Assembly (NCBI GenBank): GCA_021161425.1 | Contig: JAGHAQ010000041.1 | Location: 1-50,053 of the forward strand | DNA length: 50,053 bases | Reading direction: 5' to 3' | Origin: Candidatus Tharpella sp. | GTDB lineage: Bacteria; Desulfobacterota; Anaeroferrophillalia; Anaeroferrophillales; Tharpellaceae | Shown here: positions 1 to 50,053 of the stretch, piece after piece | Layout of the letters: each line of letters begins with the position of its first letter | Position numbering within the stretch: the stretch's first letter is position 1 | Made by a program: the position numbers and the translations under genes | Notes under the pieces: generated by a model | Told to the model about the DNA's origin: nothing | What the model saw: only the letters and a program-made list of their open reading frames with translations | Databases searched by the model: none

Positions 1-108
1 GGTAAGGTCAAACTTTTTAGTTTCTTTGTCGGACAGGTGATGAAAAAGACCAAGGGTCAGGCCAATCCCCAGGTGGTCAACCGCCTGCTCAAAGAGAAGA
101 TAGGCTGA
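1..108 (+). CDS. gatB: Asp/Glu-tRNA(Asn/Gln) amidotransferase subunit B, C-terminal fragment (5' truncated by window)
   Basis: Frame 1 reads [35 protein letters not shown], the typical GatB C-terminus (FxVGQVMKxTKGxANPxxVNxLLxxK). Confidence 0.85.
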
Positions 109-331
109 AACGATAACTTTAAGTTATTGAGATGAGGTGTGACCAGTCCGTCCCACCTTTTGAGACGGTTTTGTCTCGGTTACTGCTGTTTTTTTCTCTT
201 GAGTACGTTTTAGATTGCGTAACTGTATGTTTTTATTTGCAGATTGTTGATATTGTATAAGTTTTAGTGTTGGCCCGAATAATGCAGTAATATATCGTCG
301 AATTAAGCATTATGAAAATTAAAGCAAAAGC

Positions 332-358
332 TTAACGGTACCAGTAGTAAGCCGTTAA
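332..358. promoter_or_regulatory. Inverted repeat TTAACGG-N13-CCGTTAA upstream of lpxC
   Basis: Perfect 7-bp arms read directly, 29 nt before the lpxC ATG. Confidence 0.4.
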
Positions 359-386
359 TTATAGTCAGAGGTGTTTTCCGCAAACT

Positions 387-1328
387 ATGTTTTTTCAAAG
401 AACATTAAAAAAAGAGATTTCATGTGTTGGCATAGGCCTGCATTCGGGAATCAAGGTAAAGCTTGTTTTGAAACCGGCCCCAGCCGGCCACGGTATCAAG
501 CTACAGCGTATCGACGAGGGCCGGGTTATGACAACAATCCCGGCCTCCTCCGATTTTGTTGTTGATACCTCACTGGCTACGACCCTGGGGTGTGACGGTT
601 TTGTCATCGGAACTGTGGAGCATCTGCTCTCTGCTTTTTCCGGTCTCGGGGTCGATAATGCTCTGATTGAAGTTCACGGGCCTGAAGTTCCGATTATGGA
701 TGGCAGTGCCAACCCTTTTGTCTACCTTATAAAGACGGCAGGTATTAAACGACAGGTCGAAGCCAAATGCTATATGCGTATGACCGGCACTGTGACCGTT
801 AATGATGGTGACAAATGGGCTCGCCTGGGGCCACAACCTCCCTCTTCAAACGCTTCCCTCTCAATTATCAGTCATATCGATTTTGATCATCCCATGATCG
901 GTTCCCAGAGTTTTAACTTCTCTTTTGCCGATATCTCCTACGACCGTCAGATCAGCCGGGCCCGTACCTTTGGTTTTCTCCATGAAGTTGAATGGATGAA
1001 AGCCAACAACCTGGCTTTGGGTGGATCCTTGGATAATGCTATTGTCCTTGATGAATTTTCTGTTCTCAACGATGATGGACTGCGTTTTGCCGATGAGTTT
1101 GCCCGCCATAAGATTCTGGATTGTTTTGGTGATATCAGTCTCTTGGGTATGCCGCTGATCGGGGTGCTGGAAGCCAATAAGACCGGCCATGCTTTGAACC
1201 ATAAGCTGGTTCAAGCCGTACTTACTAAAACTGAGGCTTGGGAAAAGGTTACAACCGGCGAGTGGATTGATAGCTCATTGCCGACCTTTGCGGTTCCGCG
1301 CCTGGTCATGGGTGAGGCTTTGTTTTAG
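387..1328 (+). CDS. lpxC: UDP-3-O-acyl-N-acetylglucosamine deacetylase
   Basis: CVGIGLHSG, TVEHLLSAFSGLGVDNALIEVHGPEVPIMDGSA and HKILDCFGDISLLG are LpxC motifs. Confidence 0.95.
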   Translation: MFFQRTLKKEISCVGIGLHSGIKVKLVLKPAPAGHGIKLQRIDEGRVMTTIPASSDFVVDTSLATTLGCDGFVIGTVEHLLSAFSGLGVDNALIEVHGPEVPIMDGSANPFVYLIKTAGIKRQVEAKCYMRMTGTVTVNDGDKWARLGPQPPSSNASLSIISHIDFDHPMIGSQSFNFSFADISYDRQISRARTFGFLHEVEWMKANNLALGGSLDNAIVLDEFSVLNDDGLRFADEFARHKILDCFGDISLLGMPLIGVLEANKTGHALNHKLVQAVLTKTEAWEKVTTGEWIDSSLPTFAVPRLVMGEALF

Positions 1329-1356
1329 TGGTTTTCCCAGGCAAATAATACTTTAA

Positions 1357-1409
1357 CAGTAAACAAAAAAAGCCCCGCTTACAAAAGCGGGGCTTTTTTT
1401 TGTTTACTG
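1357..1409. terminator. Bidirectional rho-independent terminator between convergent lpxC and acetoacetyl-CoA synthetase
   Basis: CAGTAAACAAAAAAAGCCCCGCTT-ACAA-AAGCGGGGCTTTTTTTTGTTTACTG: GC stem flanked by A and T tracts. Confidence 0.9.
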
Positions 1410-1440
1410 AAGTCGACAGTATTTTTTTGATGATATTTTA

Positions 1441-3396
1441 TTAACTTTTCAGGGCTTCAAGATCCTTAAAGTTTTCCAGGGCTTCAGGGTTGGCCAGGGC
1501 ATCGCGGTTGGTGATCGGTAGGTTGTGAACCATGCGTTTGACTGCGAGTTCAACCTTTTTGCCGCTGATTGTATAAGGAATATCGTTAACCGCAATGATT
1601 TTGGCCGGGACGTGACGCGGGGTTGTGTTTTTACGAATAGTAGTTTTTATCTGTTTTTCGAATTCCGGGGTTAGCTCGACTCCATCATCGAGAACCACGA
1701 AAAGGACAACGCGAACGTCGCTATCTTCCCAATCCTGGCCGATGACGACACTGTCTTTGATGCCCGAGATGGTTTCAACCTGGCGGTAGATTTCGGCGGT
1801 ACCGATACGGACGCCACCGGGGTTCAAGGTAGCATCAGACCGGCCATAAATAATGACGCCACCGGTTTCGGTGATCATGATATAGTCACCGTGGCACCAG
1901 ATATTGTTGTAACGATCGAAATAGGCATCATGGTATTTCTGGTTATCAGGATCATTCCAGAAATAGATCGGCATTGAGGGGAAAGCGGTTGTGCAGACGA
2001 GTTCACCCTTCTCACCGTAAACCGGCTGACCAAAATCATCAAAGGCTTCAACACTCATTCCTAAGCCCCGGCACTGCAGTTCTTCAATATAGACTGGCAG
2101 AATTGGGTTGCCGAGAGCGAAACAAGAGACAATGTCGGTGCCTCCAGAGATCGAAGCGAGATCGACATCTTTTTTGATGTCGCGGTAGACATACTCAAAG
2201 CTTTCGGCTGACAGGGGAGAACCGGTCGAACAGATCGCTTTAATCGCACTTAAATCAAAAGCGGTGCCCGGTTTAAGGCCTGACTGCTGAACTGCAGCAA
2301 TAAATTTGGCGCTGGTACCGTAGACTGAGATTTTCTCATCCTGAGCCAGTTTAAAAGTAGCGCCGCCGTCGGGGTAGAAGGGGGAGCCGTCAAAAAGGAT
2401 GGTGGTTGCGCCAACCGCCAGAGCACTGACGAGCCAGTTCCACATCATCCAGCCGCAGGTTGTAAAGTAGTAGATGCGGTCTTCGCGTTTCAAATCAACA
2501 TGGAAGAGATGTTCTTTTAAATGCTGAATCAGGGTGCCGCCGGTGCCGTGGACAATGCACTTCGGAGTGCCGGTGGTGCCTGATGAGTACATGATGTAGA
2601 GCGGATGATCAAAGGGAAGCTGTTCAAATTCAATCTCGAGATTATCATCTTTTTTGAGAAAATCCTGGTAATGAACAGCGTTGCCGATGGCGCTGATATC
2701 AGCTTTTTCTTCGGTGTAGGGAATCACCACGACTTTCTCGATAGAAGGCAGCGAGCCTAAAATTTCACCGATTTTTTCAAGGGAGCTGAATTTTTTGCCG
2801 TTGTAGGAGTAGCCATTGGCGGTAAAGAGAATTTTGGGTTCGATCTGGCCAAAACGATCAAGAACGCCCTTGATGCCGAAATCAGGCGAACAGGATGACC
2901 AGATAGCGCCGATACTGGTTGCCGCCAGCATGGCGACCACGGTTTCAATCATATTGGGAACAAAACCGGCAACCCGGTCGCCGCATTGAACTCCGGTCTC
3001 GCGTAAAGCCGCCGCCAGACGGGCAACCTGATCATATAATTCAGCGTAACTGATACGGGTTGCGTCCTGATCTTCGCCCTTGAAGACCAGGGCTTCGCGA
3101 TCGTCGCGAAAACGTAAAAGATTTTCGGCGAAATTGAGGCGGGCCCCAGTGAACCATTTGGCTCCCGGCATCTTGTCGCCATCAACCATTATTTCATCGT
3201 AACCCTTGCTGGCGATGATTCCGCCGTATTCCCAGACACTCTCCCAGAAAGCCGCCCGATCATCAACCGACCATTTGTAGAGTTCGTCATAAGAGGCAAA
3301 TTCAAGGCCTTTTTTCTCTTTCAATTGAGCCATTAGACAACTTAAGTTGGAGTTTTTGATACGCTCGGCGGAGGGTTGCCAGAGTGGTGTCTTCAT
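1441..3396 (-). CDS. aacS: Acetoacetyl-CoA synthetase (ANL superfamily)
   Basis: 651 aa; N-terminus LWQPSAERIKNSNLSCLM; AMP-binding YIMYSSGTTGTPKCIVHG; HGDYIMITETGGVIIYGRSDATLNPGGVRIGTAEIYRQVE. Confidence 0.9.
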   Translation of the reverse strand: MKTPLWQPSAERIKNSNLSCLMAQLKEKKGLEFASYDELYKWSVDDRAAFWESVWEYGGIIASKGYDEIMVDGDKMPGAKWFTGARLNFAENLLRFRDDREALVFKGEDQDATRISYAELYDQVARLAAALRETGVQCGDRVAGFVPNMIETVVAMLAATSIGAIWSSCSPDFGIKGVLDRFGQIEPKILFTANGYSYNGKKFSSLEKIGEILGSLPSIEKVVVIPYTEEKADISAIGNAVHYQDFLKKDDNLEIEFEQLPFDHPLYIMYSSGTTGTPKCIVHGTGGTLIQHLKEHLFHVDLKREDRIYYFTTCGWMMWNWLVSALAVGATTILFDGSPFYPDGGATFKLAQDEKISVYGTSAKFIAAVQQSGLKPGTAFDLSAIKAICSTGSPLSAESFEYVYRDIKKDVDLASISGGTDIVSCFALGNPILPVYIEELQCRGLGMSVEAFDDFGQPVYGEKGELVCTTAFPSMPIYFWNDPDNQKYHDAYFDRYNNIWCHGDYIMITETGGVIIYGRSDATLNPGGVRIGTAEIYRQVETISGIKDSVVIGQDWEDSDVRVVLFVVLDDGVELTPEFEKQIKTTIRKNTTPRHVPAKIIAVNDIPYTISGKKVELAVKRMVHNLPITNRDALANPEALENFKDLEALKS

Positions 3397-3757
3397 GGTT
3401 GTCTCTCCCTAGATCTTGTAGATGGTTGAAAATATTTTGTGGCAGTCTATGTTTTTACCTGAATACTTCATTTTTTACCACTTAACGTTAACTGTCGGAT
3501 GTGGGGCAAAAAATGAAATTTCATCGGCCCCTTTAACCGATTCAGAGGCGCTTGTCAACTTGAAATCAGATCGCTTACGATGACCCCTCCAAAATAAGGT
3601 TGTGTTTTTTTGAACTTTAAAAACTGGAAATCAGTTGATCGGTATGTTATGTTAACGAAAAACAGAGCTATCGGTAGGCTGGGGAATTTTTTTCAGCTGA
3701 GTCGGGGTCGGTTGTAACTGAATTTACTGTACCCGAAATTTTTGAGGAGGATGTAAA

Positions 3758-5431
3758 ATGCGTTTGAAACTCAGTCGGCAGATTTTTTTAGGGTTTACTG
3801 TGATTGGATCCCTGCTCGTGGTTTTAGGTCTGGTTTCGCACTTCGGCATTGATACTATGAATAAAAAGATCGAAGAGGCTGTGTCTGCGAAAAATCTGGT
3901 CGTCGAATTGCAGAAGATGGAGATCGATTATCATGAATGGGCCGAGAAGGTGGAGCAGACACTTTTACGAGACTATACCCCGGGATTGTTGGTTGAGGTT
4001 GAAACGGATGATCGTAAGAGTGGTTTTGGTAAGTGGTTTTATAGCCCATCGCGTAAAGCTCTGGAAATCCGTTATCCCCAACTGGTGCCGATCCTGAAAA
4101 AATTCGAGGTTCCGCATCATGCGTTGCATGAGTCGATTAAGGATGTCAATCTTAATTTGAGTGAGGCCGAAGATCTAGAAGGGGCCAAGGGTGATTACAA
4201 TGCGGTCACGCGACTGGCTTTGGTCGAGGTGCTAAAGGTTTTTCATGAACTCGAAGGGGCTTTGTCCGAGATTGAGATGGTGGCAGAACAAGTGGCAGAG
4301 GCCAAGGTTTCGCAAACTGAAACCTTAGTTATGGTGGTGGCTCTATTGGGTGTTCTGGTTGGTCTAGTGGTTATCTTCTGGGTGCGGGCCAGTTTCTCTC
4401 GGATAATGGGTGGCGAACCCGAAGATATGAACGATATCCTTAAAAAAATCGCCGATGGCGATTTGACGGTCGCTATTGATGCCGGGGCTCGGCCGGGCAG
4501 TATGTTGGCAGCGCTGGGTGAGACCAAGCAGGGGTTGGTCTCAATTGCCGGAGATATTTTCAGCGGGGTTGAATCTTTGACCCTTGCATCGGCTGAGCTT
4601 GCCGCAGTTTCCGAACGACTAGGTGATGCTGCCGGTAATGCCTCGGGTAAAAGTAATACTGTGGCTGCAGCGGCTGAGGAGATGAGTGTCAATATGAACT
4701 CGGTTTCAACGGCTTCCGAGGGTACCGCCGAGAATGTCAATATGGTGGCAGCCGCAGCCGAAGAGATGACCTCGACGGTAGGCGAGATTGCACAAAATAC
4801 GGAAAAAACCCGCGCCATCAGCTTAGCTGCGGTGGAACGGACGCGCCAGGCGTCGGAAAAAATCGATGAACTCGGTCGGGCCGCGCAAGAGGTTGGGAAA
4901 GTGACGGCAGTTATCAACGAGATCTCTGAGCAGACCAATCTTTTGGCTTTGAATGCCACTATCGAGGCGGCCCGAGCTGGTGAAGCCGGTAAAGGTTTTG
5001 CCGTGGTTGCCAATGAGATTAAGGAACTGGCCCGCCAGACGGCTGAAGCGACTCAGGATATTCGCCAGATTATTGAGGAGATTCAGGCATCGACCGGGGC
5101 GACGGTTGAGGAGGTCCGCGAAGTTACCTCGGTTATTGAAGAGGTTAGTGAGTTGATTACGACGGTGGCCGCCGCCATTGAAGAGCAGTCGGCGACTACC
5201 AGAGAAATTGCCGGCAGTGTTGCTCAAGCTTCTCAGGGGATTTCTGAGATCAATGAAAATATTTCCCAGAGTTCGGCTGTGGCAGGTGAGATTTCAGCTG
5301 ATATCTCCGAGGTCAGTGCTATCGCCGGTGAACTTAGTGACAGTAGTTCGCAGGTCAATAATAATGCCGGTGATCTTGGTGGGCTTAGTGAGCGCTTAAA
5401 GAGTATTGTTTTGCGTTTTAAACTAGAGTAA
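3758..5431 (+). CDS. Methyl-accepting chemotaxis protein with N-terminal TM and periplasmic CZB-like region
   Basis: N-terminal TM, second [25 protein letters not shown]-like segment, signalling hairpin [43 protein letters not shown]. Confidence 0.93.
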
Positions 5432-5489
5432 GAAGGCGGACTCGTCCCCTTCGACCTTGGTTTATTCGGGTCCTGAGGTTGGCGACTTG

Positions 5490-5630
5490 ATGCTCTGGAC
5501 ATCCAGTTTTGAGAACGGTGTCAGTGAATTTGACAACCAACATCACCGGCTCGTCGATTTTGTCAACGAGCTTTATAAAGGCGTCGACCGCAAATGCGGT
5601 TCGTTTTTTAATGGTAAGGGAGTTTATTAG
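5490..5630 (+). pseudogene. Truncated bacteriohemerythrin domain remnant
   Basis: MLWTSSFENGVSEFDNQHHRLVDFVNELYKGVDRKCGSFFNGKGVY*: hemerythrin N-terminal signature (GVxExDxQHxxLVxxVNxLY), stop before the later metal-ligand helices. Confidence 0.75.
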
Positions 5631-5642
5631 AGAATGAAATAT

Positions 5643-5676
5643 AAAAAAAGGCAGGCCTGAGGCCTGCCTTTTTTTT
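5643..5676 (+). terminator. Rho-independent terminator
   Basis: AAAAAAAGGCAGGCCTGAGGCCTGCCTTTTTTTT. Confidence 0.85.
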
Positions 5677-5981
5677 GTGATCTTTGGGCCGTTGTCAAAG
5701 TTTAATGTTTCTTCGTATGAAGTATACAGTTTGTCGCTTGACAAAGGTCTCGTGCTTATGTTAACAAGCTCAGCGAGTTCACTTAATGTGAGCGGTTATT
5801 CACTTTTGTCGGACCTTTAAGGGTATCCCGGCCGAGAGTTTTTAGTTAGTTGTAAGTTGTTGTTTTTATAGTTTATTGTTGAATTGTGTAGGGGTGGTCT
5901 TTTGCCGTTGATGGTTACCGTCCCAACACTTCTGTACTTGTCAGGTTCCCGGTTCTTGCCGGGGTAGGGGAATGAAAGGCT

Positions 5982-7961
5982 ATGCTGAATTCACTTGATG
6001 TACTGATCATAGGCTTAAGTTTGGCACTTCTGCTCTATGGGAGTTTCAGAAAAATTGCGCGTTGGCGGGTCGGTGAACCCGAAGTTAGGAGTGGCGATGC
6101 CGGCAAACGCTTTGCCTCAATGTTTGCGTCGGTTGTCGGGCACGATCGGATTCTTGAAGAGGCTTGGCCTGGTTATATGCACATCTTCCTCTTCTTTGGT
6201 TTTCTTACCCCCTTTGTCTTTGTCGTTTTTGCCCAACTTCATATCGTGACTTTGACTCCGGCCGCCGCCGGTGGTATTTCTTTGGTTCTCGATCTGATCG
6301 GTGGTTTTGCTCTGGTCGGGCTTATGATAGCTATCTGCCGTCGTTATGTGGTTGAGCCTGAACGTCTTGATGAGCGTGGTAGAGAGGATGGTTTGCTTTT
6401 GGTCTGGCTGCTCTTTATCTTCTTAAGCGGTTTTGTCGTTGAAGGATTGCGTTTGGCGGTAACGACTCCCGAAGGCACTTGGTTTGCCCCCTTGGGTTCA
6501 CTGGTTGCTTTTGCTCTGGCTCCATTAAGTCCCGAAATTGATGCTCAAGTTATTCGTTGGGTCTGGCGCCTGCACTTTTACGCCATCCTGTTGTTGGTCG
6601 GGACCATGCCTTATAACAAACTCTTTCATGTTATTTCCGGCACTCTTAATAACTATTATCGTTCGACCAACCCCAAAGGGGTGGTCAACCTGCTCGATAT
6701 CGAAAACTCCGAGACCTTCGGGGTTGCTCATGTTCATCAATTTACCTGGAAACAGCTGATGGACAGCGATGCTTGTATTCGTTGTGGTCGCTGTCAGGAT
6801 AATTGTCCAGCCTATCTTACAGGTAAACCTTTGACCCCTAAAAAGATGGTTCAGGATATCCGCGAGTGTCTTTATGACAAGAGTGCGATCATCGCCAAAT
6901 GCAAGGCCGAGGGTGAAGATATTACTTGGGGTCTTCCTGATGAGGAGAAACCTTTGTTCGGCGGCTACTTGGCTGAGGATGAGATTTGGGCTTGTACTAC
7001 CTGTCGTGCATGCATGGAGGTTTGCCCAATGTACGTCGAGCATGTTGACAAGATCGTTGATTTGCGGCGTAATCTGGTTCTCATGGAGAGTAGCTTTCCG
7101 TCTGAAGTCCAGCTTGTCTTTAAAAATTTTGAAAATAACAGTAATCCCTGGGGGCTGGGTTGGGCTGATCGTGGTAACTGGGCCAATGATTTAGGGGTTA
7201 CAACCATGGCTGAAAATAGCGATGTCGAACTCCTGCTCTGGATCGGTTGTTCAGGTTCCTTTGATGATCGTTACAAGAAGGTTTCAACCTCTTTTGTCAA
7301 GGTTCTTAAAGCAGCTGGGGTCTCTTTCTCAATTTTGGGTAAGGAGGAAAAGTGTTGCGGCGATTCGGCGCGCAAGCTGGGTAACGAGTATCTCTATCAG
7401 ACGTTGGCCATGGAGAACATTGAGACCCTGAATGGCTACGGCGTCAAAAATATTGTCGTCATGTGTCCGCATGGTTACAATACTTTAAAAAAAGACTATC
7501 AGCAGTTGGGTGGTAACTACAATGTCATGCACCATACCGAGTATCTGGCCCAGCTCATAGCCGATGGCCGGATTAACTTAAAGCGTCCTCTGGTCGCTAA
7601 AGCCGTCTATCATGATTCCTGTTATCTCGGTCGTTACAATGAAATTTACGACCAGCCTCGGGCGATCTTAAATGAAATACCGGGGCTTGAGCTGGTCGAG
7701 ATGGAGCGTCATCATAAACGTGGTTTCTGCTGCGGAGCCGGTGGCGGCCGGATGTGGATGGAGGAGGACATAGGTACTAAGATTAATGACAATCGGGTCG
7801 CACAGGCGCTTGAGAAAGAGCCCGAAATTGCGGTTACGGCTTGTCCTTTCTGTATGGTTATGTTTGAGGATGGTCTTAAATTTCATAATCGGGAAAGTGA
7901 TGTTAAAGTCAAGGATGTGGTTGAACTGGTTGCTGAAGCCCTGGAGGTTGGGGATGTCTAG
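5982..7961 (+). CDS. Membrane-bound Fe-S oxidoreductase, NarI-like TM domain plus 2x[4Fe-4S] plus two CCG domains (EMO/DUF224-type ETF:menaquinone oxidoreductase candidate)
   Basis: N-terminal multi-TM segment; CIRCGRCQDNCPAY and CTTCRACMEVCPMY; CCG motifs EEKCCGDSARKLGN and GFCCGAGGGRMWMEE; adjacent to acyl-CoA dehydrogenase/Etf genes. Confidence 0.85.
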   Translation: MLNSLDVLIIGLSLALLLYGSFRKIARWRVGEPEVRSGDAGKRFASMFASVVGHDRILEEAWPGYMHIFLFFGFLTPFVFVVFAQLHIVTLTPAAAGGISLVLDLIGGFALVGLMIAICRRYVVEPERLDERGREDGLLLVWLLFIFLSGFVVEGLRLAVTTPEGTWFAPLGSLVAFALAPLSPEIDAQVIRWVWRLHFYAILLLVGTMPYNKLFHVISGTLNNYYRSTNPKGVVNLLDIENSETFGVAHVHQFTWKQLMDSDACIRCGRCQDNCPAYLTGKPLTPKKMVQDIRECLYDKSAIIAKCKAEGEDITWGLPDEEKPLFGGYLAEDEIWACTTCRACMEVCPMYVEHVDKIVDLRRNLVLMESSFPSEVQLVFKNFENNSNPWGLGWADRGNWANDLGVTTMAENSDVELLLWIGCSGSFDDRYKKVSTSFVKVLKAAGVSFSILGKEEKCCGDSARKLGNEYLYQTLAMENIETLNGYGVKNIVVMCPHGYNTLKKDYQQLGGNYNVMHHTEYLAQLIADGRINLKRPLVAKAVYHDSCYLGRYNEIYDQPRAILNEIPGLELVEMERHHKRGFCCGAGGGRMWMEEDIGTKINDNRVAQALEKEPEIAVTACPFCMVMFEDGLKFHNRESDVKVKDVVELVAEALEVGDV

Positions 7962-9030
7962 GATGTCTGAAAAACAAGTTTTTTCCGCGTTGGTTCGGCG
8001 TTTCTGCGGGAGATGGATGTTCTGCCTGTTGTTGGGGGTCGGGTTTCTGATTTTCGTTGGTGACGTTCAGGCGACTATTCCTGAAAATGTAACCCCTGGT
8101 GCCGTAACCACGACGGTGGTTCCGGTGATTCCGGCTGTTACCACCACCGACGGTTTGCTACCGATTCCGGTCGAAGTGCCGAAACCGCGAACCAATGAAG
8201 AGTGTATGAAGTGTCATAAAGAGCCGCACTTGACTTCCGGGCGTCTCGATGGCTCTCTGGCGGTACTGCAGGTTGAGCTTGAACCCTATAAAAAGACTTT
8301 GCACGGTATGAAACTGGAGTGTATCGACTGTCATGAAGATGCCGCCTCAGCCCGCCATTGTCGTAGTGGTTTTCAGAAAGTCAATTGCCTCGCCTGTCAC
8401 TCGAAAATTGAAAATCTTTTTCCTTTCGGTGCCCACGAGCGATTGAAAAAAAAGAATATCAGGATTCCAAAAAGAAAGATGGTTGGTGACAGCTATTATA
8501 AGAGTAAACATGGTAAAGCTTTGCTTGAGGGTAAGGATAACGCCCCCAATTGCTACCATTGCCATACCCGACACTATGTGTTCGGGGCCAAATATAAGCA
8601 GGCAACGGTCAATCGTGCCAATTTGACCGAGACCTGTGGTAGTTGTCATAAGGAACGTCAGATTTCGACCCTGCTTGAGCATGTGACGACTTTTCGTCTT
8701 GAAGCTCACCGTAAGGGTGACATGAGTTTCGATTATGACCGTGGTAATTGTATCGACTGTCATCAGGGTGAAGCTGTGCATGGTCTTAAAGTCAACGAGG
8801 CTCCTTGCGCCCGTTGTCATGATACGAAAATTAAAGTTAAAGGTGTTGCCTTGGTTGGTTTAGGGCCGTTTCACCTCTATCCGAATTATGAAAATCAGTA
8901 TTCGGTTTGGTGTCTGCGCAATTTTTACGGGGTATTAGTGTTACTCCTATTGGTCGGAGCGGGATGTGTTCTCTTTCTCTATATTATGAGACGCTCCGCT
9001 GATCATTATCGTAAAGAAGGGGGCGAGTGA
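7954..9030 (+). CDS. Membrane-anchored heptaheme c-type cytochrome
   Basis: Seven CXXCH motifs (CMKCH, CIDCH, CLACH, CYHCH, CGSCH, CIDCH, CARCH), N-terminal signal-like segment, C-terminal TM; start trimmed from the 7786 ORF to the ATG overlapping the upstream stop. Confidence 0.85.
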   Translation: MSRMSEKQVFSALVRRFCGRWMFCLLLGVGFLIFVGDVQATIPENVTPGAVTTTVVPVIPAVTTTDGLLPIPVEVPKPRTNEECMKCHKEPHLTSGRLDGSLAVLQVELEPYKKTLHGMKLECIDCHEDAASARHCRSGFQKVNCLACHSKIENLFPFGAHERLKKKNIRIPKRKMVGDSYYKSKHGKALLEGKDNAPNCYHCHTRHYVFGAKYKQATVNRANLTETCGSCHKERQISTLLEHVTTFRLEAHRKGDMSFDYDRGNCIDCHQGEAVHGLKVNEAPCARCHDTKIKVKGVALVGLGPFHLYPNYENQYSVWCLRNFYGVLVLLLLVGAGCVLFLYIMRRSADHYRKEGGE

Positions 9031-9665
9031 GTAGGGCTATGTCCAATCCGCATAAAACTAAAAATAAAGATCTGCCTCGTTGGGGGATGGTCATCGATCT
9101 CAATCGCTGTGTTGGTTGTCACACCTGTGAGATTGCCTGCAAGAATGAGAATGATGTTCCTTTAGGGATCTGGCGTAGTTGGGTCAAAGAGATTGAAAAG
9201 GGTAAATACCCCAATGTTGTGCGGGCCTTCAGGCCGACCCTTTGTAATCATTGTGAAAATCCTATTTGTGTCAAGGTGTGTCCGGTCAGTGCCGCTTGGC
9301 AGCGTGAGGATGGAATAGTTATGGTTAATCCACACCTTTGTGTTGGTTGCCGTTACTGTATGTCGGCCTGTCCTTACGAGGTCAGATATATTCACCCCCA
9401 AAAAGGGATGATTGATAAATGTGATTTTTGTAGTGCTCGGGTAGATGCCGGTCTTCAACCGAGTTGTGTTGAGGCCTGTCCAACTAGTGCCCGAATCTTT
9501 GGTGATCTTAACGATTCAAAAAGTGAAGTGGCCAGACTTGTGGCGACCAAGCCGGTTTCAACATTGAAGCCTGAGATGGGTACGGAGCCGAGAGTCTATT
9601 ATATCGGTCTCGATGTTGCGACTTTGGAGATTAGGCGGGAGGCTAAACTGGTATGGGAAAAGTAG
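9027..9665 (+). CDS. 4x[4Fe-4S] ferredoxin subunit (PsrB/DmsB/QrcC-like)
   Basis: CVGCHTCEIACKNEN, CNHCENPICVKVCP, CVGCRYCMSACPYEVR, CDFCSARVDAGLQPSCVEACP. Confidence 0.9.
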   Translation: MSRAMSNPHKTKNKDLPRWGMVIDLNRCVGCHTCEIACKNENDVPLGIWRSWVKEIEKGKYPNVVRAFRPTLCNHCENPICVKVCPVSAAWQREDGIVMVNPHLCVGCRYCMSACPYEVRYIHPQKGMIDKCDFCSARVDAGLQPSCVEACPTSARIFGDLNDSKSEVARLVATKPVSTLKPEMGTEPRVYYIGLDVATLEIRREAKLVWEK

Positions 9666-10552
9666 TTTTTGATGTTCATTATCAGACGACGCTGGCCTTT
9701 CTGATTTCGTACTATTTCTATTTTACGGGGTTAAGTGCCGGATCTTTTATGATCTCCACTCTCTCATATGGTTTTGGCTTGGAAAAATTTAAGCCAGCCA
9801 GTAAAATGGGAGTTGTTGCTGCGGTTTTGTTGCTTCTTATAGCACCACAGTGTCTCTTGATGCAGGTAGCTTGGCCGGTGAAATCTCTCTGGCACAATTT
9901 TCTCTTTCTTAATCCGATCTCAGCCATCTCCTACGGTTCTTTTCTTTTGATTCTCTACCCATTAAACTCCATTATCTATGGTGTGTTTATGTTTAAGGAG
10001 AATAAAAAGTGGACCAAGCTTTTTGGACTTATTGGTATCCCCTTGGCTTTAGCTGTACATGGATATACCGGTTGGATACTTGCTTTAGGCGTGGCTCGGG
10101 ATTATTGGAATACCGGTTTGATGCCGATCGTGTTCCTCTTTTCGGCCATGGTCTCCGGGATCTCAATGATGATCCTTTTTATTATGATCCGTGACCGTTT
10201 CTTTACAAAAGAAAAAGTTATTAATGATGATCTCATTCGCAGTCTTGCCAAGATATTAGGTTGGTTGTTGGTGGTTGACCTCTTCCTGGTTTTTTGTGAT
10301 TACTCAATTTTGCTTTACTCCAAACTTGAAGGTCAGGAAGTTGCGCATTTTATGCTTTTTGGCAAAATGTCGTTCTGGTTTGTGATAGTCGAAAATCTGG
10401 TTGGTAAAGTGATCCCGATGATTATCGTTTTTATTCCGGGGTTGCGTCGTAGTTATTTCTGGCTGATAGTGGCGTCACTGATGAATATGGTTGGTATCCT
10501 GGCGATGCGAATAGTTACAGTTTACGGTGGTCAGGCCTTACCCTTGATGTAG
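9653..10552 (+). CDS. NrfD/PsrC/QrcD-like polytopic quinone-interacting subunit
   Basis: Multi-TM protein following a PsrB-like subunit with a 13-nt overlap; FYFTGLSAGSFMIS N-terminal region typical of NrfD family. Confidence 0.85.
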   Translation: MGKVVFDVHYQTTLAFLISYYFYFTGLSAGSFMISTLSYGFGLEKFKPASKMGVVAAVLLLLIAPQCLLMQVAWPVKSLWHNFLFLNPISAISYGSFLLILYPLNSIIYGVFMFKENKKWTKLFGLIGIPLALAVHGYTGWILALGVARDYWNTGLMPIVFLFSAMVSGISMMILFIMIRDRFFTKEKVINDDLIRSLAKILGWLLVVDLFLVFCDYSILLYSKLEGQEVAHFMLFGKMSFWFVIVENLVGKVIPMIIVFIPGLRRSYFWLIVASLMNMVGILAMRIVTVYGGQALPLM

Positions 10553-10578
10553 ATCGGCTTTGCAAAAGGACTATAAAG

Positions 10579-12882
10579 ATGAAACTAGATCGTAGAAATT
10601 TTATAAAATTAGGAGCCGTTAGCAGTGGGGCTTTGGCTTTGCCGGATCCGATGAAGTTAGCCAAAAAAAAACGTAAGCCATGGAACCGGCAACAGGCTCG
10701 AACTTTAAGAAAATTTCATAACCCTATACCAACGACCTGTGGTTTATGTGAAAACCATTGCGGGCTGATCTCTTATCGGGATGGTGATCGCATCGTAATG
10801 TTACACGGTAATCCGGATCATCCTGTAAATCAGGGCAAACTTTGCGCTCGGGCTTATGGTCAGCTTGACCGGCTTTATGATCCTGACCGGATTCTTACGC
10901 CAAAGCTTCGAGACGGTGAACGTGGTAGTGGTAAGTGGCAGGATATCAGTTGGGCTAAGGCCTATGAAATTATCGCCGAAAAACTTGCTCCTTATGTTGA
11001 AAAACAGGGAGCCGGCCTGACCATTATACAGGGTCGTCAAGAATTACTCAGCGATTCCCTTTTAGAACTTTTTCCTGAATCTCTTGCGGTTGAGGATGGG
11101 TTTGCTCTGAAAGTTAATAGTCTACGTCGGAAACTTTATGGTGTTACCGGATGTCGACGCGATTTTGCCAACAGTCGTTATGTCTTGAATTTTGCTGCAG
11201 ACCCCTACATTAAAGGTGAGGATCTGTTATCTGACATGCGCGAATTGATAAAAGGCCGAATTGAGAATGGTGCCCGCCTGGTAACGGTCGCGGCCCGGTT
11301 AAATAATACAGCGGGACGCAGTGATTCATGGATACCTGTGGCGCCGGCCGATTATGGTACCTTTGCAAGGTCTCTCTCATACTTTATTTTAGACTCTGGA
11401 CTTTACAGTAAAAGTGCTTTGTCAGAGCAAGGTTTAAAGGTTGTTGAATTAAAAGCTTTGTTGCAGAAATATGCACCTGAAAAGGTTGCCAAAGAGATTG
11501 GGGTTGACCCTGAAACGATCAGGAAAATTGCCTCGGATATGGTACGTCGTCCGCAAGCTTTGGCAGTCTATGATGATGAGTTGATTTTAGCACCCGATGG
11601 TTATCAGAGCGCGGCTGCAGTCGAGTTGTTAAATTTGCTTTTAGGCGCAATCGGGCATCCCGGTGGAGTCTATTACTATAGTGAAGATGGTGCTCTGGCT
11701 GACGTAGCAACTTTACTTGACAGCCAAAAAGGGCGTCAGCGGGTTACCTTGGATTGGTTTGCAAACTGGCTTGCTGATAGTGGTAACCGGAGTGCGGTGA
11801 TAAATTATGCTGCAAATCCGGTATTTACGACTTTTAGTGGCCCTTATCCTCATTCAATCTGGCAGAAGTCTCATAAAATTCCGTTCCATCTGGCGATTGA
11901 TACATATTTTAGTGAAACCTCTATTTATGCTGACCTGATTTTGCCGGCAGCAACCGAGCTTGAGACCTTTGCTCTTGCTGATGCTCAGTTAGCCGATGGA
12001 CATAGTGTGATCTCCTTAAGACAACCTGTTTCAGGGCTTGTTGATGAAATTTTTCTTCTGCGTAAGGCCAAGGCGAAGAACTTAGACCTTTTTGCAACTA
12101 AGCGTGAACCGGCATCTGAGTCACGTGATTTCAATCAGATAGTTTTAGAACTGCAACAGCTATTGGCTGGCAAGACTCCGGATTCTGCGTCTCGGGTCAG
12201 CACTTGGCTTAAAGCTAAAATTGCTGGATCTACTTTTGTTAAGGCTGGTATCAGCTGGCAGAAGTTGCAAAAAGATGGTTTCCAAATCTATAAAAAATCA
12301 TCAGACAGTTCGAGATTAAAATTTTCGGTAACCTGCGCAAATTTTGCTCCATTAAATGAAAAATCAGCGGTTCCTGCTCATGATTCGTTTACTCTGGTGC
12401 CATATAGATTACATACTCTTGATAATCTGACCGCCAACAGCAAATATTTAGCTGAATTCAGGCATGATAATCCGCTCTGGATTCATCCTGGGAGAGCTTT
12501 GCGACTCGGCATTAAAGAAGGTGATAAGGTACGGATAGAGACAGCCGTAGGCTCGGTGACGGCTAAAGCCTGGATTACCGAAGCTGTTCATCCTCAATGT
12601 GTGGCCATTGCTTTAGGGTTCGGACATACTGGATTGGGTCGGGTTGCCAAAGCTCAAACAATTGCTAAAAGTGATCCAATGACTAGGTCGTTGCTTTTCC
12701 ACAATCTGTTTTACTTCACTCCTTTTTCTTTGCGGTTAAATTCATGGGATCCTAAGGAACCGGTTTGGTGGCATGAACAGGGCAATGGTGTAGATATAAG
12801 ACGTATATTTAAAGCGACCGCAGATACCCAAAACGCCGGTATATCTAATATTGATACTACTGTGCGGTTGCAGAAGGTCTGA
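10579..12882 (+). CDS. Molybdopterin-oxidoreductase-family large subunit (PsrA/QrcB/ActB-like)
   Basis: Tat motif RRNFIK; [4Fe-4S] motif CGLCENHCGLISYRDGDRIVMLHGNPDHPVNQGKLC; C-terminal molydop-binding region LWIHPGRALRLGIKEGDKVRIETAVGSV. Confidence 0.88.
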   Translation: MKLDRRNFIKLGAVSSGALALPDPMKLAKKKRKPWNRQQARTLRKFHNPIPTTCGLCENHCGLISYRDGDRIVMLHGNPDHPVNQGKLCARAYGQLDRLYDPDRILTPKLRDGERGSGKWQDISWAKAYEIIAEKLAPYVEKQGAGLTIIQGRQELLSDSLLELFPESLAVEDGFALKVNSLRRKLYGVTGCRRDFANSRYVLNFAADPYIKGEDLLSDMRELIKGRIENGARLVTVAARLNNTAGRSDSWIPVAPADYGTFARSLSYFILDSGLYSKSALSEQGLKVVELKALLQKYAPEKVAKEIGVDPETIRKIASDMVRRPQALAVYDDELILAPDGYQSAAAVELLNLLLGAIGHPGGVYYYSEDGALADVATLLDSQKGRQRVTLDWFANWLADSGNRSAVINYAANPVFTTFSGPYPHSIWQKSHKIPFHLAIDTYFSETSIYADLILPAATELETFALADAQLADGHSVISLRQPVSGLVDEIFLLRKAKAKNLDLFATKREPASESRDFNQIVLELQQLLAGKTPDSASRVSTWLKAKIAGSTFVKAGISWQKLQKDGFQIYKKSSDSSRLKFSVTCANFAPLNEKSAVPAHDSFTLVPYRLHTLDNLTANSKYLAEFRHDNPLWIHPGRALRLGIKEGDKVRIETAVGSVTAKAWITEAVHPQCVAIALGFGHTGLGRVAKAQTIAKSDPMTRSLLFHNLFYFTPFSLRLNSWDPKEPVWWHEQGNGVDIRRIFKATADTQNAGISNIDTTVRLQKV

Positions 12883-12910
12883 AAGAATTTTTATTTTAAG
12901 GTGAATGGGT

Positions 12911-13564
12911 ATGAAGATAGACTTTAATTTTATTAAGGATCTGCCTGGCTGGCTGAAAACAAGTCTGGTGATCGGTATTACTATTTCAGTGCTCGTCGGT
13001 TTTTTTGCGTTTGCCCGCTACACTGACAAGGATGATGCCCTTTGCCGATCATGTCATCCTAGCATTCATGAAATGTGGCAAACGTCAAAAACCCACCCAT
13101 CTGACAAGGTGACATGCTATGAGTGTCATACTAAATACATAGAAGCCTTTCCAGAGGCTGGAGAGAGTTTGTATATTCACTATCGAGACAAGATCATTCC
13201 GGAAAATTTTAACAGTGGCAGGAAAGTACTAAATGGAAATTGTCTTCGTTGCCACGAAGATATTCCTAAGTTTAAAGAGGTTAAGAACACTCGAATAGTC
13301 AAAATATCACATGAAAAACACTATAAATCCGAGAAGGTGAAAATTGATGATTGCATGGTCTGTCATAATTCTCTTGCTCATGACAAATATGCGATTGAAA
13401 CCAATCGGCCGCGAATGCAGGGCTGTTTCTTAGGCGAATGTCACAAAGCCGACATCAAAGAGGATCGTTGTGAGTTGTGTCATTTTGTCAAGTTGGTAGA
13501 GGAAGAAAAAGTACTTGAAAAAATTGAAGAAGAAAAAGTACTTGAAAAAATAACTGATAACTAG
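12911..13564 (+). CDS. NapC/NrfH-like membrane-anchored multiheme cytochrome c
   Basis: N-terminal TM (LVIGITISVLVGFFAFARY), CRSCH, CYECH, CLRCH, CMVCH, CELCH plus a CX4CH (CFLGECH); start placed at the second ATG of the 12905 ORF. Confidence 0.85.
   Translation: MKIDFNFIKDLPGWLKTSLVIGITISVLVGFFAFARYTDKDDALCRSCHPSIHEMWQTSKTHPSDKVTCYECHTKYIEAFPEAGESLYIHYRDKIIPENFNSGRKVLNGNCLRCHEDIPKFKEVKNTRIVKISHEKHYKSEKVKIDDCMVCHNSLAHDKYAIETNRPRMQGCFLGECHKADIKEDRCELCHFVKLVEEEKVLEKIEEEKVLEKITDN
13502..13551 (+). repeat. Tandem duplication (27-nt period, 23-nt identical core) at the 3' end of the cytochrome gene
   Basis: GAAGAAAAAGTACTTGAAAAAAT occurs twice (13502-13524 and 13529-13551), encoding EEKVLEKIEEEKVLEKI. 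Confidence 0.9.
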
Positions 13565-13571
13565 TAGGGCG

Positions 13572-13604
13572 ACGGGGTCGTGTGATTGCATGGCCCCGTT
13601 TTTT
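13572..13604 (+). terminator. Rho-independent terminator
   Basis: ACGGGGTC...GGCCCCGTTTTTT. Confidence 0.75.
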
Positions 13605-13617
13605 AAGAGGTATTTAA

Positions 13618-13633
13618 CAGTTGACGTTAACTG
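13618..13633. promoter_or_regulatory. Candidate operator palindrome CAGTTGACGTTAACTG
   Basis: Near-perfect 16-bp palindrome 22 bp upstream of the CoA-transferase ATG; related sites at 3479-3494 and 21471-21486. Confidence 0.45.
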
Positions 13634-13654
13634 ATTGAGCAGGAACGTAGTCAG

Positions 13655-14845
13655 ATGTTGAAAAATCAACAATATGATCTCCTGAAAGGCCTTAAGGTGT
13701 TGGATCTTAGCCGTCTGTTACCAGGGCCTTTTTGCAGTATGGTGCTGGCTGATTACGGGGCTGAGATTTTAAAGATCGAAGCTCCGGGAGAAGGTGACTA
13801 TCTGCGTAGTTGGGCCCCTCTGGTTGATGGGGTCAGCGCTTTTTTTCTGGCTGTTAACCGTAATAAACGTTCTTTGACCCTTAACCTCAAAGAGGAAGAG
13901 GGGCGGGAACTTTTTAAAAAACTTCTGCTTGAGTATGATGTCGTTCTTGAAAGTTTCCGTCCGGGAGTTATGGAGCGGCTTGGTTGTGGTTATCAAGAGC
14001 TTGCGGCGCTCAAACCAAATCTGATCTATTGCTCAATCAGCGGTTATGGGCAATCCGGGCCCCAGGCCTTAAAGGCCGGTCATGATATTAACTATATGGC
14101 CGAATCCGGGGTTTTAAATACGACCTCAAGTCGTGAGATTTCAGCTATTTCCGGGATCCAGGTCGCCGATGTGGCAGGCGGCGCTCTTTATGCTGTCAGC
14201 GCCGTACTGGCAGCCTATGTCAAGGTCTTGAAAGGGGGACGGGGGGCCTGTCTTGATATTTCGATGACTGATGGTTTGGTTAGTATGTTGCCCCTGCTTT
14301 CGGCCTATCACTATACTCTGGGTTTGGAACCCGGTCCCGATACGACGATGTTCAATGGTCAGTTGGCCTGTTACCATATCTATCGGACTCGCGATGGTCG
14401 GGAGATTGCTTTAGGTGCTCTTGAGAAGAAATTCTGGCAGAATTTCTGTCGAGTTGTTGAACGTGATGATCTTCTTAACGGCGATCATCATGATCTGGCC
14501 CGCCAGGATGAACTTAAAAAAGAGCTTGCGGTAATTTTTGCGGCTCGTGATGCTGATCAGTGGCCGACTCTGCTGGCTGGTCACGATACCTGTTGTGAAG
14601 TGCTTAGAAATATGACTGAAGTCCACGCTGATCCTCATTTTCAGGAGCGTGGCATGTTCTGGCGACTGCCTCTTGAAAATGGCGGTGATCTTCTGCAGAC
14701 TAACTGTGCGGTTATGGTAGATGAGAATAAACCGACTCAGCATCGGGCTGCACCAAAACTTGGTCAGCATACCGACCAGATACTTAATGATTTGGGGTAT
14801 GATCAGAATACAATTTCGGACCTGCGAGAGCGTGGAGTGATTTGA
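13655..14845 (+). CDS. Class III (CaiB/BaiF/Frc family) CoA-transferase
   Basis: LKGLKVLDLSRLLPGPFCSMVLADYGAEILKIEAPGEGD; NRNKRSLTLNLK; SISGYGQSGP. Confidence 0.92.
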   Translation: MLKNQQYDLLKGLKVLDLSRLLPGPFCSMVLADYGAEILKIEAPGEGDYLRSWAPLVDGVSAFFLAVNRNKRSLTLNLKEEEGRELFKKLLLEYDVVLESFRPGVMERLGCGYQELAALKPNLIYCSISGYGQSGPQALKAGHDINYMAESGVLNTTSSREISAISGIQVADVAGGALYAVSAVLAAYVKVLKGGRGACLDISMTDGLVSMLPLLSAYHYTLGLEPGPDTTMFNGQLACYHIYRTRDGREIALGALEKKFWQNFCRVVERDDLLNGDHHDLARQDELKKELAVIFAARDADQWPTLLAGHDTCCEVLRNMTEVHADPHFQERGMFWRLPLENGGDLLQTNCAVMVDENKPTQHRAAPKLGQHTDQILNDLGYDQNTISDLRERGVI

Positions 14846-14881
14846 AAAAAATTTAATTCGAAAGAACCGTAAATATTTATT

Positions 14882-14935
14882 AAATTACGAAAGACGCGAA
14901 AAAACCTTTAGCGTCTTTTACCTCTTTCGTAGTTT
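14882..14935. terminator. Composite stem-loop (AAAGACGC/GCGTCTTT within TTACGAAAG/CTTTCGTA)
   Basis: Inverted repeats read directly between the CoA-transferase stop and the thiolase start. Confidence 0.5.
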
Positions 14936-15004
14936 AAAAGAAAAGTCTGGAAAAGTTTTGATAACCCGCTTGCTTCCGGCTACGCTGGATTAAGGATGGA
15001 GCTT

Positions 15005-16189
15005 ATGTGTAAAGAAGTTGTAATAGTCAGTGCTTTGCGAACTGCAATTGGTAATTTTCAGGGAGGTCTCTCCTCTCTTACGGCTACTGAACTTGGTGGT
15101 CTGGCAATCAACGGAGCGATCGAGAGGGCGGGCATCGACAAAGCTATGGTCGATGAAGTGCTTATGGGTAATGTGTTGCCCATCGGTTTGGGTCAGAATC
15201 CCGGCCGTCAAGCCATGATTAAGGCCGGTTTGCCGATGGCCGTCGGGGCTATAACCGTTAACAAGGTTTGTGGATCCGGACTTAAAACGGTGATGTTGGC
15301 GGAACAGGCGATAAAATCCGGTGATGCTGAGATCATTGTTGCCGGCGGTATGGAAAGCATGAGCAATGTTCCTTACTACATGCCTGGTGCCCGAGGTGGT
15401 ATGCGCATGGGCAACGGCCCGATGGTTGACGGTATGGTACATGACGGACTCTGGGATGTGGTTAACGATTACCATATGGGTTATACGGCCGAATTGGTCA
15501 GCAAAAAATTCTCTATTACCCGCGAAGTGATGGATCGCTTTTCCGTTGCTTCCAATGAAAAAGCTCTGGCCGCGATCGAAAATGATTATTTCGCCGATGA
15601 GATTATGCCGGTATCTATAACCCCACGGCGGGGTGATCCTTATGATTTTAAGGTTGATGAAGGGCCCCGAGCTGCCACCATGGAGGCATTGGCCAAATTG
15701 CGGCCGGCTTTTGACCGGAATGGTATTGTGACCGCCGGTAATGCTTCAAAAATCAGTGATGGTGCCAGTTGTCTGTTGGTGATGTCGGCAGCTAGAGCTG
15801 CCGAACTTAAACTTGAGCCTTTGGCCAGGATTGTGGCTCAGGGGGCGGCCGGTGTGGCTCTTGAAGATGTGCTGGTAGCGCCGATAGACTCGATTCCGAA
15901 AGTCTTGGCCAAAGCCGGTTTAAAGATAAATGATATCGATCTGCATGAGATTAATGAAGCTTTTGCAACCTCTAGTGTGGCTATTATCAAGGAGCTTGGG
16001 ATTGATCCGGAAAGGGTTAATCTGAACGGTGGAGCTGTGGCTCTTGGTCATCCGATTGGTTGTTCCGGAGCCCGGGTGTTGACGACTTTGATCTATGCTC
16101 TGCGTCGTCAGGACAAACGTTACGGTATGGCTTCACTCTGTCTTGGCGGTGGTGAAGCGGTTTCAATGATTATTGAGAGCCTGGCTTAG
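15005..16189 (+). CDS. Acetyl-CoA C-acetyltransferase (thiolase)
   Basis: KEVVIVSALRTAIG, NKVCGSGLKTVMLA, NEAFATSSVAIIKELG, GGAVALGHPIGCSGAR, CLGGGEA; start chosen after SD AAGGATGG (alternative ATG at 14996). Confidence 0.93.
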   Translation: MCKEVVIVSALRTAIGNFQGGLSSLTATELGGLAINGAIERAGIDKAMVDEVLMGNVLPIGLGQNPGRQAMIKAGLPMAVGAITVNKVCGSGLKTVMLAEQAIKSGDAEIIVAGGMESMSNVPYYMPGARGGMRMGNGPMVDGMVHDGLWDVVNDYHMGYTAELVSKKFSITREVMDRFSVASNEKALAAIENDYFADEIMPVSITPRRGDPYDFKVDEGPRAATMEALAKLRPAFDRNGIVTAGNASKISDGASCLLVMSAARAAELKLEPLARIVAQGAAGVALEDVLVAPIDSIPKVLAKAGLKINDIDLHEINEAFATSSVAIIKELGIDPERVNLNGGAVALGHPIGCSGARVLTTLIYALRRQDKRYGMASLCLGGGEAVSMIIESLA

Positions 16190-16238
16190 GTTAAGAGAAG
16201 AATAATATTATTTCAGTCTATACTTTAAGGAGAGGAAC

Positions 16239-17519
16239 ATGCGTGAAGTAGCTATTGTCAGTGCCACCCGGACCGCAATTGGGACCTATGGTGGAAGTTT
16301 AAAGGATATCCCGGTGGTTGAAATGGGCGCCACGGTAATTCGCAATGTAATGGAAAGAGCTGGTTGTCGGCCGGTAATGAACAAAGCAGTCGTCGCTGCC
16401 GGTCCTGAAGCTCTTAAGGATAAAGGATGTCCGGTCGAGGAGAAATACAGCAATTGGGACAGCTCCCTGACCGAACTTCAGGTTGATGAAGTGGTTATGG
16501 GAAATGTCGTCGGGGCTGGTCAAGGGCAGAATGTGGCTCGACAGGCGATGATTCATGCCGGTATTCCGCGTGAGGCCGGTGGTTACACCATAAATAAGGT
16601 TTGTGCATCAGGTATGAAAGCGGTGGCCTTGGCAGCTCAATCAATTGCCCTTGGTGAAGCCGAAGTGATGATCGCCGGGGGCATGGAGAATATGAGTCGG
16701 GTTCCCTATGCGATGTCGTCGGCGCGTTGGGGTGCTCGTATGGGTAATGTCGATGTGGTCGATCTGATGGTTCATGATGGGCTCTGGGAAATCTTCTATG
16801 GTTATCATATGGGTTTGACAGCTGAAAATATTGCCGACCTTTATGGTATTTCCCGGCTTGAACAGGATGAACTCGGAGCTTTGAGTCATCAGCGCGCCCG
16901 CAAGGCGATTGCTGATGGCATATTTGCCAAAGAAATTGTCCCGGTCATGATTCCCCAGCGTAAAAAAGATCCGATCGCTTTTGCGATTGATGAACGGCCG
17001 ATGGATACGTCGGTCGAAAAGATGGGGAAATTACGTCCGGCTTTCAAAAAAGATGGAACTGTAACCGCTGGTAACGCTTCCGGTATTAATGATGCGGCCG
17101 CAGCTCTGTTGCTTATGACGCCGGAAAAAGCGGCGGCTATGGGACTTAAAGTAAAAGCTGTCATCAAAGGTTTCCAGGCGGGGGGACTTGACCCGGCTTA
17201 TATGGGGTTAGGACCGATTCCATCCATTAAACGATTGCTTAAGCGTCTTGATATGGGGCTTAATGCAATTGACTATTTTGAATTAAATGAAGCTTTTGCC
17301 TCGCAGGCTATCGCCTGTGTGCGGGAATTGAAAATTGATATGGAGCGTACCAATATTTATGGTAGCGGTATCTCTTTAGGACATCCTATCGGATGTTCTG
17401 GAGCCCGGATTCTGGTTACCCTGCTGAACGTATTGGAACAAAATGATGCCGAACGTGGTCTTGCCTCTCTCTGTATCGGTGGTGGTCAGGGTGCGGCAAT
17501 GGTTATTGAAAGACGGTAG
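16239..17519 (+). CDS. Acetyl-CoA C-acetyltransferase paralog with about 35-aa N-terminal insertion
   Basis: EVAIVSATRTAIGTYGGSLKD, NKVCASGMKAVALA, ELNEAFASQAIACV, GSGISLGHPIGCSGARI; insertion PVMNKAVVAAGPEALKDKGCPVEEKYSNWDSSLTELQ. Confidence 0.92.
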   Translation: MREVAIVSATRTAIGTYGGSLKDIPVVEMGATVIRNVMERAGCRPVMNKAVVAAGPEALKDKGCPVEEKYSNWDSSLTELQVDEVVMGNVVGAGQGQNVARQAMIHAGIPREAGGYTINKVCASGMKAVALAAQSIALGEAEVMIAGGMENMSRVPYAMSSARWGARMGNVDVVDLMVHDGLWEIFYGYHMGLTAENIADLYGISRLEQDELGALSHQRARKAIADGIFAKEIVPVMIPQRKKDPIAFAIDERPMDTSVEKMGKLRPAFKKDGTVTAGNASGINDAAAALLLMTPEKAAAMGLKVKAVIKGFQAGGLDPAYMGLGPIPSIKRLLKRLDMGLNAIDYFELNEAFASQAIACVRELKIDMERTNIYGSGISLGHPIGCSGARILVTLLNVLEQNDAERGLASLCIGGGQGAAMVIERR

Positions 17520-17550
17520 TATTATCATTATTTAATTAGTTAGGAGATCG

Positions 17551-18408
17551 ATGATTATGGAGATCAAAAAATTCGGAGTGGTTGGTGCCGGTCAGATGGG
17601 TAACGGGATTGCTCAGGTTGCAGCACAAGCCGGTTTGCAGGTGGTAATGCACGATATCGCCGAGAAGTTTGTTGAGTACGGTATGTCGGTAATTAAGAAA
17701 AATTTGCAGCGTTCGGTTGATAAGGGTCGGATGGAACAGGCTGATATGGACGCGGTTCTCGGTCGAATTACGACAACGACTGAGCTGGCCGCCATGAAGG
17801 ATGTTGATATCGTTGTCGAAGCGGCAACCGAGAATGAGAAAATTAAACTCGATATCTTTGCTCAGCTTGATGCAATTTGTCCTAAAGATGCCATTTTGGC
17901 CTCCAACACTTCTTCTATTTCGATTACTAAGATTGCAGCGGCAACCAAGCGTCCGGAAAAGATGATCGGTATGCATTTCATGAATCCGGTTCCGGTTATG
18001 AAACTGGTTGAAGTGATCAAAGGGTTGGCGACTAATGATGAAACCTATGACACGGTTGTCGAACTCTCGAAAAAACTTGGTAAAATCCCTTGTCAAGCCA
18101 ATGATTTTCCAGGCTTTATTGCCAATCGTATTCTTTTGCCGATGATCAATGAAGCCGTCTATTGCCTCTTTGAAGGGGTCGGTAAGCCGGAAGATATTGA
18201 TAACGTAATGAAACTTGGCATGAATCATCCGATGGGGCCCCTGGCCCTGGCCGATCTGATCGGGCTTGATACCTGCTTGGCGATTATGAATGTTCTGCAT
18301 GAGGGCTTAGGCGATTCCAAATATCGTCCCTGTCCTTTGTTGAAAAAATATGTCGATGCCGGTTTTTTTGGGCGCAAGAGCGGTCGTGGGTTCTACGATT
18401 ACAGTTAA
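17551..18408 (+). CDS. hbd: 3-hydroxybutyryl-CoA dehydrogenase
   Basis: [21 protein letters not shown] Rossmann motif; [47 protein letters not shown]. Confidence 0.94.
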
Positions 18409-18429
18409 TAGATTTGAGGGAGAAGAATT

Positions 18430-19569
18430 ATGGAATTTGTATATACTGATGAAGAGAGAATGATGTTACAGATGGCCCGGAATTTTGCCGAAAAAGAGGT
18501 GAAACCGATAGCCAAAGAGGTTGATAAAGAGCATAAGTTCCCAGCCGATAACGTTAAAAAGATGGGTGAACTCGGTCTGATGGGAGTCAGTGTCCCGGTT
18601 GATTATGAAGGTTCCGGGATGAGCAATATCTGCTATGCCATTGCCATGGAAGAGATCTCTCGTCACTGTGCTTCAACTGGGGTTATTATGTCGGTGAATA
18701 ACTCTCTGGCTTGTGATCCCGTAAAGATTTTTGGTAACGAAGAGCAGAAAAAGAAATATCTGGCCGATATGGCCAGTGGCCGAAAATTGGGTTGTTTGGG
18801 ATTGACCGAATCCAATGCCGGATCCGATGCTGCTAATCTTGCCACCACCGCCGTTCTTGATGGTGATGAGTGGATCATTAATGGCCGTAAAATATTTATT
18901 ACCAATGGTAATGAAGCTGACTACTGTGTGCTTATCGCTGCAACTGATAAGAGTCAAGGACATCGAGGTATCAGCGCCTTTATTGTCGATCTCGATAACC
19001 CCGGATTCAGCGTCGGTACATTGGAAGACAAGCTTGGAATTAGAGGCAGCTCAACTGCAGAGTTGGTTTTTGAAGATTGCCGCATACCTAAGGAGAATCT
19101 TCTCGGTGAGGTTGGAAAGGGTTTTAAGGTTGCCTTGACAACGCTCGATGGCGGTCGTATCGGGATCGCTTCACAAGCTTTGGGAATCGCCCGGGCTTCG
19201 ATTGAAGATGCTGCAGCCTACGCCAAGGAGAGGGTTCAGTTCGGCAAGCCGATTGCCAAACTGCAGGCGATTCAGTGGATGCTGGCTGATCTTTCGACTC
19301 ATTATGAAGCCGCCAGATTGCTTACTCACCGAGCCGCTTATCTTAAAGATCAGGGCCAGCCTTTTGGTAAAGAAGCGGCTATGGCAAAATTGATGGCAGC
19401 CGAAACCGCCATGAAAGCCGCCACTCAGGGGATTCAGATTCTCGGTGGTTATGGCTATACTACGGATTATCCGTTGGAACGCTATTTCCGGGATGCCAAG
19501 ATTACCGAAATCTACGAAGGTACCAGTGAAATTATGCGGTTGGTTATTGCAACTAATATTTTAAAGTAG
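18430..19569 (+). CDS. Short-chain (butyryl-CoA type) acyl-CoA dehydrogenase
   Basis: GCLGLTESNAGSDAANLATTA, ERVQFGKPIAKLQAIQWMLAD, QILGGYGYTTDYPLERYFRDAKITEIYEGTSEIMRLVIA. Confidence 0.93.
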   Translation: MEFVYTDEERMMLQMARNFAEKEVKPIAKEVDKEHKFPADNVKKMGELGLMGVSVPVDYEGSGMSNICYAIAMEEISRHCASTGVIMSVNNSLACDPVKIFGNEEQKKKYLADMASGRKLGCLGLTESNAGSDAANLATTAVLDGDEWIINGRKIFITNGNEADYCVLIAATDKSQGHRGISAFIVDLDNPGFSVGTLEDKLGIRGSSTAELVFEDCRIPKENLLGEVGKGFKVALTTLDGGRIGIASQALGIARASIEDAAAYAKERVQFGKPIAKLQAIQWMLADLSTHYEAARLLTHRAAYLKDQGQPFGKEAAMAKLMAAETAMKAATQGIQILGGYGYTTDYPLERYFRDAKITEIYEGTSEIMRLVIATNILK

Positions 19570-19605
19570 TTGATAGATGTTAATTTTTATTAGGAGGGAA
19601 GTATT

Positions 19606-20385
19606 GTGAAGATTGTTGCCTGTATCAAACAGACTTTTGACACCGAAGCCAAGATTGTCGTTGGTGGTGATGGTCAGATCTCTGATGAAGGGGTTAACCT
19701 GATCGTTAATCCTTACGACGAGTATGCCGTCGAAGAGGCGATCCGGACCAAAGAGAAAGATGGTGGTGAGGTCGTGGTTGTAACTGTCGGTGGAGATAAG
19801 GCTCAGGAAGCCCTGCGTTATTGTCTGGCTATGGGTGCTGACCGTGCTGTTCTGATTAATGATCCGGCTCTGGCCGGAGCTGATAGCCGTGCGGTTTCTG
19901 TCGCCTTGGCAAAATTGTTGAGCGAAAAGGAAGCCGGTTTTGACATCATCTTTACAGGTAAAGAGTCGGTTGATGATGGTGTGGGCCAAGTTCCTTCCCG
20001 GCTCGCAGAAAAATTAGACTTGGCTCAGGCCAATGTTGTGACCGCTTTCGAATTAAGTGACGGTAAAGCGACAGCAACCCGTGAAATTGATGGTGGCAGT
20101 GAAACCTTAGAACTTGTGCTGCCGGCTCTGATCAGTGCCCAGAAAGGTCTCAATGAGGTTCGTTATCCCTCTCTGCCCGGTATTATGAAAGCCAAACGCA
20201 AACCGCTTGAGGTTCTTGCTCTTGGCGATTTGGGATTGAGTGTTGACGATGTCGCCTCTAAAGTTGAGTTGGTAGCAGCCGAATTGCCGCCGGCCCGTAA
20301 AGCCGGACAGCGCTTGACCGGTGAGGTTGATGAAGTGGTTGCCAAATTGGTTCAGTTGTTACAAGATGAAGCCAAAGTTATCTAA
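19606..20385 (+). CDS. etfB: Electron transfer flavoprotein beta subunit
   Basis: GTG start; KIVACIKQTFDTEAKIV, NPYDEYAVEEAIRTKE, GKESVDDGVGQVPSRLAE, LPALISAQKGLNEVRYPSLPGIMKAKRKPLE. Confidence 0.93.
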   Translation: MKIVACIKQTFDTEAKIVVGGDGQISDEGVNLIVNPYDEYAVEEAIRTKEKDGGEVVVVTVGGDKAQEALRYCLAMGADRAVLINDPALAGADSRAVSVALAKLLSEKEAGFDIIFTGKESVDDGVGQVPSRLAEKLDLAQANVVTAFELSDGKATATREIDGGSETLELVLPALISAQKGLNEVRYPSLPGIMKAKRKPLEVLALGDLGLSVDDVASKVELVAAELPPARKAGQRLTGEVDEVVAKLVQLLQDEAKVI

Positions 20386-20400
20386 GGGGAGATTATTAAA

Positions 20401-21363
20401 ATGAGTATTGTAGTATGCGTTGAACAGCGCGATGGAAAATTGCGCAAGATCACCTTTGAAGCTTTGAGTGAAGGCAAGCGCCTGGCTACAGCTTCCGGTG
20501 AAACTTTGAAAGCTCTGTTGATTGGTAGCGGGATTGCTGGTCTGGCCGATGAATTGAAAAAATATGGCGTCGATGAGGTTGCCGTGGTCGACAACGAAGC
20601 CCTGGCCGCTTATACCTCTGACGTTTATGCCGCTGTCCTGGCCGCCTACATAGCCCAGGAAAATCCAGCCTTGGTTTTGTTTGGTCATAGTGCTGTGGGT
20701 AAAGAGCTGGCACCGCGGACTGCGGCCAAGGTTGACTGTGGTCTGGTCAGTGATTGTCTTGCTGTAACCTTTGCTGATGGCGACTATCTCTTCAGTCATC
20801 CGGTATATGCCGGTAAAGCGATTGGTAGTTACAAGGTTGTCGGGCCGGTACGCATGGCGACCCTGCGCCCCAATGTTTTTGCTGTGGCTGAAAGTGAAGG
20901 GGCTGGTGCTGTAGTTGACTTCGCTCCGGAAATTCCAGCCGCGAAAGTTACTATTACCGGTGTTGATATGGCGTCCTCTGATCGTCCGGAGTTGACCGAA
21001 GCTGATATTATCTGTTCCGGTGGTCGTGGACTTGGCGGCCCGGAAGGGTTTGCGTTGATCGAAGGTTTAGCTGATGTTTTGGGAGCTGCCGTGGGTTCGT
21101 CTCGTGCCGCAGTTGATGCCGGTTGGCGTGAGCATGCCGCTCAGGTTGGACAGACCGGGAAAGTGGTAAGCCCCAATCTTTATGTTGCTTCTGGTATCTC
21201 CGGTGCGATTCAGCATCTGGCCGGTATGGGCTCTTCCAAGGTTATTGTTGGCATCAATAAGGATGGTGAAGCCAATATCTTTAATGTCGCCGACTACGGT
21301 ATTGAAGGTGATCTCAATAAAGTGATCCCGGCTCTGATTGAGAAACTCAAAGAACTGCAGTAA
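20401..21363 (+). CDS. etfA: Electron transfer flavoprotein alpha subunit
   Basis: GGRGLGGPEGFALIEGLADVLGAAVGSSRAAVDAGW, QVGQTGKVVSPNLYVASGISGAIQHLAGM, IVGINKDGEANIFNVADYGIEGDLNKVIPAL. Confidence 0.95.
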   Translation: MSIVVCVEQRDGKLRKITFEALSEGKRLATASGETLKALLIGSGIAGLADELKKYGVDEVAVVDNEALAAYTSDVYAAVLAAYIAQENPALVLFGHSAVGKELAPRTAAKVDCGLVSDCLAVTFADGDYLFSHPVYAGKAIGSYKVVGPVRMATLRPNVFAVAESEGAGAVVDFAPEIPAAKVTITGVDMASSDRPELTEADIICSGGRGLGGPEGFALIEGLADVLGAAVGSSRAAVDAGWREHAAQVGQTGKVVSPNLYVASGISGAIQHLAGMGSSKVIVGINKDGEANIFNVADYGIEGDLNKVIPALIEKLKELQ

Positions 21364-21395
21364 GTAAAACCTGTTTTTAAAAGTGAAGATCAATT

Positions 21396-21437
21396 GCCCC
21401 CCGTTGTCTGCCAAATGGCTGCTGCGGGGGTTTTTTA
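21396..21437 (+). terminator. Rho-independent terminator after etfA
   Basis: CCCCCG ... CGGGGG followed by TTTTTT. Confidence 0.6.
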
Positions 21438-21470
21438 TGCCTTTATTTGTTGACATTAAGCCCTTTTTGC

Positions 21471-21486
21471 CAGCTCACGTTAACTG
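21471..21486. promoter_or_regulatory. Candidate operator CAGCTCACGTTAACTG
   Basis: Matches the CAGTTAACGTTAACTG-like palindrome upstream of the second acyl-CoA dehydrogenase. Confidence 0.35.
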
Positions 21487-21622
21487 TTTTTAGTTGACAA
21501 GAAATATGATTTGGTGTACGCAAGACCACGTTTCGTCTATGGATTTATATGCTCTTGGGTTTGTTTGATTAAAAGTTTTTGTTTGCTTCCGGCATCGCCG
21601 GGTCAGGGAATTGGTGGGGAAA

Positions 21623-22771
21623 ATGGATTTTTTTCTTAATAACGATGAATTGATGATTCAGGAAGTGGTCCGGGATTTTGCTCAGAGCGAGCTCAAGCCC
21701 AACGCTGCTATTCTGGACAAAGAACACCGGATGGACCTCGGCAATCTTAAGAAAATGGCCGATCTGGGTTTTATGGGTATGAATATCTCGGAAACCTATG
21801 GTGGGGCAGAGGTCGGAGTTTTACCATACAGTCTTGGCATGATAGAGGTTGCCCGAGCTTGTGCGGCGACTGCGGTAACCATGTCGGTGACCAATATGGT
21901 GGCCGAGGTTATTTGTGCTTTTGGTAATGAAGAGCAGAAACAAAAATATGTCCCTCGAATCTGCAGTGGTGAATATTCGGCCGGAGCTTTTGGTTTGACC
22001 GAATCGATGGCGGGTTCCGACCCTGGCGGCATGAAGACGACAGCGGTTAGAGAGGGTGATCATTATCGTCTCAACGGCAGTAAAATTTTTATTACCAGTG
22101 CTGAATATGCTGGTGTTTTTGTGGTCTGGGCGGTGACCGACAAAGAGGCACCCCGCAGTCAGCGGATCAGTGCTTTTCTGGTTGAGAAGGGTACCCCGGG
22201 CTTTACTGTCAGTAAGGCCGAAGAAAAAATGGGTCAGTGCGGTTCATGTACCAACGAGATAGTTTTTGAGGATTGTCTGATTCCGTCCGAGAATCTTCTT
22301 GGTGAAGAGGGCTTCGGGCTGAAGATTGCTTTTATGGCTCTTGACGGCGGCCGCATCGGGATCGCATCTCTGGCCTTGGGGGTTGGCCTGGAAGCTATCG
22401 ATTATGCTGCTGAATATGCCAAAGAGAGGGAGCAATTCGGTCGTCCAATTGCTACTTTTCAAGGTCTGCAATGGCGCTTTGCCGATACCTATACCGAACT
22501 TGAAGCGGCTCGTTTGCTGGTCATGCAGGCGGCTTTTCTGAAACAGCAGAAAAAGCCTTTTACGACTGAGGCTTCAATGGCTAAACTCTATGCCTCCGAG
22601 GCTGCCAACCGAGCCTGTTATCAAGCGGTTCAGGTTTTGGGTGGTAATGGTTATACGGCTGAGTATCCGGTCGAAAGACTTTATCGCGATGTGCGGGTTA
22701 CAACTATCTATGAAGGTACTTCAGAGATTCAACGCCTGGTTATTGCCCAGCAGATATTGGGTCGATTGTAG
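21623..22771 (+). CDS. Acyl-CoA dehydrogenase (second paralog)
   Basis: MDFFLNNDELMIQEVVRDFAQSEL, GAFGLTESMAGSDPGGMKTTA, EREQFGRPIATFQGLQWRFADTYTELEAARL, YEGTSEIQRLVIAQQIL; ATG after GTGGGGA preferred over the TTG at 21611. Confidence 0.92.
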   Translation: MDFFLNNDELMIQEVVRDFAQSELKPNAAILDKEHRMDLGNLKKMADLGFMGMNISETYGGAEVGVLPYSLGMIEVARACAATAVTMSVTNMVAEVICAFGNEEQKQKYVPRICSGEYSAGAFGLTESMAGSDPGGMKTTAVREGDHYRLNGSKIFITSAEYAGVFVVWAVTDKEAPRSQRISAFLVEKGTPGFTVSKAEEKMGQCGSCTNEIVFEDCLIPSENLLGEEGFGLKIAFMALDGGRIGIASLALGVGLEAIDYAAEYAKEREQFGRPIATFQGLQWRFADTYTELEAARLLVMQAAFLKQQKKPFTTEASMAKLYASEAANRACYQAVQVLGGNGYTAEYPVERLYRDVRVTTIYEGTSEIQRLVIAQQILGRL

Positions 22772-22848
22772 TTGTCAGTGGTCAGCTGCCAGTGTTTTTT
22801 ATTGACCACGACTTTATTACCGGTTAAACCGGTTCAGGGAGAGATTAG

Positions 22849-24525
22849 ATGTTTACAAAAGAAACTGTAGAAAGGGTCGCGGAACGCCATCAGGAGTGGG
22901 AAAAACTCTTGGCGAAAAGCTTGGCGAAAGCTCCGGAACGCCTTGAGCGTTTTTCCACGATCTCCGATGAAGAGATTAAAAATATTTATACCCCGGAAGA
23001 TGTTGATGAACTCGATTATGATAAAGACCTTGGTTTCCCCGGCCAGTTTCCCTATACCCGAGGCGTGCAGGCGAGTATGCATCGGGGTCGCCTCTGGACG
23101 ATGCGCCAGTTTGCCGGTATGGGTGGGGCTGAAGAGACCAATGCCCGTTTCCATTATCTGATGGATCATGGCGAGACCGGTTTAAGCACGGCATTTGATA
23201 TGCCGACCTTGATGGGTTATGATTCTGATAACCCGATATCTCTGGGCGAAGTCGGGAAGTGCGGCGTCGCGATTGATACCTTAGCTGACATGGAGATCCT
23301 TTTTGAAGGTATCCCCATGGATAAGGTTACAACCTCGATGACGATCAATCCTCCAGCCGCAATTCTTCTGGCCATGTATATCGCCGTCGCTGAGAAGAAA
23401 GGGGTGGGTCGTGATAAGATCGGTGGGACCATCCAGAACGATATGCTCAAGGAGTTTATTGCCCAGAAGACCTTCATGTTGCCGCCTGAACCTTCAATGC
23501 GGATTATTGTCGATACGGTTGAGTTCTGTACTAAAGAGGTACCACGCTGGAATTCGATCAGTATCAGTGGTTATCATATTCGTGAAGCCGGTTCGACGGC
23601 AGTCCAGGAACTTGCTTTTACGATAGCTGATGGTGTCGGTTATGTCCAGGCCTGTGTTGATCGCGGGATGGATGTTGATGATTTTGCTCCGCGCCTCTCC
23701 TATTTTTTTAACGCGCATGTTGATTTCTTTGAAGAGATTGCCAAATATCGGGCGGCTCGTCGGATGTGGGCTCGTATAATGCGTGATCGCTTCGGGGCCA
23801 AGAATCCCAAATCCTTGCTTTTGCGTTTTCATACCCAGACAGCGGGTTGTTCCCTGACCGCCCAGCAGCCCTACAACAATGTTGTCAGGACCTCTTTTCA
23901 GGCCCTCTCTTCGGTTCTTGGCGGGACTCAATCGTTACACACTAACTCTCTTGATGAAACGCTCTCTCTGCCGACTGAGCATGCTGTGACCATCGCCTTG
24001 CGGACCCAGCAGATTATCGGTGAGGAAATTGGTGTTACCAATACCATCGATCCTTTGGCTGGTTCCTATTTTATTGAGTCGTTGACCAATGAGATGGAGA
24101 GTAAAGCCCTTGATTATATTCAGAAAATAGATGATATGGGTGGCATACTCAAAGCCATTGATGTCGGTTTTCCGCAAAAAGAGATCGCCGATGCCGCCTA
24201 TAACTATCAGCGTCAGGTAGATGAAGGTGAAAAGACCATTGTTGGGGTCAATAAGTACCAGATGGATGAGACCTTGAAGGTCGATCTGCTGACTATCGAT
24301 CCGGTGGTTGAGCGGCGCCAGCATCAGCGCCTTGCCAAGATTAAGGAGACCCGTGATGCGGCCAAGGTTGAAGCCTGTCTCAAGGCTATTGAGAATGCCT
24401 CACGGGGCACCGATAATCTGATGCCGCACCTTATTGAAGCCGTAAAATCTTATGTCAGTGTCCAGGAGATTTGTGACTGTTGGCGTAAGGTTTATGGCCG
24501 CTACACTGACCCTGGCATGTTTTAA
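22849..24525 (+). CDS. icmA: Acyl-CoA mutase large subunit, isobutyryl-CoA mutase-like (MCM superfamily)
   Basis: [68 protein letters not shown]; Phe88 and Gln206 at the ICM-diagnostic positions. Confidence 0.8.
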
Positions 24526-24569
24526 TTTTACGAAAAAATCAAGTTTTAATGAGATAAAGGATTTGACCA

Positions 24570-24965
24570 ATGAGCGATAAAAAAATTAAAGTATTGATTG
24601 CCAAGCCCGGTCTTGATGGTCACGATCGTGGAGCCAAGATTATCGCCCGCGGATTGCGGGATGCAGGGTTTGAGGTGGTTTACACTGGACTGCATCAGAC
24701 TCCCGAAGAGATAGTTGCAACTTCGATTCAGGAAGATGTCGATGTTATCGGGGTCAGCAGTCTGGCTGGTGCCCATATGTATCTTTTCCCCAGAATTATT
24801 GAGCTCTTGGTTGAAAAGGGAGCTGATGATATTCCGGTGTTTGGCGGCGGTATCATTCCCGAAGATGATATTCCTGTATTGCTGAAAGCCGGGATCAAAG
24901 CGGTCTTTACGCCCGGCAGTCCGGTTGATGAGACGATTAACTGGATTCGTGAAAATGTAGTTTAA
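24570..24965 (+). CDS. icmB: Stand-alone B12-binding small subunit of acyl-CoA mutase
   Basis: [25 protein letters not shown] (DxHxxG), [28 protein letters not shown]. Confidence 0.85.
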
Positions 24966-25005
24966 TGTCGTCAGTCGGCAGAAGTTGCTGGCTCCTGTTA
25001 TGATA

Positions 25006-25050
25006 CTAACAAAAAAAACCGAGCTTTTCCGGCTCGGTTTTTTTTGTTAG
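25006..25050. terminator. Bidirectional-type rho-independent terminator
   Basis: CTAACAAAAAAAACCGAGCTTTTCCGGCTCGGTTTTTTTTGTTAG. Confidence 0.9.
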
Positions 25051-25257
25051 TCGTGTGTCGGAATAGATGGTTGCTTAGCGGACTATTACTGAGCCGAGTG
25101 TGATGGCGATCTTTTATTCATGTATCGGAATAAATAAAGCTTGAGTTTTTCTATCTCATTTGTTAACTGTCTCCACATTCTTTGTTGGTAAATATTTTTG
25201 TTGAAATTTTTGCTGGAATGCTTCTTTCGGTTTTGGGTCTGAGAGTGTAATATTCGG

Positions 25258-25482
25258 ATGAGTAAAAAAGATAAGGTTTTTACAGTTAAGGTGCGCCGTG
25301 ATTTCTGTAAGGGTTGCGGTTTATGTATAGAGTTTTGTAAAAAAGAGGTCTTAGGGACCTCTGCAAAGCTAAATCGTATGGGTTATAATCCGGCCGAGCC
25401 GGTTAAGCCCGAGGCTTGCATCGGTTGTATGATGTGTACCCAGGTGTGTCCAGATCTGGCGATAGAGGTGTATAGTGGATAA
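25258..25482 (+). CDS. 2-oxoacid:ferredoxin oxidoreductase delta (2[4Fe-4S] ferredoxin) subunit
   Basis: CKGCGLCIEFCKKEVL and CIGCMMCTQVCPDLAIEV; directly upstream of the alpha subunit. Confidence 0.88.
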   Translation: MSKKDKVFTVKVRRDFCKGCGLCIEFCKKEVLGTSAKLNRMGYNPAEPVKPEACIGCMMCTQVCPDLAIEVYSG

Positions 25483-26536
25483 AGTCTTTATGAGCGGTAA
25501 CCATTGTATCGCAGAGGCGGCGATACGGGCGGGCTGCAGATGTTATTTTGGTTATCCAATTACTCCCCAGAATGAATTAGGCGAGTATATGGCGGCAAAT
25601 ATACGCAAGGTCGGTGGTGTCTTTTTACAATCGGAAAGTGAGACGGCGGCGATCAATATGGTGATTGGCGCAGCCTCTGTCGGTACCCGGGTGATGACCT
25701 CATCTTCCAGTCCCGGGATCAGTCTTAAGCAAGAAGGTCTCTCTTTTCTTGCCGGTTTCGAGTTCCCGGCGGTGATTGTCAATATGATGCGTGGTGGCCC
25801 CGGTCTTGGTAATATAGCTCCGGCTCAAGGTGACTATTTCCAATCCACTCGAGGTGGTGGTCATGGTGACTACCGGACTCCGGTTCTAGCGCCGGCATCG
25901 GTGCAGGAACTTGCCGATTTGACGGTCAAAGCCTTTGCCTTGGCGGACGAGTATCGAACCCCGATTCTGTTACTTGGTGACGGGATGATGGGCCAGATGA
26001 AAGAGCCGGTGGTTTTTCCCGAACCGCTTTCCGAGTTACCTGAGAAACCGTGGGCTTTGAAAGGGCGTGGCGATGGTGCGAGCCGTTATCAAGCCTCTCT
26101 GATTCTCGATGGTTTGGCAATGGAGCGTCACAACTGGAAATTGGTGCGTAAATATAAGGAGATGGCGGAGAAAGAGACTCTTTGTGAACTCTATATGATG
26201 GATGATGCCGATTTTGCTGTTGTCGCCTATGGTACTACTGCCAGGATTGCTAAAGGGGCCATCAAACGAGCTCGTAAAGAGGGACTAAAAGTCGGTTTGG
26301 TGCGACCTGTTACCCTCTTTCCTTTTCCTGATAAAATCTTACAGAAAGTCGCTCATCAGGTTAAAAGTTTCCTGGTTTTTGAGATGAGTACCGGACAGAT
26401 GGTCGAAGATGTGAGACTGGCACTTTGTGAGTCGCAGGTCGAAGTCTCTTTTCACGGCCGTCCCGGTGGAGTTATCCCTACACCGATAGAGTTTTCCCGG
26501 GTTATTCATCGTTATTACCGGCGGATGCATAAGTAA
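25475..26536 (+). CDS. vorB: 2-oxoacid:ferredoxin oxidoreductase alpha subunit, VorB-like
   Basis: GTG start overlapping the ferredoxin; GCRCYFGYPITPQNELGEYMA, MMRGGPGLGNIAPAQGDYFQSTRGGGHGDYRTPVLAPASVQE. Confidence 0.8.
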   Translation: MDKVFMSGNHCIAEAAIRAGCRCYFGYPITPQNELGEYMAANIRKVGGVFLQSESETAAINMVIGAASVGTRVMTSSSSPGISLKQEGLSFLAGFEFPAVIVNMMRGGPGLGNIAPAQGDYFQSTRGGGHGDYRTPVLAPASVQELADLTVKAFALADEYRTPILLLGDGMMGQMKEPVVFPEPLSELPEKPWALKGRGDGASRYQASLILDGLAMERHNWKLVRKYKEMAEKETLCELYMMDDADFAVVAYGTTARIAKGAIKRARKEGLKVGLVRPVTLFPFPDKILQKVAHQVKSFLVFEMSTGQMVEDVRLALCESQVEVSFHGRPGGVIPTPIEFSRVIHRYYRRMHK

Positions 26537-26622
26537 TCATGGTTCAGCACATAGATCTTCCGCCTCAGGGTGTTGGCAGATCTTAAACTTGCTGATTGTC
26601 ACTTTTTTAACAGGTATTTTGT

Positions 26623-27390
26623 ATGGAACTTATTAATAATTGGCCGAAATATTATAAAAAAGATGTCGTTACCCACTACTGTCCTGGGTGTGGTCATGGG
26701 ATTGTCCACCGTATCATCGCTGAGCTGCTTGAAGAGATGGATCTTGGCAAACAGGCTTATCTGGTTTGCCCGGCCGGTTGCGCAGTGTTGGCTTATCACT
26801 ATTTCGATTTTGATGTTATCGAGTCGGCCCATGGTCGGGGAACAGCAATTGCGACCGGTGCCAAACGGGCTAAACCGGAACTCTTTGTTATCAGTTATCA
26901 GGGGGATGGTGACCTGTCGGCAATTGGTACGGCGGAGACCATCCATTCGGCCAATCGGGGCGAGAATATAAGTGTTGTTTTTATTAATAATGCAGTTTAC
27001 GGGATGACCGGCGGACAGATGGCACCGACCTCTATCCTCGGTCAGAGTACGACGACCTCACCGGATGGTCGAAATCCAGAAGTTGACGGTTATCCGCTGC
27101 ATATAACCGATGTGGTCGCGAATTTCCCCGGGGTTGCCTATGCTGAACGGGTTACGGTCGCGAGCCCGGCCGCTATCAAAAAGACCAAAAAAGCAATTCG
27201 TAACGCTTTTCAGACCCAGGTTGACGGCTTGGGATATTCGATTGTTGAGGTTCTTTCACCCTGTCCAACCAATTGGAAAATGACTCCTGTACAGTCTTGT
27301 AAATGGATTGAAGAGGAGATGGTGAAAGAGTATAAACCGGGATTATTGACCGATAAGCGTGAAGAGAGAAGGAAGGATAGAGCATGTTAG
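26623..27390 (+). CDS. 2-oxoacid:ferredoxin oxidoreductase beta (TPP-binding) subunit
   Basis: YCPGCGHGIVHRIIAE, YQGDGDLSAIGTAETIHSANRGENISVVFINNAVYGMTGGQMAPTS. Confidence 0.9.
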   Translation: MELINNWPKYYKKDVVTHYCPGCGHGIVHRIIAELLEEMDLGKQAYLVCPAGCAVLAYHYFDFDVIESAHGRGTAIATGAKRAKPELFVISYQGDGDLSAIGTAETIHSANRGENISVVFINNAVYGMTGGQMAPTSILGQSTTTSPDGRNPEVDGYPLHITDVVANFPGVAYAERVTVASPAAIKKTKKAIRNAFQTQVDGLGYSIVEVLSPCPTNWKMTPVQSCKWIEEEMVKEYKPGLLTDKREERRKDRAC

Positions 27391-27917
27391 TAAAAACGCT
27401 TTGCGCCGGTGCCGGCGGCCAGGGGGTTATGACCCTCGCTAATATTATGGGCAACGCAGCTATGATTCAGGGTTTTCACGCTACCTATCTGCCCGCTTAT
27501 GGTGCGGCCATGCGGGGTGGTACTGCAAACTGTACGCTTACAATTGCTGACGAAGAGATCGCTTCACCGGTGGCTTCCGCTCCCGATATAGTGGTTGCCC
27601 TCAATCAACCGTCAGCGGTAGCGTTTATTAATCGCCTGGTGCCTGGTGGTAAGATGATTTATGATTCCTCGGTTGCCGAGGAGATTCCTGAGCGCCTTGA
27701 TGTCGATGTTTTTTCGATTCCGGCTAGTGACATGGCGATTGAATTGGGTAGTGTTCGGTCGGCTAATATGGTTATGCTGGGGGCTTTTGCCAAGTTGGCG
27801 GGAGTTCCTAGTCATGAGGCCATATTTGCCAGTTTGGAATATCTTATGGGGAAGAAGAAAGCGCTTGTCGAATTAAGTAGTCAGGCTGTCATTAAAGGTG
27901 CTGAATATTTCTCCTAG
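27384..27917 (+). CDS. 2-oxoacid:ferredoxin oxidoreductase gamma subunit
   Basis: CAGAGGQGVMTLANIMGNAAM, YLPAYGAAMRGGTANCTLTI. Confidence 0.9.
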   Translation: MLVKTLCAGAGGQGVMTLANIMGNAAMIQGFHATYLPAYGAAMRGGTANCTLTIADEEIASPVASAPDIVVALNQPSAVAFINRLVPGGKMIYDSSVAEEIPERLDVDVFSIPASDMAIELGSVRSANMVMLGAFAKLAGVPSHEAIFASLEYLMGKKKALVELSSQAVIKGAEYFS

Positions 27918-27965
27918 ATTTTTTCTGGGAGTACGGTAGTATAAAAAAAATTAATATATCTTTAG

Positions 27966-28406
27966 TTGGAGTTTTTTATGTCTGTAACGCAACTCTCAAT
28001 TGCTATTGATGATACGCCTGGTCGTCTCAATCAGATCTGTGAAATTTTAGAAAAAGAGCAGATTAATATCAAAGGTTTTATGGCTTGTTCTGAGCTTGAT
28101 CCGCATCGTTTTAAGGTTATTGTCGACACCCCGGAACAGGCCTATAATGTGCTGATGGCCAATGGTTTTGCCGTTCATAACAAAGAGGTAATTGCGGTCG
28201 GGGCACCGGATCATCCGGGGGGACTTAATGTTGTTTTACGGGCTTTAAAGGAAGCTCGGGTTAATGTTGAAACCCTTTATCCTTTTATCACCTTGAAAGG
28301 TGATGATGCAATTTTGATCATAGAAGTTGACGAGATTCAGAAGGCCAAAGAGATATTGCGCAGCCAGTGGATTAAAACCTACGGCGCTGAGATCTATCAA
28401 TTTTGA
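27966..28406 (+). CDS. ACT-domain amino-acid-binding protein
   Basis: QLSIAIDDTPGRLNQICEILEKEQINIKGF and GGLNVVLRALKEARVNVETLYPF: two ACT-like units (start could be the later ATG at 27978). Confidence 0.8.
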   Translation: MEFFMSVTQLSIAIDDTPGRLNQICEILEKEQINIKGFMACSELDPHRFKVIVDTPEQAYNVLMANGFAVHNKEVIAVGAPDHPGGLNVVLRALKEARVNVETLYPFITLKGDDAILIIEVDEIQKAKEILRSQWIKTYGAEIYQF

Positions 28407-28436
28407 TTTAAATGATTGCAATTGTTATAACTCGTG

Positions 28437-28465
28437 GGGACACTGTTTTGGCGGTGTCCCTTTTT
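28437..28465 (+). terminator. Rho-independent terminator
   Basis: GGGACAC-N10-GTGTCCCTTTTT. Confidence 0.75.
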
Positions 28466-28550
28466 ACGATTATTGCTGTTCTTGTGAAAGTTTAGTATTT
28501 CGGTCGGTTGACTTCTTTTACTGGCTGGCAGTTTGTTTCAGGAGAAAAAA

Positions 28551-29732
28551 TTGAGCAAAAAACTTAACATCGAGTATGCTGAGAGAATAAAACAGTTACC
28601 GCCCTACCTTTTTGCCGCCATCGATGCGAAAAAGGCGGAGGTTCAGGCTCAGGGGATCGATGTGATCGATCTTGGTGTCGGTGATCCGGATATGCCTACC
28701 CCGGCTCATATTGTTCAATCTTTGCAGATTGCGGCAGCTAAAGGTGAGAATCATCAATACCCGTCGTATGTTGGTATGCTTTCGTATCGACAGGCTGCAG
28801 CGGATTGGTTTGCGCGTCGTTTTGGGGTCACTTTTGATCCGGTTAGCGAGGTGGTTTCGCTGATCGGATCAAAAGAGGGGATTGCTCATATGCCGCTGGC
28901 CTTTGTCGATCCCGGAGATTATGTTCTGGTTCCCGATCCCGGTTATCCGGTTTACGCCATTGCCACAAGCTTTGCCGGTGGGGTGCCGTACATGATGCCG
29001 CTTAAGGCAGAGAATGGTTTTTTGCCTGATCTTGACTCTATTCCTGAAGAGGTCGCTGAAAAAGCTAAGTTGATGTTTATCAACTATCCCAATAATCCTA
29101 CTGGCGCTGTTGCTGACTCCGACTTCTATCTTAAAGTAGTTGAATTTGCGGCCCGTCACAATATCGTTGTTTGTCACGATGCCGCCTATACCGAGATGGC
29201 TTATGATGGCTATAAGCCTTTAAGTTTTCTTGAAGTTCCCGGGGCAAAAGATGTTGGTATAGAGTTTCATTCACTTTCCAAAACATATAATATGACTGGG
29301 TGGCGGATCGGTTTTGCGATCGGTAACCGAGAGCTGGTCGCCGGACTTGGCAAAGTCAAGACCAATATCGATTCCGGAGTCTTTCAGGCTATTCAGGAGG
29401 CGGCGATTACAGCGTTGGCCGCAGATCAACAATGTGTTAGGGAGATGTGTAATATCTACCGCAAACGTCGTGATCTGATGGTCTCTTTCCTGACTAAAGC
29501 CGGTTTTACTCTTGTATCTCCCAAGGCGACCTTTTATCTCTGGATTAATAATCCCGCAGGGATGACCTCGGCTGAGGTTTCCTCAATGTTTCTCGAAAAA
29601 GCCGGTGTTGTCGTGACCCCCGGTAATGGTTTCGGTGATGCCGGAGAAGGCTATTTTCGGATCTCTTTGACGGTTTCCGAAGAGCGTCTTAATGAGGCCG
29701 GCGAGCGGATTGTCAAGGTTTTGAGTGTTTAG
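28551..29732 (+). CDS. dapL: PLP aminotransferase class I/II, LL-diaminopimelate aminotransferase-like
   Basis: [79 protein letters not shown] start after AGGAG. Confidence 0.75.
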
Positions 29733-29762
29733 TAACATTATCGTTAAGGTTAGTTGAGGGGA

Positions 29763-30545
29763 ATGAAAAACATACGTTTTATAAAGGAATATGCAGCCGG
29801 ACAATGGGCTGTTTTACCCCTGACTCTTATCTTATGTCTATTGTTTTTCGGAGTTTGCACGGCTCATGCGGCCACTTTAGATAGTGCTTTTGCGATCCTT
29901 TTTGAAAAACTAAATGCCAATATCTCAGCAAACGGAGAGGTGGTGGCCCTCCTGCCGGAGAAGAATGAGGTAATTATTGAGTTCTCCGGGGATCTGGTTC
30001 CGTCATATGGGGCTGAATTGTTGGTTTTTGGTGAGTCGGCTGAAGCTTCTCAGGAAAGTTCTGAGGGCGGAGGTGAGAATCGCTCGGTTAAGGTCTATCG
30101 TGGTTCAGTAACTGTCAGTGAGTCGGCCGGACACCTTAATTGTGCCATAGCTGACGAAGGGCGAGACCAGTTTATCGAGGGCGATCAGGTTTTTTTGCCC
30201 TCACCGGTACTTTTATATGTTACTCCAGTAAAAAACCTGACTCCCAACCCGTATTTTACCGGTCAGGCTACCCGCGCTGTAAGCAGCCTGCTCAGCACTT
30301 TTTCAGGTCTGCAGGTTTTCAGCCTGCCCGCCTCCAATCAGAAAACAATCGATTTTTTAAAGCAGAAATGTCGCAATGAGGGACGTTACGGGTTGGTTTT
30401 ACAACCTTTTGTGATTATTCAGAATGGCCGTAGTAAAGCTCAGCTAAGATTGATTTCGCTATTCAGTGGCCAATCACTTAGGGTTCTGGAGGACGAGTTC
30501 ACGGCCTTTGCCGCACCACCGCAAAACTTTCGCCGTCTTCGATAA
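29763..30545 (+). CDS. Exported protein of unknown function
   Basis: Signal-like hydrophobic N-terminus ending AHAA; no family recognised. Confidence 0.65.
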   Translation: MKNIRFIKEYAAGQWAVLPLTLILCLLFFGVCTAHAATLDSAFAILFEKLNANISANGEVVALLPEKNEVIIEFSGDLVPSYGAELLVFGESAEASQESSEGGGENRSVKVYRGSVTVSESAGHLNCAIADEGRDQFIEGDQVFLPSPVLLYVTPVKNLTPNPYFTGQATRAVSSLLSTFSGLQVFSLPASNQKTIDFLKQKCRNEGRYGLVLQPFVIIQNGRSKAQLRLISLFSGQSLRVLEDEFTAFAAPPQNFRRLR

Positions 30546-30717
30546 ACTCTAACCCGGTTTGACCGAAAGCAAGCAGGTGCTTTTTTGCGTGATACTTTAT
30601 TGACAAATAACTAACTCCGGCTCTTTTCTTCACCCCGTATAATTTCATTTATTCAAAAAGGTCAAAATATTTAATCCAATTAATTTGGTCCCGGTTCATC
30701 TGGGTTGGGGAGCTTTT

Positions 30718-31569
30718 ATGAAAATTGATGCGCATGTCCATATCTTTCCTCCGGAAATCAGAGAGCGGCGAGAGAAATTTTTTGTTGGTGAACCTGATTT
30801 TGAACTTCTCTATGCTTCACCCAAATCTCGTCTCGTGGGTGCCGAAGAGTTGCTGGCAACGATGGTTGAGGATGGGGTTGACCGTTCTGTCGTTTTTGGG
30901 TTTCCCTGGCGTGATGCCGGGATCTCCAGGCTTTGCAATGATTATGTGATCGAACAGGTCAAAAACCATCCTGAACATCTTTTGGGACTTGCCTGTTTTG
31001 GCTTTGCTGATCCTGAAGTGGCTGCTTTAGAGAGTGATAGGTGTCTTAGTCAAGGTCTGCATGGAGTTGGTGAACTTGCTTTTTATGTTGAAGGCTTTAG
31101 TGAAAAGGTGGTGGATCAATTTGTTCCGGTTATTGAGGTTTTGCGTCATTACAAGAAAGTTCTGAATCTACATACCAACGAACCGGTAGGTCATAATTAT
31201 CCGGGAAAGAGTGATGTCAAGCTTCGTAATCTTTACCGATTTCTTAAACTGTATGGCGATGTGCCGACCATTTTCGCTCACTGGGGAGGGGGGTTCCCTT
31301 TCTATCACCTGTTGAAAAAAGAGTTTTCCGAGGTTGTGCAAAATCTTTATTATGATACAGCCGCAACCCCATACCTCTTTAAAAATGATATCTATCGTCT
31401 GGGCGGAGAGATGGCTGGTTTTGACCGGATTCTCTTTGGCAGTGATTTTCCTTTACTGCGTCCGCGCCGTTATTTTAAGGATATTGCCGAGGCCCAGCTT
31501 GATGAGAAGCAGAGTGAAATGATCTGTGGAGGTAATGCAGCCCGTCTTTTTGGTATCCAGACATCATAG
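30718..31569 (+). CDS. Amidohydrolase-2 family metal-dependent hydrolase
   Basis: MKIDAHVHIFPP, LNLHTNEPVGHNYPGKS, IFAHWGGGFPFY, ILFGSDFPLLRPRRY, GGNAARLFGI. Confidence 0.85.
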   Translation: MKIDAHVHIFPPEIRERREKFFVGEPDFELLYASPKSRLVGAEELLATMVEDGVDRSVVFGFPWRDAGISRLCNDYVIEQVKNHPEHLLGLACFGFADPEVAALESDRCLSQGLHGVGELAFYVEGFSEKVVDQFVPVIEVLRHYKKVLNLHTNEPVGHNYPGKSDVKLRNLYRFLKLYGDVPTIFAHWGGGFPFYHLLKKEFSEVVQNLYYDTAATPYLFKNDIYRLGGEMAGFDRILFGSDFPLLRPRRYFKDIAEAQLDEKQSEMICGGNAARLFGIQTS

Positions 31570-31778
31570 TAATGAGTTCAATGAACTGAGAGATTTTTTT
31601 AAGAAAATTCAATGTTGTTTGTCCTCTGTTGATAGAATTTTTACCCGTTGATTAATGATGTCGAAATCAAAGTAGCCGAAATATTTTTTTAGTTTACAAA
31701 ATATGCAAAAAGCGCGAAAAAACTTTTGCTGTATTTTGTCAGCCTGTTTGGTTCAGGCCATGCCGGGTTAGAAGAGAA

Positions 31779-32669
31779 TCAACCAATCTCTTTTTGCCAG
31801 GCTTCAATCTCTAAATCAGGCATTTTTTTGAAACGTCCCTGGGCTTTCAGGTAATCTTTGACCGGGATTGAATTTTCTGGTTTCAAGGTTTGTCGAAGCA
31901 GGCCGTTATCATCCATCTCGAGGAGCGGGAAAACCCCGCTGTCGACGGCCATTCGGGTAATCTTGAGGGCATCTTGGGAATCGATTTTCCAGCCCGAAGG
32001 GCAGGCTGCCAGCAGATGTATAAATCGGAAACCGGAGGCGGCTTTGGCTTTTTTGAGTTTTAAATAGAAATCTTCCGGATAGGCGATCGTCGCACTGGCC
32101 AGATAACTCGGGTTATGGGCTTTGATGATCGCCATAATATCTTTTTTGGCGTACTGGAACTCTTTGCCGCCCGGCGTGGTCGTCGTCCAGGCACCATGCG
32201 GGGTCGCCGATGATTGTTGGATTCCGGTGTTCATGTAGGCTTCGTTGTCGTAGCAAATATAGATTATATCTTCATGCCGTTCAGCCGCTCCGGAAATGCC
32301 TTGAAGGCCGATATCAAAAGTGCCGCCGTCACCGGCCCAGGCGAGAACTTCGACACCCGTTTTTCCTTGGGCGGTCAGAGATCGCCGAACGCCGCTGGCT
32401 GCCGCCGCCGCCACTGCAAACGGGGTGTGGAGAAGGGGAACCGAGAGGGCTGTGGTCGGTTGGCCGCCGGCAATAATCGCCCAGCAGCAGGCCGGCATGA
32501 CAACTATGGTTTGCGGCCCCAAGATCTTCAAGGTGTGGCGCATACTTAAGGCGGCACCACAACCAGGGCAGGCCATGTGGCCGCTCTCCATATATTCAGC
32601 CTTGGTGATTTGCCAAGCTGTATTCTTGCTGAAGCTATTTTCAGTTGGAGATATATTTGTATTGTTCAT
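31779..32669 (-). CDS. porB: Pyruvate/2-oxoacid:ferredoxin oxidoreductase beta subunit (PorB-like)
   Basis: CPGCGAALSMRHTLKILG, WAGDGGTFDIGLQGISGAAERHEDIIYICYDNEAYMNTGIQQSSATPHGAWTTTTPGGK. Confidence 0.9.
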   Translation of the reverse strand: MNNTNISPTENSFSKNTAWQITKAEYMESGHMACPGCGAALSMRHTLKILGPQTIVVMPACCWAIIAGGQPTTALSVPLLHTPFAVAAAAASGVRRSLTAQGKTGVEVLAWAGDGGTFDIGLQGISGAAERHEDIIYICYDNEAYMNTGIQQSSATPHGAWTTTTPGGKEFQYAKKDIMAIIKAHNPSYLASATIAYPEDFYLKLKKAKAASGFRFIHLLAACPSGWKIDSQDALKITRMAVDSGVFPLLEMDDNGLLRQTLKPENSIPVKDYLKAQGRFKKMPDLEIEAWQKEIG

Positions 32670-32687
32670 GCTTGTCTCTTTTTTACG

Positions 32688-33842
32688 TTAGCTGTCAAGC
32701 CAGTTACACTCAACACTTGACAGTTGTTCCCGGTTTTCAACCACTTCTGTGATAGTCTCGGGAAAGACCTCTTTGCCGCCAAGACTGATCATGACATCAT
32801 TAATCAGAGGTCTTTGCGGCAGATTGTAGAGGGCGGCGCGAACCTCCTGGCTCAGGGTTCCGCCGACCCCGTAGGAGCAGGCCCGGTTCAAGACTATAAC
32901 CTGTTTTTTATCTTTTAACGCTTCACACAGTTCCCGATTGGGAAAGGGGCGCAGAAGACGTAATTTAATGAGGTCTGTCGGAGTACCGTTCTTGTTCAAT
33001 TCGGCAACCGCTACGCGAACGGTTCCGGTCATCGCTCCACAGCAAAGCAACGCTGTGTTGCTCTTCTCATCTCCCTCTGGACAACGCATAACCGGCTGGT
33101 AGCAACGACCAAATTTTTGCGCAAACTCTTCTTGACATTGGTCAAGAACCGTTAGGGCTTCGGTCATGGTTTCGGAGAATGTTTTTTTCAGCTCATAGAA
33201 GAGATCGGGATGGGCTGCGGCACCAAAGGTCAACGAATTGTCGGGATCGAGCCGGTACGGTGCTTTGTAGGCCGGCAGATAGTCATCGACTATCTGCTGG
33301 TCGGGAACCAGAAGTCGTTCCATCGTGTGAGAGAGGATAAAGCCGTCAATCATCACCATGATCGGTAGCATCAACTGCTCGCTGGCTTTGTAGGCTATGA
33401 TGATCGTATCGAGAGCCTCTTGTGAGGTTTCGCAATAGATCTGTAGCCAACCGGTGTCGCGCTGGGAAAAACTGTCACTTTGGTCACTCCAGATATTCCA
33501 GGGAGCGCCTAAGGCGCGGTTGGCATTGACCAGAACCAAGGGCAAGCGAGCTCCGGCAACCCAGTGCAGGATCTCATGCATCATTGCCAGACCCTGTGAA
33601 CTGCTGGCTGTAAAAGAGCGGCTGCCGGTCGAAACCGAGCCTAAAACCGCAGCAATTGCCGACATCTCCGACTCGACTTTGATATATTGACTTTTTAGTT
33701 CGCCGCTGTCGACCATCTCGGAGAGGGTCTCGATAATATGGGTCTGGGGGGTTATAGGATAGGCTGAGATTACTTCCGGACGGCTCAGCCTGACTCCATG
33801 CGCGATCGCATCGCTGCCCAGTAGGATGGCTTGTTTGTGCAT
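32688..33842 (-). CDS. porA: Pyruvate/2-oxoacid:ferredoxin oxidoreductase alpha subunit (PorA-like)
   Basis: EVISAYPITPQTHIIETLSEMV, YIKVESEMSAIAAVLGSVSTGSRSFTASSSQGLAMMHE, LGAPWNIWSDQSDSFSQRDTGWLQIYCE; start at MHKQAILLG. Confidence 0.9.
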   Translation of the reverse strand: MHKQAILLGSDAIAHGVRLSRPEVISAYPITPQTHIIETLSEMVDSGELKSQYIKVESEMSAIAAVLGSVSTGSRSFTASSSQGLAMMHEILHWVAGARLPLVLVNANRALGAPWNIWSDQSDSFSQRDTGWLQIYCETSQEALDTIIIAYKASEQLMLPIMVMIDGFILSHTMERLLVPDQQIVDDYLPAYKAPYRLDPDNSLTFGAAAHPDLFYELKKTFSETMTEALTVLDQCQEEFAQKFGRCYQPVMRCPEGDEKSNTALLCCGAMTGTVRVAVAELNKNGTPTDLIKLRLLRPFPNRELCEALKDKKQVIVLNRACSYGVGGTLSQEVRAALYNLPQRPLINDVMISLGGKEVFPETITEVVENREQLSSVECNWLDS

Positions 33843-33843
33843 G

Positions 33844-35457
33844 TTAATGATCCTCCTCCATCTCAATCACCCCACGCGGACAGATCGCGGCACACTGACC
33901 ACAGCCTTTACAGTGATCATAATCAAAGAGTACCCTTTTGTCAGGGTTACTTTCCTCTAGGTCGATAGCAATTGCAACGTCAGGACAGAAGAACCAGCAG
34001 ATGCCGCAGGCGGTACAGCTACCGCAATGAAAACAGCGTTCAATCTCGCTTTTCATCTGCTCTTCACTTAAGGCTTGTCGAATCTCGGAAAAATTCTCTT
34101 TTCTGATTCGGCTGTCGAGTTCCGGGACGCTGACGGCCGGTTTTTTGCTGTAGTATTCGAGATGAAGTTGATCATTCTCGACAATGACCGGGTTTTCCGA
34201 ACCTTCGTTGACATCTATCGATGGAGTTATCTCTAATTGCTTAAGGATATTTTCGGCCGCCCGGCGCCCGGAAGCTAGAGCTTCGGCTACCGAGGCTGCA
34301 CCATGGTCAAAATCTCCCGCCTTGATGACCGAATCATTATTATCAAAGGCAAGATCGCTTTCCTGGCCGATGGCCGCGATCAAGTAGTCGGTTTCAATCG
34401 TCTTTAGAAAAGTTCCGGCATTGATCCGGCCGGCGTTGTTTTGGGTCTGGTGGATGTTGAGTTGCAAAGTGTTGGCAACGGTCTCTATCTTTTCAACGAC
34501 TTCCTCTTCATTGATTAACAGCCCCTCTTCAAGGGCTTGCTTTTTTTCCTCTTCATAAGCCGGCATTTCGGCAATTGTCCGTCGGTAAACGATTTCGACC
34601 TGTTTGCCCAGCCGCAAGAGAGAGCGGGCTGTATCGAGGGCTGCATTGCCACCGCCGACAACAATGAAACGCTGACCGTCAATATTTTCGCCCCGGTTGA
34701 TTGCCGCCAGTATTTCCAGAGCACCTTTTATTTGTGGGATAGTGCGCCACGGGGTCGGCAGGCTGGAGTGTTGCAGGCCCGGAGCCCAGATAATGTTATG
34801 ATACTCTTTTTTAAGTTGCAGCAGTTCTGATGCTTCAATATTGCGATTGCACTGCAAATCAATATTGAAGCTTGTGAGTAGATTGTCTATCTCCTGATCA
34901 AGAATAGAGCGCGGCAAACGGTAGGCGGGGATACCGTAACGTAAAAGTCCACCAGCCGTCGGGGCTTTTTCGAAGATAGTTACCTTGAGACCTTGGCGGG
35001 CGAGAAAAAAAGCAGCGCTTAAACCCGCCGGTCCGGCACCGATGATGGCGATCTTTTCAGTTTTTTTTTCGGCGCTTGCGGGATGTGGATACTCTAGCCC
35101 CAGATCTCCGAGATAGCGTTCCAAGTCACCGATTAAAACCGCTTCATCAAATTCTTGGCGATTGCAGGCGCTCTGACAGAAATGCGGGCAGACGCGGCCG
35201 GTGACGGCCGGCATCGGGTTGGTGTCGCGCAAGAGATCCAGAGCTTCCAAAGGTTTGCCGGAAGAGAGTTTGTCAAGGTAGGTGGCAATTGGAATATTTA
35301 AAGGACAAGCCTGACGACAAGGGGAGTCTTTGGCAACCAGGTGGGGGCGAAAAAATTTCCAGTTTCCGGTCAGGTTGATCGCAGTTGAGGTTGCCGATAT
35401 CGGCAGACCTCTGAAATCACCGTTTTGAATGGCTTTTACGTGTTTTAGTTTGGTCAT
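33844..35457 (-). CDS. Fused GltD-like FAD/NAD(P)-binding oxidoreductase plus PorD-type 2[4Fe-4S] ferredoxin
   Basis: CRQACPLNIPIATYL, GAGPAGLSAAFFLARQGLKVTIFEKAPTAGGLLRYGIPAYRLP, VVGGGNAALDTARSLLRLG; C-terminal CGSCTACGICWFFCPDVAIAI and CKGCGQCAAICPRGVIEM; start at MTKLKHV. Confidence 0.88.
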   Translation of the reverse strand: MTKLKHVKAIQNGDFRGLPISATSTAINLTGNWKFFRPHLVAKDSPCRQACPLNIPIATYLDKLSSGKPLEALDLLRDTNPMPAVTGRVCPHFCQSACNRQEFDEAVLIGDLERYLGDLGLEYPHPASAEKKTEKIAIIGAGPAGLSAAFFLARQGLKVTIFEKAPTAGGLLRYGIPAYRLPRSILDQEIDNLLTSFNIDLQCNRNIEASELLQLKKEYHNIIWAPGLQHSSLPTPWRTIPQIKGALEILAAINRGENIDGQRFIVVGGGNAALDTARSLLRLGKQVEIVYRRTIAEMPAYEEEKKQALEEGLLINEEEVVEKIETVANTLQLNIHQTQNNAGRINAGTFLKTIETDYLIAAIGQESDLAFDNNDSVIKAGDFDHGAASVAEALASGRRAAENILKQLEITPSIDVNEGSENPVIVENDQLHLEYYSKKPAVSVPELDSRIRKENFSEIRQALSEEQMKSEIERCFHCGSCTACGICWFFCPDVAIAIDLEESNPDKRVLFDYDHCKGCGQCAAICPRGVIEMEEDH

Positions 35458-35464
35458 AATCAAT

Positions 35465-36040
35465 TTATGGGTTGATAACGGTTTCGTAGGCTTGGCGCAA
35501 TGCTTTCTCATTGTCAGCAAGGCGGGCGGGGATGAAGCTGGGAAGAGCCTGGATCAGACTCTCCGGTTTGACCAGGCCGCTGACTTTAGCCAAAGCTCCA
35601 AGCACCGGGGCGTTGATCAAGGGCATGATTTTATTGCCCAGTTTGTGTTCCAGAGCAATACGATTGAGATTTATGGTGATAATTTGATATGGTGGCGGCG
35701 ATTTGGATTGAGTTGCCGAACCGAGATTGAAACTATCGGCCGGCTGGTCGCTGTTGATGAGGATGAGACCGCCCTTTTTGAGGCCGTCGGTGACCGCCAC
35801 GGACTCAATCAGGCGGGCCGCCATGACGATCACATAGTCGGGTTTAGTAACGCGGCTGCGGATGTTGATAAAAGTGTCGTCGGCCCGCACGAAGGCGGCC
35901 ACCGGTGCTCCCCGTCGTTCAGCTCCGAAGGTTGGAAAAGACTGGGCGTAACGACCTTCAAGAAAGAGCGCCTGGGCCAGAATTCGGGATGCGATAACGG
36001 CACCCTGGCCGCCGCGGCCATGAAAACGAATCTCCTGCAT
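35465..36040 (-). CDS. porG: Pyruvate/2-oxoacid:ferredoxin oxidoreductase gamma subunit (PorG-like)
   Basis: QEIRFHGRGGQGAVIASRILAQALFLEGRYAQSFPTFGAERRGAPVAAFVR. Confidence 0.9.
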   Translation of the reverse strand: MQEIRFHGRGGQGAVIASRILAQALFLEGRYAQSFPTFGAERRGAPVAAFVRADDTFINIRSRVTKPDYVIVMAARLIESVAVTDGLKKGGLILINSDQPADSFNLGSATQSKSPPPYQIITINLNRIALEHKLGNKIMPLINAPVLGALAKVSGLVKPESLIQALPSFIPARLADNEKALRQAYETVINP

Positions 36041-36276
36041 AATAAATAGTTGCTTGTTGAATATTAATTTATAGATATATCTGTTGTTGGTAAAGACGAC
36101 CTTCTGTTTAGACTTGGCAAAAAAGAATGTCAAGTTTTAAAGTAACTTTTCAGTTTGGTCTAGGCTATTTCCCCATAAATTTCAGCGATGTCGGCTTATT
36201 TAACCCGGTTTACTATTATTTTTTGACTTATATCCGGTGTTAATCATTTGTGGTTTGAACAACCATGATGTTTCTG

Positions 36277-36306
36277 TTGACAACGCATCCTATTTAAAAC
36301 TATTCT
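36277..36306 (+). promoter_or_regulatory. Candidate sigma70 promoter TTGACA-N18-TATTCT upstream of the helicase/ATPase island
   Basis: Read directly; -10 element ends 37 nt before the GTG start. Confidence 0.4.
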
Positions 36307-36343
36307 GTAAGAAATTAGTAGATTATATTGTCCGGGGGATCGA

Positions 36344-38404
36344 GTGAATACAGTTAATACCATAGCGCCGGGTGCCAGGGTCGTAATTCGGGATGCCGAA
36401 TGGCTGGTGCGGAAGATGGACAGGACCTCAACCGGCGGATTTGCCCTGACTGTGGTCGGCATTTCGGAACTGGTTAAGGATAAAGAGGCAATTTTTCTTG
36501 ATGAGATTGACACAAATATCGAGGTTCTTGATCCCGTAGATACCAAACTGGTGCCCGACACCTCCAGCTCCTATCAGGGTTCTCTACTTTACATGGAAAG
36601 CCTGTTGCGACAAATTCCTCCAACAGACGAAAAACTCTACGTCGGCCATAAAGCCGCCATGGATCACGTACCCTATCAGCTTGACCCGGCAATTCAAGCC
36701 TTGGAGCAACCCCGACAACGCATATTAATTGCCGATGCCGTTGGCCTTGGTAAGACTTTGGCCTGCGGCATTCTGGTCAGCGAGTTGATTCGCCGAGGCA
36801 AAGGTAAGCGTATTCTGGTACTGGCTGTAAAAAGCATGCTGACCCAGTTCCAGAAAGAAATGTGGTCGCGCTTCACCATTCCTCTAGTTCGCCTTGATTC
36901 GGTCGGCATTCATCGGGTTCGTTCCAAAATCCCCACCAATCACAACCCTTTTTACTATTACGACAAAACCATTGTCTCTATCGACACGCTGAAGCAAGAC
37001 ACCGAATATCGCAACTATCTGGAAAACGCCTATTGGGACATCATCGTTATCGATGAAGCTCACAATGTCGCCCAGCGTGGCAAAGGTTCTTCGCAACGCG
37101 CCAAACTGGCCAAACTTCTCTCCGGACGATCCGATACTTTGATCATGCTATCAGCAACCCCGCATGACGGCCGGGCGCGAAGTTTTGCCAGTTTAATGAA
37201 TATGCTTGATCCCACAGCCATCGCCAACCCGGACAACTATGGGCCGGAGGATATCAAAGGTTTATGTATCCGCCGTTTTAAAAAGGATATTCAGGATCAG
37301 GTGCAGAGCGCCTTTAAAGCCAGAGAGATCAGCAAGGCCTACTGTCAGGCGACCAATGTCGAAGAGGTTGCATATGATATTCTGTCTGAAATGCAATTTG
37401 CCAAGTTGGACCAACACAAAGGTGCCGGACAACTCTTTAAAACTACCCTGGAAAAAGCGTTGTTCTCCAGTCCTGCGGCCTGTCTTTTAACAATTTCTAA
37501 CCGGATCCAGCGTCTTAAAAAAGATGATTCCCCGGAAGCCTTACAAGATATTGAACGCCTTTCGGAACTTGCCGTAGCAGTATTCGACATCACCCCTGTC
37601 AATTTTTCCAAATATCAGAAACTTCTCTTCGTTATCTCCGACAAAAAACATGGCTATGGCTGGACCGGAAAATATAAGCATGACCGTCTCGTCATTTTCA
37701 CTGAACGCATCGAAACCTTACGTTTTCTGGAAATGCATCTTACCAAAGACCTCAAATTGAAAAATAATCAAGTCGCTATCCTGCATGGTACCATGCCTGA
37801 TGTGGAACAACAAAAAATCGTCGAGGATTTCGGCAAGGAAGAGGCCCCGGTGCGCCTGCTAATTGCTTCTGATGTCGCTTCTGAGGGTATCAACCTACAT
37901 TACTTAAGTCATCGACTTATTCATTTTGACATCCCCTGGTCACTCATGGTTTTTCAGCAACGAAATGGACGGGTTGATCGTTATGGTCAGGAGCACACTC
38001 CCTATATTCTCTATCTAGTTAACCAAAGCGTAAACGACAAAATCAAAGGCGACATGCGTATTCTTGAGCTCCTCATCGCCAAGGATGAAGAGGCCGTAAA
38101 AAATATCGGCGACCCCTCCGCCCTCATGGGTGTCTATGACATTGATGAAGAGGAGCGGATAACTGCCAAAGCCATTGAAACCGGTATCAGCAGCTTGGCT
38201 TTTGAACAGAAATTAAACCAAAATAGTGATGAGGCTTTCGACCCGCTCGCCCTTTTAATGGGTGGGAATGAGTCCGACAACAAACCACCAGCAGCCGAAA
38301 ACCGTTTAAGCTCCATGCCCACCCTCTACAATGATGATTTCTCCTACCTTAAAGAAGCCATTGAGCACTTAAGGCAAGCGGAGACCCTTACAGGCCGATT
38401 TTGA
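36344..38404 (+). CDS. SNF2-family helicase 1 (N-terminal portion; frame lost near 38387)
   Basis: Walker A DAVGLGKTLACGI, DEAH VIDEAHNVAQ, LSATPHDGRA, SDVASEGINLHYL, motif VI QQRNGRVDRYGQ. Confidence 0.88.
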   Translation: MNTVNTIAPGARVVIRDAEWLVRKMDRTSTGGFALTVVGISELVKDKEAIFLDEIDTNIEVLDPVDTKLVPDTSSSYQGSLLYMESLLRQIPPTDEKLYVGHKAAMDHVPYQLDPAIQALEQPRQRILIADAVGLGKTLACGILVSELIRRGKGKRILVLAVKSMLTQFQKEMWSRFTIPLVRLDSVGIHRVRSKIPTNHNPFYYYDKTIVSIDTLKQDTEYRNYLENAYWDIIVIDEAHNVAQRGKGSSQRAKLAKLLSGRSDTLIMLSATPHDGRARSFASLMNMLDPTAIANPDNYGPEDIKGLCIRRFKKDIQDQVQSAFKAREISKAYCQATNVEEVAYDILSEMQFAKLDQHKGAGQLFKTTLEKALFSSPAACLLTISNRIQRLKKDDSPEALQDIERLSELAVAVFDITPVNFSKYQKLLFVISDKKHGYGWTGKYKHDRLVIFTERIETLRFLEMHLTKDLKLKNNQVAILHGTMPDVEQQKIVEDFGKEEAPVRLLIASDVASEGINLHYLSHRLIHFDIPWSLMVFQQRNGRVDRYGQEHTPYILYLVNQSVNDKIKGDMRILELLIAKDEEAVKNIGDPSALMGVYDIDEEERITAKAIETGISSLAFEQKLNQNSDEAFDPLALLMGGNESDNKPPAAENRLSSMPTLYNDDFSYLKEAIEHLRQAETLTGRF

Positions 38405-39194
38405 TGACGACCTACAACAGATATCCCTAACCGCCACCAAAGACCTTAAACATCGACTTAAATTCACTTTGCCCAGCGAGGTCTGGCCGGATGACGAAAT
38501 CTTTGTTCTATCTGCCGATCCTGATGTGATTCAGAAAGAGATCAAACGCAGTCGTAAGGATGAAAATGCATGGCCAAACATCCACTACCTCTGGCAGCAC
38601 AACCCGATCCTTGCCTGGATTAACGATAAGGTTGTTGCTGAATTCGGTCGGCATGAAGCACCAGTATTAACTCTTTTCAGTACTTTGGCTCAGGGCGAAA
38701 CAGTCTTCATTATTTCCGCCCTGATCCCTAACCGCAAAGGCCACCCTCTGGTTCATCGCTGGTTTGGCGTCACAGTTAAGCAAGATGATTTCCAGCAAAT
38801 TGAAAAGTTCAAACCTCTGCTAAATAGAACCGGTCTCGGCAAAAATCGATTCCCCAGCAAAGAGACCCAACTTGACCTTGATTCTCTGCGACGTCTTTTG
38901 CCCGAAGCTGTACAGCAGGCCAAAATCTATATGAGTGAGCAACGGCAAACCTTTGAAGATATGATCAACCCCAAACTCCAGGAACAGCTTGATAAATTAG
39001 AGCGACTTAAAGGCAAACAATACAAACAGCTTGAACTCTTCTATATGGAGAAAAAGCAAATCAACAAGAAAGAGCAGGAAAAGCGCGAAATCGAGCGCAA
39101 ATTTGATGAATTCATCGATTGGGTTGAAGAGACCATGACGACTGAAGACAAGCCCTTTATTCAGGTTGTTGCCGTTTTGCAGGGGGCTCAATAA
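38405..39194 (+). CDS. C-terminal portion of SNF2 helicase 1 in the +1 frame
   Basis: Open frame reads LQADFDDDLQQISLTATKDLKHRLKFTLPSEVWPDDE... with no stop or start at the junction; contains FGRHEAPVLTLF and SALIPNRKGHPLVHRWFGV. The track ORF starts at TTG 38469. Confidence 0.7.
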
Positions 39195-42100
39195 TGGCCG
39201 GTTTCCTTCAAGATCCGATCTCAATAATCAATCTTATCTCTGACAATCTCCGCGATCGTTACAGCAGATTTCAAGTTTTAAAGGAAATCATTCAAAATGC
39301 TGATGATGCAGGGAAAGGCAACCTAAATATCCACTTAGAATATGGTATTGTCAACGGTTTATCCTCCGCTGAGCACCCACTTCTCCAAGGACCAGCTCTA
39401 TTCTTTCTTAATGATGGTACGTTCTCTGATTCTGATGAAAAAGCTATACGTTCATTCGGTCTGAACCAAAAAGCAGAGGATGCAGCCTCTATTGGAAAAT
39501 TTGGCTTAGGCATGAAGAGTGTTTTTCACTTCTGCGAAGCCTTTTTCTTCTTGGCGCAAGATAATAATAAATCTTATTCAAATATTCTCAACCCTTGGTC
39601 GGGAAGTGATGATTTTAAATCAGTGCATGAAGATTGGGAAGGGTTTACGAAGAGTGATGCTGAGCTGATAAGAAATCGCTTGACCCGAGTTTTTGATAAC
39701 TTGGAAGAAAAGCGAGAATCCTACTTTCTAATATGGCTTCCACTACGTATGAGAAAGCATCTCCAAGTTGATGAAACTGAAGTTGGTAGTATTGTTTCAG
39801 AATTTCCCGGTGATGATGCCCGCCAACTAGCTTTTCTGGATGAAAATATATTACCACAAAAACTTGCTGCCCTGCTCCCTTTACTACGTTGCCTGGAAGG
39901 TATAAGATATTGGCGTGAACAAGAAACTGGCGATCTTGAACCGGCCTTTCACATTCTTCTAAAAGATTATTCCGCACGGATTAAAGGTTTTAAAGAGGAA
40001 AACTGCAGTTTCTCTTTTAGCGGTGAAGTCGAATATTTTGTTGGCAACGACAAGCCATCGTTGCAATCATATCACGGTAAAGAGAGTTTTTTACAATCTA
40101 AAACCCTCTCCTCACTTAAAAAATCCGACTTATGGCCCAAAAGCTACGTGCGTGACGAAAATGGTATTAGCCAAGAAGCCCCCGACAAAGCCAAGCCCCA
40201 TTGCGCCGTATTTTTTTCGCGTTCACCAACCATACAGAAAAGTGAATTAAGACTACGCTGGGCCGTTTTCCTGCCGGTCAAAGCGGGAGAAGAAAATATT
40301 CAGTGTAAAGGTGATATTTCTTTTCGTTTGTTTTTACACGGCTATTTTTTTGTTGATGCAGGCAGGACGGATATTGACGGATTACAAGATAATTCATCAT
40401 CAATAACTTTAAACGGCCAGCTAAAAAACGAAGCTGATCTTCGTAAAACTTGGAATATCTATTTGGCCGAAAAAGGTATCTTAAGGTTGATTTTGCCAGC
40501 CTTGGGCGAATTTACAAGAAAATCGAGACTTTCCTTTCTTGAAATCTATAATCTCTGCACAGCACTTAAAGAAACAAATCTTTTTTGCGAAAAAAGAGAG
40601 CTTATTTGCAATTCATATCAGTGGCTGTGTACTATTACGCCCACCAAACAAGTGTGGAAACTTGTCCCCAGAGACAAAAAAATCCTTCCTTTGCCAACAC
40701 CTCCTAAATCAGTATCTGAGAGACCATGGCAAACATTTACAAAACTTCAACACTTAGACAATGATGTTGTCTTTATTTTAACTAATGTACCGCATTTGAT
40801 GTGCTCTCGTTTACCTCAATGGGATGAAACCGACCTTGAAATATTTCTTGATTCTACTGTTGTAAAAAATTTCAACGACCAGGGCCGTTTGGAATATATG
40901 TTAGATTTTTTGTTCAGTAACGGCGTTAGACCTTTTCTTAAACTACCATCTTTACAAAACAAACTACAGGAACTTCTCCGACAGGCTTTCATCGAATTTG
41001 GTGATGACCTCCGTCAATATCGTCAAAAGATTCATCAATATGTTTCTCTAATTCTACCGGAAAGAAGATATGTTATTAATAATGTTGACCAGAAAATATT
41101 TTGCCAACTCCAAAAAAGTCGAACTGATTGTCTTGTCCTGAATAACTATTTTGATGCAACGGAAAATCCTGGCAAAGCTGATCTCTCTTACGAAGACAGT
41201 CTAAAACTTTTTCATCAACTAAACGATTTAATTCTCAAATACAGCAATACTGAAGATCAAGAAATTGTAAATTCATGCCGAGTGATCATTCGGAAAATAT
41301 TGCAATCCATCAAAGAGGAAGATCGCCATAGACTGCTTAATAGTTCGGCAACCACTTTAAAATTATTAGAAGGGTACGATTGCCAAAACGACACCCTTAA
41401 GTCTCTTTCTGCCGAGGAAATTCGGAAATGTATGAATGATGGTTTATTATTTATTTACTCCTCGGGTATAAATGACCGGCAAAAACATGGACTGGCACCA
41501 AAGTTACAAAAAGTAGTCAAAGGTCGAGTTTTACTGATTCCTAGCGAAACGGGCAAATTACTTTTTGGTTCAAACCATAGTTTATTACCTTGTCATTCAA
41601 ACAGTATACTTAATTGTCTTGGATCGCGAGAACAACGATTGCAATCAATAGAAAACCGGCTAAATTTACTGGCAGATGTTGCCGGTGCTGATCTTCTATC
41701 AGAACAACGTGTACGAGGATTGCGGTACCTTCTCCACGGTACTGAAGACCGATTTTACGATTGTTCTACACTATGGGTTTCCGGACATGAACAAAGTCCT
41801 GTTTGGATAAAACTCTGGCAACAGGTTAAAGAAACCGAAAAAGATAACTGGAATTTACTGGAGAGAACACTGGTCGGTAAAATTCCATCAGATAAATGGA
41901 CAGATCTATCAATCCGAGAAATCAAACCTGAAGGAATTCTGGGTGAGCTTAGAAATAAGGGTACAGATGTTTTAACAGGTAATCTTTTCAACCTGGACGA
42001 GCGTAATGCTGTTCTAAAAGAACTTATCAGTGATGAGCAGCTTTGGAAACAGTTACCGTTTCATGAAACGGTAAGCGGATGCTTGGTCAGCATAACAGAA

Positions 42101-45100
42101 AAGTCTTATCTCGAAACAGGTATTTACCTGCCCGATGAATTGCAAGACCATGTCAACATAATCAAACCTTCAGATGACTTTACCATCAGTAGACAACAAC
42201 GTGATTGGCTTATCCCTCTTTCCAAGCAAGACGTAATCAAAACGGCTTTAAAATATGATCAGGCTGTAAATTTCTGGCAACTGATAATGGACAACCTTGA
42301 GCACCCCAGTTTGGACGCCGACCTAAACTATTTGTTGCGTAATGCCGCTTGGATACCCGACGTCAATTACAATCCTGTAAAGCCATCAGAGGTAATCTAT
42401 CTTGAAAGTATGCAGGATGAGGTAGACAGATTGTTGGTGGCTGCTCGTAACATTTTCTGGTCACCCAGCAAACTGCACAAAAAAGTGCAAAACCACCCAT
42501 CCTTTGCAATGCTTAAGGAATCCTATTTTGCAAAAGATCACGAGGGGCTTGAGCAATTTGGTCTACTGTTGGGCGAAACAGAAGAATATCATATCGGCAA
42601 CTTTGGCAAAGGGGATAATTTCAAACGAGTACTCACTGTATGCTCCCGTATTCCCTTGAACCTGAACCTTCCAGGGTGGACGTTGCTATCCAATGCTTCT
42701 AAAATTTACTCGTTGGATATAATTGAAGAACACCTTTTGCCGGAAATGTTAAAAACAGTCAGCATGGGGAAGATCTTCAACACATTAAAATGGTTGCAAA
42801 ATGAGCACGTCAGAACCGGCCAAAGTGAAAAGAAAAATGTTTTAGTTGCTTTTAACGCATATCTTTCTGCCTTTGTTAATGAGGGTGGAAGCAATCAAGA
42901 TCTTTTCCAATTTCACTTGTTGAACCATGAAGAAAGATGGAAACCAACCAATCAACTTTGTGTCGAGGTCCAAGGTGTTTCGGAAGCCTTTTTGTTGGAT
43001 TCTGTTCAAAGAAAAATTTTATCTAAAATTATTTTTTCAGGTGATCAACATTTCCAAAATAATGTTATTCAACTGAATGCCAGAATTGATGACACTAAAG
43101 AATCTCCAAAACACATTAAGCAGTACTTTTCTCTCTGGAAAGGACTTGTAGCTGATGAAGTGATTTGTGCATTCATTACCCTGCTTGGAGATGACACGGA
43201 AATCTGCTCCCTGGCTAAACAATACCAAGGAAGGCATTCTGTCGATTGGATACGACATGAAATCCCCTGGAACCCAAGCAATTATTGGAGCATTAGCAAA
43301 CAGGAAGCATTTGCAAAACACAGAGTCGTCGTTAAAATTCACGATGACACAGTTGTTAAGACATATTCAATACGTGGTGATAAAATTGAGCTACCTGTAA
43401 GTAAAAATATTGATTCACTGTTTATAAATTGTGTTTTCGGTCTTTCTGCTGGAAGTTATAGAGTCTCAAAATTCAATTTAAGGAATTTTCACCCTGGAGA
43501 GAAAACGAGTGCTGAACTGACAAAACTTCTCAAATCTTCAGCTGAAATCATCTTGAAAGGTGCTTTCAAACAGGAAAACTATAATCTTGATTTGCTATGG
43601 CAAAAATTGGATAAATCAGAGCAACTTGACATTAAAGTAGCCCAAAGCCTCATTCTCAATCATATGCCATTTTATTTGAGACAATTGGGAATACATAAAC
43701 ACCCCATATTGCAGAACCTACTACATCAATGGCACGATGCCTGTTGTAGACAAGAAGAATATTATGATTCACCAAATAAAAGACAAAAATATGAGGATGA
43801 AAAAAGGATGCATTTGCAAAAGATACGTGATCTTTTGCTAAATGATGGGGCGGCTCAAAAGATTGTTTTGAATGCTGTTCGTGCAAAGATTAAAGACTTT
43901 CAGTATACGCCTGCCAGCATTCCTTTTGAATTATTTCAAAATGCTGATGATTCTATGGCAGAACTCGTAGAAATAAAATCACATCAAAATACTGTTCCAA
44001 GGAATGTTAAACGATTCTTGATCCTTGATGATGGTAAATCAATGACTTTCATCCATTGGGGAAGAGCTATCAATGCGGATGGTGGTGCCGGGTTTCCAGG
44101 ACGTAAAAGAGGATTCCATTATGATCTAGAAAAAATGTTGGTACTATCTTCTTCTGATAAATCTGAAAACAACAGGGTCACCGGAAAATTTGGCTTGGGT
44201 TTCAAAAGTGTTTTATTGGCTAGCGATAAACCAAAATTGATTAGTGGTCGCTTGTCAGTAGAAATTATTGCTGGTCTCTGTCCGATACTTCTTAAAAATA
44301 CAGGAGAGCTACGCCAAAAGTTACATGAACATTCACCAAGTAAACAATATCAGGGCACACTTGTAGAAATGCCATTAACCGAAGCATCATCATTAGATGT
44401 AATGGCGTTTTTTCCTGACCTGGCTGGTATCATGACCATCTTTGCTAAACAGATTCGCCAAATTGATATTCATGGGAAGCAAAGCCATTCCTGGGAATGG
44501 ATACCTGACATAATACCTTTATCAGATACAACTTGTCTTGAAATCGGTGAATTGAGCCTGCCAGGTAGTTCAAGACAAAAAGAATTGTTACTTTATTTCA
44601 GGATTGACAAAAGTGGGGTCTTGGTGGCTTTGGGGCCGAAAGGATTTCGACCTCTTCCAAATGAATTACCAGCGGTGTGGGTGGTTGCGCCAACGGGGGG
44701 GCAAGGTCCTGGTTTTTCCATTAATGGTTCCTTTGAACTTGATGCTGGGCGGGCCAACCTTTCCAGTAGCAGTGCTGGCAACCAGGAAATGGCTAAAAAT
44801 CTTGGACAATCTTTTGGAAAACTGCTCTCGGAACTCTACAACTTGACCGAAGATCAAAATCAGTGGGAAGGTATAAAGGGTAAATGTCGTTTAGAAAAAG
44901 ATCTTACTCCCTACCTCTTCTGGTCAAGTTTATGGGAAGTATTAGGTAGGGGATTGTCTTTCACAGGGGGAAATGAAGCAGTTCGCTTGGTTATAACGCA
45001 AGTATTAACTGAAGAAAGTGGCCTCGGCTATCTACTTAGACATTCCGATGCAATGCCGAATGGGCTATGGGGTAAATTTCAGGCCTTAACCAATCCGAAA

Positions 45101-46750
45101 AAGATCAAGACAGTTCTCAAGGGTTGTTTGGAACGGGAAACAGTTTTCAAAGGACTTTCAAGCTGGGAACCGTTAAAAAACATACTGACAGATCCAGGCT
45201 CTACAATTTCTGAATATACATACAATGTCGCAAGAAAGATTACATCAGATATAGGTCTAACAACTGATCAATGGCGTTTCGTACACCTTGATGATCTACT
45301 TAATGACTTCACATCAAGTGGCGGAGAACTAACACCTGAAGCGGCAACCGTGCTTGGAGGAACGCTCAACCATAGAAGCTTAGATCAGGATGAATTTAAG
45401 AAGGAAAAAGAGCAAATCATCAGGGCGTTAAGATCTTTTTCCTTCAAAGCCTTGGACGGTTCTCGGCAGCCATCCAGTAAGCTTCTGTTTCAAAACACTC
45501 ATAAGCGGGCAAATCCCGATGAAGCAAAGCGGGCGGCCTTTGCCCCGGACAGATATATTCTGTCTCCTGAATATGAAGCCAACTGTCTGGATCTCTTTTT
45601 TATCTGTCGCGAGAAGATCGCTATTCCGGCAGATGAAATGGTAACCTGGTTGCTTGACGCCTCGAACGATACAAAGAGAGAAAAAGGATTGAGCTATCTG
45701 CTGGAAGGTGAACATGGAAGAAGTACGGCAAAATCTTTGAGAGGACGCGGTTTACGTGGTACGTGGTTAGACGAGCTAAGTCCGACATCAACACTTCTCG
45801 CAGACTGGGCAGCAGATGATCGTATTGATCTGATTTGCAGAGATCTCAAATCGACAGATGAACTTCGCCAATTTGAATTTTCGGATGAAGAAGATTACTC
45901 TTTACTCGAAAATGAATTAGGCGGATATGCCCCCAAAGAGGTTTTACAGAAAATTTATTGCTGGTGGGCTGCCAACAAAAGTAAATATCTGTTCAAATAT
46001 GAACGCAAAACATATCCTGCAAATATCTCCATTACCTTCTTAGAAGATGATGTTGGCCGCATCGACAGAAAATCATGGTTGACATTGTTCAGTCTCTCCC
46101 ACTTTCATACAATTGGTCGCCAGAGAGACGTACAGCATAAAGGTTTTATTGATAAGTGTATAAGTAGGGGGTGGTGGGATACTTTTTCTAAAGAGCAACC
46201 AGATGAGAGATCTGATGAATGGATGAAGGTTTTGGAAGATTATATCAATGAACAGGTTGATGTAAGCGAGTATGAACTCTGGATGAATCATTTTCCAGCT
46301 ATCTATAAATTTGCTCGGTGGATGGAAGACTATAAAGAGGCATTTCTTTGTATCGAACGTATGGACACTTTAGATTCAAATACAATCGCTGGGATATTAA
46401 GGCCAAAAACAAATACCCAATTTCAGGGTGGCGGAATAAATGCCCCACCCAATGAAAAAAGTTTGGGAATCGGAGTGTGTTTTGTCCTGCGTGAACTAAA
46501 AAGAAAAAAAATCATTAATAATGACCTGGTTATCCCATACTGCTATGTCCCGACCAAAAGTATTCGGGATTTTTGTAACTTACTTGGCTGTAACGTGCTA
46601 TCGGAAAATGGCGGAATTTATAATTCCAAAAAGATTTATGATTTTCTTTACCAGCATTTAGATGAACAAGCTACATTCCTTGATTGTTACGATATACCAT
46701 TACGATTTGTAGCAAATGACCCCGATCTCCTTAAATCAATTTTGAATTAG
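39194..46750 (+). CDS. Giant (2518 aa) sacsin-like protein with two GHKL ATPase domains
   Basis: GHKL-1: LKEIIQNADDAG ... IGKFGLGMKSVFHFCE; GHKL-2: PFELFQNADDSM ... LILDDGKSM ... TGKFGLGFKSVLLASD; start overlaps the helicase stop (TAATG). Confidence 0.85.
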   Translation: MAGFLQDPISIINLISDNLRDRYSRFQVLKEIIQNADDAGKGNLNIHLEYGIVNGLSSAEHPLLQGPALFFLNDGTFSDSDEKAIRSFGLNQKAEDAASIGKFGLGMKSVFHFCEAFFFLAQDNNKSYSNILNPWSGSDDFKSVHEDWEGFTKSDAELIRNRLTRVFDNLEEKRESYFLIWLPLRMRKHLQVDETEVGSIVSEFPGDDARQLAFLDENILPQKLAALLPLLRCLEGIRYWREQETGDLEPAFHILLKDYSARIKGFKEENCSFSFSGEVEYFVGNDKPSLQSYHGKESFLQSKTLSSLKKSDLWPKSYVRDENGISQEAPDKAKPHCAVFFSRSPTIQKSELRLRWAVFLPVKAGEENIQCKGDISFRLFLHGYFFVDAGRTDIDGLQDNSSSITLNGQLKNEADLRKTWNIYLAEKGILRLILPALGEFTRKSRLSFLEIYNLCTALKETNLFCEKRELICNSYQWLCTITPTKQVWKLVPRDKKILPLPTPPKSVSERPWQTFTKLQHLDNDVVFILTNVPHLMCSRLPQWDETDLEIFLDSTVVKNFNDQGRLEYMLDFLFSNGVRPFLKLPSLQNKLQELLRQAFIEFGDDLRQYRQKIHQYVSLILPERRYVINNVDQKIFCQLQKSRTDCLVLNNYFDATENPGKADLSYEDSLKLFHQLNDLILKYSNTEDQEIVNSCRVIIRKILQSIKEEDRHRLLNSSATTLKLLEGYDCQNDTLKSLSAEEIRKCMNDGLLFIYSSGINDRQKHGLAPKLQKVVKGRVLLIPSETGKLLFGSNHSLLPCHSNSILNCLGSREQRLQSIENRLNLLADVAGADLLSEQRVRGLRYLLHGTEDRFYDCSTLWVSGHEQSPVWIKLWQQVKETEKDNWNLLERTLVGKIPSDKWTDLSIREIKPEGILGELRNKGTDVLTGNLFNLDERNAVLKELISDEQLWKQLPFHETVSGCLVSITEKSYLETGIYLPDELQDHVNIIKPSDDFTISRQQRDWLIPLSKQDVIKTALKYDQAVNFWQLIMDNLEHPSLDADLNYLLRNAAWIPDVNYNPVKPSEVIYLESMQDEVDRLLVAARNIFWSPSKLHKKVQNHPSFAMLKESYFAKDHEGLEQFGLLLGETEEYHIGNFGKGDNFKRVLTVCSRIPLNLNLPGWTLLSNASKIYSLDIIEEHLLPEMLKTVSMGKIFNTLKWLQNEHVRTGQSEKKNVLVAFNAYLSAFVNEGGSNQDLFQFHLLNHEERWKPTNQLCVEVQGVSEAFLLDSVQRKILSKIIFSGDQHFQNNVIQLNARIDDTKESPKHIKQYFSLWKGLVADEVICAFITLLGDDTEICSLAKQYQGRHSVDWIRHEIPWNPSNYWSISKQEAFAKHRVVVKIHDDTVVKTYSIRGDKIELPVSKNIDSLFINCVFGLSAGSYRVSKFNLRNFHPGEKTSAELTKLLKSSAEIILKGAFKQENYNLDLLWQKLDKSEQLDIKVAQSLILNHMPFYLRQLGIHKHPILQNLLHQWHDACCRQEEYYDSPNKRQKYEDEKRMHLQKIRDLLLNDGAAQKIVLNAVRAKIKDFQYTPASIPFELFQNADDSMAELVEIKSHQNTVPRNVKRFLILDDGKSMTFIHWGRAINADGGAGFPGRKRGFHYDLEKMLVLSSSDKSENNRVTGKFGLGFKSVLLASDKPKLISGRLSVEIIAGLCPILLKNTGELRQKLHEHSPSKQYQGTLVEMPLTEASSLDVMAFFPDLAGIMTIFAKQIRQIDIHGKQSHSWEWIPDIIPLSDTTCLEIGELSLPGSSRQKELLLYFRIDKSGVLVALGPKGFRPLPNELPAVWVVAPTGGQGPGFSINGSFELDAGRANLSSSSAGNQEMAKNLGQSFGKLLSELYNLTEDQNQWEGIKGKCRLEKDLTPYLFWSSLWEVLGRGLSFTGGNEAVRLVITQVLTEESGLGYLLRHSDAMPNGLWGKFQALTNPKKIKTVLKGCLERETVFKGLSSWEPLKNILTDPGSTISEYTYNVARKITSDIGLTTDQWRFVHLDDLLNDFTSSGGELTPEAATVLGGTLNHRSLDQDEFKKEKEQIIRALRSFSFKALDGSRQPSSKLLFQNTHKRANPDEAKRAAFAPDRYILSPEYEANCLDLFFICREKIAIPADEMVTWLLDASNDTKREKGLSYLLEGEHGRSTAKSLRGRGLRGTWLDELSPTSTLLADWAADDRIDLICRDLKSTDELRQFEFSDEEDYSLLENELGGYAPKEVLQKIYCWWAANKSKYLFKYERKTYPANISITFLEDDVGRIDRKSWLTLFSLSHFHTIGRQRDVQHKGFIDKCISRGWWDTFSKEQPDERSDEWMKVLEDYINEQVDVSEYELWMNHFPAIYKFARWMEDYKEAFLCIERMDTLDSNTIAGILRPKTNTQFQGGGINAPPNEKSLGIGVCFVLRELKRKKIINNDLVIPYCYVPTKSIRDFCNLLGCNVLSENGGIYNSKKIYDFLYQHLDEQATFLDCYDIPLRFVANDPDLLKSILN
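39284..39535 (+). other. GHKL ATPase site 1 (N-box EIIQNADDAG to G2 box GKFGLGMKSV)
   Basis: Motifs read from the translation. Confidence 0.8.
43918..44225 (+). other. GHKL ATPase site 2 (N-box ELFQNADD, G1 LDDG, G2 GKFGLGFKSV)
   Basis: Motifs read from the translation. Confidence 0.8.
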
Positions 46751-46759
46751 AGAGAAATT

Positions 46760-49429
46760 ATGCTTAAATTTTCCGCCGGACAAACCGTCTTTCATACTCA
46801 ATTCGGTACCGGACATGTTGAGTTCAATAAAGAAGAAACAGTTATTGTTCGCTTCGATCATGGTTTGGAAGAGTGTATTGCCGGGTCGCTGGAAATAAAG
46901 TCAGATATTGCTGAAAACATTGACAGAGGGAAGCTTTCATCGCCTACTGAAACGGCCTCCCGCGTTTTAGCTGAAGCTATTATTTCGGTAAATGATAATT
47001 GGGGGGTTTTTTCAAAATCAAGAATTGCCCTGCTTCCCCATCAGCTTTGGGTTTGTCACCGAGTTCTTCGGCAATGGCCGGCTCATTATCTGGTTGCTGA
47101 TGACGTCGGGCTTGGCAAAACCATTGAAGCTGGCCTTATTTTATGGCCTTTGTTGGCAAAAGGGCTGGTCAAACGTCTTCTGGTTATAAGCCCAGCCTCA
47201 CTGGTCGAACAGTGGCAATTTAGATTACGGGATATGTTTGATATCCGTCTAACCCGTTATCTTCCTGAGGCGGATACCGCCCGTTCAGATTTCTGGAACA
47301 CTCAAAACCAGATTGTTGTCTCTCTACAAACCCTGCGGGATGATCACAAGGGCCGTCATCAACGCCTGCTTGAGGCCGAGCCCTGGGATCTGCTTATTGT
47401 CGATGAGGCCCATCATCTAAATGCAGACAAAGATTCCGGAGCTACCCTGGGTTATCGCCTGGTAGATAATCTGGTTCGAAAAAATCTGACCAAATCCAGA
47501 ATATTTTTCACCGGCACACCCCATAAAGGCAAAGATTTCGGTTTCTTTGCCCTTCTGAAATTATTGCGACCTGATCGGTTCTCTCCAAACAAACCAATAC
47601 ATCAACAACTTCCCCACCTTCGTGACGTAATTATCCGCAATAATAAACAGAACGTTACGGACATGGAAGGTAAAAAGATTTTCAAACCGATAACGGTAAG
47701 CTCTGAAACCTATTCTTACACCGAAGAAGAAACATCCTTTTATAATATTTTAACAGACTTCATCACTTCAGGGAAAACATACGCTTCCTCCCTTTCCAGC
47801 AATGATCAGCGGGCGGTTATGCTTGTCTTAATCTCCATGCAAAAGCTTGCCTCAAGTTCAGTTGCCGCAATCAGAAAAGCTTTAACCGGACGCCTGTCAC
47901 GCTTAAAAGAAGCGGGTAACAATTTGCAACAGGCCCAGAAACGACAACAGGTTATCCGAGAAATTTTATCCCGTGCTGACGAATCAACCGTTTCATCTTT
48001 GACCGACGAATTGCAGAAACAAGATGAACTGGTTGCCGGATTATCATCGTCCCTGCCGTTGATGAAAGATGAAATCCCCTTATTGGAAATATTAGTAGAC
48101 GCAGCTGACAACATAACATACGAAACAAAAATCAAGAAAATTATCGAAATACTTGAAACTCGCTACCGTAATCGCGCAGTTCTTTTATTTACAGAATATA
48201 AAGCAACCCAGGCATTGTTGATGTCTGAACTAATGCAAAAGTTCGGCGATAATAGCGTTACTTTCATTAACGGTGACCATAGAGCTGAGAATGTAGCTGG
48301 TTCTGACGGTAAACTTCGGACAATCTCTCTCAAAAGAAATGACGCAGCCGATCTCTTCAATGATGGCAAGGTTCGTTTTCTGGTCTCTACTGAGGCCGCT
48401 GGTGAAGGTATTGACCTTCAGGAATCATGTTTTTCTCTTATTCATGTTGATCTGCCATGGAACCCGATGCGGCTTCATCAACGTGTAGGCCGTTTGAACC
48501 GGTATGGTCAAAAACATCCGGTTGAAGTCATTAACTTGCGTAATCCAGACACGGTTGAATCCCGTATCTGGGACAAATTGAATGAAAAAATCAGTAGCAT
48601 CATGCAGGCCCTGGGCAGTGCTATGGATGAACCTGAAGATCTGTTGCAACTGGTTTTAGGAATGGCGTCCCCTTCTTTATTTACAGAGCTTTTTACAGAT
48701 GGAGCAACTGTTCCGGCCGACCGGTTGGACAACTGGTTTGACACCAAGTCAAAAACATTCGGTGGAAATGATGCTATTGAAACCGTCCAGAACCTGATTG
48801 GCAACTGTTCCCGATTCGACTACCAGGATCTCAAAAGAATCCCAAAAAAAGACCTCGAAGACCTCCAACCTTTTTTTGAAACCATGCTCCTTTTGAACAA
48901 ACGGCGAGTATTACATGAGGATTCAGGTTTGTTATTTAAAACCCCGGATGAATGGTTGAAAGATGCCGGAGTCAGAAGGCGTTATGAAGACTTGGTTTTT
49001 TCTCGAGACTTAAAAGGGAAAGATGCGGCTCTGCGAGTTGTCGGCGTGGGACATAAAGTGTTTGATCAAGCTTTAATGCAAGCCGGCGGATACGATGCCT
49101 GCCTCACACAATTTTCCGACCTAGAAGAGCCATTGGTAATCTTTAAAATATTTGACCGAGTCACGTCCCAGGATGGTAATGTTCGACAAGTTATAATCGG
49201 CATTAAGGGTAATAAAGATGAAATATTGCAGGATTGGCAGCTGATAGATCTGATAAATCAATTGTTAAAGTCAAAAAAACCAAGTTCTGAAAGTGAAAAT
49301 CGTCTCGAATCACAGGCATTACATAGTATTATTAAAAACTCAGAAAATACCCTCAAGCAGCATATAGAAAGTTTGAATCTTCCCTTTAGCGTACCTGAGA
49401 TTAAACCTTTGGCCCTGTTCATACCTTAA
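46760..49429 (+). CDS. SNF2/RapA-like helicase 2
   Basis: Walker A DDVGLGKTIEAGL, DEAH IVDEAHHLNAD, FTGTPHKGKDFGFFALL, STEAAGEGIDLQ, HQRVGRLNRYGQKHPVEVINLRNPDTVESRIWDKL. Confidence 0.92.
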   Translation: MLKFSAGQTVFHTQFGTGHVEFNKEETVIVRFDHGLEECIAGSLEIKSDIAENIDRGKLSSPTETASRVLAEAIISVNDNWGVFSKSRIALLPHQLWVCHRVLRQWPAHYLVADDVGLGKTIEAGLILWPLLAKGLVKRLLVISPASLVEQWQFRLRDMFDIRLTRYLPEADTARSDFWNTQNQIVVSLQTLRDDHKGRHQRLLEAEPWDLLIVDEAHHLNADKDSGATLGYRLVDNLVRKNLTKSRIFFTGTPHKGKDFGFFALLKLLRPDRFSPNKPIHQQLPHLRDVIIRNNKQNVTDMEGKKIFKPITVSSETYSYTEEETSFYNILTDFITSGKTYASSLSSNDQRAVMLVLISMQKLASSSVAAIRKALTGRLSRLKEAGNNLQQAQKRQQVIREILSRADESTVSSLTDELQKQDELVAGLSSSLPLMKDEIPLLEILVDAADNITYETKIKKIIEILETRYRNRAVLLFTEYKATQALLMSELMQKFGDNSVTFINGDHRAENVAGSDGKLRTISLKRNDAADLFNDGKVRFLVSTEAAGEGIDLQESCFSLIHVDLPWNPMRLHQRVGRLNRYGQKHPVEVINLRNPDTVESRIWDKLNEKISSIMQALGSAMDEPEDLLQLVLGMASPSLFTELFTDGATVPADRLDNWFDTKSKTFGGNDAIETVQNLIGNCSRFDYQDLKRIPKKDLEDLQPFFETMLLLNKRRVLHEDSGLLFKTPDEWLKDAGVRRRYEDLVFSRDLKGKDAALRVVGVGHKVFDQALMQAGGYDACLTQFSDLEEPLVIFKIFDRVTSQDGNVRQVIIGIKGNKDEILQDWQLIDLINQLLKSKKPSSESENRLESQALHSIIKNSENTLKQHIESLNLPFSVPEIKPLALFIP

Positions 49430-49464
49430 AATCAGGGCGAATCAATTATTTATAGTTGAAAATT

Positions 49465-50053
49465 ATGGCCATCGATATTACCGGCATCAACAACGAGAAC
49501 GAGTTTTACACCCATCATTATCTCTCCGCTATCCTGGAAAATGATTTGAAGGATGTCTTTGCGGAGTGGAAACGGCGGGATGAAAAGGATGGGGTTGTCC
49601 AACCTTATGTAACTCTCAGAAGTTTGCGAAAAAGTTTTTTCGTCACCCAAGACCTTCTCAGCCGAGAGCGAAAAAACCGTGAGCGGCTTGCGCTGCAAAA
49701 AGATTTACTGGCCGGGTTTCTCTCCGCTCTGGGTTATGAATGGCAAAATGAACTGGTCACTATGGATGATGGTTCTGTTATTCCTTTAATTGGCGGTATC
49801 AATAAAGCCGATGGCTCGCCAGATCTGTGGATTATTCAGGCCCTGGATATTTTTGCTGAGGAGGCTGATCCTCTGGAATTGCGGCTCGTTCCTGAACAAT
49901 ATCCAGACGGTGTTGAAGCAGAGAAGGTTCTTGATCTCCCTTTTACCGAGATTATCAGCAAAAATATCTTCAGCCGCAGTGAACCTCCCCGCTGGTTGAT
50001 TCTTATCAGCAGCACCCAACTTCTTCTCATTGACCGAACCAAATGGAATGAGA
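49465..50053 (+). CDS. N-terminus of a large protein cut by the window edge; putative Eco57I/PglX-like DNA methylase/type IIG-like protein
   Basis: Continuous frame from ATG 49465 to the window end: MAIDITGINNENEFYTHHYLSAILENDLKDVFAEWKRRDEKDGVVQPYVTL...; absent from the ORF track because it has no stop in the window. Methylase call rests on N-terminal resemblance and gene context; no catalytic motif is visible yet. Confidence 0.5.
   Translation, partial: MAIDITGINNENEFYTHHYLSAILENDLKDVFAEWKRRDEKDGVVQPYVTLRSLRKSFFVTQDLLSRERKNRERLALQKDLLAGFLSALGYEWQNELVTMDDGSVIPLIGGINKADGSPDLWIIQALDIFAEEADPLELRLVPEQYPDGVEAEKVLDLPFTEIISKNIFSRSEPPRWLILISSTQLLLIDRTKWNE

Follow-up and report, generated by a model that had tools for sequence, protein, structure and literature searches.

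An ARMADA type II locus interrupted at the armA–armB junction by a sacsin-like/RapA-like gene pair

Introduction

Do four tightly packed genes at the end of a bacterial contig form one defence system, or are two systems nested in each other? The question is raised by a 50,053-nt stretch of DNA from Candidatus Tharpella sp. (GCA_021161425.1 JAGHAQ010000041.1:1-50053; hereafter the window). A sequence-only reading of this stretch had proposed a single undescribed four-gene defence system made up of an SNF2 helicase, a giant sacsin-like ATPase with two GHKL heads, a second SNF2 helicase and a putative methylase. A named system of relevance is ARMADA, which protects E. coli in phage assays and requires all four of its genes; the operon of E. 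coli ATCC 8739 was the one deleted and tested (PMC12458937). Here we compare the locus with ARMADA and other known systems and follow its inner genes through other genomes.

Results

Layout of the locus

The source genome (G000) is a metagenome-like assembly whose 123 contigs sum to 1.6 Mb, with a completeness of 63%. The contig of the window terminates at 50053, so that gene 4 is readable only to that point (Table 1). The coordinates bear out the collinear plus-strand arrangement that had been described, with its TAATG overlap, a 9-nt gap between genes 2 and 3 (46750 to 46760) and a 35-nt gap between gene 3 and armB (49429 to the ATG at 49465). Profile and structure-sequence matches likewise confirm the domains of both SNF2 helicases and of the two-headed sacsin/GHKL protein between them. 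Gene 1 is not the single ORF it was taken for, and consists of a 686-aa ORF (36344-38404) followed by a second frame to 39194.

Table 1. Features of the interrupted locus, in coordinates of the window
Feature	Position	Strand	Remark
Gene 1, armA (ARMADA type II BrxHII/RapA-like SNF2 helicase)	36344..39194	+	frameshifted near 38387
Left insertion joint TAATG, armA stop / GHKL start	39192..39196	+	replaces the armA/armB TAATG overlap of same-genus G010
Gene 2, 2518-aa sacsin-like protein with two GHKL ATPase heads	39194..46750	+	
Gene 3, 889-aa RapA-like SNF2 helicase that consistently accompanies the GHKL gene	46760..49429	+	
Right insertion joint AAATTATGGCC, armB start region	49460..49470	+	
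Gene 4, armB, PglX-like DNA methyltransferase	49465..50053	+	first 196 aa, cut by contig end

The outer genes are armA and armB of ARMADA type II

By direct comparison with the E. coli ATCC 8739 operon (PMC12458937), genes 1 and 4 are identified as armA and armB of ARMADA type II. Gene 1 is 60% identical to ArmA over 629 aa and 40% identical over 264 aa, and gene 4 matches ArmB with 33% identity over 219 aa, from the first 196 aa visible. In G012, which represents a different species of the genus, 807 aa of the armB orthologue can be read; this orthologue is 51% identical to E. coli ArmB over 840 aa and carries the SAM motif EPAMGSAAF, which upholds the earlier suggestion of a methylase at the downstream end. 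In both the window and G012 the contig breaks off before the NPPW region. Where complete, armB orthologues are DNA methyltransferases of 1564-1614 aa. Gene 3 shares only 27% identity with ArmA.

Orthologues of gene 1 in other genomes are continuous (948-990 aa), and are followed directly by the gene 4 orthologue in G307, G393, G200, G380, G017 and the same-genus genome G010. The full order armA-armB-armC-armD is present in G307, G393 and G380, with armC encoding a 2100-aa DruE/YprA-like helicase that is followed by a UvrD helicase; in ARMADA type II, ArmD is a RelE-UvrD helicase. armC and armD are contiguous in these three genomes and in G012, and the start of an armC (YprA-like helicase; 37% identity to ArmC over 225 aa) is found on another contig of the source genome (C56). 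Assembly breaks mean that armA, the insert, a complete armB, armC and armD never lie all on one contig. The strict gene order of ARMADA, kept in relatives, is broken in the window by 10.3 kb between armA and armB, and we therefore class the locus as an ARMADA locus with an interruption, distinct from ordinary members.

The window's armA has one extra base near 38387 compared with the sequences of G011 and G010, and its first ORF ends at 38404. armA orthologues, that of G011 included, are open across this site. The +1 frameshift may be a mutation and a real lesion, or it may be an assembly error; because of it, ARMADA may be dead in this assembly.

A two-gene insert at the armA–armB junction

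The empty junction is known from G010, in which armA and armB overlap as ...GCAGAATAATGGCAATCGACATTACC (TAATG). In the window, armA ends as ...GGGGCTCAATAATGGCCGGTTTCC into the GHKL gene, and armB starts as ...GAAAATTATGGCCATCGATATTACC 10.3 kb downstream. The two genes are contiguous in 11 non-E. coli genomes (G010 and 10 others). For E. coli we used a 2-kb query across the junction and counted the junction as uninterrupted when one place in a genome covered 80% or more of that query. Of the 521 genomes that matched, 520 were uninterrupted by this measure, and the lone listed exception is truncated by the end of its record. Insertion into ARMADA is documented for a single event.

The insert is shared by G012, of which contig C104 (L045) carries the C-terminus of the GHKL protein, the SNF2 gene and armB, and in which armA is broken off at the end of contig C83. 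Between the source genome and G012, ArmA is 93% identical, the SNF2 protein 86%, ArmB 74% and the GHKL protein 66%. The GHKL protein has thus diverged more than its SNF2 partner (66% vs 86%). In G011 (contig C250), the same junction holds a 123-aa gene for a four-helix bundle of family TIGR02436 in place of the insert.

The inserted genes have a GC content of 0.396 (gene 2) and 0.433 (gene 3), compared to 0.470 for armA and 0.463 for armB; the remainder of the contig has 0.473 (sd 0.018). The A-richness once ascribed to the whole segment is accordingly a property of genes 2 and 3 only, as genes 1 and 4 match the contig. Genes 2 and 3 very probably constitute a separate module inserted exactly between armA and armB, with the parts identified as above. 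The insert keeps the polycistronic layout, with an overlap on the left and a 35-nt gap on the right, so that a single transcript can cover both units; we infer that armA, the insert and armB are co-transcribed.

Gene 2 encodes a giant two-headed sacsin-like ATPase

The GHKL heads of the 2518-aa protein lie at residues ~19-125 and ~1555-1700, with helix-rich regions between and after them. The protein matches Pfam SACS (3.7e-32; 112.5 bits against a cut-off of 32.8) and NCBIfam P_loop_sacsin (1.2e-34; 118.6 bits against a cut-off of 50), in two stretches each, and the solved N-terminal domain of sacsin in the PDB (1.7e-12). Gene 2 thereby has the sacsin-type ATP-binding domain of sacsin repeat (SRR) GHKL ATPases. 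Across nine homologues both heads keep the N-box QNADD and the motif GKFGLGxKSV, and in most of the nine the second head is without the canonical first glycine box.

AlphaFold models of residues 440-1530 (pLDDT 79) and 1901-2518 (pLDDT 76) look mostly helical, and Foldseek comparison of both models with the PDB returned nothing at E <= 0.001. No hidden nuclease was detected in gene 2 by profile searches or by comparing the two structural models with the PDB, and a search of a phage collection with the GHKL protein gave no match.

Gene 3 belongs to a helicase family labelled DrmD

The helicase motifs of gene 3 are intact, and the closest solved structure is RapA. The protein matches the PADLOC family PDLC02634, labelled DrmD, over its full length with 1076 bits, but the two NCBIfam DrmD models give it 308 and 178 bits, short of their respective cut-offs of 610 and 950. 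The gene 1 orthologue reaches 345 bits vs 610. On profile scores, PDLC02634 is the SNF2 family of gene 3. Because of the 1076-bit match to a model named DrmD, automated annotation may credit DISARM with a module that does not belong to it, a practical hazard for the labelling of this helicase family.

The GHKL-SNF2 pair recurs in distant bacteria

We surveyed homologues by a scan of genome contigs (34 loci) and by searches of relatives, of the phylum and of plasmids. At every locus in which the C-terminus of the GHKL protein is visible (21 of 21, the window included), a RapA-like SNF2 gene lies directly downstream of the GHKL gene on the same strand. The hosts belong to the window's phylum, Myxococcota, Pseudomonadota, Chloroflexota, Cyanobacteriota and Verrucomicrobiota, and one pair is carried on a Deinococcota plasmid. 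Cultured bacteria with the pair include Marinobacterium lutimaris (L011, 10001-20299) and Amphritea atlantica (L010, 10001-20310). Within the window's phylum, any match is found in 10 of 398 genomes. The pair adjoins armA and armB only in the window's genus, and in one genome (G402) the ARMADA genes and the pair are both present, at separate places.

Elsewhere the known defence genes near the pair include DrmA/DrmB (L004), DrmD and a C5 methylase (L011), BrxHI/PglZ (L013), a divergent DrmD-like helicase and a type IIG-like methylase (L014), PglZ/BrxL (L029), Cas7e (L007), a BrxC-like protein (G089, L086) and, on a Trichormus conjugative plasmid, drmC (L104), with DrmD/DrmMI-type genes among them; this tally, made with no random-gene control, amounts to guilt by association. 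The pair is probably a defence module, as judged from sequence and gene neighbourhood. No named sacsin-SNF2 or sacsin-DarT system was found in the text of open-access PMC papers, and the pair seems to be undescribed as a system.

SNF2 is exchanged for DarT and DarG in a cyanobacterial clade

In classical DarTG systems DarT stands alone and is not known to have a GHKL scaffold. Within one clade of cyanobacteria, the GHKL protein is divided between two ORFs. The second terminates in a DarT domain (Pfam, 4.4e-25), and the gene that follows encodes a macrodomain called as DarG by PADLOC (1.4e-52). Both DarT and DarG are present at seven loci, and the SNF2 gene at none of the seven. Comparison of the cyanobacterial DarT region with solved DarT structures gave no sequence match. 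In a tree of the first GHKL head, which has an arbitrary root and some long branches, the DarT-linked proteins form one group (support 100/99) next to the cyanobacterial SNF2-linked proteins (joint group 99/98). In Myxacorys californica, the GHKL-DarT-Macro unit lies inside a DISARM class 1 operon, between DrmMI on one side and a UvrD-like helicase, DrmA and DrmB on the other. This swap of the SNF2 partner for DarT and its antitoxin is the main evidence for the GHKL protein as a switch and its partner as an output.

Discussion

The locus is an interrupted ARMADA type II locus that carries an apparently undescribed sacsin-like/RapA-like module. The comparisons establish the identity of the parts, the pairing of the inner genes, the site of insertion and the exchange of partner; the nesting is well supported, and the function and mechanism of the module we infer. 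The proposal of a defence island is supported. The outer genes belong to a named and phage-tested system. Overall, the horizontal insertion of a free-standing two-gene defence module into the armA–armB junction is a fairly likely route and best explains the whole.

The tight spacing on a single strand, and a gene order that is kept in one related species, would suit one undescribed four-gene system as originally proposed. The outer pair, however, is ARMADA and the inner pair is independent, with GHKL and SNF2 genes paired at 21 of 21 loci. The halves stand apart almost everywhere, an empty junction exists within the genus and GC content differs between inner and outer genes. We therefore reject the four-gene system as highly improbable, since its two halves occur apart elsewhere; the expectation that homologues would be found together in other genomes holds for the inner pair and fails for the four-gene set outside the window's genus. 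An expanded six-gene ARMADA, in which the pair shares the transcript and cooperates with ArmA-D in this genus, is unlikely in our view. Such cooperation would fit the seamless joints that preserve the operon, the retention of the arrangement in two species (armA 93%, SNF2 86% and armB 74% identical) and the GHKL modules inside or beside DISARM operons that share a helicase-methylase pair. Against it, the pair stands alone in most genomes, G402 keeps it apart from its ARMADA genes, and armA is frameshifted in the window.

The same frameshift could instead mark a decaying island, in which a polar insertion and a one-base lesion in armA inactivated ARMADA, leaving at most the GHKL-SNF2 pair functional. 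The fragmentary state of the metagenome-assembled genome agrees with decay; at the same time single indels commonly arise as assembly errors in a metagenome assembly of 63% completeness, the GHKL, SNF2 and armB frames are open, and the G011 orthologue reads through the frameshift site, so that we consider decay improbable. As the closest solved relatives of the two proteins are sacsin and RapA, the pair might have no role in defence and combine a sacsin/Hsp90-like stress chaperone with a transcription-recycling RapA-like ATPase. This is very unlikely in view of the rarity of any match within the phylum (10 of 398 genomes), the spread over phyla and plasmids, the defence-island neighbours and the exchange for DarTG.

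On the preferred reading, a horizontally acquired GHKL-SNF2 module would have split armA-armB-armC-armD at the armA–armB junction. The SNF2 motor would engage DNA, or a polymerase on DNA, and the GHKL heads might close like an ATP-driven clamp on meeting a DNA or protein structure specific to infection. ATP-driven clamp behaviour is known for Hsp90, MutL and MORC. Closure would then switch the output on. For the main clade we envisage that SNF2 provides the output, translocating on DNA or remodelling it and so blocking the replication or transcription of phage; in the cyanobacterial clade, the SNF2 partner is replaced by the C-terminal DarT, a thymidine ADP-ribosyltransferase, held in check by the DarG macrodomain. 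We tentatively picture the GHKL protein as a clamp or sensor with a swappable output, a view to which we give somewhat less than even weight.

Since ARMADA was only recently described, the locus provides a natural case of a defence module lying between two genes of a system that depends on four. The nesting is resolved to the base pair, and the empty site is known from the same genus. The swap of a DNA motor for DarTG suggests that sacsin-like ATPases sense and switch in immunity. More speculatively still, the two-headed sacsin-like ATPase could be a general bacterial immune switch with an exchangeable output (SNF2 or DarT/DarG), spreading as a cassette into ARMADA and DISARM junctions and giving layered immunity from one transcript.

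Comparison with known systems

The resemblance to Hma, DISARM and BREX noted in the sequence-only reading holds at the level of shared helicase and methylase superfamilies, and goes no further, the DrmD cut-offs being widely missed. DISARM class 1, composed of DrmD, DrmMI, DrmA, DrmB and DrmC, has distant helicase and methylase families in common with the island; the gene 3 family is PDLC02634, and GHKL modules stand beside or inside DISARM operons elsewhere. We set DISARM class 1 aside, as neither SNF2 protein comes near the NCBIfam DrmD cut-offs, and the island, unlike DISARM, is without DrmA, DrmB and DrmC. Among the proteins encoded in 35465-50053 (the contig ends at 50053) there was no match to DrmB or DrmC and no full-length DrmA, and the matches to the DrmA model cover the helicase core only. 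Hma was rejected because HmaA matches only helicase cores (180-234 bits, outscored by DrmD-type models) and genes 2 and 4 have no Hma match. For BREX, no match to PglZ or BrxC/PglY was found among the island proteins.

Gene 2 shares with TmtA of Tiamat an N-terminal GHKL/sacsin-like ATPase lobe. Tiamat was nevertheless rejected, as the best match joins residues 19-122 of gene 2 to positions 25-115 of TmtA (1370 positions), whereas gene 2 has, beyond these ~100 residues, two heads, a length of 2518 aa and a constant SNF2 partner. With eukaryotic sacsin, gene 2 has in common an N-terminal ATP-binding domain with a significant sequence match to the solved sacsin domains; unlike sacsin, it has no detected HEPN, DnaJ or ubiquitin-like domain. 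DarTG is absent from the window, and its likeness to the module lies in the one cyanobacterial clade in which the GHKL scaffold bears a C-terminal DarT and the DarG macrodomain gene comes next.

The nearest precedent is offered by the MORC restriction systems, in which a GHKL ATPase is encoded together with a superfamily II helicase and a methylase (PMC2292703). Compared by gene neighbourhood alone, MORC/paraMORC loci and the island share this GHKL-helicase-methylase theme; gene 2 differs in that it encodes a giant of the sacsin type, with two heads and a RapA-like partner of its own, and no fused nuclease was found. With ARMADA type II itself, the differences are the 10.3-kb GHKL-SNF2 module between armA and armB and the frameshift in armA, while genes 1 and 4 of the window are homologous to ArmA and ArmB along their visible length and stand in the same relative order.

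Variable junctions and gene disruption in the ARMADA type II operon

The window's armA is frameshifted by a 1-base insertion when compared with two relatives (G010 and G011). In G380 a transposase-like ORF on the opposite strand interrupts the gene, while the rest of that ARMADA locus is complete. At the armA–armB junction, where the window holds the inserted GHKL–SNF2 pair, G011 has a TIGR02436 four-helix-bundle gene flanked by G/C-rich repeat-like sequence. The content of the armB–armC junction also varies across genomes: ATPase genes occupy it in G011, and small gene pairs, which by eye resemble toxin–antitoxin genes, precede armC in the window's genome (G000), G307 and G393.

Positions of the features in the window and in the extracted loci (L numbers)
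Feature	Sequence	Positions
armA frameshift	window	38380-38404
SNF2 helicase	window	46760-49429
Interrupted armA, G380	L080	6743-10906
TIGR02436 gene, G011	L093	2347-2718
armB–armC junction	L106	677-2953
armB–armC junction	L073	12882-13444
armB–armC junction	L074	13046-13767
armB–armC junction	L107	1-5864
GHKL-DarT and macrodomain unit	L016	10001-19095
Partial SNF2 copy	L009	20377-21198

Homologues of the GHKL ATPase and the SNF2 helicase

In the cyanobacterial loci L016, L017 and L020-L024 the two-headed sacsin-like GHKL protein carries a C-terminal DarT fusion, and the next gene encodes a DarG-like macrodomain; in L016, from Myxacorys californica, a DISARM class 1 operon encloses this unit. 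No DarT is detectable in the related L015, L019, L025 and L034, of which L019 retains a macrodomain remnant.

Downstream of the full SNF2 gene in L009 lies a second, partial copy (C-terminal third; 38% identity to the window's SNF2). The window's RapA-like helicase does not reach the NCBIfam DrmD cut-offs and scores 1076 bits with the PADLOC model PDLC02634 'DrmD', a match through which the GHKL–SNF2 module could be mislabelled as DISARM.

Follow-up and report, generated by a model that had tools for sequence, protein, structure and literature searches.

The plant NO VEIN protein is a giant protein with an Hsp90-like ATPase domain and a NOV_C domain at its C-terminus. Sacsin (PF25794; PDB 5V44–5V47) is likewise a giant chain with several Hsp90-like heads, which form three SRRs. 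Whether these heads bind and hydrolyze ATP is debated, and Arg474 is the proposed catalytic arginine (PMC9880540). Among prokaryotic systems, MORC/paraMORC operons pair a GHKL+S5-type ATPase with an SFII helicase; the C-terminal domains can be exchanged (nuclease, TIR), and MORC/paraMORC proteins have been proposed to act as DNA-looping engines in restriction–modification operons (PMC2292703). VcSduA (Shedu) carries one short GHKL head per chain; this ATPase is thought by its authors to govern the DNA-directed effector at the C-terminus, a DUF4263 nuclease, in phage defence (PMC12137116). Tiamat (TmtA), which is listed among anti-phage proteins, also has a sacsin-like GHKL head in a large prokaryotic chain.

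Here we analyse a locus in a 50,053-nt stretch of DNA from Candidatus Tharpella sp. (the window), to which all coordinates refer; every feature lies on the forward (+) strand. We consider that it probably holds a mobile cassette of two genes in which an ATP-gated, two-headed platform drives interchangeable DNA-directed effectors against phage. In the open-access literature, papers on DarT and sacsin, on NO VEIN and Hsp90-like proteins, and on HSP90-like proteins and DISARM/SNF2 contain no account of such a family.

Two ATPase heads in one polypeptide

A single uninterrupted ORF (39194–46750) with an ATG start and no internal stops encodes a two-headed GHKL (sacsin/Hsp90-like) protein of 2518 aa. 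The two sites are no chance resemblance: Pfam SACS PF25794 matched the protein twice in a whole-genome search, with E-values of 5.5e-23 (81.6 bits) and 9.9e-10 (38.7 bits), both above the curated cut-off of 32.8 bits, and the NCBIfam model “sacsin N-terminal ATP-binding-like” covered two stretches with 118.6 bits. The sacsin SR1-like ATPase core of head 1 (residues 19–125; 39248–39568), matched by Pfam SACS and HATPase_c_3, contains the N-box E31..N35..D38 (KEIIQNADDAG; 39284–39307) and the G2 box GKFGLGMKSVF (residues 101–106; 39494–39525). Head 2 is an Hsp90 N+middle-like module (residues 1507–1960; 43712–45073) with the N-box E1579..N1583..D1586 (FELFQNADDSM; 43928–43951) and the G2 box GKFGLGFKSV (residues 1664–1669; 44183–44214). 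The initial annotation had proposed two GHKL sites in this chain, each with both boxes, and this was borne out: the N-box glutamates E31 and E1579 are 1,548 residues apart, and the aligned relatives (31 for head 1, 26 for head 2) show little or no variation at the N-box E, N and D and at the glycines of G2.

Downstream of head 1 lies a conserved FxxDxGR motif whose arginine, R391 (40364–40366), is invariant in relatives; the motif is repeated downstream of head 2, again with a conserved arginine, R1853 (44750–44752). R391 may correspond to the catalytic arginine of Hsp90/sacsin. Both heads have a degenerate G1 box, and neither shows the canonical DxGxG. In the alignment of relatives, the G1 position of head 1 reads N-[DN]-G-x-F, whereas that of head 2 has no conserved Asp and a largely conserved HxGRxI[NG]. 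Because the aligned sacsin SR1 is also divergent here (NNAVF), a degenerate G1 does not exclude kinship with sacsin; it does make ATP binding uncertain, above all by head 2.

The AlphaFold2 model of head 1 (pLDDT 85.9) had sacsin SR1 as its best Foldseek match (E 1.1e-9), and a profile comparison with the PDB sacsin SR1 gave E 2.4e-19. The same model also aligned to the MORC2 ATPase and ParE over ~480 columns, whereas that of head 2 matched Hsp90/TRAP1 and aligned to Hsp90 N+middle. Both heads are predicted to adopt the Bergerat fold. The initial annotation had staked its reading on the fold of the second region, and with an Hsp90-like prediction there, and sacsin SR1 for head 1, its description of sacsin/Hsp90-like heads holds.

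The two halves share the ATPase core only (BLASTP E 0.002, 25.6% identity; hhalign E 2.7e-8 over 86 columns), and we rejected a recent tandem or internal duplication of the whole protein. The DNA similarity that had been pointed out around the two G2 boxes does exist, with 27 of 32 nt identical between 39494–39525 and 44183–44214, but these nucleotides mostly encode the conserved G2 motif and cannot be taken as the sign of a recent copy.

Between the heads is a middle region (residues 761–1500; 41474–43693) that is conserved family-wide and in which no known domain was found. Head 2 is followed by a conserved “post” region (residues 1967–2182; 45092–45739), the final stretch that all effector types share, and then by an all-helical C-terminal domain (residues 2243–2509; 45920–46720), for which Pfam returned nothing. 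In most cyanobacterial relatives, the heads are encoded by separate adjacent genes, split near the start of the middle region, so a single polypeptide is not essential. This fits an association of two halves, but one chain is then not strictly required, and the intramolecular dimer of the two heads suggested in the initial annotation stays a proposal. For such heads beside SNF2 helicases, a sensor or clamp driven by ATP, as had also been suggested, would be a natural role.

Although head 1 resembles sacsin SR1 in sequence, fold and divergent G1, the protein differs from sacsin in having two heads instead of three SRRs, the second nearer to Hsp90 in the fold search, and in being associated with helicase, DarT or NOV_C partners. 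The J and HEPN domains of sacsin were not found in the window protein by Pfam.

Partner helicase and exchangeable C-terminus

The second gene of the cassette (46760–49429) encodes an SNF2/RapA-type helicase of 889 aa that belongs to a DrmD-like clade. The PADLOC DrmD model PDLC02634 matches it over its full length with 1076 bits, whereas the NCBIfam DrmD equivalog gives 308 bits against a cut-off of 610; we therefore rejected membership in DISARM on the PADLOC label. The partner is, like DISARM DrmD, ArmA and BrxHII, a RapA/BrxHII-type SNF2 helicase, but here it does not require drmABC, and the DISARM core genes drmA, drmB and drmC are absent from the window. In all 29 loci where both could be read, the C-terminal helical domain is paired with a DrmD-like helicase encoded directly downstream, and a helical domain of the window type was seen only alongside an adjacent SNF2 helicase. 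Members of the helicase clade are 43–61% identical. The clade is absent from the 11 searched genomes that have a DarT or NOV_C version as their locus (next best match 30%), and where one genome has a second helicase copy, it adjoins a second two-headed gene (L069). On plasmids, only helicases encoded next to two-headed genes reach 46% identity or more with the partner. The DrmD-type branch yielded neither a nuclease nor a toxin.

In cyanobacteria, other effectors take the place of the helical domain and its helicase. Seven relatives carry a C-terminal DarT, in each case with a macro-domain DarG antitoxin gene next door and never with the helicase; one of them, L024, combines DarT PF14487 with an adjacent DarG (PF01661/PADLOC DarG), homologues of which occur in the seven loci. 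Unlike in DarTG, this DarT is not free-standing but fused to the two-headed platform. Six further versions end in a nuclease-like NOV_C domain, all six without the helicase. The DarT and NOV_C domains of the relatives retain their conserved residues. The NOV_C version resembles NO VEIN, a likeness that we offer as a lead only.

Across the tree, the effector label changes five times. One DarT locus, L029, is sister to a NOV_C locus, L041 (support 100/100), and the DNA of the two is 83% identical over 7.3 kb, with the similarity stopping at the effector. At L027, NOV_C is followed by a 72-codon scrap of the helicase gene (82% identity) and a 5′-truncated DarG. The C-terminus is thus an exchangeable effector slot in which the effectors are mutually exclusive.

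From this arrangement, we infer how the platform could work. Each head would consist of a GHKL domain and a middle/transducer domain with the conserved FxxDxGR arginine. Once an invader-specific cue, protein or DNA, is bound, the heads, which may pair with each other, would close on ATP and so reshape the ~750-aa middle region as well as the helical parts that follow head 2. The change would be relayed to the C-terminal slot, where the SNF2 translocase would be docked on the helical domain and switched on invading DNA. In the cyanobacterial versions, the platform would instead drive its fused DarT DNA ADP-ribosyltransferase, with DarG from the next gene as restraint, or its fused NOV_C nuclease-like domain.

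Genomic setting and alternative roles

The cassette is nested between armA and armB of an ARMADA-like operon. ARMADA is defined by ArmA and ArmB in an operon, with ArmC as a YprA-like helicase (PMC12458937), and the surrounding operon combines a BrxHII-like ArmA with a PglX-like ArmB. The ArmA-like (BrxHII/DrmD-like) helicase gene (36344–39194) is frame-broken into ORFs 36344–38404 and 38469–39194, which we rejected as subunits of the system because they are halves of one gene; a Cas11a match of the second ORF (E 0.0027) was dismissed as chance. The N-terminus of a methyltransferase downstream (49456–50053, cut by the contig end at 50053) is ArmB-like and was likewise set aside as lying outside the cassette. 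Of the SNF2 helicases beside the two-headed protein in the initial annotation, only the downstream one is therefore a dedicated partner, the upstream one belonging to the separate ARMADA-like operon.

The family comprises ~45 loci from several bacterial phyla (33 in GTDB, 7 on plasmids, plus further genomes). It is rare and patchy, occurring in 12 of 390 cyanobacteria, 1 of 369 gammaproteobacteria and 3 of 297 genomes of the source organism's phylum. Neighbors in relatives include DISARM drmABC near one locus, DrmMI, and BREX PglZ/BrxA; proximity to DISARM, ARMADA or BREX genes is frequent, not universal. Deinococcus plasmids carry minimal two-gene versions, one of them in Deinococcus QL22 (L048:15001–25046).

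We asked whether the two-headed protein and its helicase might be optional subunits of the neighboring methylation-based ARMADA/DISARM operon, for example as DNA-looping engines. The position in the armA–armB interval is what one would expect of such subunits, as are the head 2–helicase–armB order in a congener, the DrmMI-type methyltransferase or SNF2 genes that adjoin several loci and the precedent of paraMORC with its SFII helicases and nucleases, although two heads, DarT/DarG and NOV_C are not described there (PMC2292703). We nevertheless regard this as unlikely. Two of the three Deinococcus plasmid loci consist of the two genes only, with no methyltransferase annotated within 12–15 kb (the third has one nearby), the neighbors vary between ARMADA, DISARM, BREX and none, and ARMADA functions in E. 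coli without a two-headed protein (PMC12458937).

It is very unlikely that the protein is simply a member of the Tiamat family: of all defence models, only those of PADLOC for TmtA match it (best E 2e-24), but their best stretches span ~40–130 of 1302–1782 model positions and cover the ATPase cores only, and here there are two heads, ~2500 aa and a helicase or effector partner. Harder still to credit is a bacterial counterpart of sacsin acting in protein quality control, as a chaperone with no role in defence. Sacsin SR1 is indeed the closest solved structure and head 2 is Hsp90-like, yet such a role sits poorly with the patchy, sometimes plasmid-borne distribution, with the failure of Pfam to detect J or HEPN, and with partners that are a DNA helicase, DarT/DarG or a nuclease-like domain.

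The family offers a tractable bacterial relative of sacsin with natural readout enzymes (DarT, a nuclease-like domain and a helicase) on one two-headed platform, which makes head sensing and output switching directly testable. It also suggests that entire effectors, be they helicase, toxin–antitoxin or nuclease, can be traded while a defence platform retains its sensor, by swaps that are still visible in the DNA. More tentatively, and short of an even chance, the family may represent an undescribed class of defence in which a two-headed sacsin/Hsp90-like sensor forms one unit in one or two chains with interchangeable outputs, and a possible prokaryotic source of the eukaryotic giant GHKL–NOV_C and sacsin proteins.

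The phage collection gave no match that would indicate carriage by phage. The GC content of 0.38–0.43, against mostly 0.45–0.52, suggests that the cassette is possibly foreign DNA.

Two ATPase heads on one polypeptide

The two-headed protein is encoded by a single large ORF (39194–46750, forward strand), as the initial annotation had proposed: it begins with ATG and runs for 2518 codons with zero internal stops, its start overlaps the stop of the preceding ORF, and the next gene follows 9 bp downstream. The two GHKL sites predicted from the sequence were also recovered, as the Pfam sacsin domain matches the protein twice above its curated cut-off of 32.8 bits (81.6 and 38.7 bits). Both halves contain the expected N-box and G2 box, with the N-box glutamates at E31 (head 1) and E1579 (head 2) and the G2 boxes starting at residues 101 and 1664. 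Among relatives (31 aligned sequences for head 1, 26 for head 2), the N-box E/N/D residues and the G2 glycines show little or no variation, indicating that both ATPase sites are under selection. Each head is followed by an FxxDxGR motif whose arginine (R391; R1853) is invariant in both family alignments and may be the counterpart of the catalytic arginine assigned in sacsin (Arg474) and Hsp90 (Arg380; PMC9880540). Both heads have a degenerate G1 box, which in head 1 is sacsin-like.

AlphaFold2 models built with family alignments had pLDDT values of 85.9 (residues 1–782) and 85.2 (residues 1502–2518). When the models were compared with the PDB using Foldseek, head 1 matched sacsin SR1 (E 1.1e-9), MORC2 and ParE, and head 2 matched full-length Hsp90/TRAP1 (E 6e-9), so that the Bergerat fold on which the initial reading of the second region depended is borne out by prediction. 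Whole-model TM-scores were low for both queries, in part because the matched domains are far shorter than the models; normalised to the target, they were 0.55–0.62 for head 1 (sacsin) and up to 0.45 for head 2 (a TRAP1 target). The heads align with each other only across an 86-column ATPase core, and any duplication must therefore be ancient.

Relatives were collected from 33 GTDB contigs, 7 plasmids and further genome searches; the contig set is biased to nearer relatives because it was sampled by peptide patterns of the two-headed window protein. By genome search, the family is present in 12 of 390 cyanobacteria, in 3 of 297 genomes of Tharpella's own phylum (its own genome counted) and in 1 of 369 gammaproteobacteria, the last being the search's own query genome. 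All are colinear over head 1, the middle region, head 2 and the region that follows it ('post', residues 1967–2182). In most cyanobacteria, head 1 (about 700–900 aa) and the remainder (about 1700–1970 aa) are on separate adjoining genes, and elsewhere, at four loci (L015, L021, L053 and L076), the gene break lies inside head 2. Two adjacent chains can thus substitute for one, which argues that the halves act together, with no implication of head–head dimerisation.

An exchangeable C-terminus

All versions share their sequence up to about residue 2182 and differ beyond it. A conserved all-helical C-terminal domain was accompanied by an adjoining DrmD-like SNF2 helicase gene (46760..49429, forward strand, in the window) at 29/29 loci readable for both, the window included. 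Plasmid helicases of this partner clade are at least 46% identical to that of the window and adjoin two-headed genes, the next best match being 28%; clade members in genomes show 43–61% identity. The clade was not found in any of the 11 searched genomes whose locus is of the DarT or NOV_C type. The tail is DarT (PF14487) at 7 cyanobacterial loci, each with a DarG macro domain gene directly after it, overlapping by a few bases. At 6 further cyanobacterial loci it is NOV_C (PF13020), whose conserved D...EVK pattern is suggestive of a PD-(D/E)xK nuclease. Helicase and DarT/NOV_C never occur at the same locus (29:0 versus 0:13), although these counts are not independent trials, since close relatives tend to share a label. 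One genome (G031) has both a helicase-type and a NOV_C-type locus (L022, L075).

When mapped on a tree built from head 2 and 'post', the effector labels need 5 changes, and NOV_C appears in three separate places. The sister loci L029 (DarT) and L041 (NOV_C) are 83% identical in DNA across 7.3 kb, with the similarity ending at the effector. In L027 (11928–18186), a remnant of the helicase (67 residues, 82% identity) and then a 5′-truncated DarG come after NOV_C; this is a swap scar with pieces of both other versions.

Mode of action and genomic setting

The two-headed protein is most likely an ATP-gated sensor or clamp in which the heads would pass a conformational change to the occupant of the C-terminal slot, be it a helicase-docking domain, a DarG-restrained DarT or a NOV_C nuclease. 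The strongest hint to function comes from the DarT version, in which the same platform bears a DNA-modifying toxin, with its adjoining antitoxin, in place of the helicase branch. DarTG has an established role against phage (PMC11481870). Work on MORC/paraMORC has already described GHKL ATPases that go with helicases and carry exchangeable C-terminal domains, and in VcSduA a GHKL ATPase is proposed to control the effector. We found no description of the two heads, the dedicated helicase or the helicase/DarT–DarG/NOV_C swapping in the open-access literature searched, and there is a fair chance that the family deserves its own class; that it is a subtype of Tiamat we consider improbable, and that it is a chaperone more improbable still.

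The window ORFs 36344–38404 and 38469–39194 align to two halves of one ~955-aa helicase. On plasmids of Nostoc, E. coli and Pseudanabaena, a PglX-like methyltransferase gene begins only a few bases downstream of the gene for this helicase, with a large DruE/YprA-like helicase next in line; this gene set has been named ARMADA (PMC12458937). The cassette of two-headed and helicase genes lies exactly between the armA-like (36344..39194) and armB-like (49456..50053) genes of this forward-strand operon, and the contig ends within armB. A congener has head 2, helicase and armB in the same order (67% identity). This placement would suit an accessory of ARMADA or DISARM, a reading we regard as unlikely. 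Other family loci lie near DISARM drmABC, DrmMI-type methyltransferases or BREX genes, minimal pairs with the helicase occur on Deinococcus plasmids, and GC is 0.38–0.43 over the cassette and mostly 0.45–0.52 upstream. Together with the ARMADA nesting, these features speak for a defence module that is mobile, is inherited independently and can nest in other systems.

A frame change close to a T-run (38399–38402) splits the armA-like gene into two ORFs (686 and 241 aa), which may reflect a real pseudogene, a programmed frameshift or an assembly error. Adjoining one DarT version, an endonuclease/exonuclease/phosphatase-family protein (L024, 4984–5778) is encoded between the genes for a DrmD-type helicase and DrmMI. 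At L021 (3199–9856), BREX genes (PglZ, BrxA) and a PDC-S68 candidate helicase are directly upstream of the two-headed gene, and the same genome carries a second cassette copy (L069). On a Haematobacter plasmid, one two-headed protein has no recognised C-terminal effector; the gene directly upstream (L052, 7535–11752) encodes a 1405-aa protein in which a sacsin head and NOV_C are each weakly matched, possibly the effector on a separate chain. In the window, the defence region is bordered by a 2-oxoacid:ferredoxin oxidoreductase cluster (31779–36133, reverse strand; POR_N, TPP_enzyme_C and an FAD/Fe-S subunit).
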